DNA from: Punica granatum
Lineage: Eukaryota > Streptophyta > Magnoliopsida > Myrtales > Lythraceae
DNA length: 64,000 nt
Direction of reading: 5' to 3'
Assembly (NCBI RefSeq): GCF_007655135.1
Contig: NC_045134.1
Coordinates: 3,368,982 to 3,432,981 of the forward strand
Position 1 is the first letter of the stretch. Every line of letters begins with the position of its first letter. The notes beneath the pieces were generated by a model. It ran no database searches and was not told where the DNA came from. It saw nothing but the letters and a program-made list of their open reading frames with translations. Positions 1-64,000 of this stretch are shown here, one piece after another. The position numbers were made by a program, and so were the translations under genes.

Positions 1-833
1 TATCTGAATCAATCATCTGATTGACACAGCCCAACCATGGAAGTTGAAGACAGAGCAAACTCATCGGCTTAGCACTGACGTGACATGGGTCAACTGGATT
101 TAAAATGAACCCTACATATATATTCATGAGGGGACCCGTACAACTTGCATATATATAAAATAGACGACGGACACTGTCTTATATCTCGAACCTTAGCATG
201 ATGCTTGTCACCTAAATGAAGGCTTAACATCTAACAGTCCAATGAAACATACGATTCCTAACATGCTACTCGGATACGTATAAATCTCCTTTGGTGTTTG
301 GAATCGGAGATGGAATGCGGAGAGGGAATCATCACTTCGATTAAAACACTAATCCTGAACTAAACAGGCCCATAAAACAATTCATTGTCGGCCCAACATC
401 TTCAAGCCCATTCTCTTTTTGGGCCGACAAAAGCAAGACAAATCAATGGGCAGAAAATTTTGGCCCACAAGCCCACCAATTTCTCGTTATTTAAAATGCT
501 TCCCCCAAAGTTTGCAAATTTTGAACAGTGAAAGAGAGAGGGATCGGAGGATTCACATTTTCAGACAACAATCATCTCTTCATCGTCCTCCGCTCTTCTT
601 CTTCAGACAGAGATTCACTCACAGAGACAGCGCAAGTTCGTTCCTTTCTTCAATTCCGACCTCATACTCTGCCGACCCACCTCCCGTCTCGGAGCCTCTT
701 CCCCCGCAATTTGTCCCCGCCTTCTCTTCGGGGCAGAAGGGGGAGGGGCTAGGGCTTGCCTGGCGAATTGGGAGCTCGATGTTCGTGTAATCGGAGGCCG
801 GAGGAGCGAGAATTTCACTGTGAGCTCTTTTTG
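1..833. other. 5' intergenic region and leader of the WD40-like gene
   Basis: No gene is recognised in the first ~500 bases. From about 530 the sequence becomes GA/CT-rich and then GC-rich, as in a plant 5' leader, and runs into the ATG at 834. Open frames here in several phases are compositional and carry no family motif. Confidence 0.5.
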
Positions 834-3441
834 ATGGACGGGAAGAGGGTAGGGGTGAGCCCTCGGCCGTGCAGTGGGAGGAGAGTGGTGGCGTCGAAGA
901 AGAGGCGCAGGTGGTGGGGGTGCGGCGGGGAGGAGTGTGTGAACAGCGTGAAGAAGCTCCTCAGGCGGGAGATTTGCTCCAAGAGGGACCGCGCCTTCTC
1001 CATTTCCGATGCCCAGGAACGGTTCCGCAACATCCGGTTCCAGGTCAGTCCTCAAGTCCACTCCTTTTCTTGTTTTGGCTTTCGCACGAAGCTGTCCCTC
1101 GGGGGAAAGGAACTAACGAGTTCGTGAATTCGCTATCTCCGGGGCAATTTTTGGTGGAAATGAGAAGTTGGGTTTCTGCTGTTTATCACTTAAATTAGTT
1201 AAAAGTATGTGCAAGGATCAGCTACTCAGTTAATGTTGTTATTCTGGCCTGATTCGGGTAAAGTATTTGCTTAGCAGAGCTTGAATGAATGGACAGTGGT
1301 TTCTTATGGTTGATCCCAACTTCATTCAGTCATTGGTATAGTTGAATTGGTCTGCAGAGTTTCTGGAAGTGTGTACTTCTCGAGTTTAAGTAATTTTGGC
1401 TTTACTGGGATGTAGGTCTAGGTAGTTCCATCTTCAGTGCCATTTAGATTTATTTCATTTTTCTTCTTGCTGGGCCAAAATATTTACCCAGAATATTGAA
1501 CAAACCCTTTGATGGAGTTGGAATTTTGTATTTAGTGTTTCCTTCTTACCCTTTTAAAGATAAAAGATTTCATATGTAATGTCGAGTTTGGTGTTGATGT
1601 CACTGTTATTAATGCTAAGTTTTAATGAAAATGTGTGTGTAGGAGGAGTATGATACTCACGATCCAAAAGGGCATTGCTCTACAGTCCTGTCTTTTCTCA
1701 GAAAGAGGTCGAAGATTATTGAAATTGTGGCAGCTCGTGATATCGTTTTCGCCCTTGCGCAGTCTGGTGTTTGTGCAGCATTTAGTCGAGGTAGTAGCTG
1801 TATTGTTATGATTTGTCCTGCCGAGTTGAAAGTTTTCTCAATTTTGAGGGTTGTTCGGTTATTTCCCTAAATGCAGAGACCAATGAAAGGATATGCTTCC
1901 TCAATGTCAGCCCAGATGAAGTTATTCGAAGCTTGTTCTACAATAAGAACAATGATTCGCTGATAACAGTTTCTGTATATGCTTCAGACAATTACAGCTC
2001 TCTAAAATGCCGAACCACAAGGATCGAGTATGCGAATCTCTTCCTAAAGATTTTAACATTTTTGTTTAGTAGAAAAAAATATATGTATACCTTATTATGT
2101 TGTTCTTGTGCTGAATTATTTGCTGATGGGAGATATTGTGGATGGTTTAGATATATAAGAAGGGGCAAGCCAGATGCTGGGTTTGCCCTATTTGAATCCG
2201 AGTCGCTAAAGTGGCCTGGTTTTGTGGAGTTTGATGATGTAAATGGGAAGGTGCTCACTTACTCTGCACAGGACAGGTATAGATTTGTGTCCACGTTACT
2301 GTTTGAGTCATTTCTTCAAATCATTTAGGTTTTTAGCACTTTCACATTTAATACCTATTTCTCTCTTCTTACATTCTATTGTACGATGTGTTAGCATATA
2401 CAAGGTGTTTGACTTGAAGAACTATACGATGTTGTACTCCATATCAGACAAAAACGTCCAGGAGATCAAGATTAGGTAATATTTCTAATATGTTCGAGGT
2501 TTCTGCTACTATGTTCCGTTTTCTCTCCATATCTATCCCTATTCATTTATTGTTTATTGCTCAACTTTTACAGCCCAGGGATCATGCTATTGATATTTAA
2601 TAAGGCTAGTGGCCATGTCCCTCTCAAGATTCTCTCAATAGAGGATGGTACTGTTCTCAAGTCATTTAACCATCTCCTCCATCGGAAAAAGAAGGTTGAT
2701 TTCATCGAACAGTTCAATGAGAAGCTCCTTGTCAAGCAGGAAGATGAGAATCTTCAAATTCTTGATGTAAAGATCTTTCTTGACATCTTACCATGTTTTG
2801 TGGATTCAGTTACTTGTTTCTGACTTGCTGTTAATTGCAGGTACGCAACTTTGAGCTAACAGAAGTTAGCAGGACAGAGTTCATGACTCCATCAGCGTTC
2901 ATATTTCTGTATGAGAATCAGCTATTCCTTACATTTAGGAATCGCACTGTTGCTGTGTGGAACTTCAGAGGGGAGCTTGTGACTTCCTTTGAAGACCATC
3001 TTCTGTGGCATCCAGACTGCAATACAAACAACATATATATCACGAGTGATCAGGACCTCATAATCTCTTACTGCAAGGCAGATTCCGATGATCTTCTCTC
3101 TGAAGGAAATGGTAATTTCTTTCATCTTGAACTTTTGTTCATAGTGAAGTTTTGCTGAACTTCATTTACTAAAAGCAGGCTGTTTCTTCTCTATTGCAGC
3201 GGGGTCCATCAATGTTAGCAATATTTTAAATGGGAAGTGCCTCGCAAAAATTCAAGTGAGCAACAGTTGCCCCTCTGAAGATGAATTAAGTGGGGAAGCA
3301 AAGAAACGGGCCCGCTCCTCAAGAATAAGAAGCAAAGTCGCGGAAGCTTTGGAAGATATAACTGCTCTCTTCTACGATGAGGAGAGGAACGAGATCTACA
3401 CAGGCAACATGCACGGCCTTGTTCATGTGTGGTCCAACTGA
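834..3441 (+). CDS. WD40/transducin-like plant protein, 8 exons
   Basis: Predicted exons are 834-1043, 1643-1790, 1877-2027, 2151-2276, 2395-2475, 2574-2766, 2841-3111 and 3200-3441. Every junction is GT-AG, phases match, and the product is 473 residues. The start is the first ATG after the GC-rich leader; it opens a basic Arg/Lys-rich N-terminus (KKRRRWW) with a Cys-containing stretch (CGGEECVNSVKKLLRREIC). Beta-propeller-like repeats follow, including NEIYTGNMHGLVHVWSN at the very C-terminus and FRNRTVAVWNFRGELVTSF near residue 340. A basic segment (KKRARSSRIRSK) near residue 420 could be a nuclear signal. It resembles a conserved, poorly characterised plant family usually annotated as transducin/WD40 repeat-like. 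The molecular role is unknown, and no catalytic motif is seen. All frames are open, so it appears functional. Confidence 0.82.
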
Positions 3442-4000
3442 TGCTTTGGGTGTGATAGCTTGTTTCCTCCTGTGCATATCATAGGACTAGCTGCTGTAAT
3501 AGTCTGTATTCGCTTTGTCTGTGCCATTAATATGAGAAAGAACGTGTTGATTCTGTATGATAAAATGTTATTTTCCGACTTCAATTCTTTTCTTATGTTT
3601 GGTTGGACGCGACCTTGTTGAGCTTGTATCATTGACATAATGGAATGTAATGTAGCTATTCAGTTTGTCTTCCCCCTCAGCTCCACCATCTTCTGCTTTT
3701 CTCCATCTGCCCCTCTTAATGTTGCTCTGTTTAGTTCCTTACGATCTTGTCTTTGATGGAGTAGGAAATTTGTAGCTTGGCCTTGTTATAGGCTATCGAT
3801 GCACCAGTCTCGACCTCATCAGATCTGGTCAAATCAATGCATGCCTTGTGTGCATGTAAACCGTGATCATAGTCAAGCTGGTAGAAGGTATACATTGTCA
3901 GTTTTGAATGATATCAGTCTGCAACACAAAAGCCAATACATCAATACATCGTAATGTGTACAGAGATCAAAATTTCTTACACAAGCACCGAAGGCGATGC
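3442..4000. other. 3' UTR and spacer after the WD40-like gene
   Basis: About 250 bases after the stop are T-rich and probably 3'UTR, with AATGGAATGTAATG-like signals near 3640. Nothing coding is recognised before the tandem repeat at 4001. Confidence 0.4.
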
Positions 4001-4163
4001 TCGTGGTAGACTTGCCCCGTTCGTGGCTACAAACCCCTTACATCTCACATTTGGTACTTAGAAATGGACACATCCCAAGACGATAGTCGTGGTAGACTTG
4101 CCCCGTTCATGGCTACAAACTCCATACATCCCACATTTGGTACTTAGAAATGGACACATCCCA
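4001..4163. repeat. 86-bp direct tandem duplication
   Basis: Two near-identical units start at 4001 and 4087 with TCGTGGTAGACTTGCCCCGT. The second ends near 4163. Only scattered substitutions separate them, so the duplication looks recent. It lies just 3' of the decayed p23 copy and has no coding potential. Confidence 0.8.
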
Positions 4164-4197
4164 AACTGAAATCGCCATAGAAAACTAGACCCTCTTT

Positions 4198-5470
4198 TTA
4201 CATGCCTGTTCCGTTACTCTTCTTGCTTTCGTTACGAGCAGCAAGGTCATTGCTTTCCTAGACAGTTGAGCCTCCGTAACAATTGCTGCACCGGGTTCTC
4301 CTTGCCCTTTCTCGTTTTGCTCTTCTTCTGTTTCGAGCCCTTCTGTGGATGCAAATCGAGCAAAAGCATCCGAGGTTAGAAGTTCCAAATTGAATGGATG
4401 CAAATTCCTTGAACAATCAGATGAGTCTTAGGTCATACAGAGGTATCCATTTCACCGTTGTCAGCCCGAGCTTGCTCTGTCATAGAAGGACAAGTAAAAG
4501 GAAAGCAATCAGAGCCTTTATACATCAAGCTGTTTTTCCAAATGTAGCCGAAACATCAAAGAATATGCATCCATACTTACCATTCTCCTCCTCCTCGTCG
4601 ACCCACTTATCCCAATCCACTTTGACGAATGCCGGAGGCTTCCCTTCTTGTTTCAATAGCCTGTTCCACCATTTCTTCTCTTCCTTCTTTATCACATATC
4701 CAATGCTTCTCACACCGATGTTGCATTTGCTTTCCTGAAAGAATGTTCATAGATTAACTTCATACAGATCAGCAGCCGAGTGACTTAGCACGTTTGGGGA
4801 AAACGGATTTGTACCTTTGCATTGATCTTGTCAAACAGTTGGATGTCAACCTCGTAGGGCATTCCATCTTTGGTGGCAGAGAAGGTGAACTGCCCTTAAG
4901 GTTTGAGCTTATGAGTCTCGTCTTTGGCATCCGGGAGATCAATGGTGATGTAGATCTTGTCAGATCTCTACGCCCACTTTACCGTAGGGTGCTGGTTGCA
5001 AATACGGCAAATAAATCACGTCCAGCTCGAGTCTAGGCAATCGGACCTTCACATTTCCTAATGGAGAAACAGATCAAGGAAGGGAAACAAGAAAATGCTG
5101 TATATCTATCCACTGTCTTGCAGTTCCAGTAACAGAACTCGGACATCCTTTGCAATCTCAGCAATCATTTCGGAACCGAATTCCGATGAATCAGTCGAAA
5201 CTTCAGATTACATAATCAGTAGAACGCTTATGTCAGAATGCTATGACTTTCAAGGACTGCCCTATCAAATTTCTAGTTTCAAGCTATATATAGGAAACTA
5301 CGTGACTCTCCCCAAGAAGAAAGGATCATTCCAACACGAATATCCGGTTCAGTAAGAAATAAGCATCTCATCTCAACCAAACGGAAGGAACAGCTAATCG
5401 GAGTCCCGAACCAAAGTTCAAGAAACGCAGGACAGCGTGATAGAATTACGCGGTAAAGGGGGTACCTCAT
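4198..5470 (-). pseudogene. p23-type HSP90 co-chaperone (CS domain) pseudogene with introns
   Basis: p23 proteins bind HSP90 through a CS/alpha-crystallin-like fold in the cytosol. On the minus strand, exon 4815-4991 reads HPTVKWA, then RSDKIYITIDLPDAK, then GQFTFSATKDGMPYEVDIQL, with two in-frame stops: TAG after HPTVKWA and TAA before GQFTF. Exon 4581-4734 carries the family signature GKPPAFVKVDWDKWVDEEEE. Splice sites between exons are still recognisable, so this is a decayed duplicated copy, not a processed one. A short first exon (ATGAG then GT) is possible at 5466-5470. A C-terminal tail ending SKKSNGTGM with stop at 4198 is readable only in a different frame. A functional readthrough product is unlikely. 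Confidence 0.82.
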
Positions 5471-7040
5471 TGTGCAAAGACAGCAAGATCTTTCGCGGGT
5501 GTGCTGTGGATGAAGAGCTTGCTCGATGCTAACGAAGAACCGGGGGAGATACAGACAGACAGACAGAGAGAGGGACAGAGTATGCCGACAAAGACAGACA
5601 ATGGGGAGGAACCTGAGAGAGCTCGAACGTTCCAGAAAAGAAGTTTGATCTGCTCCGCTCAAACCAACTGTTCACTGTTTGAAACGGTTTCCCAACTGTT
5701 CATTCTGTGAACTTGCCCATAGCTTTTGATGTCCAGGCTTGGTCATGGCTATCACCCTCTGCCCAAATTGCTACCCGAGCTCTATCGGACTCCCGGCAAT
5801 TCATTGAGTTTAACGGGACTTGTTCGGATGGGCTGCCTGTAATCCATACTTTTAATCGTGTTCTAGGTGCGATGCAGTTTAGTACGCTGATGGGAAGGCG
5901 GAAATGTTTCCACACACCGATCACGGAGGACTTCATAGTCGTATCACCCTCTTCTTGGACGAGAAACATCATCGATAGCCTTCAGTTGAGTTACTGCTTC
6001 ATGGAACCGACCAAATCCTCATCCTCTACCTGATCAGCTACTGCAGCCCCGAGAACAGACCTTGACTACAAAGCTATCCAATATGGAATCTCTCGATCTA
6101 TTTTGGATGGCAATCTGCCCATCCTGGCCTCTCTCGGCGCCGAGCACCACAACCCATAGCCAAGCAATGCGTCACTCGCTGTGCTGCCGGTCACTCGATT
6201 GCCGAGAGATTGGAAGTTATCCTCTTGTTCAAAAGGTTTTGCCTTAACGTCCGAAATAAATAAACGCAAGTAAATATATAATAGGGAATTTTCAGACAGG
6301 TGAAGGAGACAACGACATCTCCCCCGGAAAAGACATTCGCGCCATTTTATCTCTCACCCGTGGGCCTCATGGGCTCGATGTCTATGGGCCGAATTCACGA
6401 CACAAAGGCCCAGGACATTCATGTGTTGCCCCACGATGTTGACTTTGCCTTCACTTTGACCCCCTGAACTTGGTTCTGTGATGCAATCGCCTTCTCATAA
6501 AGAGGTTTCTGAAACCACTTCACTTCACAATAAGCTCGTCAAGATCTTCAAAAGTAGCGAACATCGGTGATGAGATGGCACTGCCATTTTAAGGATACTA
6601 TGGTTTACGATAAGATGAAATGCAAATCAACCGTCACCCTCTCTTCACTTTTTAGGCTCACGGTACGACATCGGCACAATAATGGATCACACTTCTAAGT
6701 ATGTCATTGCAAGTCATTTTGCCTCCTTGAGCCTTGAGGTCTGCAAGCAGAGCCATGACTGCTGAAGCCGATGGATGATCACATGCATTCCTGGGTCTCC
6801 CGGCTCACCTATGTAGAACAGAGTCCCCGCTCTCCATCATGAATTCCAACCTAAGGAAGCATTCACCCTGTACAAGGAGAAATGATCCCAAATCTTCCCC
6901 CCATGGAATATAGTGGGGCATTGCACCAGAACGATTTCTACTTAATTAGGCTCTCATGATGGCAAAACGTACTTAACACTACCTCGATGATGATCTATCT
7001 CATCAAGGGCAAAGTTCATAGTAACACTGCTAAACACGAC
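5471..7040. other. Gene-free stretch with unrecognised open frames
   Basis: Overlapping open frames of 60-127 codons exist on both strands between 5500 and 6270. On the minus strand these include blocks reading SDALLGYGLWCSAPREAR and NCIAPRTRLKVW, interrupted by stops. I could not assign them to a family; they may be a decayed gene. From 6270 to 7040 nothing is recognised. Confidence 0.35.
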
Positions 7041-7532
7041 TAGCTGAACTAACATACACTGAGTAATCCTAATAAACATCCTAAAACAAAACAACCGAGA
7101 TTCGTTCCAACCCGGTTAATTTACAGGCGCCATCTTAAGTAACCATAACACGAGTTTAAAAAGAGGGGGAAAAGAGGGACTACTCTTGTAGAAGCTGCTA
7201 CACGACTAGCTGAACTAACATACACCGAGTAGTCCTAATAAACATCCTAAAACAAAACAACCGAGATTCGTTCCAACCCGGTTAATTTACAGGCGCCATC
7301 TTAAGTAACCATAACACGAGTTTAAAAAGAGGGGGAAAAAGAGGGACTACTCTTGTAGAAGCTGCTACACGACTAGCTGAACTAACATACACTGAGTAGT
7401 CCTAATAAACATCCTAAAACAAAACAACCGAGATTCGTTCCAACCCGGTTAATTTACAGGCGCCATCTTAAGTAACCATAACACGAGTTTAAAAAGAGGG
7501 GGAAAAGAGGGACTACTCTTGTAGAAGCTGCT
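7041..7532. repeat. Triplicated 166-167 bp tandem repeat
   Basis: Three head-to-tail units begin at 7041, 7207 and 7374 with TAGCTGAACTAACATACA. Each runs through GAGATTCGTTCCAACCCGG and AAAAGAGGGGGAAAA to GACTACTCTTGTAGAAGC. The copies differ at only a few positions, so expansion is recent. The array is about 0.7 kb 3' of the SUVH stop codon and could lie in or beyond its 3' UTR. Confidence 0.93.
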
Positions 7533-8255
7533 GCAGGTTGTACCTCCCACAAGAGTAAAATCTTCAACAGCATCTCTTATCAAGTTGAGCTCACTGTACT
7601 GCTCGACACGACATCTTCCAAAACCTGAGCTCCCTGCATTATGAGTAGACATTCTCTTCAAAAAGGTATCCCTCATTCAAAGTAAATGAAAATGCAGTTG
7701 CAAGATTGAAATGGAGTCCAACTCAGCACATGATAATGCTTCTGAACAGAGAAGAGACTTTGAGCAAATTCTAGCTCTTCCTATCAAATACTAAATTCAA
7801 GCAAGGAAATAGTGCTCCATATAACCAAACAACCTTATAGTTTGGTAACTTCCCATCAAACCCAACATCCAAAACAATCACGCAACTGAGCCTCAGCAAA
7901 AGTAAAATGCATGCACGTCAGTTCACTTGCAAGTAGTGTTTCTCATCATGTTGTAATTGGTAAGTTTTTCGCCATCATATAGCACTATGTACTTTTCCAT
8001 CCTCCACCAGCGTATACATCATATTATATTTCTAATTATTAAAACTACACAAAACTTCTTTTTAATCAATCTTGGTTACACTGCAACAAAAGCACTTTCA
8101 TTAACATCAAGTGAAACATGAATGCCAAGGAAATAGTCTAAACCTTCACCAAAACACATAAAACCAGTAATAAGTAAGAGATCCCTAACCTTTTAGTTAA
8201 AGGACGACTTGCCAGTGCTATTATTCTCCACAACCTTACCCACATACCTGGTAGA
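7533..8255. other. 3' region of the SUVH gene
   Basis: AT-rich sequence between the triplicated repeat and the SUVH stop codon, with no recognisable coding sequence. It probably includes the SUVH 3' UTR, but no polyadenylation site can be fixed from sequence alone. Confidence 0.35.
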
Positions 8256-10274
8256 CTACAAACCAAAGAAACCTCGGCACTTTGAAGACCCACACAAACA
8301 TTTCCTCTTCCTCAAATTACTACTAACATCACCCTCATTGGTCACAACTCCATAATCATAGGTCAACTCTGTCATTGGAGGAATATGCCTCAGAGTGAAG
8401 AAGGCAATATGCATATACGACTGACTGTTGTCTTCATAAATAATGGGTTGCCAGAAAACATTGGGATAGCAGCTGTGGTTCATAAATCGTGCCACGTTCC
8501 CGAAACTCTTGGCAGAAATAACTAAGGGCGAAGGGATGTTGTAAACCTCTTCTGCGGAGGGGTCATCAGAGCTGTCCCTCTCAAGCAACCCGGGATCATT
8601 CCACTTGAAAGGCTGATAAACTCGGCTTGTATCAAAAACATAATCATCCTTCTCACCTTCTTGCAGCCTCTGTTTTAATCTAGCTTTGTCTATGACTTCG
8701 CCGGCGTACTCACATATAAAAGTGCCCGCTCGAATGGGATCCCAAGAACGGAGACCCCATCCTCGGTCCTTGGTCTTGAACACTTCGAGACGGAGCTTCA
8801 GACCGGACTGGGAGACCCGGTTCTTGCAGCCGGGGAAGCACTGACAGGACGGCCCACACTCGTACAGCATCGGCTTCCTACTCACAAGGATCCCATTTCC
8901 AATGTAAGCGAAGTCGCCCTTGTTTGTCTGATTGCAGGAGCAGTTGAGGTCCCCAGGATTGCATGAACTTTGGCACTTGCAACTAGAGGAACTAAGCGCA
9001 TTGTAGGGCTTAAAGTACCTAAGAGATGGGAAGTAGGTGAAATAACCAGGTGCCTTCTCATTGTCAACATCATTCACGAGAGTTACAGGGGTGCCCTCGG
9101 CCCCTGAAGTGAGGTCTGGATTTATGAGACCAGCACGAGTGGACACCCCTTCTTTCCACTTCTCAATCGATTTCCATATACCAAAAGCTGGAGACTGCCC
9201 AGGAACCCTAACTAACTTGTACTTGAAGATATTAGCACCGGACTTTCCCTTCTGCATCCATGATTCTTGTATTGTATAGAGTCCATCATACACATAGACC
9301 TTAGAGTTTAGGTTGACCCCGTCTCTCATTCCACGAATGACTCTGACTTCATTTCCTCGGCGCAGACTCCTCTCCAGAGCAAGGTTGCCCCTCTCGAGCT
9401 TCTGATCGGAGGCCTGCTTTTCGACCATATTCGCCCCCCCACCCTGACCACTATAAATCAAGACATTCTCATCCCCAGCATCATCATCATAATATCCTGA
9501 TGAAACAATGCTTAAGGCCACGGGGTCTTCGTCAGATTCTCCCTTGACATTCAAGTAGTCAATACCCGCCATGGACGGGGCATGCAGTCCCAAAACACAA
9601 AGCTCCATCCGGAAGAAGAAAATATCACCAACTTCAACACCAGGGACCGTTCCAACTCTCCTCCTCTGGTTTGTTCGGAACATTTTGGTCATCAACATGT
9701 TGCCGGCTTTCAGGTCTGCCCGCTTGGCAAGCCCACTTGGGGTCATACCGGAGTCTTCCAATTGGCTAAGCCGCCTCCGGAGCCCATCAAAGGCTATCAT
9801 GACGAGATCAACCACTTCTCTGTTACCGTCCTCTCGCTGCACCAAACTGATTGGAGAAACGAAGTTGTGATTAACGGGTATCTCCAATGCCCTGCTCCTC
9901 CTCTCTGCAGATGTCATTTTCTGAGCGGATCTTAGAGGGCGGCCAGAACGTTTCCGACTATCCGAACCCCTTGATGCATCCATTGAAGACTCAACGTCTC
10001 CATTGGGCACCGCAGTCGAGGGCTCGGGTGTCCTAAAGGACCGAAGAGGAGTTGGAGCAGCTGGAGGCTGTGAAGCTGGCGGCGGGGATGCAAAGGGGTA
10101 AAACGGCGAATACCCAGCAGGAAATGGGCCGCTCGGGGGAGCTTGAACGTAGTTCGGGGCTTGGTCGGGTGATGGCCATATGGGCTTCAAGCTTCTGAGA
10201 GGCTTCACATCCAAAACCCTAGTCTTATCAATGGATGCAGGAGGGACAGAGTTCAGTCCTGAACCTCCTTGCAT
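8256..10274 (-). CDS. SUVH1: SUVH1/3-type histone H3K9 methyltransferase
   Basis: A nuclear SET-domain enzyme expected to methylate histone H3 lysine 9 and to bind methylated DNA through its SRA domain. The coding region is one exon of 672 residues. I chose the ATG at 10274 because MQGGSGLNSVPP followed by VLDVKPLRSLKP matches the usual start of this subfamily; an upstream in-frame ATG at 10343 would add 23 atypical residues. Order of parts: proline-rich N-terminus, AT-hook-like KRSGRPLRS (~108), SRA/YDG with GTVPGVEVGDIFFFRMELC (~208 on), Cys-rich pre-SET (~431-490), SET with RGWGLRSWD, catalytic-region RFMNHSCYPN (~596) and ELTYDYG, then post-SET CLCGSSKCRGFFG at the C-terminus. All zinc cysteines appear present. 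Members of this group can act as methyl-reader activators as well as repressive writers. Confidence 0.95.
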   Translation of the reverse strand: MQGGSGLNSVPPASIDKTRVLDVKPLRSLKPIWPSPDQAPNYVQAPPSGPFPAGYSPFYPFASPPPASQPPAAPTPLRSFRTPEPSTAVPNGDVESSMDASRGSDSRKRSGRPLRSAQKMTSAERRSRALEIPVNHNFVSPISLVQREDGNREVVDLVMIAFDGLRRRLSQLEDSGMTPSGLAKRADLKAGNMLMTKMFRTNQRRRVGTVPGVEVGDIFFFRMELCVLGLHAPSMAGIDYLNVKGESDEDPVALSIVSSGYYDDDAGDENVLIYSGQGGGANMVEKQASDQKLERGNLALERSLRRGNEVRVIRGMRDGVNLNSKVYVYDGLYTIQESWMQKGKSGANIFKYKLVRVPGQSPAFGIWKSIEKWKEGVSTRAGLINPDLTSGAEGTPVTLVNDVDNEKAPGYFTYFPSLRYFKPYNALSSSSCKCQSSCNPGDLNCSCNQTNKGDFAYIGNGILVSRKPMLYECGPSCQCFPGCKNRVSQSGLKLRLEVFKTKDRGWGLRSWDPIRAGTFICEYAGEVIDKARLKQRLQEGEKDDYVFDTSRVYQPFKWNDPGLLERDSSDDPSAEEVYNIPSPLVISAKSFGNVARFMNHSCYPNVFWQPIIYEDNSQSYMHIAFFTLRHIPPMTELTYDYGVVTNEGDVSSNLRKRKCLCGSSKCRGFFGL

Positions 10275-10430
10275 TGTACCAATCCTTTCAACAGCAAAAG
10301 CACAACCCTCAACCTCAAATCCCCAAATCTTCAGTCTCCACAAATTCCCACACTAAATCAACCTTAACCCTTGTCTTCTTCCCTTCAGATTATGCCGGAC
10401 AAACATGCAGCTACTGAACAGGCCATGTCC

Positions 10431-10685
10431 CTGCAGAAACCCAAGAGATCAAAAAAAAAAAAAAGAGCAAATTTTCACGAACCAACTTCACTCTCGAGAA
10501 CTGAAGAAAGAAACTCGAAATGAAGCTCAGAATGGAACTCCAGATCCACCGGTTCCGAGCAAAGATTCAGGCCGACAACATCATTTCTCCAAAACCCAGA
10601 ACGCCGAACGAAACCGTCCCATGATACAGACCCACAAAACACGAAAGATTCCGGCGGACGGACATGGAGAGACGAGCAAGATTAC
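10431..10685 (-). other. Predicted 5' UTR intron of the SUVH gene
   Basis: On the minus strand an AAG|GTAATC donor at 10685 and a long poly-T tract ending in GGTTTCTGCAG at 10431 frame a good GT-AG intron between a leader exon (upstream of about 10686) and the coding exon. Many SUVH genes have an intronless CDS preceded by a leader intron, which fits this reading. Confidence 0.6.
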
Positions 10686-10789
10686 CTTCATTCACCGCTT
10701 CAACAGGCTCCACTTAGGGTTGCAGCCAGAGAGGAGCGGGAAGGTCAAGAGGAAGTGAGAATCCGAATGGCCTTTCCTCGGAGAGAGTG

Positions 10790-11754
10790 AAAAGGTCTCT
10801 TTCTCATTCGTATACTGAGGTCAGCTCTTTAAACCATTTTCCCCATATTTCCTTTCTTCTGTCTCGGCGGAAAATGGAGTTTCCATTTATTAACTCCGCG
10901 TTTAGCGCCCATTTCTGTCGTTTTAGTGTTTGGAAAACGTTTTCCTCTATTTCTGAAGTGACGTGGGAAAACGTTTTCTCCTTTTCCATCTTCTATAGTG
11001 ATGGTGGCTAACACTTAAAACGGACTAAATATTCAATGTAGCCACGTGTCATGTGGACCCGAAGACCTCTATTGGGGATCGATTCGGGTTCATCGGGGCT
11101 ATACGAGTAATTGATCATAGTTGATTATGATACTCGAGTACTATTTTGTTAGTCAATCGATGTTTTTTCCAAAGATAAAATCGAGATTATGAGTGGAGTA
11201 GAATCAGTTCGAGAAGACGAAGAAATGGAGAATATAGATTTCAAAAGAGAGTTGGGCACCAACTTAGTAGAAAAATCAGATGGCCTTTCATTCGCTTCCT
11301 TTTACGGTGCACTTGGGCCATGTTTGGTTTTGGAGTTTTTTATTATACTTCACTTTAATTTCATTTATCTTCAATTCAACAACGCAATTATTATTTTTTC
11401 ATTTTTCTTCAATTTTTTTTATCTTAACTACCATTCAATTTAATTTTTAATAGTAAATTTTCTTAATTATTCATTACTTTTTTCACAATCCAACGACATA
11501 ATCATTACTTTTTCTTAATTATTCATTACTTTTTTTCTTTTTTTTTTTTCCATAAAACACAATTATTATTTTTTTATTTTCTCTCTCCACCTTATTATTT
11601 CAATCCAATTAAATATAAATATAAATATATATATATAGTTGGAATGAAGTTGAGTTATTTACAAACAAGGCCTTGTTTCTGGTTATATCAGCAAATTTCT
11701 AGTTTACAGATGTTTGTCTTTCTTATCTGAGTTTATATATGTGAATAGTACAAG
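10790..11754. other. Intergenic, partly low-complexity T-rich
   Basis: Probable promoter side of the SUVH gene, then T/A-rich low-complexity DNA from 11330 to 11640 with repeated TTATTCATTACTTTTT-like words. No gene is recognised. Short open frames around 10800-11440 have no family similarity that I can see. Confidence 0.4.
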
Positions 11755-11940
11755 CACGGGCGGAGCCAATGAAGGAGTAGGGGCAATTGCCCCCTGAACT
11801 TTGAAATTTTTAAATTTTACCCCAAAAGTATGTGTTTTTATGTAAAATTAATACTTTATCCCCCTGAACTTTGAATTTTTTAAATTTTACCCTAAAAGTA
11901 TAAGTTTTCCCCCTGGATAAAAATCTTGGCTCCGCCCCTG
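11755..11940. mobile_element. hAT-type MITE, copy 1
   Basis: A 186-bp element with terminal inverted repeats: CACGGGCGGAGCCAA at the left and TTGGCTCCGCCCCTG at the right. The interior has the internally repeated words CCCCCTGAACTTTGAA and AAATTTTACCC. It is the same family as the 191-bp element at 40062-40252. Flanking 8-mers AGTACAAG and ACAACTAG match only partly, so the target duplication has decayed or is absent. It encodes no protein. Confidence 0.8.
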
Positions 11941-12111
11941 ACAACTAGTGCGGACAAAATCCTGCCTCTAATACCACAAGAAAAACATGTGACATAGACT
12001 GACAAAGCGCTGTAATGCGGTACTATGATCAATCCGTTCCGGGTCATGCTGTTGGCACATAAGGGCATCTGCAATACTTGAGGATCCCTTACATGTAGTT
12101 CATACTGCTCG

Positions 12112-15047
12112 TTACAGATTGCTTGTTTCTACTCCTTGCCCACTTGAACTCTTATCATCATCACATGTCGATCTGGACGAGTCAATAGGGCTGCTCTTTG
12201 ATTCCGATTCTGAGGGGGAGAAGTTCCTGAGAACTGGAACAGTGTTGCCTTCCATTAAGTAGCCCAATGTGGAGACCACCTGCATTCATGCTGAAGAACA
12301 ATCAAGTCCTGCCTGCGCATGTTAAGACGGCAATTCTTTTTCTGGTGGATTAGTGACCAGTTCTGTATGATGGAAGAGAAATGGAATGCGATTCTACGAA
12401 ACTATGATCTTACAACTATTATTCCATTCCATTGGAATACAATTCCACGATCCGCCTTTTGTGCTCTAGTCACTCAAGCTAAAGCTTTCTTGTCCTTTTC
12501 GGACATGGCAGTGCGATCGAGATTTTTGACAGTTTCCCGAGCGGTCTTGATATATGAGCTCAGCTAGTCATCTTCTTCTTCCCTGTCATCTTGTGTGTTG
12601 AAACTGTTTCCTAGGTATAAATCTCTACTCGATCATGCTTGCTGTTATAAGGAGCCTAGGTCATTAGTTGTTACCTTAACGAGCCCGTGATTTCTAGGAT
12701 ACTTTACGCTACCAATCTGGTTTCCTGTATTTTCAAATGAACTGACCTTTTCCATGGAAATTCTGCTATGAGGATTCTTCTTGAGACATTTTTCTGCCAC
12801 CCGAATTATCCAAAAGAGTTGGTGAATGTCATAGGAGTCTCCTATCCTTTGATCAAGTAAGCCGGGGTAGTTCCTGTCCTTTAAAAGTGGCCTCGCCTGT
12901 AGTAAATTTCATAAAGCCACATCGCCAACGCTATTCAAAATGGACTAACATATGTGGGGAGGGAGGGAGAGAGGCTTACCCAGCGTACGAGATTCTTCCC
13001 TCTTAGTATTGGATCTGCTGTCCCTAATCCTGTGATCAACTGCAAGAGCATGACTCCGAAGGCAAAGCAGTCTGTCTTAGTTGAGGCTTTGCCAAGTTCT
13101 GCATATTCAGGGGCATAATATACAAGTTTTCCGAACGTTGCCCCGGAAGAGAAAAATGAGGCGCCGTGCTCTACTGTTGAAAGTCCAAAATTCCCCACCT
13201 GGTCATGGGAATTGCAACTTAATTTCTGGGTTGCTAAAGATATGTTGAAGTCTTGCGTGCAATGGAAGTTTAGCCTTTTTTCAGTAATACTTACTCGGGC
13301 TTCATGATCATGAGTTAAGAGGATATTACTAGGTCTGAATTTTCCATGCACGATATCGTTTTCGTGCAGATACTTCAAGCCTTTTGCAGCCCCGAAAGCT
13401 ATCTTCATCCTCTGGTCCCAGTTCAGAGGTCTAATGAGGCTTCTACCAAGGAGGTATTCTACAGCATCAAGAGGAACCATCATAACAAAGATACTTCTTT
13501 CAAACTTCTACTTGGGGATCACTGCCTTTCGATCTTAAGCCGAAAATGAACTTTGGACCCACATGGTTACAAGGCAAGAACATGATATGAATGATAACAT
13601 AATATGGAAATTGATGAATGGAAATTCAGTTCTATGTTCTTACCTGATAGATGGAATTCCAATGACCTGTTGCAGATGTACTCGTAAACAAGAATCCTGT
13701 GGTTTCCTTCCGAACAAATTCCCAACAGCACAGCCAAATTCTCATGCCGAGCCCCACTAAGTGCAGAAAATGAAGATGTGAACTCCTCTTGTTGGAAACT
13801 TGTACTCTTCATTTGCTTAACAACAATTTTCAAGCCATTCAGCTCTCCTCTGTACAAAAAGCCAAACGTGCTCTGTGCTATGAAGTTCTTTGCAGAGAAT
13901 CCCTCTGTAGCAGCTTGGAGCTCTTCGAAAGTGAAATTTCTCTTCCAACCAATCTTTGGACGTCTATTCCTGCAGACCGAGCAAACGGGGTTCTGAAATT
14001 CCTCATTCCCATGACTTCCACAAGCAGCATCTCTACTTATACGCTTCACATCTGGATCGACCGTTACTCTCATCTGTTGCAGATCTTTGATGGCGTTATT
14101 GTGTTTTACAACTGATATTCGGCACGGGAGTTGTTCCATGAGATAGACCTTGTCCTTCTTCATATGCCTAAATCAAACACAATTTTCAAATACATATGAA
14201 TCACATGGTAACATTCCTGATTTAAATCTATCTTTTGTTCGTTCACCTTATGATTTTCAACAGATTTCCAGGCAATCATAGAACTATCAAATGCATTGCG
14301 TTACTTACTTGTCAAGTATGACCCAAGTTGCCCCAAAATCTCTGGCAGCTCTTACAGCAACTTCCCTGGGAGAATCTCCTGCTTGCTGCACTTCTATGTG
14401 GAATTCGATCTACACGAGATTCAGTACACAAAATCAATCAAAACACTCACACATTGGCTAGCCAAGCCCAATAAAAAATGATCTATAACCAAAGTTCCAT
14501 TCATTTTACAATATCGATCACAATACTGTTATCTTGTTTTAGCATGAGTGTTCAATTTGGTGTTTAATATAATAGATGAAAATACAAGTGAGTTCTGATA
14601 TTATTACTCCACTGATTTTGCACTTTTGAGAAAGACTATTAATTTCCCCATCATTAATGTATTCTTTCTTCTTCACTGCAAGTTCGTCCTGAACAGTTTT
14701 CTGGTTTGCTCCAAATATTGAGCTCAGGTCCATTTTGCTTCTGTATCCGCCTGCAAAGAAAAAGGGGAGGAGTAAATAACAGAAGGGGAAATGAAGACAA
14801 TGATAATCCACTAGTAGGAAGACGTGCAGGTTGACTGGGAAATTAATTGTATGAGTTGTTGTAAGTTTGCTGAGGTTTAAGATATATATTACTAACTTCG
14901 GTTATTGACTTTGCGGAGGACTCCGAGGAGCATAAGCTTATCTCCGGGTTGAAACGAACAACTCCACAGAAGTGCTTTGATAGCACTTCGCCTGGCTGCT
15001 TTAGAAGCATTCCCGATGACCAACAACCTCTTAGCTTCAGAAATCAT
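12112..15047 (-). CDS. Pseudokinase with N-terminal USP-like domain (tandem gene A)
   Basis: Predicted exons, minus strand: 14897-15047, 14608-14750, 14309-14409, 13644-14167, 13295-13458, 12980-13198, 12747-12896 and 12112-12279. Phases all match and give 539 residues. The first three exons and the start of the fourth form an adenine-nucleotide-hydrolase/USP-like head. A CSVCRNRRPKIGWKRNFTF linker and a kinase-like domain follow. It belongs to the plant group annotated as inactive protein kinase SELMODRAFT_444075-like. The kinase core is degenerate: no glycine-rich loop (AQSTFGFLYRGEL), HRD replaced by HGK (VHGKFRPSN), DFG replaced by NFG (VGNFGLS). The VAIK-type lysine is kept (VVKQMK), as is APE (YYAPEYAELG). 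It is therefore likely catalytically dead and scaffolding. It is paralogous to the gene at 16603-19478, with identical exon layout. Confidence 0.85.
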
Positions 15048-15719
15048 TAATAATTGCAGTTCTGATCTCTTCTGCTCTCAGTCTTGCTGCACTGGATTTA
15101 GCGTAGAGAAAGGAAAAACTCAGTATGATTGTTTGAGAAAATGGGTGGTGAGCAGTCCGAGGAAAGGATGGCTACACGGAGTTATAAAGGCTTTTCATTC
15201 GGGCATCTCAACACGAGCCTTGGATTTTTCTTCACACCGTAGAATTTAATTCAGCTTTCTTAGTGTGACGATTCGCATATTCTTATATACCTGGCATGAA
15301 GACAAGAAAATGCTTTGCCTTACAAGAAGCTTCTTGGTAATGTCACTATGTGGTTGAAAGAATTGTTTCGTTCACGTTTGTCTTTCATGGTAGTAAGCTG
15401 TTCGTAGTTTTCTCTTGTCTTGTCATGTTATTCGTTTTAATTTATTTCGGTGGCAGAAAATGATAAAATTGCTGTTGCTGCTGTCGTCCGGTGGAGTTTA
15501 TCTTGTGAAGCTTGAAGAGAGGCATTATTGTATAAACAATGAATAAACCAAGACTTTGTAATACATTGACAATTCACGTCTACATTTGTGTTCGAAGAAG
15601 CACTCTGATCAGATGCTATCAACTGATCTGTTCAAGCTGCTTGTTGTGCATTATTGGTGTCCTCGCACGGAGTACTTAATCTTTTGTCGTTGCATTATTA
15701 ATTGATCTTGTGGAGTTCA
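15048..15719. other. Promoter side of tandem kinase gene A
   Basis: Mixed sequence between gene A and the exon relic. It contains stretches similar in style to the 5' flank of gene B but no readable exon. Regulatory sites cannot be assigned with confidence. Confidence 0.35.
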
Positions 15720-15900
15720 AACAGCTGCTGATTGATTCGGACTCTGAGAGGGAGAAGTTCTAAAGAACTGGAACTCCGGTTTCCTTCCATTAAGTAGCTT
15801 AATGCGTAATCGACCTGCATCAATGCCAAGCTTGCTTATTAGTATATAGTTTCCTCCCGCAGAATCCCTCTGTATCAACTTGACGTGGAGTCAAAGTGCT
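15720..15900 (-). pseudogene. Relic exons of a third USP/pseudokinase copy
   Basis: Bases 15725-15830 match the last-exon region of gene A at 12195-12290 (shared words GAGGGAGAAGTTC, GAACTGGAAC, CTTCCATTAAGTAGC). An in-frame change gives a stop in what was the last exon. Directly next to it, 15858-15895 (CAGAATCCCTCTGTATCAAC) resembles a piece of exon 4 at 13895-13925. Gene order is thus compressed, indicating a deleted tandem copy between two intact ones. Confidence 0.7.
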
Positions 15901-16602
15901 ATGCCTGATATACATATATATCTTATTAGCCGTACACGTGTTAAAGAATTATTGGCATTTACATGCTCCAAACATGAGCATACTATGCATAGTTTTGAAC
16001 TCATTCTCATTGGGTGTCCCAATGCGATCCTCGGCTTTTTCTTCCTGCTTTATTATTTAATTTTATCATTATTTTTAAATGTAAGCCAGTCTCACTCTCT
16101 ATGCTTCCATTCACATCTCATTCATGTTTCTGGCTTAAAGGCGAGGAAAGCTCTTTCATATTGATGAAAGCTTCTTGATGATGTCTCTAACTTGAGTTAG
16201 AATATCTGCTCATTGGCAATTGTCTTTATTGTCATCCTCATCCCCTCTATTTTCTTTTTCCCCTGCTTTTCTTATATAAAATTGCTCTGTATTATTACCC
16301 ATCACGCACATCTTGAAACCCCGCTTATTGTTTGTTTCGGTAACAAATAAAATGCATTAAAGGCAAAAAATTTCACCAGAGTTTCTGCAGATGATTCATG
16401 TTGCAAAATCTGAAATCGACCAGGTGCAGTGCCAATGTACAGTATGGAAAAACTCGGGGCTTTGGTTCACAGAAAGGATATGTTTATATCGCCATTCTAT
16501 TTCCAACAGAAAAATGACACTGCTTGAGAATGAAGAGAAAAAGGAAGAGCACAAACGTGAAATACTCAGAGCAGAAAACGTAGACAAATGCTTTGCAACT
16601 GT
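15901..16602. other. Spacer between kinase relic and gene B
   Basis: No gene is recognised. The plus-strand open frame covering 16391-16756 overlaps the antisense of the gene B last exon and its 3' UTR, and has no family motif. Confidence 0.4.
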
Positions 16603-19478
16603 TCAACGAGCTCTCTGCCCCACTAATGCAGGTTTGCTCTTAAATGTCTTTCTGCTAGGGACTGATCTTGAAGAAGAAGCTTGTTCGCTGAGAGTTGAAG
16701 GAGGAAGCTTTCTAGTCACGTTGTCCATGCTTCGCATTGAAGGTGCTTGGTCCTGAGTACTGGAGCTTCTGTCATCACATGCTGATCCCGAGGAGTCCAT
16801 GATGCTGCTGCTGAGGGATTCCGAAAGTGCTGGGGAGAAGGTCCTGATGACGGGAACCGTGTTGCCTTTCATCATGCAGGTTAATGTATAAACTGCCTGC
16901 ATTCACAATGCAGAACAATAAAAAGCATGTGCAAATCATTATAAATGAAAAAGGATAATAAGTCTTTGTGGAGGACTCGAGATTAGTTGGGAACACCCGA
17001 TCTCGAAGTATAACCAGTTTGTGCCTTATCAGTGATTTGCCGAAGTACGAACCTTGTCCATAGTCATTCTGTTACGAGGATTCCTGCAGAGACATTTTTC
17101 TGCTACTCTGACCATCCAGAAGAGCTGGTGGACATTGTAGGAGTCTCCTATCCTCCGATCAAGTAAGCCGGGGTAGTTTTTGTCCCTTAGAAGAGGCCTC
17201 GCCTAAGATTTCAAAGAGCCATTAGGAAACCGACTTTCAAATAGTCTCATGCATAGTAATACGCTTGTATTCATGGGATCTTACCCATGCTACAAGACTC
17301 TTTCCCCCAAGTATCGGGTCTGTTGTCCTCAAACCCGTGATCAGCTGTAACAACACGACTCCAAAGCAATAACAGTCCGTCTTGGCTGATATTTTGCCAA
17401 ATTCCACATATTCTGGGGTGTAGTAAGCACCATTACCTAATCTCGTCTCGGATGAGAGGTCGGAGTCGTCGTGTTCAATTATAGGAAGGCCAAACTCTCC
17501 TACCTGATATTTTTGATGGAATTGTGTTCAATATTTGGAGCTCAGTCGATAGTTTGCTCTGATTTAGAAAGGAATACTAATTGCAAATATCGGAAAATCT
17601 TACCAGTGGCTCGTAATCATGAGTAATGAAGATATTGTCAAGTCTCAGGTTTCCGTGGATGATGGCATTTTGGTGCAGATACTTTAAGCCTCTGGAGGCT
17701 CCAATTGCTATCTTCATTCTCCTGTCCCAACTCAGAGGTCTATGGTGGTTCTCTGCATCATTGAAGAGAACATCTTAGCAATGTCTCATTCAAGAGATAT
17801 AATTGCTTTTCGAAGATCCTGAACTGGTTACGAGAGATTACATATTGCGATATTTGTGTCTGGTTTTTTGCTCAGTTAATAATGTTAATGTTAGGATCTT
17901 ACTTGATAGATGTTGCTCCAATGAGCCATTGCAGATATGCTCATAAACAAGCAGCATGTTGCTTCCTTCAGAGCAAACTCCCCACAGCGTGACCAAATTC
18001 TCATGTCGGACTCTGCTTACTTCTGTAATTTTGGACAAGAATTCCTCTTCTGCACTGAAACTCGTGTTCTTGATTTTGTGAACGGCAACCTCCAGCCCAC
18101 TCAGCATTCCTCTGTACATGAAACAGAAACCATTTTCTGATACTAAATTCTTACGGGAAAATCCTTCTGTTGAGATTTGGAGCTCTGCAATGGTGAACTC
18201 CCTCTTCCAACCAATCTTTGGACGCTTATTCTTGCAGACTGAACAAGATTCAAATTCCTCACTCTGACTTCTTCCATTCTGACCTGTGTTTATCTTCGTA
18301 GTTTGTCTCTGTGGATTGACTGCTTTTGGGCAATGCAAATCATGGATTGTGTTATTGTGTTTTATTGCTGATATCCGACAAGCAAGTTGTTCCACGATGT
18401 AGGCCTTCTCCTTCATCATATGCCTAATATGAAAAAATATCGGACATTGATCAACATCTAGTGAGTTTCAAGACTTAATTATTAGAAAACTCGTAGAGAT
18501 ATGTGTTGGCTTACTTGTCAATGATTACCCATGTAGCCCTGAAAGTTTGGGCAGCTTTTACAGCAAGTTCCTTTGGAGAAGCTCCGGCTTGCACATCTAT
18601 GTGGAAAACAACCTACAAGAACTTGACGTAGAAAAATGAGAAAAGCTCGGTAATTAAATAAGTTCCCAGTTTTCTGGTCTTGAAACTGAAAATGGTGGCT
18701 TCAAAGTTATAAATATAATGATGTAAAGGCTCCATTCCATCCACAACATCGATGACCAGTATTAATGATGGAGATATAAGTTTGGTGCAACATGCTTTCA
18801 AGTATCTTTTCTTCCCATTTCTATCTTTGTTTCACAGGAAATATATTAAGTGTGATCGACCCATTTCTCATTCAACGTACTAAAACCTGAACAGAGTATC
18901 GTAGACGGCTAGTTTTCTACTGTCTAGGACATGCATGCCTTAAAATTTCTAAATTATGCACGTATATGCATGTGCAGGACTAGAATAGTAGACAATGCTA
19001 AGACTGCAAGATTTCTGCTAATTAATTCACCTTAGTGGTTTTGCACTTGTCAGAAAATCTTTCGATTTCCCGATTGTATAAGTAAACTTCCTTCTTCGAT
19101 GCAATCGTCTCAGCAACAACTTTCTTGTTCGCTCCAGAGAATGAATCGGGGTCCACTCTGCTCCGATATCCCACTGCAAAACAAGAAAGAAACTGATTGA
19201 GAGACTAAAAGAACCTCAGTTCTGATCTCGGGGTGTTGCATTGGCTTATCTTGGTACCGACTGGAACGAATTATATAGTTGGTGCCTTATATAGGTGGCA
19301 CCGAGGTTTTAAATGATAAGTACTTACTTGGGTTGTAGATCTTGTGCACAACCCCGAGGAGCATAAGCTGGTTTCCTGGTTGAAAGGAAATGTTTCGTAA
19401 AACCCATCTTATAGCACTTAGGTTAGCATTCTTGGAAACGTCCTCGATCACCAATACCCTCTCAGCTTCTGAAGGCAT
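16603..19478 (-). CDS. Pseudokinase with N-terminal USP-like domain (tandem gene B)
   Basis: Predicted exons, minus strand: 19328-19478, 19031-19173, 18515-18612, 17903-18423, 17604-17752, 17285-17503, 17053-17202 and 16603-16896. They splice in phase to 574 residues. It has the same architecture as gene A: USP-like head (MPSEAERVLVIEDVSKNA start), CSVCKNKRPKIGWKREFT linker, then a kinase fold. Catalytic motifs are lost: glycine loop replaced (SENGFCFMYRGML), VAIK region reads VAVHKIK, HRD is HGN (IIHGNLRLDN), DFG is EFG (VGEFGLP). APE survives as YTPEYVEFG. The Ser-rich C-terminal tail is longer than in gene A. Losing both HRD and DFG aspartates in both paralogs argues that the inactive state predates the duplication and is maintained while the reading frame stays open. 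A role as a membrane-proximal signalling scaffold is inference. Confidence 0.86.
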
Positions 19479-19560
19479 TATCTCTCTGTGACTGAGCCAA
19501 TAGCCTGATCCTCCGAACTCTTTACTAGTCTGCAGAATGCAACTAAGAAGTGAACTCTAC

Positions 19561-19840
19561 CCGCTGCTTCAGATGATAATGGAAACAAGTTCTCCTCTCG
19601 AGTGTTTGTCGAAAATTCGTTCCAGTAAAAGTACAAATTTACGCTGATTCAGTGGTGGTACATCCAAGGAAAGAGTTGCTCAATATGAAGTTTTTCTGTC
19701 CGCAGCTTCACATGATAATCGAAATAGGCACTCCTTTCTGAGTTTTATTCGAAAATTAGTTTTACTAGAAGTACAACTAAGATGATGTTTGCATAACTCG
19801 GTGGTGGTAAATCCAAGGAAAATATAATTCAATACGAAGA
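19561..19840. repeat. Imperfect ~140-bp tandem duplication upstream of gene B
   Basis: Words CGCTGCTTCAGATGATAATGG, CGAAAATTCGTT, GTACAA and TGGTGGTACATCCAAGGAAA in 19561-19680 recur as CGCAGCTTCACATGATAATCG, CGAAAATTAGTT, GTACAA and TGGTGGTAAATCCAAGGAAA in 19700-19825. The duplication lies in the probable promoter of gene B and has diverged noticeably. Confidence 0.7.
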
Positions 19841-21158
19841 TTGGGAAGCATATTCCATTTGAATATCCTCGCATTCAGGCCTCAAATTCTCTTTAATACA
19901 GTGGAATTTGACTAGGGCCTCTCTCTCTCTCTGCTTCCATTGACATCACATTTTGCAGCAACGTCCTTAAACAATGTCTCTGTCTGGGAGGCACAGTCTG
20001 TCCTTTTTGCTCTGTCTGGTGTCTAAAAATGGTGAGAAATGAATCTGCAGATTGTCTTTTGTTTGGTAGATGTAGCTTCGGTTTGCGATGACTCGAATGG
20101 TCACAACATAAACTAATGAAACAATGCCTCCCACTTTCCGTCTTTCAAGGTGCTGCTTTTACACGGTTTCCGTCTGTTCAGGTCATAATCTCATAAGATA
20201 AAGCTTGTAGAGAAGGAACATTGGAGAAACAAGGACAAACAAGCAGAGATATCGAATGTGGACCGAGCCTAGGTCTCTCAGGAGGTTCTTCATCCCCTGT
20301 TGTTTGTTTTATCTCACCAGAGATCTCATTGGCTGGTCTCCTTTAATTCCAAACGTTTGTTCCCACAATCATATCTAAGAACTTTTGTCTTCCCCGAACA
20401 AACAAAATCTGTAAGTTCCTTGGAATTTCATAGATTAGGGCTCACGGAAAAACTGACAAGGGCAAGCAAGCCATGGCAACTCACCATTTGGGAAAACCCA
20501 AATCCTTCCGCAGTTCTTCTGCGTGTATCCTTTCCGGTGTAAGACCAAGATAAAGAACTCCAGTCTTTGCAATTTGGAAAACAATACTTTGCACATAAAG
20601 TGGACAGGGATTGTAATAAAGAGCAGACAAGGAGATAAGCAACAATGATACAGAGCCGAAACTAGGTTACGCATTTGCAGCAGCAATACCACTTTCAATG
20701 CCTTTGGAGGATATTTTCGAGCAATTCTCTTGCAATAACACTTTACATCCCCCTTGCCGGGATAACTTCAACGTGCATATGGACACGACTTAATTATTTT
20801 GAATGTCCCTTATCTTCCACAGGATCCTTCTGACTTAGTTGAAAATCAGTCTTTATGTGATGTTCAAACCTTTGTACAAATAATAGCCATGTGAGACTTC
20901 ATGGAAAAAGAGAATTTAACAGGAAAAGCTCTCTCCAGCATCCAGTGGCACGACAAGATTGCAACATCTTCAAACTCGAGCATCAAAACAATGACTCAAT
21001 TTTGACCCACTGATGGTATCTTTCTCCTCATGCTTAGATTTTAAGAAAACCAATGAAACTAAATCCAGTGTCAGCAAACCGAATGCCCTATCTATCCCAA
21101 AGAACACCGCAGTCACAGCTACGGGAAGACTTCTAGTACAAAGCTAACTCCACGCGAA
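19841..21158. other. Intergenic region between gene B and mTERF
   Basis: No coding sequence is recognised. The right part (about 20800-21158) is the 3' flank of the mTERF gene. It has two diverged copies elsewhere, at 23330-23790 and 37720-37855, sharing words such as CCTATCTATCCCAAAGA. Confidence 0.5.
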
Positions 21159-22310
21159 TCAAACAACCTTCTCTTCCTGCTTCTTCTTTTTCTTCGCCCC
21201 CTTCTCTTTATCAGAGGAACCTTGATACATCTCCATTAAGGCAGGGACTACGTCCAAGTTCTTAACAACATACCTACTCAAGAAACACTTCTCAGACACA
21301 GTATATATCCAGCCATTCGACTTATCCCTCTTAAGCAAACCTTTTGATATCAGGGTCTCAAGAACCCTGTGCCTCCGGCGAAGCCTAGTGTCCAGCCCAT
21401 AAGTGAGAAACTTCGGGTACTTGATGATCATCTCCCAGTCGACCTTCGCGGTGTTCAAGTAGAAGTCCATCAATGCCCGAAGTTTCTCCTCGGATGCACC
21501 GAGGCAAGACGGGTCCTTCCTAAACGTTGAATGGACATCCTCCTCAGACCACCCCAGGCTCTTGAAGATCTCGACTTTATGGTTCCAATTCGTCTCAGTC
21601 ATGCTGAGCATAACTCGAAGCGCGTGGATGAACAGCGGGGCCTTTGGCTCAATCCCGATTCGCTTAACCGATTCCACTGCATTAACCAATCTCTTGTGGC
21701 TCTGAACAGCGGCCCTGGGCTGATACACTATGAACTTGGAGACCCGATCAGGGGTCACCCCCTTGCGCAATAGATACTCGATATTCGGCCTCAGGGCAGC
21801 ATCGTGCTGCGAAGTTAAAAGCCACCCGAAGCGTCTGATCGCAGTGTGGAGCTCCTCAAAGGTCAGGATGTACCTTCGGAGTAAGTTGAAGACGGGCTCA
21901 AGATGGGTCTTCACGCTCCGCTTCAGGACGCCAGGGTTCCTGACGATGAGCTCGTGAAGGAGCGAGCCGCGGAACCCGTTCTCGATGAAGAAGTCCAACT
22001 TGGGCTTCAGGCTAGTCTGTGGCCGGCTGAAGAGGAGCCTGGGTCGGCGGGAGATTAAAGAGGTCAGGTGGGTGTCGTCGAAGCCGTAAGATTTCAGGAA
22101 GCTGACGACGGCGTCGGGATTCTTGGTGGCGGTTTCTCGGATTTGGACCCCTTTTGCGGCGGAGATGGCCGATTCCAACGGCATGCCGCATTTGCTCACG
22201 AGGTAGTCGACCGTGAAGGGGTGTGAGGGCGAGGAAGCCTTCGAAGTGCTGAAGAGGCGTCTTGGGATGAAAAGAAGCGAGCTGAGACTGAAAGATCGAA
22301 ATTTGGCCAT
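21159..22310 (-). CDS. mTERF family protein, organelle-targeted
   Basis: mTERF proteins are helical-repeat nucleic-acid binders that act in mitochondrial or plastid transcription, splicing and translation. This single-exon gene encodes 383 residues. The N-terminus MAKFRSFSLSSLLFIPRRLF, then STSKASSP, is Ser/Arg-rich and lacks acidic residues, typical of a transit peptide, probably mitochondrial. Tandem ~30-residue mTERF motifs follow from about residue 60 to 340, with characteristic proline-leucine turns (SRRPRLLFSRPQ, VRNPGVLKRSV, IIKYPKFLTYGL). A Lys-rich tail closes the protein (KGAKKKKKQEEKVV). The family is lineage-expanded in plants. Shredded copies of this gene or its flanks occur at 23.3, 25.6/27.3, 29.3 and 37.8 kb, so this one is the surviving member of a local expansion. 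Confidence 0.92.
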   Translation of the reverse strand: MAKFRSFSLSSLLFIPRRLFSTSKASSPSHPFTVDYLVSKCGMPLESAISAAKGVQIRETATKNPDAVVSFLKSYGFDDTHLTSLISRRPRLLFSRPQTSLKPKLDFFIENGFRGSLLHELIVRNPGVLKRSVKTHLEPVFNLLRRYILTFEELHTAIRRFGWLLTSQHDAALRPNIEYLLRKGVTPDRVSKFIVYQPRAAVQSHKRLVNAVESVKRIGIEPKAPLFIHALRVMLSMTETNWNHKVEIFKSLGWSEEDVHSTFRKDPSCLGASEEKLRALMDFYLNTAKVDWEMIIKYPKFLTYGLDTRLRRRHRVLETLISKGLLKRDKSNGWIYTVSEKCFLSRYVVKNLDVVPALMEMYQGSSDKEKGAKKKKKQEEKVV

Positions 22311-23112
22311 TGGAAGATGGTGAAGAAGATGGAGAAGAAGAAAGATGAAGAGAAACTGAGGCGCCGCAGAGCAATTGTCTGCAAGTTTTCAATTTCAATG
22401 GGCGCGGCGGTGCGGCCGCGAGGGAGAAGAAGGCCGACGGAGAAGGAAAGAGAAATGTTGTTTTGCCCCCTAAAGTTTCTCGCTTGCAACACTTTACTCC
22501 CCATCTGTTGTTTTTGTTCTGATTCAATTATGCACAAAATCAGCAGCAAGAACCGGCAGAAAGAAACCGTAAAGCCGGATGCCACATCACACGAAATGTT
22601 GGATCCACCATCAATGTGCAAAGGGATAATTTTTGTTATTGTCGCCAGTGATCTTATAATAGATGGTTTTTGTATGTTGTTTTGTCCAGAAATTCTCATT
22701 ATATGGCGTCTGTTTGTCTAGTACTTTGACAGATGATGCAAATCTTCCATCTCGGGAAATGAATGGTTTTAAGGGTGGGATCCGGAATCGGGACTGCTTA
22801 TGACATGAATCAGGTCTAATACAGAAAAGAGATTGGTAGTGTAAAGAACCAAGAACGAATTGGCAAATGAACAAGAATGGTTTGGATCAGGAAACCAAAG
22901 CGGAAGATGATCTGCAAGGTGTGGATACACATGCTAACTTGCACTAGCAGTTTACTGTGCTCGAGTGAGGCGGGGAGTGAAGTACTCGTATGATCGATCT
23001 TCTTGTCTCCTTTATTTTTGTTTGACCACTTGGATTTAAATTCTGCAACACCACAAAATGCAGAAAACTAATTAAAACGGCATCAGTCTATTCCGAATTG
23101 TAAGTTGTGACA
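22311..23112. other. 5' flank of the mTERF gene
   Basis: Upstream region of the mTERF gene, with no independent gene recognised. Bases 22567-22692 match 25590-25701, and 22693-23000 match 27283-27860. A paralogous promoter copy therefore lies at 25.6-27.9 kb, split there by a Helitron. Confidence 0.7.
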
Positions 23113-23290
23113 AAATGTCACAACCAGTAGAAACCTTCACGTGCCAGCTTCCAAGCATTGGATAAGCGTATCGAGGAAGCGAGCCCCTTGATTGCTAATG
23201 GATTGACTTTAAACGATTGTGATGCTGGGTATCCAAATTTTCTGGCTTTTTCAGCTTTCCCGTGGATATGGGCAGCCATGTCATATCATC
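23113..23290 (-). pseudogene. Relic of a TNL C-terminal (post-LRR) region
   Basis: The minus strand reads LAIKGLASSIRLSNAWKLA. This parallels IPSAIKGITSLLEVSPSAW near the C-terminus of the intact TNL at 32.5 kb, and IPVAIEDLSSSVLTSNTWK in the relic at 28.7 kb. Only this short tail is recognisable, with no NB-ARC or TIR nearby. It sits next to a detached mTERF 3' flank, as also happens at 28.7-29.4 kb. Confidence 0.55.
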
Positions 23291-23329
23291 ACCTCCTGCT
23301 GATCACTGAACATCGGTGTTTATGTGATG

Positions 23330-23790
23330 TTCAAACCTTTTACCTGTAAACCTTCCATCAAATTGGGATAAGGGACAAACTTCCCTTCATCCTTTTCACC
23401 TTGCCTTTATAATAGTCATGTGAGACTTCATCGAAAAAGAGAACTTAGACAGACAAAGCCTTCTCCAGCATCCAATGGCACGACACGGTTATAATGTAGA
23501 CCTATCTTCAACCTCAGGAGTCAAAACACCGACTCAATTTTGACCCTCTGATGATTTCTTCTCCTCATGCTTAGATTTCATCGTCTACAAAAGTGCAGTA
23601 AGCAATCACAGAGGAGAAAAGAAGAAACTAAATTACCCAACAGCTGAGATTCCATTAGGAAAACTAATGAAACTAAATCCAGAGTCTGGAAACCGGACGC
23701 TCTATCTATCCCAAAGATGAAAGAACACCAGAGTTACCGCTACGGAAGACTACTAGATCACAACTTCCCCGCGAATCCAACAAACTTGTA
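23330..23790 (-). pseudogene. Detached 3' flank of a lost mTERF copy
   Basis: This block matches 20860-21150, the sequence just 3' of the intact mTERF gene. Shared words include GTGAGACTTCAT, CTCCAGCATCCA, CTCAATTTTGACC and CTATCTATCCCAAAGA. No mTERF coding sequence follows it, so a duplicated gene was deleted and only its downstream part remains. Small insertions near 23600-23640 are unique to this copy. Confidence 0.7.
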
Positions 23791-23829
23791 GGACTTACGG
23801 AACCAAAATTGACTACTAAAACAACTTCC

Positions 23830-25018
23830 CATTCGGATCCAAAATTGCAGCCCGACTAAGGAGTGGGCTTTCCATCCGGAAACGGCCCGGAAACGGAAAG
23901 CTCTTTCAGCCCTACCGAGCGGTCCGTAAATGAAAACTTGTAGGAAAGTGAACCATACTTGGAGGGATAAGGGGAGTATACGTCATCTGCGGTTCCACAA
24001 CTTCGCCGAGGACTAGACTTCCCCTCCTACTAAGCCAACCATCAGGCAATGAGAAAACACCTTCGGGGTATTCGCTTGCGCGGATAACTGGGATATGACC
24101 GAGAGAACTCCCGGCCCAAATCCCATAATTCCATCGACCTTAAACTGTCCTGGCGGATGGATACTGCACCTGCAAAATAGAAACAAATTATATCACTAAA
24201 AAAAAGAGAAATCATAGTAATTTTTATAGGACAAATTCAAAATATAATTCTCGTTGCTTACCCGAAAAGCAGGGGAGCCCAACGGTCGGGGAATAAGGAC
24301 TGTCCCTTAGACATGTCAAAATAGAACTGATCCACGACCAGATAACCAGAAATGCCGGTTAGATCCTTATAACTGATCAAAAACCAGCACTTGTCTCTCT
24401 GTCCAGAGCAACTAATCGAGCGATCGTACTTAGGTTTGTTTGCAGTAAGGACCTGAACATCTCGAAATGTATGATGACGAGGAATTGAAGAAGCTCTGAT
24501 TAACCTGTTCAAAGATAAGAATAAATAATTACGCAAAATATATAACTTTTCTTCAATCAAAATTTAAAGAACATGGCGGAGTCTTACTCCAAGTGCACTG
24601 CACATGACCCAAGAGAGGTCACTCCCTGTATCAACTTGCGGTCTGGAATTCTGTAGGTGGAGTTCCTAACTTCACCTTCGCAAAGTAATACCTTCAAGAA
24701 ATGAATATGCAGATGCAGTGACCTGGAGGGAAAATAAAGGAATATAAGAAAATAAGGTTGAGGATTTACCCATAAGTACGGGGCTCTGCAGTCCCTTGGA
24801 AGGAAAAGTCAATCACGCCTCCGGGCACAATGCTCTGCTGGAATCTAGAGCTCCGACGAGGTCATTATCTCATTGTGTCACGATATCCTAGCTATGATTT
24901 TGGGGTTGGGGTGGTGGGAAGTCCCCTCAATATGTAAGATGGCTGGAGTGGAGTCAGCCTCGCAGATAGCCATCAAGATAAAGCATAAAACGGTCGCAAG
25001 CACTCAAATGGTATCCAT
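23830..25018 (-). pseudogene. A1 (pepsin-type) aspartic protease pseudogene
   Basis: Exon-like blocks run right to left in order. A signal-peptide exon from ATG 25018 (VLATVLCFILMAICEA) has an early in-frame TGA. A propeptide block reads VPGGVIDFSFQGTAEP. Next is YYFAKVKLGTPPTEFQ, then VDTGSDLSWVMC with the catalytic DTGS, but in another frame. Then come DLTGISGYLVVDQFYFDM and DGIMGFGPGVLSVISQLSAQ. Last is SLVLGEVVEPQMTYTPLIPP, again frame-shifted relative to the preceding SHCLMVG. Splice sites are still visible, e.g. LLFG|GTAAGC. Several stops and at least two frameshifts rule out a working enzyme. The second catalytic Asp region is not found, so the 3' end is missing. The closest family type is aspartic proteinase-like protein 2, secreted or vacuolar. 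Confidence 0.82.
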
Positions 25019-25589
25019 GAGAATACTCTGGAAATTAAAGAAAAAAAAGCCTTGTTAAGTTAATGAAACTACAAATCAATCCCTATGTATGTTATGTATA
25101 TCCACATTTATATATATATGTATATACATATGTATTTTTTAAATTTGTACAATATTGACATAAGCAAATCAAAGTGGCGCCTTTGTTGTTTATGTATACT
25201 TACATATATAAACAGGCTGGGATGACAATTACTCCTAAAATATTGACGTTATAAGGAAAATCATAATTTTTTCTTCAATTTTTAGTGAGATTACTTATAT
25301 TCGTTCTCCTATCTGGACAAAGTTACTTTCCCTTTCACCCCCTAAGGACTTGCCCCCACTCAACCAAAATCCCGAGTCCATCCCTATATATATATATATA
25401 TATACACACACACATGTATTTCTATACCAAGCTCTCTTTGAGCTTGGGTTGCTCTGTACTTGCTAAATTCTGAGTTATAATCAATAAAAGAGCACCCTTA
25501 TTCATCGAAAAAAGAAGCAGCGTTAAAGAAAGAAATTAACCTCTTGTCATAACACGACAAGTTTAAGAACATACATAAAATTGTAAAGC
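25019..25589. other. AT-rich intergenic sequence
   Basis: No gene is seen. It contains a (TA)n run followed by a short (CA)n tract at about 25386-25412, a simple sequence repeat. Confidence 0.5.
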
Positions 25590-27860
25590 AGAATGCACCA
25601 TCACATAATATGTTGGATTCATGTACAATGTGTAAAGGGGATAATTTTCATTGATCATATGGTAGATTGTTTTGTATTGTGTATTTCATTTTGTTCATAA
25701 ATCTATACATATATGAAAACAAAGTCCTCACCTGAATTCTATTATGAGTCATTTTGTAAAAGATAGGGAAACTGGGCAGGATTGTAAGGGAGAGAAATAA
25801 TGGGGGCAATTGTAAAAGAATAAGAATTAGGATCTCTGTATAAATGTATCATAGAAGATAGAGAAGCATCGATGAATTGGAACATAACAAATTCTCAAGC
25901 TGTCACATCATCAAAATATAAAATGGAGCTCTCTCGCCCCAAACTGAATTATCACGCTGCCACATTATCTAAAATATAAAATGGAGCTCTTTCGCATTGT
26001 CACGTCATTATTTGTGGATAATTTTTCATATTATTTTATGATTAATTATGTAGTAGAATATATATATATATATATATATATCATATGCATATAGCCCAAC
26101 ATTATATATACAATGGAACAAAATATGCATTAGACTATATACATTACATGTACATTGTGCAATATATAGATTATCTACAATCTAATAAAGTTACACTTCA
26201 AACTAAAATAGACAACACATATATTATACACCAACATCTATATCTATATATCTACATAATAACAAAGTTCTGAGCTAGTCTCTCATGCTGTCACATGTTT
26301 AAAAAGCTTAAACCATACTCTCTCGCGTCGCCACATTATCATTAATACGAAGGAAATTATTATATAATTATTTTGGAAATATCTCATATACATTATTCTA
26401 ATAAAATATATACATAATATTTTCTTATTTAATATTAAGGAAAGTGGATTTATATATATACAACATATATAGATGTCGTTTGATATATATACATAATATA
26501 GTGGAATATTATAATGAATAGGAAAGAAATTTTCGTATTTAATTATCAAGGAAATAATTTGCATGTATATCTTATCTCAAAAATATTAAATTATAAGAAA
26601 ATTTTGAAATATGCATGATATAATAATATATACTAATTTGAGGCTAAAAATAAAGTAATTTATATATGGTATGTTTTCTATTATGTTTTCTTAACTCATA
26701 GTATGAAATCCTATAAATTGTGTGATACACAACTACAAATTTCATTTTTTGTTTGCATCGCCTCCGAGCTCTCTCTTTAGGCTCTTCTCTCTCTTCAAAC
26801 TCTATTATTATCTTCTTAGTCTATACAAGCATATATTTACCCTTACATGCAATTTGTCATTTATTTTGATGAGCAATAGCACGTTTTGACATAAAAAGAT
26901 AGTTAAATAGTTAATTTTTATCTAAATTCATATAATTAGGTTTATATCGCTTGAGGAATAATTAAGTGTTAAAAGCGTAAATTTTGGAGATAAACTAATT
27001 ATAAAATATATAAATTAAGTTATATAGCTATTCTATAAGTATTTTTTCACTATAACTCTTTTGTAGATCGTACTTTTATTACGTGATTTATTAATATCGC
27101 GTTTTTAATATTCAAATACAAGGAGATAATCTACTCGATATTGATTAATATTATTATTATTCTTATCTTTGTTTACGATTATATTCTCATACTAATTCAA
27201 AAAGACAATTTTTTAGATATATACTAAAATATTATTAAAATTATTAGTTTTCTTTATTATTCCCCGCATCGTCATCATCTAGTTCTCATTATATGGTGTC
27301 TATTTGTTTAATACTTGGACAGATGATGCTTATGAATGAATGTCTCCTATCAGCAAAAAAAAAAAAGATGATGCTTATGAATGGTTTAAGGGTGGGATTC
27401 GGAAACGGGACAACTGCTTATGACGCGAATCATGTATAATAGAGAGAGACTGGAAGTGTAAAAGAACTAGAACAAATTGGCAAATGTACATAAGTGAGAA
27501 CTTAACAAGCACGACAAGTCTCGCTTCCAATATCGACAAGGTTTGTACAGGATCTCAGCATGGAGCCACTCGAGCCCATCACGAAGCCACGGAGAGTAAG
27601 CTGAGCATGACCAGATGCCATATTTTGGTCGAACGAAGTAGGCCAATAGTTTACATGAGGAAGAAAGAACAATAACCTCCATTGTTGTATTGCTCTGTTT
27701 CATTTACATGAAAAGTTTGGATCGAGAAACAAAACCGGAAGATGATGATGATCTGCAAGGTTTGGGTACCTGCTAACTCGTGCTAGCGGTATGTGAATGT
27801 GCTCAAGCGAGGCCGACAGTATATGATTGATCTTGTCTCCTTAATTTTTGTTTGACTGTA
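25590..27860. repeat. Duplicated mTERF 5' flank, interrupted by an insertion
   Basis: Bases 25590-25701 match 22567-22692, and 27283-27860 match 22693-23000. Examples are TTCTCATTATATGG, AAGGGTGGGAT and GAACAAATTGGCAAATG against GAACGAATTGGCAAATG. The two halves are contiguous at 22692/22693 but 1.58 kb apart here, so the paralog at 22.7 kb is the empty site for the insertion. A second small interruption with a poly-A run sits at 27340-27370, flanked by a repeated GATGATGCTTATGAATG. Confidence 0.85.
25702..27282 (+). mobile_element. Non-autonomous Helitron with paralogous empty site
   Basis: The inserted DNA begins TCTATACATATATG and ends CATCATCTAG, matching the Helitron hallmarks: 5' TC and 3' CTRR. 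It lies between a host A (25701) and a host T (27283) with no target duplication. The paralogous sequence at 22692/22693 is the uninterrupted AAA-TTCTC site. The 1581-bp interior is very AT-rich and has near-repeats such as AAAATATAAAATGGAGCTCT (25914 and 25973). It has no Rep/helicase coding, so it would move only in trans. The usual 3' GC-rich hairpin is weak (CCCCGCATCG region). Part of the interior (26040-26200) is similar to 51265-51500. Confidence 0.82.
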
Positions 27861-28689
27861 ACAATACAAGTGCAGAAAACTAATTAAATTAACACGGTTT
27901 TAGTCTATTCCGGCTTAGAAGTTGTGACGACTTAAAATATCACGCGGTTTCAGTCTGGTCCCAAATTTAATTCTTACTGTCGGACCTGCTGGGTAGCTCG
28001 ATGCATTGTCCTGCTGTCCGACAATATGCTCGCTGAGCTGCCCGTATTTTGGGCTTCGCGTCCATTAGGCCTGAATGTATTTTCCTCGACCTCCAGCTAC
28101 GGGCTGCAAGCGGAGACTCGGCCAGTTCTCTTCTTCTTCTCTAGGTATCATTGTCATGAGGCCAGTTCGTCAACACGTACTGCGGCCAATTCTCTTCTGA
28201 CCATACACTGACACTGCATCAGGAATTGAAAAGGATGAAACATATTCTCTTCTCAATTTGATGTCACGGAGATATATATCTATATATGTAATAAGAAAAT
28301 CTTAAATGAATGATCGTAAAATTCTTTCACTCTACGTATTTATATCCAACTCACTCCTCATGTGCTAATAGTAATCCTCTCGTTACAGGCTGTCCTAATC
28401 CTCAATCACCAAAGTTAACATACAATGATAAACATAAGGCACTTAGGAGAATTATAGTCACAGTAATCGAGAAACGCGTCTACTTAAAAACTATAATGCT
28501 ACCGTTGAGGATATTAATCATTCATGTAAAAGATGAATCAATATCCATTAGTTTATGTGAGACTTGAGTACTAACATATTCATCTTTTCCATGTAAGATT
28601 AATATCGTCAACCCCGTCCTCGCGTGCAAACAACTACAATTGAATGGAGGAGAGGATTTGGAGGGAGAGATGTTAATCTTATTCCTTCA
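27861..28689. other. Intergenic, no gene recognised
   Basis: GC-richer block at 27975-28190 with open frames but no family motif; the rest is AT-rich. The region separates the duplicated mTERF promoter from the TNL relic. Confidence 0.4.
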
Positions 28690-29235
28690 AGTCCCACCTT
28701 TTGAATTGGTAATCTTCTCTTTATTGAATAATAGGTAAGAGAATTCCATGTTTCGTACCTATCAATTCTCGACCAGTAGAGACCTTCAAGTTCCACCTTC
28801 CAAGTATTGGATGTGAGTACCGAGGAAGAAAGGTCCTCGATTGCTACTGGGATCCTTTTTAAACAATTGCTGTCGGTGATGTCTGCTGATTTAACACCAA
28901 GATCTTGCAACAGTTGTCTCTGCAAATGTTCAATACCTTTGCACTTGGTTGTTTCTCGCACGTCTAGAAGAAAGCAGCGGCCGTCGAAGTGATCACAGAG
29001 TCGGTTGAAAACAGCCTTGGCAAGTGTTGTCTTACGGATAGCCCCCATTCCATGGATCCAGACCAACCGAACATCATGAGAGGACTTTAGATCCAACAAG
29101 CTTATAAGAGCATCTTGCTCATCAATCCTCTCAACTAGGCTCCCAGTCACGTATTTTTTTTTTCACTTTCAGCTCCACCGAAACCTTCCTGACGAATTCC
29201 TTAGCAAATTATGCATGTCTACCATTGATATACAT
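28690..29235 (-). pseudogene. TNL relic: NB-ARC start joined to post-LRR tail
   Basis: The minus strand shows TGSLVERIDEQDALISLL, then the Walker A region as GMGAIRKTT instead of GMGGIGKTT, then RCFLLDVRETTKCKGIEHLQ. After SADIT the sequence jumps directly to IPVAIEDLSSSVLTSNTWK, which belongs hundreds of residues later, at the end of the LRR region. Upstream, an A-run expansion shifts the frame at KVKKK, and a stop follows the INGRHA start. The TIR exon is missing. It is an internal-deletion derivative of a gene like that at 32.5-35.5 kb. Confidence 0.85.
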
Positions 29236-29295
29236 GAATAAGGATTGTGTTTAGTACATATAATAGTAGAAAGTCTAGAAGGCCTGAAATGATAA

Positions 29296-29830
29296 ACAGT
29301 TTGATTCGCGGAGAAGTAATGTTGTTTACTTGCAATTTGCCTGGAACTTTAATTGAGATGTTCTTTGGGATAGATAGGCCGTTCTGTTTGCTGACATCGG
29401 ATTTAGTTTTATCGATTTTGCTAATGGTAACATGACCGCTACCTAGGCGAAAAGAAGGGGATGAAGCGAGGGTTGTCTGTCGTCCCAATTTGGTGGAAGG
29501 TTTACTTACAAAATCATATATCTGGAATGCTAGGTACATATACAGGTTTTTGTGGCATTGTCTATCCCTTTTTAAATTTTTTAGATGAGTTAATATTGAT
29601 TACACGAGAAGGATATCGGCAAACATCACATTGGGCGAGTCATTTTCTGAAAATAAAAGCTTTGCTTTTCTGGTTGATGGGAGATGTTTTCCATTGATTC
29701 GGGTAATTTATGCCAGAAGAATTTTTCAGCCTAAATCTTGGCCTCTGACCTGGTTCAGTTATTCTCTGTGGTGTCACGATGGGCTCGAATCCTGTTACTG
29801 ATGGCTTCTTTGTGAGACCTGACAGATTGG
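29296..29830. repeat. Left arm of a ~0.5-kb inverted duplication
   Basis: Read as reverse complement, this arm matches 37400-37855: GCAAATTGCAAGTAAACAAC, TCCCAAAGAACATCTCAATT, CACCTAGGTAGC..., CGGATATCC/TTCTCATGC-type words, and CAATGGAAAACATCTCCC. It includes the 3' flank of the mTERF pseudogene at 37.85 kb. A ~90-base insertion at 29490-29570 is unique to this arm. The two arms bracket 7.6 kb containing the full-length TNL. Confidence 0.85.
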
Positions 29831-31459
29831 TCACCAACATGCATATGTACACGTATACTTAGATATGCTTATATATATATATATATATATTATATATAAT
29901 ATACTTTTATGTGCTGGAGCATGGCATGAGATCCACATGGCCCAAAGATTTCTCGAGACGATCCTTCTCTACCGCCATGCATTTCATTTCATTTCTTTCT
30001 TTGTTTACTTTGTTTTTGGTTGGGGGAGACGAAGAAGAAAACAGAGAGAGAGAGAGAACAAAGGAAGAATTCGGCAGAGAGGGATATTGCAGAATAGAGT
30101 CGGGCAAGTACTGAACTGGACACCGATTTGGGCGGAGGAGTTTAGCTTGCCTTATAGTATATAACAAGCTATTTGGGTATGCAATTGATTCCACAGTTGC
30201 TCTTGTGCTTGTGTTGAGGTTCTTTTTTTTATTCCCTAATCGTGTTCTTTCCTTGATGAATTAGGAAAAAGAATTAGTTCATTTACTAAAATGTTGAAGT
30301 CAGTAGTGGTAGCTTGGTTAAGGTTTGATGAAGCCTAGTAAGCAGGGACTGTAACAAAGAGCCATAGATGTTAGATTACTAATTAGTTTGGGTGTATTGA
30401 TAATTTTCAAATTTTCCTTGGGGTTGAGTTTATATCCTTCGATGTATTCTTCCTTATATGATTTGGGAAATGGGGGAGCACCCGAGAGGAAGAGGTTAAG
30501 CTTATAATTGGGTAAATTAACTGATATGCTTAGGCATGTGAGATTAATTGTATTATTTATACTGTTTAAGCTTTGCTTTGCCTATATGTATTTCTTGTGA
30601 TAAATTGAGGTCGTGATTAGGTAAAATATTGAATTGACAAAGTTCAAGGTTGTAGTTAGTTACGGTTCTTGAGTCGTAGCCTAATGAACAGGGGAAACTA
30701 ATTATATGGGGTTTACATTTGGATTTGTTTTTCCTTTTGTTGTTCAACTGCTTTATTAGTTCGTAAATTAGAACTTCCTTTTCTTATTTGGGTACCGCTT
30801 TGCTAGTAACTGATTCAGTAAGTTTTGAACTTTGAGGAAATTCTGATTTAGAATTTTAAGGTCATGGAGAATGGAGATGGCTAGAATGGAAACTTCGATT
30901 TAAAGAGTCGGTTTGCTGCCTTGCACTAATCTTGATTGGGTTGAGATTTTCTATTTTGGTGTGAATTATCTTTGTTAAGTTGAATTTCATCATGAGAAAT
31001 CCATGGACGGATTAAGTTGGAAATATATAAGCATATATATATATATATACTTGATTTTCTAACTATGTTTGTAATTTATAGGAGCCGAGGAGACCAGACT
31101 ATACACTCAGAAGGCTCGACTCGTTGAGTTATCATTTTGGAGGGTTTTTGTGAGTATTTTTATTCCACTATAGAATAAGGCTAAATATTAAATTAATTAT
31201 ATTAATGCTGGTTTGAATCAGATAAGTCAAGGGAAGAGTGTATGAGGATCTTGATAATTTACTATAAATGATTTTGGCTAATTGTGGTGCGGTGATGTTA
31301 TTTATAGACATGGGACCACTGATCCGGCATGATATAGAAAAGGCGCCTAGACCCATGATTCGACGGGATACGAAAAGGGAAACCTAAACCGTTGATCCGG
31401 TGGGATATAAAATGAACGTCTAGACTTCTAGTGTTGGAGGATAATGGGCGGCCCCAATT
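29831..31459. other. AT-rich intergenic sequence
   Basis: (TA)n runs occur at 29868-29890 and 31033-31050, and a GAGA tract near 30045. Reading frames here are short and unrecognised. Gene-like T-rich composition between 30200 and 31000 could be old intron sequence, but no exon can be supported. Confidence 0.4.
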
Positions 31460-31797
31460 TATGAGAAATGAAATGAGCCGAAAGAAAAACAACAATTTTT
31501 GCAAATTATAGAAAAAAACATAATCCTTGTATGGCTGAGTTAATAATGACAGCAATTAAATTTAATAAACTACCTAAAAAGGATAGCTAATATCATTCAT
31601 TTAACCTATCAAGTGTATATATATATATATGTATCATTCATTTCATGATTGAGCACAAACTCAAAGATATGGGAGTAGAGTAGTACCATTAGTTTGTCCC
31701 TGCCATTTCGAAAAGACTTGCAGCCTGAAACGATGGACAATTTGATTAGAAGAAAACAAAAAATACACTCGAAGCAAACAGCTAAATCCAAGAGATA
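31460..31797. repeat. Direct repeat of 38930-39250
   Basis: Shared words are GCCGAAAGAAAAAC, TATGGCTGAGTTA, GACAGCAATTAAAT, TTTCATGATTGAGCAC and TATGGGAGTAGAGTAGTACCATTAG. At 38.9-39.3 kb the matching block is the intron between the two relic exons at 38761-39306, so this copy is a fragment of the same lost gene. The solo LTR begins right at its end. Confidence 0.8.
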
Positions 31798-32422
31798 TGT
31801 TGGAAGGGTGTGCTCAGGCGAAAAACAACACAGATTAACATTCCTCCACTACTAGTGTAATCGAGATAGGAACCAATCAAATTAACCAACAAGCAATAAA
31901 GAAAAACACCGAGAATTTTTACGTTGAAAACTCTGATGTGAGGAAAAATTACGGGACCAACTCCAAATCAACGATGCACTATCAATGAAGATTACACAAT
32001 GTTTTTCATCAAGGGTAAACTCTTGGACCACCAGACTTAAGAGACACACTCTCTAGGATCACTCAAACACCGAAATTCTTCACCCACGACAAGTGAATTA
32101 CAAAGTCAGCTGAAACTGCACCTACAGAGCGCAAATAGAAATTCTGACCGTTCAGAACAGAGCCCCACGTGTGATAAAGCTGTTGCCAAAGTTTCATCCC
32201 GATCGGAGTTCGTTTGACATCCCAATTGAGGGTTGATCTAGCTCTGGTCGCACAGGAAAAAACTGCTCTGTTCTCTGTATTCTGTCTGTTCTGCCGCTAT
32301 TTCTGTTCTGTTCTGAAACCGTCACCGCTGCCTTTTTTTCTCTGCTGTTTTGCTGAAAAAATTAACCCTCATAAAGGTGGGTCCTTGGGCCTATTAAAGC
32401 TCGATAAAAACCTAACCCGACA
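31798..32422. mobile_element. Solo LTR (Copia-like) with 5-bp target duplication
   Basis: The 625-bp block starts TGTTGG and ends CCGACA, an imperfect inverted pair. It is flanked on both sides by AGATA (31793-31797 and 32423-32427). The interior includes GAGAATTTTTACGTTGAAAA followed by an ACGGGACC word, a sequence style I associate with plant Copia LTRs. There is no internal region, primer-binding site or second LTR, so this is a recombination-derived solo LTR. It lies 120 bases downstream of the TNL stop and may sit in that gene's last intron or 3' UTR. Confidence 0.82.
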
Positions 32423-32543
32423 AGATATTACATATTACAATGTAGAAAAGAAGAAAAACTTACCCTCCGTTAGTTTTATGAACATTAGATATCTCCAACG
32501 CTTTATGCCATTTGTTCTTTTGATTATTCAATGCCTCGTCCTT

Positions 32544-35541
32544 TCAGAAAGGGAAACCTGAGAAGGGACTTACCCCCCATTTCCGCAACTGTACCCGCAG
32601 TTTCCAATACCTTTCACAACTCTTGTCCCAGGCTGAGGGTGAGACTTCTAGCAAGGAAGTGATCCCCTTAATTGCTGATGGGATATCTTGCAAATAATTG
32701 CAACCGAAGATATCCAACCTTTCCAGCTTCTCCAAATTCCCCAGGAAATCTGGCAATCTCCTAATAACACAACCTCTCATATCAATCACTTTCAGTTTCT
32801 GCAAATTCCCGACCGCATCGGGCAGTTGAGTGATTCCTGACTTTGAAATGTTCAACTCAGCTAGTGATTTCAGATTCCTGATCGAAGCTGGGAGCTCCTT
32901 TACTCCTCCACAGAAGAATAATGACAGAAACTCAAGTTTCACCAGTCCTCCAATGGACTCAGGTAGTCCAGTCATCCTTGACCATGACAGGACCAGCATA
33001 GTCAGTGATTTTAGATCTCCAAGTGAGCTTGGAGGTCTACTCCTTCCCAAACTCACACGCAGGCGCTGAAGTCTCGAGAGTCTCCCGATGGAGTCTGGAA
33101 GCTTGTTGCTGTCCTTGAAGCTGCCTTCCATTGTCATCACAATATCGACGAGGCCATCCAAACAGCATACTTCTCTCGGAATTTCTCTGAGATTACTACA
33201 ACCACTGGCATTCAGATACTTTAGACATTTCAACTTTCCTACAGAATGGTCTATTTCGACAAGGTTAATGCAACCTTTCAGTATTAGTCTCTCCAACTTT
33301 GTGCACATCGATAGGTTGGGCGTTTTGATCAAGAGGTCGCACCTCTTGAGGTCTAGAACTTTCAACTCCTTGCACATCTGCCAAACAACAGAATTCCATA
33401 TAACTGAAAATTAATGGGAAGAGAGTTGCAAGATAATGTATAAAAGTACAAAACGTGCGAGCCACTTGTACCCCGATATGGCGCCATCCAGTCCAAGTTT
33501 CGCTTACAGAACTTTCTGAGAGGTCAAGCACGACTAGATTCTTCAAATATAGATTAGTTCCCTCAAATACGCCAGGACAAGAATGCCAAGAAAGCCATAT
33601 CAACTTGGGGAGGATATGCTCTAGATCTCCCGAAAATTTCGATCTTATGAGACTGAGAAATCTTAGATTATTGAAATTCTTCAATTCATGTTTTGTAAGG
33701 ACGCAATCTTCCGAGGGTCCTTTGGACGAAAGACTAAGCATCTCAACTTTTTCTCTGCCCTGTAATGAGGAAGAAACAAGGGATGAGAGAACAACCGTGA
33801 ATGAAAATGTGTCTCATCACAAACAATTTTTTTACCTCTTCATCGTGCAGCACTTTCAGAGCATCCTCATGCATCCATATTCTACTGCAAGGCTTTCCAT
33901 GGTGCTTTAACCTCTCATCTCGAACGAGTTTTCTTCCAAGGTCCCGCAGCTGATCATGCATCCGGAACTTGTTCTCATCTGTGAGCTTTACTAAGGACGC
34001 ATCGACAAGCTCTTGTACTGCCAACTCTGGTTCAAAGTCACAGGCTTGCCACATGTAAATCGCTTTTGTTTTCTCCTCATTAATGAAAAAACATGCGATA
34101 TCTAGGAATATCTCCTTCACTTCCCAGTCTAAAGCATCATAACATATTTTAAGCCTGTCCTGGACCTTCCTGGCCGGTATTTTCTGTAAGGTGCCTATCA
34201 TATGATTCCAATGGCCACGATCACTTGTTCGAAGTTTTGAACCTATTACTTCAAGAGCTAAGGGAAGCCCTCCGGTAATTCTGACAGCTTCCTTTGAAAG
34301 GTCAAGGGAGTCATGCGGCGGACTCTCCTTCCCAAAGGCATGCCTACTGAAAAGGAGGAGAGATTCTTCGAATTCCATTGGCTTTGCTTCGAATATCTTG
34401 ACTGTTCCACCTTCAAATGCAGGAACCCTTCTACTCCGAGAGGTGATAATAATCCTGCTTCCGACTCCAAACCAACTAGCCTCTCTTGCTAGTTTTCCAA
34501 TATGCTCCTGGTGGTCGTGCACATCATCAAGAACTACTAGAACTTTTCTGTTCTGCAACTTTTCGCTGATTATCTGGATCCCATCGTTCTCGTCAGTTAT
34601 GTCTGCTGCTTTAACACCAAGATCTTGCAGGAGTTGTCTCTGCAAGTGTTCAATACCCTTGCGCTTGGTTGTTTCTTGCACATCTAGAAGGAAGCTGCAG
34701 TGTTTGAAGTGATTGCAGAGTCGGTTGAAAACATCCTTGGCAAGTGTAGTCTTGCCGATACCCCCCATTCCATGTATCCAGACTAACCGAACATCAAGAG
34801 AGGAGTCTACGTCCAGCAACATTGTGAGAGCATCTTGCAGATCAATCCTCTCTACTAGGCTCCCAGTCACATATTTTTGTTTCACTTTCAACTCTGCCGA
34901 AACCTCCCTGACAAATTCCTTGGCAAATTCTGCAAAACTGCCATTGATGCACATGAATACATACCGTGTTTAGTACATATGATGGCAGATAGTCTAGAAG
35001 GCCAGAAAACGATAAGAAAGTGTGAAGAATAAAAGGTTCAATGAGCCGTTTACCCTTTATCCTTCAGTGCCCATCCCTTGATTTTTCCGGCGTCTCGAAG
35101 AGCCTCCTCCCACTGGTGCACTATGTCGGTACTGAACTTCTCCTTGTGTATCAACAGAGCTCCAGTGTACAACTCCGTCTTAAGCTTGACATCATTGACG
35201 CCCACGTCATAGAAAATGGGCAGGATCTTTTTATTGTGGCTATACTCCTTGGACTCCACCATCTTCGCGAGCTCAATGAGGCACCACTTACTGCTAGCAT
35301 AGGTCCTAGAGAAGATGGGCACGAAGATCCTGGAGTCCTCAATGGCTCGCAGGATCTCCTCGCCGATGTACTCGCCTTTACGGATCTCCTCGTTGTCTCT
35401 AAAGACACGAATCCCGGCATCTACAAGAGTATGGTAAAGGACATCCGTGAAACCCTGACGGGTGTCGGGTCCTCTGAAGCTCAGGAAGACCTGGTAAGAT
35501 GGTGGTGGTGATGATGTGTTGTTATTCCTGTTTGGAGCCAT
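32544..35541 (-). CDS. TIR-NB-ARC-LRR immune receptor, full length (L6-type)
   Basis: Intracellular receptor expected to sense pathogen effectors and signal through TIR NADase activity. Predicted exons: 35054-35541 (TIR), 33836-34937 (NB-ARC), 33472-33759 and 32544-33377 (LRR), in phase, 903 residues. I chose MAPNRNNN as the start; an in-frame ATG at 35613 would add 24 residues. Visible motifs: SFRGPDTRQGF, SKWCLIELAKM with the catalytic-position Glu, P-loop GMGGIGKTT (~219), kinase 2 KVLVVLDDVHD, GSRIIITSRS, GGLPLALEVIG, KEIFLDIACFF, FRMHDQLRDLG, then leucine-rich repeats to the C-terminus. All are intact. The 3' end is uncertain: a good donor (GG|GTAAGT near 32571), shared with the paralog at 43.3 kb, suggests one more exon. 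If so, the solo LTR at 31.8-32.4 kb interrupts the last intron or tail. Confidence 0.88.
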
Positions 35542-37399
35542 CGTCCGATCCCTCAGTCTATCAGTGGTCAAAGAAAACACACTGGCTGAGGTTTGTGTTG
35601 GATTTCTTCTCAATAGCTATATATAGACATATTTAGCTATATAGCTATATGTCTATATGACGATGCTTTCCGGAGATTTGTGTTCTATTCCTTTTTCGGA
35701 GCCATCTGTCGATGTTCTCTCCTAAGTGGTTACAAAAAAAAAAAAAAAACCACTGGCCGAAAGAGCATCGTAATAACAAGAAAGAACAATTATAATAGTA
35801 CAAGTTGTTGGACAAGGGAAAAACCTTTCTTTGTTGGTTGATATAGACTTCCACTTTTGTTTATTTATTTATTCTTTTTGGAAAATCCAGGTGCGACCTG
35901 GGACAGTTATAGCATACGCCAACGTTTACTACAAATCCGTTGGGCTAGCTTCCCCGTCACCGCCCATCCAAGAATCATCTTGTTTGATTCCAATAATTAA
36001 ATATAATATAATAAAAAACAAACAGATATAAAAGAATCATCTTGCACCGTAATGTTCTGTGATTGGTTCTGGCAAATAATTAATTAATCATGTTCCCATT
36101 GTCTAAAAGAAACTTCTCTCTGCTTTTGTGTCTGTCTTTTTTATTATTATTATTATTGATTATAAAGACAAAGGAAACAAAAGAGGCACAAAAAATCTCA
36201 CGAGCCAGAATGAAATCCAAAAATTATTGATTTTAAGCGATAAACATGTGCCATGCATCAAACTGATTTTTTAGTTTTATGTTAGTCATTAATCATTTTA
36301 TTGTGTTTTATTGTTAAAATATATGAACCTTCCTATTTCTTTACAAACCTCATTTGAAAGGAACAGATTCATATTACTGACTATGGCACTGCGCAGAAGA
36401 GAAGAGAATTTAACAAGTATGATAAGCCTCACTTTCTAATGTTCACCAGTTTCCTATTTCTCTTGTTCTGTCCCAAAGATCATCAGTAGAATCTTCTTTC
36501 TTTTCCGTTTTCAGGATTAAACTTGCACTTTTTTGCTGAGCAGAGCAGTGATGCGTATGAGAAACTCCCCGCCCTACCCTGCATGAGCTTTTACTCCTCG
36601 CTGCGGGGACTGCTATACAACGTACGTGAACATGTGGATCCAAAAACACCTTGCTTCACCATCTCCCACACCATTTCGTGGCTGGCTCATACTTGATGAC
36701 CAAAGAGAACTTTGCAGCTTACGATCGTCTCAAAGTGCAGGTGAGAATTCATCTTTCTCGTCAGAAGAAGAGCCTGAACACTGCATATCTTCAATGCAAG
36801 AGCTCTTGTAATCAACGACTGATGATAACCTCTGAGTCGGGCCGAACAGAAGGATTATTATGCATAATAATGGAGAAATCCACAGATAAGCATATGGAGG
36901 AGATCAAGCTGATGCAGCTGACTTATAAGTTGATCATGAGCAAGCAGTAGGTTAACCCGACCACAGTCTTTACAATCAGCTCGTCTTAGTACAAAAGCGA
37001 CTTGCGTGCATGGGATTTGCTCACAAGGGCTGAACCGTAGTCCTGTTAAGCGAGGTTTGCAGCTTTAATAATATCCCCATCGAATGGTTTTATCCCTTCA
37101 GACTGCCAGGCACCAAAGCACATGTTATGTAACAGTATGCAATCATCCCAACAGTGAACACGAGAATCAAGAGATGTCGAGGAGCCCATTTGCTCCACGA
37201 CTTCGTGTAAATTAAGCTTTACCGGCCATTGTTCTCTACAGTGTAGGTGGTATCATGTCACTGGGCCCATAATTTGGGAGGTCAATTTGCTGCATGAGAC
37301 TCGTAACAGATTATGCTTAAAGGAACATTTACGGAGTGACTTTTAATTGATTCCGCTTGTCTGCAAATTGCTCTTATTAGCCTCATCATTTCATTGTTA
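35542..37399. other. Promoter side of the TNL and gene-poor spacer
   Basis: Contains the TNL leader, poly-A/T runs (35740) and a (TTA)n run (36140). Bases 36010-36130 recur at 48230-48350, upstream of another TNL relic, marking a shared TNL promoter segment. A plus-strand 99-codon frame at 36651-36950 has no recognised family. No other gene is supported. Confidence 0.45.
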
Positions 37400-37855
37400 A
37401 TTAACAAGGTTGTATCAGATCTTAGCATGAAGCCATCAGTGACAGGATTCGAGCTCATCATGACACCACAGAGAATAACTGAACAAGCTCAGAGGCCAAG
37501 ATTTAGGCCGGGAAATTCTTTTGGCATAAATTAGCCGAATCAATGGAAAACATCTCCCGTCAACAAGAAAAACAAAGCTTTAATTTTCAGAAAATTACTC
37601 GCTCAATGTGATGTTTGCCGATATCCTTCTCATGCAATCAATATTAACTCATCTACAAAATTAAAAAAGGGATAGACAACGCTCGCTTCATCCCCTTCTT
37701 TTTCACCTAGGTAGCAGTCATGTTACCATTAGCAAAATCCATAAAATTAAATCCGATGTCAGCAAACAGAACGGCCTATCTATCCCAAAGAACATCTCAA
37801 TTAAAGTTCCAGGCAAATTGCAAGTAAACAACATTACTTCTCTGCGATTCAAGCA
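37400..37855. repeat. Right arm of the inverted duplication
   Basis: Reverse-complement partner of 29296-29830 (same words, opposite orientation). It runs directly into the 3' end of the mTERF pseudogene, so the pair arose after or with that mTERF duplication. Confidence 0.85.
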
Positions 37856-38681
37856 ATCTTCGACTCCCGCTTCTTTTTCCTCGTGCCCTTCTCTTTGTCG
37901 GAGGAACCTCTATAAATCTCCATCAAGTCGGGGATTTCGTTCAAGTTCTTAACGATATCCTTCCTCAAGAAACACTTCTCAGGCAGAGTATATATCCAGC
38001 CATTCGACTTTTCCACCTGAAGCAAACCTTTTGATAATAGGATCTCAAGAACCCTTTGCCTCTGGCGAAGCCTAGCCAACCCATGACAAAGAAACTTCGG
38101 GTACTTAATAATAATCTCCAGTCAATCTTCGCGTTGTTCAAGTAGAAGTCCATCACTTCCCAAATCTTCGCCTCGGATAAACTGAGGCAGGTCGGGTTCT
38201 TCCTAAACGTTGAATGGACATCCTCCTAGGACCACCTCAGGCTCTTCAAGACCTCGACTTTATGGTTCCAGTTTGCTTCATTCATGCTGAGCATAATCCG
38301 TAGCAGCGCATGGATGAACATCCCGGACTTTGGCTCGATGCCCATTCGCTTAACCAACTCCACTGCGCTAACCATCCTCTCGGGGGTCTGAACAGCTGCC
38401 CTGGGCTGATTCACCATGAACTTCGAGACACCATCAGGGGTCACCCCCTCGCTCAAGCAGAACTCGATATTCTGCCTCAGGGTGTACGTCTGGAGGAAAT
38501 GGAAGATAGACTCGAGGTAGGTCTTCACCGTCCGCTTCAGGACGTTGGGGTTCCTCAGGATGAGCTCGTGGAAGAGCGGACCGCGGAAACCATTCCCAAT
38601 GAAGAAGACGATCTTGGGCTTCAGGGTGGTCTGTGGCCGGCAGAGGAGGAAAGTACATAGAACAACTAGAGATGATGACAA
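37849..38681 (-). pseudogene. mTERF pseudogene, 5'-truncated and frame-shifted
   Basis: Paralog of the mTERF gene at 21.2 kb. The first recognisable part is LLCRPQTTLKPKIVFFIGNG. The N-terminal ~85 residues including the transit peptide are absent. A deletion removes the segment corresponding to ILTFEELHTAIRRFGWLL (here YTLRQNIEFCLSEG). A stop interrupts after KSLRWS near 38226, and a frameshift divides the last third near 38080-38150. The C-terminus VEKSNGWIYTLPEKCFLRKD to KEKGTRKKKRESKIA is readable. The copy is non-functional. Confidence 0.92.
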
Positions 38682-38760
38682 ATCACAAAGAAGACATAGA
38701 ACAAGTACAGATTAGCAAGTACACTAAACAAACACGTTCGTTAAGTTTCAACTTCCATTG

Positions 38761-39306
38761 TCAGTAGCTCTGTAGCGCCCTTAACAAACGCATTGCTTCC
38801 TGCTCGTAATGCTCTGCCAGCTTCTTTTCCTGGTCCTGCAACTGACGTAGCAATATGTTAAGGCATCATTCCACTAGAGATTAAACATCATATAGCTAGA
38901 TTAAAACTTCAACATCCTAGACTAAGAAACGTTTCATTCTAGCCGAAAGAAAAACAGTAATTTTTGCAAACTATAGAAAAACATAATCATTGTGTGGCTG
39001 AGTTACAAATAACAGCAATTAAATTAAATAAACTACCTAAAAATGGTAGCTAACATCATTTATTTAACTTATCAAAGATATATATATCTTTCATTTCATG
39101 ATTGAGCACGAACTCAAAAATATGGGAGTAGAGTAGTACCATTAGTTAGTCCTTTGACATTTTGAAAAGATGTGTAGCATGAAGCGATGGACAATTAGAT
39201 TGGAAGAAAATAAAAAATACAAACGAGAAAGCAGCTTAACCCAGGAGAAAAGATTTCTTACCCGACGGTGCAGAGCATAAGCCCAACTCTCATTCAAACT
39301 CAGATC
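38761..39306 (-). pseudogene. Two-exon relic of an unidentified coiled-coil protein
   Basis: The minus strand has a 45-base exon, 39262-39306 (DLSLNESWAYALHRR), with AG/GT borders. An in-phase terminal exon, 38761-38841, reads LQDQEKKLAEHYEQEAMRLL and then RALQSY before TGA. Charged heptad-like residues suggest coiled coil. I do not recognise the family. No upstream exons are seen, so it is probably a 3' fragment. The intron is duplicated at 31.46-31.80 kb. Whether any of it is expressed is unknown. Confidence 0.4.
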
Positions 39307-39459
39307 CTACAAGGAATAAATTCAGTTAGCTTAGACCTCTACAAGATTCTTAATCATTTTTACCAACAGAGGCAAGGAAATAGTGAATAACAAAGTCAAG
39401 AAGTTTCAGTTCACAGTCTAAGCCTGTTGACAATTTGGCTAGAATAGTAAAACATTGGG

Positions 39460-40600
39460 CATCTGCTTTTGCTTTTGTCCATGAAAATGAAGATGGAGGA
39501 AATGGAACTTTTTCCATCTCAGACCGCGTTCTCGATGAGATTATGATTCACATGCCGGCCAATCGCCTTTGGATGTGGAAGATTCTGTTTTTTTTTTGAA
39601 TAAAAGGCTGGAACCAGCGTAGCAATCCCTCTGGAGATTATGATTAATGTTAATTAATCTTCTGTCAATGGCTCTGCGCGTCATCACTTCATTATTAAGA
39701 AGGCTGTATCGGATGTCAACATGAAGCCATAACAGGTTCCGAACCCATAATTAATTTACAGAGTAACCTGAGCACAATCCAAAACCGGGGTTAGGTCAAA
39801 CTCGGCCATCTTGGTGCAGTTTAAAGAACGAAAAGGTTATTGTACGTAAGGTTGAGAACAAGGAAGGGAACAATCTACAATCGATTGGTCAGTGGCTCTC
39901 TATTCAATTAATTTGACTGGGCCTAAACGTTGCATGAGCGGATTATAATGGAGCAAGGCAATATCTTGTGGCCTTTGTTCAATCGATGTGGAAGGGAAAG
40001 ACTGAATGCTAATCTTGAATGACTTTTACAGGCGGGCTAAACTACTGCAGTCGCTTGTGACTAGGGGCGGAGCCAATGAAGGAACAGGGGGGCAATTGTC
40101 CCCCTGAACTTTGAAATTTTAAAATTTTGATTCAAAAATATGAATTTTTTTATATAAAATTAGTACTTTGCCCCTTAAACTTTGAAATTTTAAAATTTTG
40201 CCTCAAAAGTTTAAGTTTGCCCCCCTTAATAAAAATCTTGGCTCCGCCCCTGCTTGTGACAGAGGCTCAGGATCGAGAAACAAAAACCGAAGACGATCTG
40301 CGAGGTGTGGACATAGATGCTAGTCAATGAGCTCACACGAGGTGGGGAATTGCTCGGTCATGTTGCTGTTTGGGCCTGAATGAACGGATTTGAGTCCTGC
40401 CTCCGGAACTAACAGAATTATCTGAACAAACTCAACCAAAAACGAACATGTGACTTGTATCACGACATTCTCTATAAATTCTTTCTTCTCATCCATTGAA
40501 CAGAAAATAATTAACATTCACCAACGACAAGCTTAGTCTATTCAAACATAATTAGTGAGTAATTGCTGCAACATTAGGAAAACAGAAACATAATTTTTAT
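39460..40600. repeat. Segmental repeat A (copies at 62.17-63.06 and 56.58-57.30 kb)
   Basis: Matches 62170-63060 almost base for base over long stretches: CATCTGCTTTTGCTTTTGTC, GACCGCGTTCTCGATGAGAT, CGCCTTTGGATGTGGAAGAT. It also matches 56580-57300 less closely (AAGGCTGTATCAGATCTCAG). In all copies it leads toward, or once led toward, a DUF4220 relic. No gene is recognised within it. Confidence 0.85.
40062..40252. mobile_element. hAT-type MITE, copy 2, with perfect 8-bp target duplication
   Basis: A 191-bp element with TIRs TAGGGGCGGAGCCAA and TTGGCTCCGCCCCTG. It is flanked by CTTGTGAC at 40054-40061 and 40253-40260. The paralogous segment near 62713 has the uninterrupted site CTGCAGTCGCATGTGACGAG, so insertion happened after that segmental duplication. 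Same family as 11755-11940. Non-coding. Confidence 0.95.
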
Positions 40601-40619
40601 CCCTTCATTACTTCAGTTG

Positions 40620-41510
40620 CGAGCCGAGTGACCCTGTTGGAGACGTGTAGCTCAGGAACATTTAGCAGATCTAGCCTCCATGCACATCCTCGTCAGGGAC
40701 TAGGAGCGGTGAGCACTTCAGCTGCTGTCCCTCCTCATGCTCATCCTCGGGACGATCAATTACGGAGACGGGATATGAATTCCCGAATCCACGAAGCTAA
40801 ATGGAATATTTGACGAGAAGAACTTCTTGAGGGTGGAGCGGCCTGAGGTAAGGAGATCAACCTTGAAAGCGCCTCCACGAGATCATGGTGTTTAAGAACT
40901 CAGTCTTTGAGCCGGCGGAGGTTGAGCTTGGGTTCATCGTGCTGTACACAAAGGCGACCATCATCTAAACTAAGCGATGAATCATTCTCCGTCTGAGCTA
41001 CTTGCTATCTCCATAAGCACACCGGTCGTATACTTCATCGTCTACAAGTTCTGCAGATGTTAACTCACAGGTTCATATTCGAGCAGCTCAAGGACGAGAG
41101 CCCGGTTGAGGCAATGTTTCACCGGAGGAGCGGATTTCGACCGTAGTCTCTTTGCCTGGAACCTCGCCAAACCTTTGCTTCTACTGCATGTCCAGTCTCA
41201 GAAAGAGCAACCACCCATGTCTTACAATCAGCAAGACCCTGTCCGATTATATGGCGTACCTTCAAGCCTTCCGCCTGAAGATGTTGCCCAACTGCGAGTT
41301 ATGGGTGTAAATGCTGACCTTCGCGGCAGTTCACTGCTCTTGGGGAGAGTGCACCAGCAGCGCCGGTGAGGCTGGGAGTTCCTCAACCCACGGTGGCTGT
41401 CCTTATGGCAAACCTTGGTCTCAGGACCAGGTCAAATTCCTCGACAAGAAGAGCCTATGGAAGTGGTCGAGGATGGGCAAATCATCTATGTTTAATATAA
41501 AGCATAAATA
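40620..41510 (+). pseudogene. DUF4220/DUF594 protein gene relic 1
   Basis: Plant DUF4220-DUF594 proteins are multi-pass membrane proteins of unknown function. Reading frames shift along the plus strand but recover family-like blocks in order: LMLILGTINYGDGI (about 40737), GFIVLYTKATII (about 40935), a FIFEQLKDESP-type block (about 41070), DFDRSLFAWNLA (41128 on), a YMAYLQAF-type block near 41250 and WV at its end. Numerous stops and shifts make it a pseudogene. Assignment rests on my memory of the family signatures. Confidence 0.55.
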
Positions 41511-41763
41511 GAAGCAGAAAACTGTCCCCCAATGAATGTACAATAAAGGCCAACCAAAAGTACACAGAGCCGGGAAAATGTAGCCGGATTTCATACCTTA
41601 ATACTGTTCAAGATATACATCTACAAGACTTTCTATACCTCCTCACACGAAAAAGAATCCATCCGGAAAACCCCACGCCCACCAGGCTCACAACATGAGC
41701 AATTTTCAACATTCTGGTGCACACCCCGCGGGAATGCTCCCTTTGCAAGATGAAGGAGGATAA

Positions 41764-42996
41764 TTAGGTGGCAGTTTGGATATTCTCCCACGTCCCGTAC
41801 TTGGAGCTGAAGCTGCCTCCACCGCTCTGCTCTGCATACTCGAGAATGACAGCTCGGGAACAATTGTCCCATGTCCTTGCTATGTCCTTGAGGGACATGA
41901 GCTGTGAGAGCCTGCGGAGGGAGATGCTAAACCTGGACTTTGCCTTCGCTGAGAGATCTTCATACTCTTTGCTGTAAAAATAACATTTTTCCCCCCAAGT
42001 CCTCGAAGGAAAGGGGCATATTTAGTTGATGTTCACATAAATAATATGTATCAGATATGATTTTTTTCCCCCAACTCAGAGATGGAGAATGCACAGAAAA
42101 TGAAGAACGCAATATTCCCTCACCTTACTTCAACAGGAAACTTGTCAAGGAGTACTGGAGAGCAGTTCAGGTAATTTGACGGAACAAGCAGCCGCAAGGG
42201 TTGAATCGGTGACTGCATACAAACAAGCCACATAAAGAACATTTCTTGACAATTCTACAGATAAAGGAATTGCTCCTGAAAGTTTTAGTAGCCCACCAGT
42301 TGTGCAGACCGTACTATGACTTCAAGCCCGGGCTGAGAGACACAGCATTGAAAGAGCATCTAACCACAACTCCCTCACCCCCTTCTGCCACAGCAGCTGC
42401 AGCAGTTGGATCGACGTCCTCATCACTAATATCGACGATTATGTCTATAAGCTGTTGGTTTATTTCCCTGATCTCTTCCTTAAGGACATGGTTCGCCTCC
42501 ACAAGATTGCACGCCTGCATCAGATTCAATCTTTACAAGAAGATATACCAGAAGCAGGCTTCTAGTTCTCTGAATCAGCGCGCATAGGGGATGGAGCCAG
42601 AGGAGTCGAAGGAGATGGGACTACAAAAGGCGAACTTGCAGACTGTAAAGGAGTCCCAGTTTTAGTAACAGATGTTAGCAGATCCTGCTGATCGATCTGT
42701 GGGGAAGAATGCTGTGGAATCTGAGGGGACACAGCCTGCAGAAGCTGAGGGGAGAAGATGGGAAATGAAGATCCCAGTTTCAGCTGTTGGCAAGGATAAG
42801 CTGGCCGTTGCCCTGTTACTGAATGGTGCTGCTGAAAGACTCCCGGTTTAACGCCCATGCCGGGTCTTATTTTCATCTCATTCATCGGATGCAGTTGTGA
42901 CATCTGATGAGCCTGCAGCTGTGTTGGAAGTTGTTGCTGCTGCTGCTTCGCTTGTTGGCAACTGCTGCTACCGCTACTGCCTAAGCCTGTTGACAA
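41764..42996 (-). pseudogene. MED15: MED15 C-terminal fragment, copy 1
   Basis: Mediator tail subunit 15 links activators to RNA polymerase II. The minus strand, from 42996, has Gln-rich QQAKQQQQQLPTQLQ, then SPQIPQHSSPQIDQQDLL, TKTGTPLQSASSPFVVPSPS and TPLAPSPM. A stop follows at SEN and then a frame change. Next come IREINQQLIDIIVDISDEDV and DPTAAAAVAEGGEGVVV. Further exons read SPIQPLRLLVPSNYLNCSPV, then [20 protein letters not shown] and [19 protein letters not shown] with stop at 41764. Splice borders remain. It lacks the KIX-bearing N-terminus and carries lesions, so it is a decayed C-terminal segment of a MED15a-type gene. Confidence 0.85.
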
Positions 42997-43260
42997 TTTG
43001 GCAAGAATAGAAACACATTTGCCTGTTATTATGCTATATAGAGTCGAGAAACAGTGATCACCTATACAATTGCAAAGATGCTATTTCACATCTGTACCTA
43101 AATAAATGCTTGGAAGTTTAACATATTTAGGAACTACTATAAGAAGAAATCTACGAGGTAGTTGCATATCCTGTCCAAGAGATTCATATACCCATTAGTT
43201 TTATGAACATTAGATATCTCCAACGCTTTATGCCATTTGTTCTTTTGATTATTCAATGCC

Positions 43261-45396
43261 TCATCCTTTGAAAAAGGAACCTGAGGAGGGAGATAGAAGA
43301 GATGAGAAACTTACCATGGATTGCACCAACCACTCGCGCTTCCAATATCTGTAGCAACTCTTGTCCCAGGCTGAGGATGAGACTTTTAGCGAGGAAGTGA
43401 TCCCCTTAATTGCTGATGGGACAGCTTCCGAAAAATTGCAACTGAAGACATCCAACCTTTCCAGCTTCTCCAAATTCCCGAGGAAATCTGGCAACCTCCT
43501 AATATCACAACCTCTCATATCAATCACTTTCAGTTTCTGCAAATTCACAACCTCATCAGGCAGTTCCACGATTCCTGACATTGAAATATTCAACTCAACC
43601 AGCGATTTCAGACTGCCAATCGAATTTGGGAGTTTCTTTAGATCTTTGCAGTAGAATAAGGACAGAAATTCAAGTTTCACAAGTCCTCCAATGGACTCAG
43701 GTAGTTCAGCAATCTCTGACCGTGACAGGACCAGCATAGTCAATGATTTTAGATCTCCAAGTGAGCTTGGAGGTCTACTCCTTCCCAAACTCACACACAG
43801 GCGCTGAAGTCTCTCGAGTCTCTCGATGGAGTCCGGAAGCTTGTAACTGCAGTTGAAGCTCTGTTCCATTATCATGACAATATCGACGAGGCCATCCAAA
43901 CAGCAGACTTCTCTCGGAATTTCTCTGATATGAATACAGCCACTGGCGTTCAGATACTTTAGGCATTTCAACTTTCCTACGGAATGGTCTATTTGGGCTA
44001 GGTTAATGCAACCTTTGAGTATTAGTCTCTCCAACTTTGTGCACATCGATAGGTCGGGCGTTTCGGTCAAGTGATCGCACCTCCTGAGGTCTAGAACTTT
44101 CAACTCCTTGCACATCTGCCAAACAACAGAATTCCATAAAACTGAAAATTAATGGGAAGAGAGTTGCAAGACAAAAAAAGTACTAAAAGGGCGAGCTAGT
44201 TATACCCCGATATGGCGCCATCCAGCCCAAGTTTCGCTTACGGAACTTTCCGAGAGGTCAAGCACGACTAGATTCTTCAAATGCAGATTAGTTCCCTGAA
44301 ATACACCAGGACAAAAATGCCAAGAAAGCCATATCAACTTGGGGAGGACATGCTCTAGATCTCCTGAAAATTTCGATCTTATGAGACTGAGAAATCTCAG
44401 ATTATTGAAATTCTTCAATTCATGCTTTGTAAGGACGCAATCTTCCGAGGTCCAAGACAAAAGACTAAGCATCTCAACATTTTCTCTGCCCTGTAAACGG
44501 GAAGAAACAAGGGATGAGAGAACAACCGTGAGTGAGAAAACGACTCATCACAAACAATTTTTTACCTCTTCATCCTGCAGCACTTTCAGAGCATCCTCAT
44601 GCATCCATATTCTACTGCAAGGCTTTCCGTGGTGCTTTAACCTCTCATCACGAATGAGTTTTCTTCCAAGGTCCCGCAGCTGATCATGCATCCAGAACCT
44701 GTTCTCATTTGTGAGCTTTACTAGGCACGCATTGACAAGCTCTTGCACTGCCAACTCTGGTTCAAAGTCACAGGCTTGCCACATGTACATCGCTTTTGTT
44801 TTCTTCTCATTAATGAAAAAACATGCGATATCAAGGAATATCTCCTTCACTTCCAAGCGTAAAGCATCATAACCTATCTTAAGCCTGTCTTCGACCTTCT
44901 TTTCCGGTATTTTCTGTAAGGTACCTATTATATGATTCCAATGGCCACGATCACTTGTTCGAAGTTTTGAACCTACTACTTCAAGAGCCAAGGGAAGCCC
45001 TCCTGTAATTCTGACGGCTTTCTCTGAAAGGCCGTGGAAGTCTTCAGCTGGATTCTCCTTCCCAAAGGCATGCCTGCTGAAAAGGAGGAGAGATTCTTCA
45101 AATTTCATCGGCTCTGCTTCGAATATCTCAACTCTTCCTCCTTCAAACACAGGAGCATTTTTATTCCGGGAGGTGATGATTATCCTGCTTCCCTCTCTAA
45201 ACCAACCAGCCTCTCCTGCTAATTTCCCGATTTGCTCGGGGTCGTATACATCATCGAGAACAACTAGTACTTTCCTGTTCTGCAACTTTTTGCTGATTAT
45301 CTTGATCCCATCGCTCTCGTCAGTGATGTCTGCTGCATTAACACCAAGATATCTTGAGCTTGGGTTCATCGTGCTGTACACAAAGGCGACCATCAT
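43261..45396 (-). pseudogene. TNL lacking TIR and P-loop, fused to foreign 5' sequence
   Basis: Exons 44566-45396, 44206-44490 and 43261-44115 splice in phase and stay open for 656 residues. From LGVNAADITDESDGIKI onward it parallels the TNL at 32.5 kb: KVLVVLDDVYD, GGLPLALEVVG, KEIFLDIACFF, FWMHDQLRDLG, then the LRRs. Everything upstream (TIR exon, P-loop, RNBS-A) is missing. The first ~17 residues (MMVAFVYSTMNPSSRY) are antisense DUF4220-relic sequence. No TNL promoter remains. I call it a pseudogene by truncation, though a short P-loop-less NLR product cannot be excluded. The final donor (ATG|GTAAGT near 43315) implies a lost or unseen last exon. Confidence 0.85.
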
Positions 45397-46010
45397 CTAA
45401 ACTGAGCGAGGAATCATTCTCCGTCTGATCTACTTGCTATCTCCATAAGTACACAGGTTGTATACTTCATTGTCTACAGGTTCTGCAGATGTTAACTCAC
45501 AGGTTCGTATTCGAGCAGCTCAAGGACGAGAGCCCGGTCAAGAGAACAAGAATACGATCGTCATGCCCTAATAATTTATTAGCTGAAAGAGGCGATTACA
45601 TGCTCCAGAAGAATGATTGCCTTGAAAATTGACAATGTTTCACCAGAGGAGCGGATTTCGACCTTAGTCTCTTTGCCTGGAACCTCGCCAAACCTCTGCT
45701 ACTACTGCATGTCCAGTCTCAGAAAGAGCAACCACCCATGTCTTACAATCAGCAAGACCCTGTCCGATTATATGGCGTACCTTCAAGCCTTCCGCCCAAA
45801 GATGTTGCCCAACTGCGAGTTATGGGTGTAGATGCTGACCTTCGCAGCAGTTCATTGCTCTTGGGGAGAGTGCACCAGCAGCTCTGGTGAGGCTGGGAGT
45901 TCCTCAACCCACGATGGCCGTCCTTATGGCAAACCTTGGTCTCAGCGACCAGGTCAAATTCCTCGACAAGAAGAGCCTATGAAAGTGGTCGAGGAGGGGC
46001 AAGTCATCTA
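45356..46010 (+). pseudogene. DUF4220/DUF594 relic 2
   Basis: Begins abruptly at the TNL breakpoint with LGFIVLYTKATII-type sequence. It continues with an FEQLKDESPVK block (about 45505), ERGDYMLQKNDCLEN (about 45588), FDLSLFAWNLAK and ISKTLSDYMAYLQAFRPKML (about 45765-45825). DUF594 ends commonly carry an RGDY...L motif and LSDYMMYL, which supports the assignment. The relic is frame-broken. It is closely similar to 40930-41510. Confidence 0.6.
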
Positions 46011-46190
46011 TGTTTAATATAAAGCACAAATAGCAGGAGAAAACTGTCCCCCCATGAAGGTACAATAAAGGCCAACCAAAAGTACACAAAGCCTGGAAAA
46101 TGTAGCCGGATTTCATATCTTAATATGAATTTTCAACATTCTGGTGCACACCTCGCAGGAATGCTCCCTTTGCAAGAGGCAGGAGGATAA

Positions 46191-46945
46191 TTAGGTGGCA
46201 GTTTGGATATTCTCCCCCATCCCGTACTTGGAGCTGAAGCTGCCTCCACCGCTCTGCTCTGCATACTCGAGAATGACCGCTCGGGAACAATTGTCCCATG
46301 TCCTTGCTATGTCCTTGAGGGACATGGGCTGTGAGAGCCTGCAGAGGGAGATGATAAACCTGGACTTTGCCTTCGCCGAGAGATCTTCATACTGTTTTGC
46401 TGTAAAAATAACATTTTCCCCCCAAGTCCATGAAGGAAAGGGACATATTTAGTTGATGTTCACATAAATAATAAGTATCAGACATGATTTTTCCTCCAAC
46501 TCAGAGATGGAGAATGCACAGAGAATGAAGAACGCAATATTCCCTCACCTTACTTCAACAGGAAACTTGTCAAGGAGTACTGGAGAGCAGTTCGGATAAT
46601 TTGAGGGAACAAGCAGCCGCAAGGGTTCAATTGGTGACTGCATGCAAACAAGCGACATAAAGAACATTTCTTGACAATTCTACAGATAAAGGAATTGCTC
46701 CTGAAAGTTTTAGTGGCCCATCAGTTGTGCAGAACCGTACTGTGACTTCAAGCCAATGCTGAGAGACACAGCATTGAAAGAGCATCTAACCACAACTCCC
46801 TCCCCCCCTTCTGCCACTGCAGCTGCAGCAGTTGGATCGACGTCCTCATCACTAATATCGACGACTACGTCTATAAGCTGTTTGTTTATTTCCCTGATCT
46901 CTTCCTTAAGGACGTGGTTCGCCTGAACAAGAATCTATGTGGAAT
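46191..46945 (-). pseudogene. MED15: MED15 C-terminal fragment, copy 2
   Basis: Same exon order as copy 1: a VDISDEDVDPTAAAAVAEGG block at about 46780-46900, SPIQPLRLLVPSNYPNCSPV at about 46555-46640, and the terminal exon with [20 protein letters not shown] ending at 46191. The Gln-rich upstream portion is absent and sequence diverges at about 46935. No start or promoter. Near-identity to copy 1 indicates a recent segmental duplication with relic DUF4220 attached. Confidence 0.82.
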
Positions 46946-47365
46946 AATACGACCAAACAAAAGCTTATCAAATCAGCAGATAGAGAAAAAATGGAAGCTC
47001 GCAAGTAAATCATGAGCCTCAATCTTTTTTGTTTTTATTTTTGTTTTGTTTTGTTTTTCTTTTAATATATTTTTTGGCCGAAAGAAGAAAATACATTATT
47101 ACTGATGTAACAAAGGCAGGTACAAGCTCTGGTCCAAAACCATCCGACTCCCTTACAAGGAGAGAAAAGGGAAGTTTGAGATGTTCAAAGGCAGGGAAGT
47201 TGTTTGCTTGCAGAATGTAGTGTTCAGACCATAAATCAAAACGAGAAGAAAAGAGTCCCGGCTTGAGAAATAGCAGCTTGTATCAAGGAGGAGGGACAAG
47301 ACAAATTTTCTGAACTTTCATGATTCTTTTATATAAACTAAGAAATTAATGCCCGCTGGATTTGG
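46946..47365. other. Spacer with T-rich tract, repeated at 48.9-49.2 kb
   Basis: Contains a T-rich run and GCCGAAAGAAGAAAATACAT followed by TATTACTGATGTAA. The same segment recurs at 48860-49210, which also shares AGAGTCCCGGCTTGAGAAAT. It is probably former MED15 intron carrying a decayed retroelement tail; the direction is not certain. Confidence 0.45.
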
Positions 47366-47900
47366 AATGGTCTATTTCGACTAGGTTAATGCAATCTTTG
47401 AGTATTAGTCTCTCCAACTTTGTGCACAGCGATAGGTCGGGCGTTTTGGTCAATTGGTTGCACCTCTTGAGGTCTAGAACTTTCAACTCCTTGCACATCT
47501 GCCAAACAACAGAATTCCATATAACAGAAAATTAATGGGAAGAGAGTTGCAAGACAATGTATAAAAGTACTAAACGTGCGAGCTAATTATACCCCGATAT
47601 AGCACCATCCAGTCCAAGTTTCGCTGACAGAACTTTCTGGGAGGTCAAGCACGAGTAGATTCTTCAAATTCAGATTAGTTCCCTGAAATACGTCTGGACA
47701 AGAATGCCAGGAAAGCCATGTCAACTTGGGGAGCTCATGCTCTATATCTCCCAAAAAATTCGGACCAGAGAGACTCTGGAATCTTAGATTGTAGAAATTC
47801 TTCAATTCATGTTTTGTAAGGACGCAATCCTCCGAGAGTTCATTGGATGAAAGACTAAGCATCTCAACATTATCTTTGCCCTGTAAACAGGAAGAAACGA
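47366..47900 (-). pseudogene. TNL fragment: exon 3 and the start of the LRR exon
   Basis: Minus strand 47591-47880 encodes NVEMLSLSSNELSEDCVLTK to SVSETWTGWCYIGV, equivalent to exon 3 of the TNLs at 32.5 and 43.3 kb. Bases 47366-47499 keep only the first ~45 residues of the LRR exon (MCKELKVLDLKRC-type start). TIR, NB-ARC and most LRRs are missing. Confidence 0.85.
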
Positions 47901-48349
47901 GGGATGAGAGAATATGCTGTAACAGTGCTTTCAATTTTTTCGATGGACTGCAACAATACAAATTCAGATGAAACTGATGAAGATTTAGGTGATTCAAATT
48001 GGATCCCCTAACAATGCTTTATTATTTCGTTGAACTGGGAATATAACACGTTACTTCCTCTCTTCTAATGCATCAATGTCGACTCAGATACTAAATTTAA
48101 GGAAAATTCTAGTCAAAGAGACCATTGTACAGAAAACTATATTGGTTCAGCACTCTTGGCAGTTGACTTCCTCGAGATATGTGCTCAGCTAATACATATT
48201 GACTGAGGATTAGCTTGTTTTATTTAATTAATATAATAAAGAAAAACAGATCCAAAATGCACAGCAATGTTCTGTGATTGGTTCTGGAAAATAATAATTA
48301 ATTAATCGCGTTCACTCTGTCTAAGAGAAACTTCTCTCCGGTTTTATGT
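47901..48349. other. Spacer ending in a TNL promoter copy
   Basis: No gene is recognised in 47901-48200. Bases 48230-48349 match 36010-36130, upstream of the full-length TNL (TTCTGTGATTGGTTCTGG, AGAAACTTCTCTC). The match stops at about 48349. Confidence 0.6.
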
Positions 48350-48701
48350 CTTAGCCCGTCCTCTAGGCACCTTTGGAAGGCAGGGAGTGTGACAATGTAC
48401 ACGCTTCCCTTTACTCCATAGGGCCTTCTCATCAGTTGCACGGTTCGGTGGCCCGAAATTGACTTGGCTTCGCCAAAAGGCCTCATCTCTAGAAGCCCGG
48501 CTCACGAGGCGTCCCTCTCGCAGTAGGGTTCCAGACCTCGCCTCGCTCTTGTGACATGCTATCTTTCCCCTCTTCATTCCAAGTAAAGGGTGAGTCCCAT
48601 GCGTCAGTTTGTGGATCGCGGTCTCACGCACTAATCCCTACAGGTGCCCGTAGTAGGCCGGCCACCCTACCTAAACCAATCATCGTATCGGTCCCTAGGC
48701 C
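48350..48701. other. GC-rich filler block at a rearrangement junction, possibly organellar
   Basis: About 350 bases of higher GC content are inserted between the TNL promoter copy and a MED15 fragment and match neither neighbour. Long open frames exist on the minus strand (PFGEAKSISGHRTVQLMRRP). The style recalls plant mitochondrial DNA, but that origin is not demonstrated. Clean borders with two unrelated duplicated segments suggest capture during break repair. Confidence 0.4.
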
Positions 48702-48860
48702 TCAACCCCTTCTGCCACAGCAGCCACAGCAGTTGGATCGACGTCCTCATCACTAATATTGACGACTGTGTCTATAAGCCATTGGTTTATTTCCCTGATC
48801 TCTTCCTTAAGGACATGGTTCGCCTGAACAAGATTGCACGCCTGTATCAGATTCGATCTT
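48702..48860 (-). pseudogene. MED15: MED15 fragment, copy 3
   Basis: Carries the DISDEDVDPTA-type exon on the minus strand (matches 42385-42540 and 46800-46945), truncated on both sides. It lies 3' of the chimeric gene at 49.3-51.2 kb, in normal MED15 exon order, so it may be the remaining downstream part of that MED15 copy. Confidence 0.7.
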
Positions 48861-49293
48861 TACAAGAATCTATATGGAGTAATACGACCAAACAAAAGTT
48901 TATCAAATCAGCAGATGGAGAAAAAAATGGGAGCTCGCAAGTAAATCATGAGCCTCATTCTTTTTTCTTTTTATTGTTGTTTTGTTTTATTTATTTATTT
49001 TGTTTGCCGAAAGAAGAAAATACATTATTACTGATGTAAAAAAGGCAGGGAAGATGTTTGCTTGCAGAATGTAGTGTTCCGACCATAAATCAAAACGAGA
49101 AGAAAGAGTCCCGGCTTGAGAAATAGCAGCTTGTATCTAGGGGGATGGACAAGACAAATTTTCTGAACTTTCATGATTCTTTTTATATAAACTAAGAAAT
49201 AAATGCTAGCTGAACTCGGAATGAAATTAATGTTACAGAGGAAGCAGAAAGCTGTTCTTTATTTTCCTTATATTGTTGACCAACGTGAGGCTG

Positions 49294-51196
49294 TCACTGT
49301 TGAGGCTGCACTGAGGGCATATGATGCGGTGGAAGTTGCCCTTGCTGCCTTCTGGGCCTGTTAGTATTTAAGAATTGCACTATCTGCTTCTCATAAGAGG
49401 GCAGCTTCTCCTTGAGGCCTGGATATATTTCACTTTTGGGAACTTGCAGCATAGCAATAAGGCGCTCCAACATTACTTTGAAGAGTATCAGCTTTTCAAG
49501 CTGCTCCGACCTCGGATGCTGAGGAAGAGAATCATGCTGCCAGGACCAAATAAAATTACTATGTTGTCAAAATTATATAGGGTTAACTTTCTCGCAAAAG
49601 TTTTAACCCTAAGGAGTACACCTTGCCCAGCAAAATAAGCTAAAGTATACAAAGTGTCTGTACCTGCTGCAGCTTCGTAGCAATTTTCTGGTACATCTCA
49701 TTTAAGTCTTGCAAATAAAAATCCTTCAAAGATTTGATCTGCCACAAGAAAAATCATAACATGATCAATTGCTGAACCTTTCGACAATCACCAGTAAGCA
49801 CTTGCGAGAACTCCTCAAGATTACAGTAATGTCAATGAACTAGCACATATTAGATATAATGCTCAAAGCTAAATCTCTTTTAACAGACGACATCTCACCC
49901 CAAAGACTCATGAGAAAATTGCGAACTTATATGATTTACTTTTTCTTGTTTGAAGTCCCTCAGCCCTCCCTTTCATATATTCAGGCACAAAATTAAACTG
50001 TACTAACGCGTCGCACTCCACCAAAACCCCTCAAATGAAGAAAAGCATCTTCTCCATTTCAATAACAACAGGCAACACACATAAAGTGAAAAGAGTGAGC
50101 CTGCAGTGTACCCTCTGATAAATCTCCTCTTGCCAGTCACCTCCATTCGCTTGGCCTGCCTGAGCAGTGGAATAAAGAGGCACTACAAAAGAAAGATGGA
50201 ATATAACTTGCTTCATATAGATATGAAATTTATAGTCTAGAATAGATTGCAAAAATTACTATAGAAAGTAGAACCAATAGAGAGGAAAGACATACTCGAT
50301 GATGCCTCTGCAAGGCCTCTCTGATTTCGGTAAAGCTGGTTTTGTTGGTCCATCATATTTTGGGTGGGTTGAAGCACCGAACCTGATGCTTGTAGTCTTT
50401 GCTGCATATCTCTTTGTAGCGAAGATTGTTGCTGCCGTAAGCAATTGTGCCCGAACACCCGACACTTCGAGCACTTTTCAGGAACCCATGGGATACTCAC
50501 AGAGATTCCAACTACAAAATCATCACCGCAATCTAGCATAATCTCTGCAGGTATCTCATCCTCAAAATCGATCTCAACACATACTTTAGCAAAGTCCAAA
50601 TGAGTTTGTTGAGCAGTTCCCTTGTCCATGTATAGAGGCTTCCCCACCACACTAGCAATATAACTGATGCCTGTGCAGTCGTAGAGGTGCATAGGGATGT
50701 TACGCAAAATCACCCAGACCGGGATTTTCCGAAAATCAGCCTTACCTACCGACAACTCAGTGCACCATCTCTGTAGAATCAATGGTATATGTCCCACATG
50801 CCACGGACCTGATTCCAGCACCCAATTAAGGGTTTCTCCATCGGAGAATTTAAAAATATAGAGCTGACCTCTTGTAGATACCCGCACAGTGTTTTCCCAA
50901 AGCATATTAACGGTGGAGGTAACTTGCTTGAAATCAGGAGTAGAGCCAACGAACCAGCCAATCAAGCAGTTTTGCCATTGATTCTTCCCCCTTTCGATCA
51001 CTTCCCTTGGTGGCTTAGCTATTTTCCTTCCACCAACTTCGACAGGAGAATGAAAAACCAGAGATTGAGAGCATCCAGATCCGAACAGATTTGTCCAGCT
51101 TTTAGTTCCATTGCCTACCTTGTCGCCCGAAATTGAGCTCCAGATGCAATTTACATGAAGATTTGGAGCAGTTTCCGATGATTGATGACCCGCCAT
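49294..51196 (-). CDS. Chimeric gene: DUF4283/zinc-knuckle domain fused to MED15 mid-region
   Basis: Predicted exons: 50296-51196, 50112-50182, 49664-49738 and 49294-49536. All have GT-AG borders and matching phases, for 429 residues. Residues ~1-240 are a DUF4283 domain with a terminal zinc knuckle (ESGPWHVGHIPLILQRW; CSKCRVFGHNC), as in ORF1-like proteins of plant LINE retrotransposons. Without a break, the same exon continues as MED15 sequence: SSLQRDMQQRLQASG, MMDQQNQLYRNQRGLAEASS. The next exons read QANGGDWQEEIYQR, IKSLKDFYLQDLNEMYQKIA and SEQLEKLILFKVMLERLIAM, then KLPSYEKQIVQFLNTNRP. A TGA stop lies within the Gln-rich region. Each MED15 exon boundary looks ancestral. It has no KIX domain and no MED15 C-terminus. 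No lesion is seen. Whether it is expressed is unknown; a role in DNA or RNA binding plus Mediator contact is speculative. Confidence 0.72.
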
Positions 51197-54100
51197 GGTG
51201 GCTGGAGAAGCCGGAAACCTACCGGAAATTCGAACCGAAAATAAGAAACCAAGCTGTCTCGCTTTACCATATAATTTTTTTTATCAATAATTATGCAATA
51301 GAATATATATTATATATTTGCATATATCCCAGCAGAATATATACAAGAGAATAAAATATGCAGTAGACTATATACATTAGCTTTTATTTAAGAAAATATT
51401 TATATGGTAAAAATCGAATTGTCATTCATATATAATGTAACAACGGACCCATATATAGATTATGCAATAGAATATATAGGTTATATATACATTGCCCAAT
51501 ATATGGATTATACACAACAGAATTAGCCCAACTATATGACTTAGTTATAGTAAATTTTCATATTTGATGTTATTTTAATAAATATGTATATGTATATATA
51601 TCTTATCCCGTAAGTCGTCAATATATAAATGGCAACAAAATGTATAATAGTTAATGGATACATGCTTATTACGTTATTACATATATATTACTATATAATT
51701 TAAATATTATGTTTCATTTTCTCAAATTTGGATTCTCTCTTTTCGGTTGTCTATATATATATATATATGTCTACTGTTGCTTCAATTCTACAACAAGCAA
51801 CGATCCGTATGAAAGGCATTCTCCTATTTCTTATTTTGAGACGAATGTCACATGTGGTACCTGCTCGAGATTAAGTGGCAGAGGATCCGACCCTCAATTG
51901 CTACCCCTTAATGTGCGACTTCTTTACATAAGAATAGTTTTTTTTTTTTATTTCGTTAGGGGTTTTGAGTTGGTAGTTTAAATTTTCTTTTGGGGTTTAA
52001 TTTGTTGAGGTATCAATCACTTTAGTTGTTAATTATTCTTTTATATTTCATCAAGGGTATTGAGTCGGTAGTTTAAATTTTCTTTTGGGATTTTGTTAAG
52101 GTATCAAGCACTTTAGTGTTTTAATTATTCTTATATATTTTACCTCAAATAATTACTTTTCTATAGAATTGTTGCATTACTAGTCCTTTTGCCGTTCATT
52201 TTAATATATTTTTTATATTCGTTTTATTTCGAAATTCTAATTTCTCTATAAGATTAATAAAATTTCATAATTATTACTTATTTTAAATTTCAAACAATAA
52301 TTATTCAGATTTTTTATTAAAAATTACAATAACTTAAATAGTACAATAATAATTTTGCATTTCTAATTTTGAACTAATCTTTGATTTTGTTATTTGTCAA
52401 ATGATTAATTACAATACTTTATTTTTTATTAGTTTTATTTTCTTATTTTACGCAAATTGAGTATTCTAATCCTCTTTAATATGTCCTTATATAATAGAAA
52501 ATGTAGTTAGTTTCACTATATAATATTGGTTGTATCTTAAAAATTACTATCATATATATTAACACAAATATATGTTCTTTGTTTTTATAAGACTTGTTCA
52601 TTGTACCTTAAAAATCATTATATTATTAATTATTATTTTATTTATTTTATTTAGTATGAAGTTTCGAATTAAATTATGAAATTTAGCTTTCTTACATTAT
52701 CAAGAACATTTATTACGAACATTTATTACAAGAGCAGTCTATTTTCCAATATAAATTATTAAATTATGAAATTTAGTTTAGTTATAATATTGGGAACATT
52801 TATTACAACTGTAGTTATTTTACTATTTTTTATTTAGTGTAACATACTCACTATAATATTTAATTTATGAAATTCAGGTTTTCATAGTCGTAGTTTGGTT
52901 TACTAATTTTACTTACATATAGATTTTCAATCTCGTGCATTGCACGGGTTTTATTTACATATGATAATTATTCACAATTTCTAAAGATGAATTGCTTTCT
53001 TATGAGCCATAAGAATTCTCAATAATTGATTTCAATTTTTGAAGAAATAATGTCTAATATGTAATTTCATCAATTTAGTGACAATAATTTTGTGGTTGAT
53101 TCTCATGTTTAATTTACTTTGTGTTAATATTATCCGAGATCATTATACATATTTGTTTCAAATATAGAAACTTGATTTTGTAATTTTTTTTATTATATTT
53201 TTTAATAGTATATCGTGATGTTCTCAATAAGTGAATTTTTTAATAGTATATTTTTTAATAGTTTATATTTCAATCCTAAATATGGACTTGTATATAGGTA
53301 ATATGTGAAATTTGTTGTAAGATATACTTATTTTTATTAATATAAATTAATTACAATAATATGTTGATAGCATTTATTAAAGACATTTACTATTTGGTGT
53401 AGTTTGTTTTACTATAAATATATAGACAGATAGATAGATTTTTTTATTGTATTTAAGTTTTTATACTATCTAACATAATAAGGGACGTATTATAAATTTT
53501 GATATTCAAACATGATCATCAATTTCGTATATAAAATGCATATATTGTTCTAATAGTATTGAAAAAGTCCAATACAATTTTTTTTGTTCATAGTTAGAAT
53601 TTCTTAATATTATAAGCCTTTTCGGTAAAATTTCATTGACTTTAATGATTCATTTTTACTTACTTTCAATAAAATCATGGTATTATAGTAGTATTTTGAT
53701 GTTTCAAATTATATTATTTTGTAATTTTAGTATTCCATAATTTCTAATTGTAGTTCGCAAGATATTTAGGTGTCGATGTTATAATTTTTTTATTAATCTT
53801 TGTTTATAAATTTTCTTTTTTTCATAATTTTTAATTGCAGTTAGTAACACAATCTATTGCATTTATTATGCACCCACCCATACATTGTATTTCATTTATT
53901 ATGCATTTACAATTGTAGTTGTTTCACTATTTTTTATTTAGTATAACATATTCAGTATAATACTTAGTTTATGAAATTTTTCTATAGTTGTAGTTTGGTT
54001 TGCTATTTTTTACTTAATTATTGATTTTCAATTCCGTGAGTCAGGTTTTATTTACATATGGTAATTATTTTTTTGACAAAATATGGTAATTATTCACAAT

Positions 54101-54840
54101 CTCTAATGATGAATTACTTTCTTATGAAAAGTAAGAATTCTCAATAATTAATCAATTTAATAAATTTAGTGACAATAATTATGTGACTGATTCTTATCTT
54201 TAATTTGCTTTGTGTTAATATATTTGTGTTAATAATATAAGATATCATTTTATATATTTGTTTCAAATATAGAAACCTGAGCTTGAAATTTTTTATTATT
54301 ATATTTTCTAATAGTATATCTTGTCTCATTTAAAATACTTAAATTTACGTGTCTATATTATATAATTTTTATAATTATTCTTCGTTTTTAAATTTTCTTT
54401 TTTCCATGATTTTTAATTGTAGTTATTAAGACATCCTATTGCATTTATTATGCACCCACTTATGCATCCAAGTAAATTTTACTAATATATAAATTATGAA
54501 ATTTAGTTTAATTAAAATATTGAGAATATTTATTACGGACACTTATTACAATTGTGGTTGTTTTACTATTTTTTATTTAGTATAACATATTCACTATAAT
54601 ATTTAATTTATGAATTTTTTTTATAGTCGTAGTTTGTTTTGCTATTTTTTACTTACATATAGATTTTCAATCACGTGAGTTACACGGGTTTTATTTACAT
54701 ATGGTAATTATTTCTTTTTTGGTAAAATATGGTAATTACTCATAATCTCTAAAAATGAATTACTTTCTTATGAACTGTGAGAATTCTCAATAATTAATTT
54801 CTATTTTTGAAGAAATAATTTCTAATCTATTAGAGTTTAG
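51197..54840. repeat. Very AT-rich block with dispersed internal repeats
   Basis: The first part (51265-51500) resembles the Helitron interior at 26040-26200 (AATATGCAGTAGACTATATACATTA-like words). Further right, a ~240-bp unit recurs three times, at about 52850, 53945 and 54590. Its landmarks are TAGTCGTAGTTTG, GATTTTCAAT, CACGGGTTTTATTTACATATG, GGTAATTA and AGAATTCTCAATAATT. The TGCATTGCACGGG word of the first copy is a small palindrome. No gene is recognised; probably nested, decayed transposon DNA. Confidence 0.65.
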
Positions 54841-56579
54841 ACTAATTTAGACTAAATCCACTGCGCACTCTCATCTTCAATATTAGCACCCCAAGAGAAC
54901 TTACCTGAAAAACATGAAATTTGGAATGGATTGAGCTCGACAACCCAAGGAGTAATCACACCTACACTAGCCAAGTCTACGCATGGGTTCAATATCCAAA
55001 GATAACAATAAACATAACACTAATCATCCCTAGCCTCTTCTTAGAGCCAAGGTTCACGAATCAACCGAAACCTCGTTCAGAAACATATCACATATCATAC
55101 TTATATGATCAAAATCGATAATCATCATAACAAAATACATGCGTGCCTCAAGACATCGACATGGCCATGACAATGAATTTAAAAGATCGTATACATCCAT
55201 TTCAAAAACACTAACTTAGGATAGATTACTCACCTTGCACTACTCGCTCGAAAATCCGACACTTACATAGGGTGAGTACCTTACTACTTTCTCATAATCT
55301 CTCTAATTTTCTCCGTCTCTCTATTTCTCTCCCTCACTGTGATGTCGTTAGATTTTCTTTTCGGCAGTAAGAAAATGATGACTATTTATAGAGAGTGTCA
55401 AAGGGACGGTTTACTGGGAGAAATCAATGCACCAAAGAGATTTATGGAATAAAAAAAATAGATGGTCAAAGGTTATTTTACTAAAATTCAATTAAATAAG
55501 GAAAAATTATTGTAAACACAACAATTCCTTCCTATTGGATGTTTTAAGACCAGCTATTGAAACATAAAAGAACAATTTATAAAACATGGCAATTAAGAGG
55601 GGAAACGGCTGAGGAAGTGAATCGGAGAAAATGTCTATATTTGCACCCAAACCAATTTAACAAATAAACGTCATCATAATTAATAATAGAAGATATGAAT
55701 ACATTTACGGAAATAAGATGAATGACTTTTAGAGGATAATTGAGAAACGGAAGGTAATAGGGAGGAAATGCCTTTATTGCTTATATAACCATATAGAAAC
55801 AATATTTTCAATTAATTAGAAATAAATTCCAAATATAATACATTTATTAAACCAATGGACTTATGCAATGAAATCTTGTTTGTTACTATTCTCCAAACAA
55901 GAACGTCGTCGATCAAAACATCTATATTTATAAGTAACTGAAAAAGAAAATATATCTTTCTAATTTAATTACGATAATTTACTCATAAAACGAGTAATTG
56001 CTCCAAATTTATTATAGCCGACGGAACACACACAAGTAGCAGGAGGAGGAATGAAGCTACTACATGACTTTTCTGTTACGTAGTTGAGATCACGGTCGAC
56101 TTTGACTGACTAAATGAATGAAATGAATCAAATCCCAATTATTACCACACAAATTGAGAATCCTACCATTAAGATATGGCCTCGCCTCTTGTTTCCAGTT
56201 ATGGACAATGAATTTTGAATCGGAGAAATCCCCTACCTATTAATTCTCATGCATCTAGATTTCGGAACTTAACTAAAGAACCGTGTGTAATCGACGTATG
56301 TCGGAATTTTTAGTATTCACATATTCAAAGAGATTGGTGTCCCATATGCTGCACCCGAAAACGATAACTTTATTCACAGGAAAGAGATTCAATGTATTGG
56401 ACCGACTTCATTAAAGTCCATTACAAGAACAGGGTATATGTTGTCATATATTAATAGCACTGGCACATTCGAAAAACGCTGGAATAGTTTATCATCATGA
56501 TTTTTCACGATATCTCACATTGCAATTCCTTTATCATGTCCATTAGCCGATAATCATATTAGAAAGATCTAATTGATTT
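54841..56579. other. Gene-free sequence, possibly retroelement-derived
   Basis: Bases 54841-55420 show a CT-rich stretch (CTCCGTCTCTCTATTTCTCTC) and a TATA-like GACTATTTATAGAGAG, read right to left or as a decayed LTR. I cannot define ends. 55420-56579 holds nothing recognisable. Confidence 0.3.
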
Positions 56580-57310
56580 TGGCGTGTCAGTTGTCAATCG
56601 TCTGCCAGTGGCTCTTGTTGGCCGCATCACTTCATTGTTAAGAAGGCTGTATCAGATCTCAGCATGAAGCCATAACAGGATTCAAACCCATGATGAATCT
56701 ACAGATAGTAACCCGAACACGATCCAGGACCGGGTTTAGGTCAAAGTCGGCAAAAGTTGGACCAGTTCTAAGGATAATTGTGTTATCATAGACGAGGTTG
56801 AAAACATGAAATGAAAAATCTACCCCCCATCTCCATTGGTCTGTTGCTCTCTACTCACTTTTAAACTATCCTAGCGTTGCATAACTGAATAGTAACGGAG
56901 TGATGCAATATCCGGTGGCCTTTGTTCAATCGGAGCGGTTAATGACTTTTACAAGCTGACTAAACAAAGCGGAAGACTATTTGCATGGTGTGGACATAGA
57001 TCCTAGCTGATGCTGCTAGTCAATGAGCTCAGGTTGGTGTTTTGGCCTGAATGAAAAGATGACTCCTGCCACCGGAAAGCAATAGAATTATCCGAACAAA
57101 CTCAACCAAAGACGACATGTGACTCGCATCACAACAATCTCTGTAAATTCTTTTCTTCTCATCCATTGTGCAGAAAAATTATTCACATTCACTGAAGACA
57201 AGCTTAATCTATTCAAACATAATACGCAAATGCTGCAACATTAGGACAAAACAAACATAATTTTTATCCTTTCATTACTTCAGTTGCGAGCCGAGTGACG
57301 AGCAGCAGCC
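56580..57310. repeat. Segmental repeat A, copy 3 (diverged)
   Basis: Matches 39640-40620 and 62340-63060: AAGGCTGTATCAGATCTCAG, CATGAAGCCATAACAGG, ACAAACTCAACCAAA, ATTACTTCAGTTGCGAG. At 57310 it ends where the other copies enter DUF4220 relic sequence, and unrelated DNA follows. It lacks the MITE found at 40062. Confidence 0.8.
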
Positions 57311-57611
57311 GTTCAGTGTTCACCAGCTATAAAGGAGCAAAAAGTTTACGATTTTATGAAAAATTAAAAAATTGGTAAATCTGGGAATAAAATAAAACTT
57401 TGTGATTTTATGAGAAAAAATGACAGCTCATATTCCATTTGCCATGTTAGTGTTACGGACGGACCCTTCTAACCTCGAAGATGATCAAGGGAGACCGAAG
57501 TTGCTAAGGCTTGCCAAGGAATGCATGCAATGTAGTCTTCTAGAGAGCCTCGGTCCCCGAATCTTCTAAAAGTCTCCCGATTCTTCTGTAATTAATGTCG
57601 GTAGTTGAGAT

Positions 57612-59254
57612 CATGATTTTCAGAATCGTGATTCGAATCGTAGAATCTTATGATTCTATGATTCAAAGAGAGTCATACGATTCCAATTCAGGAGGGTGAA
57701 TCGGAAAATGCACAATTGGAAGTGAATCGGGCCATGAATTGCGGAATCGTGGAATCGGGCCGATTCTGCGATTTCGGATTCAGCCCAGACTCGGGCGAAG
57801 CCCAGGCCTCATTCCAGCCCTCGGGCGAAAGGCAAGCCAGAGTCGGACCGAAGCCCAGCCCATTGGCCCTGAGCCCGACAGATTCCCCCCGGTCCTTTTC
57901 CCTTTCTTCTCCGGCACTCTCTTTCTCTCCGACATTTCTGTGCCCTAACCTACCCTTGTCTCCGAGTCTCCGACTTCCGCTTCCGTAGTTGCTTGCCCTG
58001 CGCCTCTGCCTCTGCCCAGTGCCCAAGCTTCGACCGCCGATGGAGGGAGGTTGCGACACGCTGAACATCATGTGCGAGGCCTGCGGCAACGTGGGCTTCG
58101 CCGACGGCTCCGACGGTTTCTTCTATTGCCCCCGATGCAGCTCCTAGGCTGACGATATCATTGACACTGGGGTCGTCGACGAGGACTTCGTCGAGAACTC
58201 CAACCGCGACGCCCTCTACCACGCCAGCCACCACCGCCAAGCCACCCTTGCCTCCGCTGTCAAGTACGAGTCTCTCGCCTCCCAATCCTAGCTCTGGACT
58301 GCCCTAACCCTAAGCCCCAAATCCCCCAAGAAGGAGAAGCAGCAGGACGATGCCTATGATCCCTACCCTTCCCCTGCCGCTGACGTCTTCGGCTCCATGG
58401 GTCCTGTGACGCCAGACGACTTCGCCCCCTCGATGGGGTCCAGGGCTCTGAGCCGTGAGGATTGGGTATATGATGGGATTGCAGCTTATGGTGCAGCTTC
58501 AGTGCGAGGCTCTGGTGAAGGAGTGTGGTGCGAATCCGCTGGTTGGTCGGATCTGTGGCCCAATCCGCTCCTATTTCTCAATAAATAAGCTCATTTTATC
58601 ATGTGGATTTCTGATACAGTGATACCATCATCTTACTTCTAGTTTCTTGCACTTTCTTGTTCGGAAGAAATGTTGTATGAACCTGTATCAAATTGATTTC
58701 TGATTGATACTATCAATCGATAACAGGCGATTTCTGATACAACTTGTATCCACTGTTGTTAAAGGATATACTCAGGGTATTAACAGGTTATGCCATTATA
58801 GTTATTGCCTAATTGAGCTCTTGGCTCTTACAACATATGGTGACATATTTAGTATGATATTAGTAACTATAGACACCAGCAGCCGCCCAAAAGAAATATT
58901 GCATACCTGGAAGTTAGAGAGTTGTGCACAACTGAACTGGTCAAAGAGAGATGAGCAGTTTAACCTCTACTTTGAAATTTATTGCAGGGAAACGACATAA
59001 AACTTGTTGAGCAAAGGGCATAGTATAGAAATACTTCTTATTAAGCCACACCACCAGGAATTTTATCATTTTATGACTTATTGTTGATTTATTAGTTTGT
59101 GATTTTTATTTGAATGAATAAGGATTGATTTTTTTTGCTTAGGAAAGTATGCTATATATATATGTTATTTTTTTAATTACACAATTCGAATCGCGATTTA
59201 CGATTTTACGGCCCTCGACTGATTTTAGGTAGAATCGCGATTCTGAAAACCTTG
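57612..59254 (+). mobile_element. hAT-like element that captured a TAF1B gene fragment
   Basis: Ends are inverted repeats: CATGATTTTCAGAATCGTGATTC at the left pairs with the complement of GAATCGCGATTCTGAAAACCTTG at the right, with three mismatches in 23. The element is flanked by GTTGAGAT at 57604-57611 and 59255-59262, an 8-bp duplication as for hAT transposons. Interior: GC-rich leader-like sequence and part of a TAF1B coding region (58040-58575), then AT-rich filler. No transposase is seen, so it is non-autonomous. It is inserted within an LTR. Confidence 0.85.
58040..58575 (+). pseudogene. TAF1B: Captured N-terminal fragment of TAF1B (Pol I initiation factor)
   Basis: TAF1B/Rrn7-type proteins recruit RNA polymerase I through a zinc ribbon and a TFIIB-like fold. 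From ATG 58040 the frame reads CEACGNVGFADGSDGFFYCP then RCSS, a CX2C...CX2C zinc ribbon. An in-frame TAG at 58145 sits where the family has Gln before ADDIIDTGV. Then come DEDFVENSN and a second stop near 58290. A frameshift near 58470 precedes MMGLQLMVQLQCEALVKECG and ANPLVG. The copy stops soon after and the rest of the gene is absent. The fragment lies wholly inside the hAT element, with its 5' leader probably included. Confidence 0.78.
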
Positions 59255-59491
59255 GTTGAGATAACTGTATTTATACCGGCAGATGGTAGAAGTAGTTGGA
59301 TGTACATTAAATGCCGAGTGCCTATATAAGGGTTTTACCTCTTCATTTGTACACACACTAGAAAAACAATACAAGTATTTTCCTCCAGAGCTTCTCTCTC
59401 TAGAAGTTCTGGTAAGCGAAAGGCTGCCTAGAATAACAATTCTAGGGCCGTACGGATAGGAAACGCTAGATAAAATAGTAAGCATGTGACA

Positions 59492-61355
59492 TTAACAATT
59501 CTCGACAAGCTCTTGCACTGCCAACTCTGGTTCAAAGTCACAGGCTTGCCACATGTAAATGGCTTTTGTTTTCTTCTCATTAATGAAAAAACATGCGATA
59601 TCAAGGAATATCATCTTCACTTCCCAGTCTAAAGCATCATAACATATCTTAAGCCTGTCCTGGACCTTCTTGGCCGGTATTTTCTGTAAGGTACCTATCG
59701 TTTGATTCCAACAGCCATGATCACTTGTTCGAAGATTTGAACCTATTATTTCAAGAGCCAAGGGAAGCCCTGCGGTAATTCTGACGGCTTCCTCCGAAAG
59801 GTCAAGGGCGTCATGCGGCGGACTCTCCTTCCCAAAGGCATGCCTACTGAAAAGGAGGAGAGATTCTTTGAATTCCATTGGTTTTGCTTCGAATATCTTG
59901 ACTGTTCCACCTTCAAATGCAGGAACCTTTCTACTCCGAGAGGTAATAATAATCCTGCTTCCGACTCCAAACCAACTAGCCTCTCTTGCTAGTTTTCCAA
60001 TATGCTCCCGGTGGCCGTGCACATCATCCAGAACAACTAGAACTTTTCTTTTCTGCAACTTTTTGCTTATTTCCTGGATCCCATCATCCTCGTCAGTGAT
60101 GGTGATGTCTGCTGCTTTAACACCAAGATCTTGCAAGACTTGTCTCTGCAAGTGTTCAATACCCTTGCGCTCGGTTGTTTCTTGCACATCTAGAAGGAAG
60201 CTGCAGCCGTCAAAGTGATTGCAGAGTCGGTTGAAAACAGCCTTAGCAAGTGTCGTCTTGCCAATACCCCCCATTCCATGTATCCAGACCAACCGAACAT
60301 CATGAGAGGACTCTAGATCCAACAAGCTTATAAGAGCATCTTGCTGATCAATCCTCTCAACTAGGCTCTCAGTCACATATTTTTGCTTCACTTTCAACTC
60401 TGCTGAAACCATCCTGACAAATTCCTTGGCAAATTCTGCATAACTGCCATTGATGCACATGAATACACACTGTGTTTAGTACATATGATGGCAGATAGTC
60501 TAGAAGGCCAGAAAACGATAAGAGCAGTGTGAAGAACGAAAAAGTTCAATGAGCCATTTACCCTTTATCCTTCAGTTCCCATCCCTTGATTTTTCCGGCA
60601 TCTCTAAGAGCCTTCTCCCACTGGTGCACTATGTCAGTACTGAACTTCTTCCTGTGTATCAACAGAGCTCCAGTGTACAACTTCGTCTTGAGCTTGACGT
60701 CATCGACTATCACGTCATAGAAAATGGGCAGGATCTTTTTACTGCCGCTCGATTTCTCCTTGGACTCCACCATCTTGGCGAGTTCAATGAGGCGCCACTT
60801 ACTGCGAGCATAGGTCCTCGAGAAGATGGGCACGAAGATCCTGGATTCCCCGATGGCTCTCAGGATCTCATCGCCGATATACTCGCCTTTACGGATATCC
60901 TCGTTGTCTCTGAAAACATAAATCCCGGCATCTACGAGATAATGGTAAAGGACATCAGTGAATCCCTGGCGGGTGTCTGGTCCTCTGAAGCTCAGGAAGA
61001 CTTCGTACTTGCATCCCGGAGGCAGTGACACCTGGTCCGACTCCGACCTACACACACAGTTCATAATCATATCATCAAAATCAAACTCGATCTCCAGATG
61101 GAAAGATCAAGAAAGGACTCGTATGTTAAGATAGGGTCACAACATTGCTCCCGCTGGCCCGTGAGTGGGGTTCGGTTTCCGGTCTCCAGGGAGTTCCGGG
61201 GCCGGCCTTTCCTTGAACAACTTGATGACACCGAGGAGGAGAAGGAGATAGAAGAGCCAATCAGCGAGGAAGAACTTCAAGAGAACGATGACCAGTGCTA
61301 TGCAAGCAAGGAGCTCCAGCTTCCCGCCGCGACCACCAGCATCGGGAGAAGTCAT
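59492..61355 (-). CDS. Membrane-anchored TIR-NB-ARC (TN) protein, truncated by an LTR
   Basis: Predicted exons: 61144-61355, 60562-61047 and 59492-60443, in phase, 549 residues. Exon 1 (MTSPDAGGRGGKLELLACIA start) contains a strong membrane segment, LVIVLLKFFLADWLFYLLLL, and splices AT|G into SESDQVSLPPG ahead of the TIR (SFRGPDTRQGF). The TIR Glu is kept, but the usual WC is WR (SKWRLIELAKM). NB-ARC motifs GMGGIGKTT, KVLVVLDDVHG, GSRIIITSRSRK, AGLPLALEIIG and KMIFLDIACFF are intact. The frame ends EN-C-stop: TGT TAA is the terminus of the solo LTR. The MHD motif and all LRRs are gone. Flax L6 also has an N-terminal anchor, so the exon is plausible. TN proteins can be functional, but this one arose by truncation. 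Confidence 0.75.
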
Positions 61356-61900
61356 TGCTGGACGAGTCTCCGGAAGCGTGGGGGGAAGCAAAAGGAGGGG
61401 GAGAGCGGATAACAGACCAAAAGATAATGGAAGGGGCCGAGATTTGCGTTTTGATTTGTTGATAATAGCTAGTGAGGAGAAACTTCTCAGAAAGATAAGA
61501 GACGACTTTTCTCGTACATGTGGAAATGGCTTAAATAACATTAATTCCTAAAGACGAAAGTTAATCAAAAGTTCCATCAAATAATTCACCCCCCACCCCA
61601 CCGACCGGATGTGATGAAAAACAAATAATTTAATGAAACGTACAATGGCCTATGGCTTGATAGTTTGTTTTTGATTTCCAGGCTAAACCTTATAAAAGTG
61701 AAATAATGGGCAAAATTGCGAGCACTCGAGGTGCACCGTTATCCATTTTCAATATACATATATATATTTTTTAAGGTATGGGTTTTTTATTCGTATTGTA
61801 CACGACTGCATAAGCTTCCTTATGGACTTGCATAATGTGTGTGGTTATTGAGATAAATGAAGCTCGTATAACCGATGGAAATTGAAGTTGGAAATTGAAG
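61356..61900. other. Leader and promoter side of the TN gene
   Basis: The minus-strand block KSSLIFLRSFSSLAIINKS (about 61440-61510) lies upstream of the chosen ATG and recurs at about 61998-62070. It is therefore probably duplicated 5' UTR, not protein. No other gene. Confidence 0.5.
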
Positions 61901-62130
61901 ATGTTGCCGGTGATGCTCTCTTCCTCATCGGAGCCATCGTCCGATCTCTCTGTCTTTCCGTGGTCAAAGAAAGCTCACTTGACGCGGTCGAGATGTTTGT
62001 TTGATTTGTTGATAATAGCTACTGAGGAGAAACTTCTCAGAAAGATGAGAGACGACTTTTCCATTCCGGAGATTCGGATTCTATTAATTTTCGGAGCCAT
62101 TTGTTTATTTATTCTTTTTGAAAAATATCC
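61901..62130 (-). pseudogene. 5' end relic of another TNL
   Basis: Bases 61920-61990 match the first-exon/leader region of the full-length TNL at 35535-35600 (GGAGCCATCGTCCGATC, GTGGTCAAAGAAA). Next to it is a copy of the TN leader (GAGGAGAAACTTCTCAGAAA). Only the start region survives, so a gene copy has been removed or merged with the TN gene. Confidence 0.65.
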
Positions 62131-62169
62131 CACTTTCGATCCTAGATCGTTTGCTTGTTTTTGACTTTT

Positions 62170-63060
62170 TTGGGCATCTGCTTTTGCTTTTGTCCATGAA
62201 GATGAAGATGGAGGAAATGGAACTTTTTCCATCCCAGACCGCGTTCTCGATGAGATTATGATTCACGTGCGGGCCAATCGCCTTTGGATGTGGAAGATTA
62301 GGTTTTTTTTTTTAAAATAAAAGGCTAGGACCAATGTAGCAACCCCTCTTGAGATTATGATTAATGTTAATTAATCTTCTGTCAATAACTCTGCGCGTCA
62401 TCACTTCATTATTAAGAAGGCTGCATCGGATGTCAGCATGAAGCCATAACAGGTTCCGAGCCCATAATTAATCTACAGAGTAACCTGACCACAATCCAAA
62501 ACCGGGGTTAGGTCAAACTCGGCCATCTTGGTGCAGTTTAAAGAACAAAAATGTTATTTTACGTAAGGTTGAGAACAAGGAAGAGAACAATCTACAATCG
62601 ATCGGTCAGTGGCTCTCTATTCAATTAATTAGATCGGGCTAAACGTTGCATAAGCGGAAGGGAAAGAGGGAATGCTAATCTTGAATGACTTTTACTGGCT
62701 GGCTAAACTACTGCAGTCGCATGTGACGAGAGGGTCAGGATCGAGAAACAAAGCAGAAGACGATCTGCGAGGTAGATGCTAGCTGCTGCTGCTAGTCAAC
62801 AATATGTTGCTGTTTGGGCCTGAATGAACAGATTCGAGTCCTGCCTCCGGAACTAACAGAATTATCCTAACAAACTCAACCAAAAACGAACATGAGACTT
62901 GTATCACGACATTCTCTATAAATTCTATCTTCTCATCCATTGTACAGAAAATAATTAACATTGATTGAAGACAAGCTTAGTCTATTCAAACATAATTGGT
63001 AATTGCTGCAACATTAGGACAAAAGAAACATAATTTTTATCCCTTCATTACTTCAGTTGC
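62170..63060. repeat. Segmental repeat A, copy 2 (empty site for the MITE)
   Basis: Closely matches 39460-40620 in the same orientation. At about 62713 it carries CTGCAGTCGCATGTGAC followed directly by GAGAGGGTCAGGATCGAG, where the other copy holds the 191-bp MITE. A smaller deletion removes a few dozen bases near 62650. No gene is recognised. Confidence 0.88.
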
Positions 63061-64000
63061 GACGTGTAGCTCAGGAACAACTAGGAGATCTAGCCGGGCA
63101 GTGATCCTGCTCAGTGTTTTGATCCAGATATCGTCACAATCTTCGGTTCCTGCAGGAAGTTCACCACATCGACCTGGACAGGCCCTGGAATGGTTGGCAT
63201 TCGTGTCCTTGGAGTCAGTTGGTAGCGATGCTCTCCATAGGTGTCTCCTCTTAAGGATGCACAGTGACAGCTGCAACGATGAGGGTGAGTGCTCTGTCGA
63301 CAGCTCGGCAGTCCCTGCATCGCCGCCCAGGGAGGAGCCTCCATGTACATCCTCGTCAGGGATGGAGCAGTGAGCTCCTCAGCTACTGTCCCTCCTCATG
63401 CTCATCCTCGGGATGATCAAGTACGGAGAAGGGATATGAATTCCCAAATCCACGAAGCTCAATGGAATATTTGACGTGAAGGACTTCTTGAGGGTGGAGC
63501 GGCCAGAGGTAAGGAGATCGACCTTGAAAGCGCCTCCACGAGATCATGGTGTTTAAGAAGTCAGTCTTCGAGTTGGCAGAGGATAAGCTTGGGTTCATCT
63601 GCGATATGCTGTACACAAAGGCCAACCTTCATCTAAGCTAAGAGGGGAATCATCCTCCGTCCGATCTACTTCTATCTCCATAAGCACGCCGGTCTATACT
63701 TCATTGTCTACAAGTTCTGCAGATGTTAAGTCACAGGTTCATATTCGAGCAGCTCAAGGACGAGAGCCCGATCAAGATATGAGAATACGATCGTCATGCC
63801 CCAATAATTTATTAGCTGAGAGAGGCGATTACATGCTCCTGAGGAATGATTGCCTCGAAAGTTGACAATGTTTCACCCATGTCCGATTATATGGTGTACC
63901 TTCACGCCTTCCGCCCAATGCTGACCTTCGCAGCAGTTCACTGCTCTGGTGAGGCTGGGCGTTCCCCAACCCACGATGGCTGTCCTTATGGCAAACCTTG
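63061..64000 (+). pseudogene. DUF4220/DUF594 relic 3
   Basis: The longest copy. Ordered plus-strand blocks: AVILLSVLIQISSQ (about 63096), LMLILGMIKYGEGI (about 63398) then a stop, FELAEDKLGFICDMLYTKAN (about 63568-63628), an FEQLKDESP block (about 63745), ERGDYMLLRNDCLES (about 63820), then a broken DUF594 end beyond the window. LGF..D.LYTKA and RGDY.L are signatures I associate with DUF4220-DUF594 membrane proteins. It is interrupted by stops and shifts and therefore not functional as read. Confidence 0.58.

Follow-up and report, generated by a model that had tools for sequence, protein, structure and literature searches.

A LINE ORF1–MED15 Fusion in or Beside a TIR-NB-ARC-LRR Gene Cluster of Punica granatum: A Probable Relic of Rearrangement Annotated as a Gene

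Introduction

The described systems closest to the locus considered here are the ORF1 of plant LINEs carrying DUF4283 and a zinc knuckle, which we take to be of the L1 type, and plant MED15 (MED15a) together with partial MED15a-like copies. The KIX domain of MED15 is a site of activator binding, and the C-terminal region of yeast Med15 is the part that binds Mediator. According to the relevant parts of PMC10565003 and PMC4770211, MED15 is required for salicylic-acid responses in Arabidopsis. A table in PMC4759884 lists DUF4283 among the integrated domains of NLRs, the domain being thus joined to host coding sequence.

We analysed a window, i.e., a whole stretch of 64,000 nucleotides of the Punica granatum contig C8, where a LINE ORF1–MED15 fusion lies in or beside a cluster of TIR-NB-ARC-LRR (disease-resistance) genes. 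With a probability of roughly 80%, this fusion is a chimeric gene fragment made by rearrangement, in other words, a relic annotated as a gene.

Gene Model and Its Two Parents

The fusion model lies on the minus strand and consists of four exons (Table 1), with all introns of the GT-AG type and an open frame of 429 aa followed by TGA. The initial annotation had proposed one uninterrupted exon leading from DUF4283 and the motif CSKCRVFGHNC into MED15 sequence, and three further MED15 exons retaining splice sites and phase for a protein of 429 residues. The former was confirmed by the open exon 51196-50296 and the latter by splicing and by the RefSeq model. In fact, the fusion protein (P0001) is 100% identical over 429 aa to the RefSeq entry "uncharacterized protein LOC116188132 [Punica granatum]", which is kept as a protein model under a name seen without a low-quality tag. 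No mention of LOC116188132 was found in the literature searched, and absence from print is not claimed. The copy of the fusion in the window and the second copy are designated below as F1 and F2, respectively.

Table 1. Positions of the parts of the fusion, its lesions and adjacent MED15 relics in the window.
Feature	Position	Strand	Basis
Interspersed repeat bordering the LINE piece on its 5′ side	51236..51400	-	36 other places in genome search, 74-89%
5′ half: LINE piece (44 nt ahead of ATG, followed by ORF1 carrying DUF4283 and a CX2CX4HXC zinc knuckle), cut at both ends	50440..51240	-	Pfam; DNA identity to L060 and L036
Exon 1 of the fusion model (DUF4283, knuckle, MED15 start)	50296..51196	-	Protein identical to P0001/LOC116188132
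GCT microhomology at the junction, common to the LINE relative and MED15	50440..50442	-	Window, L060 and L032 compared
MED15 half: Q-rich exon end, middle helical domain, three introns retained	49294..50442	-	93.75% to L032 6218-5053, 1168 columns
Exon 2 (MED15)	50112..50182	-	GT-AG, phase intact
Exon 3 (MED15)	49664..49738	-	GT-AG, phase intact
Exon 4 (MED15), holds stop codon	49294..49536	-	GT-AG splicing, open frame
Premature TGA	49294..49296	-	L032 has CCA, L033 has TCC; codon deleted from copy 2 and L034
Breakpoint of 2.0-kb internal MED15 deletion (L032 5053 to 3036)	49276..49277	-	Same new joint in truncated copy L034
Orphaned MED15 intron and C-terminal exon start (exon ~48700-48835, ends early)	48702..49276	-	Sequence comparison
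MED15 C-terminal relic B, C-terminal piece only	46194..46919	-	Sequence comparison
MED15 C-terminal relic A, its coding pieces interrupted by two in-frame stops	41767..42834	-	Sequence comparison

The surroundings in the window contain TIR and NB-ARC frames in neighbouring ORFs and many repeated blocks. Neither TIR nor NB-ARC was found in P0001 itself, its only Pfam match at E ≤ 0.1 being DUF4283. Elsewhere in the window, positions 8256-10352 hold a 698-aa open frame with SRA, Pre-SET and SET domains, presumably of the SUVH type, and positions 52000-56000 are very AT-rich (20-27% GC), contain imperfect internal repeats and are retained in F2.

The DUF4283 match of the LINE half (E 4.5e-28) comprises residues 87-207 and the full profile (1-124), and all 42 conserved columns are kept. 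The knuckle that follows was recognised by eye; Pfam zf-CCHC_6 scores 12.3 bits there, under the cut-off of 22. It is also visible by eye in P0017, P0018, P0022 and the LINE relative L060, and without the His in P0041. L060, located at C8:5.02 Mb, shows 91-92% DNA identity to the LINE half in two stretches and alters 4 of at most 24 conserved DUF4283 columns within its stretch. Past the junction, L060 goes on with an ORF1 tail, and matches to P0123 and P0132 in their ORF2-like parts follow; at the fusion locus, the LINE ends at the junction, and the ORF1 tail and the ORF2 endonuclease/RT are absent. Another relative, L036, is 87% identical in DNA over 51240-50821. By visual comparison, L036 and L060 remain alike for some 40 nt past 51240, whereas the window does not resemble them there; the 5′ end of the LINE is thus missing from the fusion locus too.

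A different LINE family, found among the loci L018-L031, is 43% identical to the DUF4283 half of the fusion. At 16 places its ORF1 frame is open over 425 aa, and the scores of these places are almost equal, a pattern suggestive of recent activity.

The 3′ part of the fusion duplicates sequence of the type found in L032 (C8:3556000-3565900), a MED15 gene about 140 kb away, the homology being unbroken from 50442 to 49277 of the window. The open frames of L032 code for parts of KIX, a Q-rich stretch of 457 aa, the middle domain, another stretch of 481 aa and the C-terminal exons; a first exon was not found. Its exons are mostly 98-100% identical to P0023 (CDL15_Pgr022402). The protein tree places the fusion as sister to P0023, on end branches of 0.10 and 0.06, respectively. 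L033, L034 and L035 are further partial MED15 copies, as far as their sequence was retrieved. At C8:3.41-3.65 Mb (L009-L011, L032-L035), the MED15 gene and partial copies share their stretch with TIR/NB-ARC repeats. Our own profile of the plant MED15 middle domain, built without the fusion, matches 114 of the 136 proteins retrieved, including P0001, and F1 alters 2 of 29 highly conserved columns, as does P0023. Before the stop, there is no coding indel between the fusion and L032, all three alignment gaps lying within introns.

The initial annotation had seen no lesion in the fusion. This proved wrong, as the terminal TGA stands at a position where both paralogues compared have a sense codon, and the 2.0-kb deletion follows it. 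Six codons of the homologous frame (QPHVGQ, as in P0023) lie beyond the TGA; the annotated protein thus ends where a MED15 exon has its first nonsense codon. The deletion joint is common to the window and L034, and the deletion thus predates the split of these copies. Nearby MED15 fragments are indeed broken, as had been noted (relics A and B and the exon that ends early, Table 1). KIX (PF16987/PF09606) and Med15_C (PF21539) were not found in P0001 by Pfam at E ≤ 0.1, Med15_C being found in P0023, and no MED15 5′ exons were found upstream of the fusion. The view that a retroelement domain replaced the KIX half is right in that KIX is absent, but incomplete, as the C-terminal half of MED15 was lost too. 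Intron distances among the copies (F1-L034 0.091 over 210 sites, F1-L032 0.059 over 596, L032-L034 0.075 over 210) are not tree-like, which suggests gene conversion or unequal rates.

Junction and Second Copy

At the junction, the LINE relative reads ...CACAATTGCTCTTCAAAG, MED15 reads ...GTGGGCTTACAGCAG and the window reads ...CACAATTGCTTACGGCAG, GCT being present in both parents. The knuckle's final cysteine codon agrees with that of the LINE relative, and from there the frame enters the Q-rich codons of MED15. F2, situated 66 kb away at C8:3483952-3485848, carries the same junction, and its flanks show 91 substitutions in 7949 bases. Its stop codon is deleted, so that the frame has 434 aa and ends in HSFLLPL. 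Because a second, diverged copy has an identical junction, an assembly error at the LINE–MED15 boundary was rejected. The alternative that a LINE inserted into a MED15 copy that was otherwise in place is not favoured; an interspersed repeat lies directly upstream, with no MED15 match there.

An assembly or haplotig artefact of a wider kind is extremely improbable: two copies about 1% apart on one chromosome of one assembly could be misplaced alleles, but both carry the same junction even so, and the divergence from the window is of a different extent in neighbouring stretches.

Divergence and Selection

Comparison of F1 with F2 gave 8 changes in 1283 aligned coding bases (427 codons), 6 nonsynonymous and 2 synonymous, with dN 0.0060, dS 0.0073 and omega 0.82, a value of low power resting on eight changes only. 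An omega of 0.1 is unlikely (P 0.006), 0.2 is borderline (P 0.065) and 0.3 is compatible with these counts (P 0.18). The DUF4283 half contains three of the six nonsynonymous changes and no synonymous ones. Fusion residues 304, 324 and 381 and the 3′ end are among the places that distinguish the two copies. The coding change is lower than that of the flanks, non-significantly (P 0.11), and introns show 3 changes in 613 positions.

In the MED15 half, F1 differs from L032 by 27 nonsynonymous (stop-codon steps included) and 7 synonymous changes (dN 0.067, dS 0.068, omega 0.99). The introns give K 0.059; the MED15 half and the introns have thus diverged from L032 to about the same extent. A high omega does not mark out the fusion, since L032 and L033 themselves differ by 12 nonsynonymous changes to 1 synonymous. 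Between the DUF4283 half and L060, omega was 0.20 over 87 codons (11 nonsynonymous, 12 synonymous) and 0.70 over a further 21 (5 and 2, respectively); against L036, it was 0.50 over codons 1-92 (23 and 12), where codons 88-92 lie past the L036 frame shift and are overcounted. The low F1-L060 value may reflect constraint in an active LINE or at a later time and is not assignable to the fusion.

In a simulation of neutral decay, 429 codons remained intact with a chance of 16% at 1% change and 3% at 2%. With such odds, two open copies 0.6% apart are weak evidence for function, and the open frame was rejected as its proof. As a whole, the fused frame bears no clear sign of preservation by selection in these tests of low power.

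Origin and Possible Function

From the kin of both parents, the junction, the lesions, the second copy and the near-neutral change, all observed, we infer the order of events and the end-joining at the junction as follows. A MED15 gene lies in or beside a tandem TIR-NB-ARC-LRR array, where partial MED15 copies have multiplied. A copy with the 2-kb internal deletion would have been joined, probably by end-joining at GCT, to a truncated LINE with its ORF1 still open. The frame would have been kept by chance, so that the 429-aa protein which gene finders splice extends as far as the first nonsense codon in MED15. Later, a further duplication would have included the fusion locus and no less than 10 kb of its surroundings. 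A counterpoint to the relic reading is that the fused frame is open in both copies.

It is unlikely that the locus is a transcribed pseudogene or a source of small RNA, whose read-through transcripts would perhaps silence MED15 or the LINE family without any protein role. Several MED15 copies are clustered and LINE kin occur elsewhere in the genome, but in the C8 loci retrieved every MED15 match is on the minus strand and no inverted pair occurs.

We regard a functional new gene as still less likely. In this case, the LINE module would anchor the middle domain of MED15 on RNA or DNA, or else the protein would titrate transcription factors off MED15 in a dominant-negative manner; given that MED15 is required for salicylic-acid responses, an effect on immunity is conceivable. 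The frame open in two copies, the intact DUF4283 half (42/42 columns), the existing RefSeq model, the predicted structure of both modules with pLDDT mostly above 90 and the annotation of free-standing middle-domain proteins in other plants are consistent with this possibility. However, omega is near 1 both between the copies and against L032, the C-termini of the two copies differ, the end of the protein is set by a premature stop, and no MED15 5′ region was found upstream. On these grounds, together with the absence of KIX and Med15_C, the earlier idea of a new gene redirecting Mediator is not supported, with the low power of the selection tests as a caveat. It is very doubtful that a young expressed LINE ORF1–MED15 protein serves, in an immune-receptor cluster, as a decoy or dominant-negative form for activators binding the MED15 middle domain.

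Under the relic reading, the fusion most likely has no protein role, and none of the tests made here pointed to a function. If transcribed, it would give an RRM-like/zinc-knuckle module, presumably nucleic-acid-binding, on the MED15 middle helix bundle, modelled as three helices, without KIX and the C-terminal region. Its incorporation into Mediator is not expected, because the C-terminal region, the Mediator-binding part in yeast, is lost.

Partial and domain-repeated MED15a-like proteins are common among the matches: two to four copies of the middle helical domain occur in 26 of the 136 proteins retrieved (among P0002-P0030, P0035, P0044, P0077 and P0101), and P0008, P0009, P0010 and P0021 are short proteins with a repeated middle domain and without a precomputed KIX or Med15_C match. 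Such repeated occurrence in MED15a-like proteins of other plants makes a role of its own possible for this domain. Human MED15 ABD3 (8j9a) was rejected as a structural match of the plant middle domain, having Foldseek rank 2 but E 1.0 and probability 0.33, and not being among the 50 VIA rows listed. The profile of alignment A2 was also rejected, its sole match being the MED15a KIX structure 9zjn, a part absent from the fusion. A PDB sequence search with P0001 gave one match only, with E 0.2.

Comparison with Known Systems

The fusion illustrates well how an annotated in-frame chimera can arise from a retrotransposon ORF and a duplicated gene fragment, with kin of both parents still present in the genome. 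It also shows why an open frame says little in favour of a new gene: by construction, the frame ends where the first lesion lies. Were the fusion expressed and functional, it would represent a retroelement domain fused to part of a Mediator subunit.

In common with plant LINE ORF1, the fusion has DUF4283, a zinc knuckle recognisable by eye and the start codon as in L060, with 91-92% DNA identity to two stretches of L060; it differs in having no ORF1 tail, no ORF2 and neither LINE end, and in continuing into MED15. With plant MED15/MED15a and partial MED15a-like copies it shares the Q-rich exon end, the middle helical domain and introns, but it has no KIX and no Med15_C and carries a LINE ORF1 at the N-terminus. 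Both parts, DUF4283 and the MED15 middle domain, were met in only 1 of the 136 proteins retrieved, P0001 itself. A predicted protein of Quercus lobata, A0A7N2LQE6 (P0071), with KIX_2, zf-RVT (a zinc-binding domain of reverse transcriptases) and the MED15 middle domain, likewise mixes retroelement and MED15 parts; however, its retroelement part lies inside a KIX-retaining protein and may be a gene-model read-through.

Proteins P0128 and P0129 from two Euphorbia species combine DUF4283 with a precomputed TIR domain and may represent an integrated domain kept by selection. Together with P0130 from Hibiscus, they resemble the fusion in the joining of DUF4283 to host coding sequence, whereas the partner in the fusion is MED15 rather than an NLR or a kinase, and NLRs are merely its neighbours.
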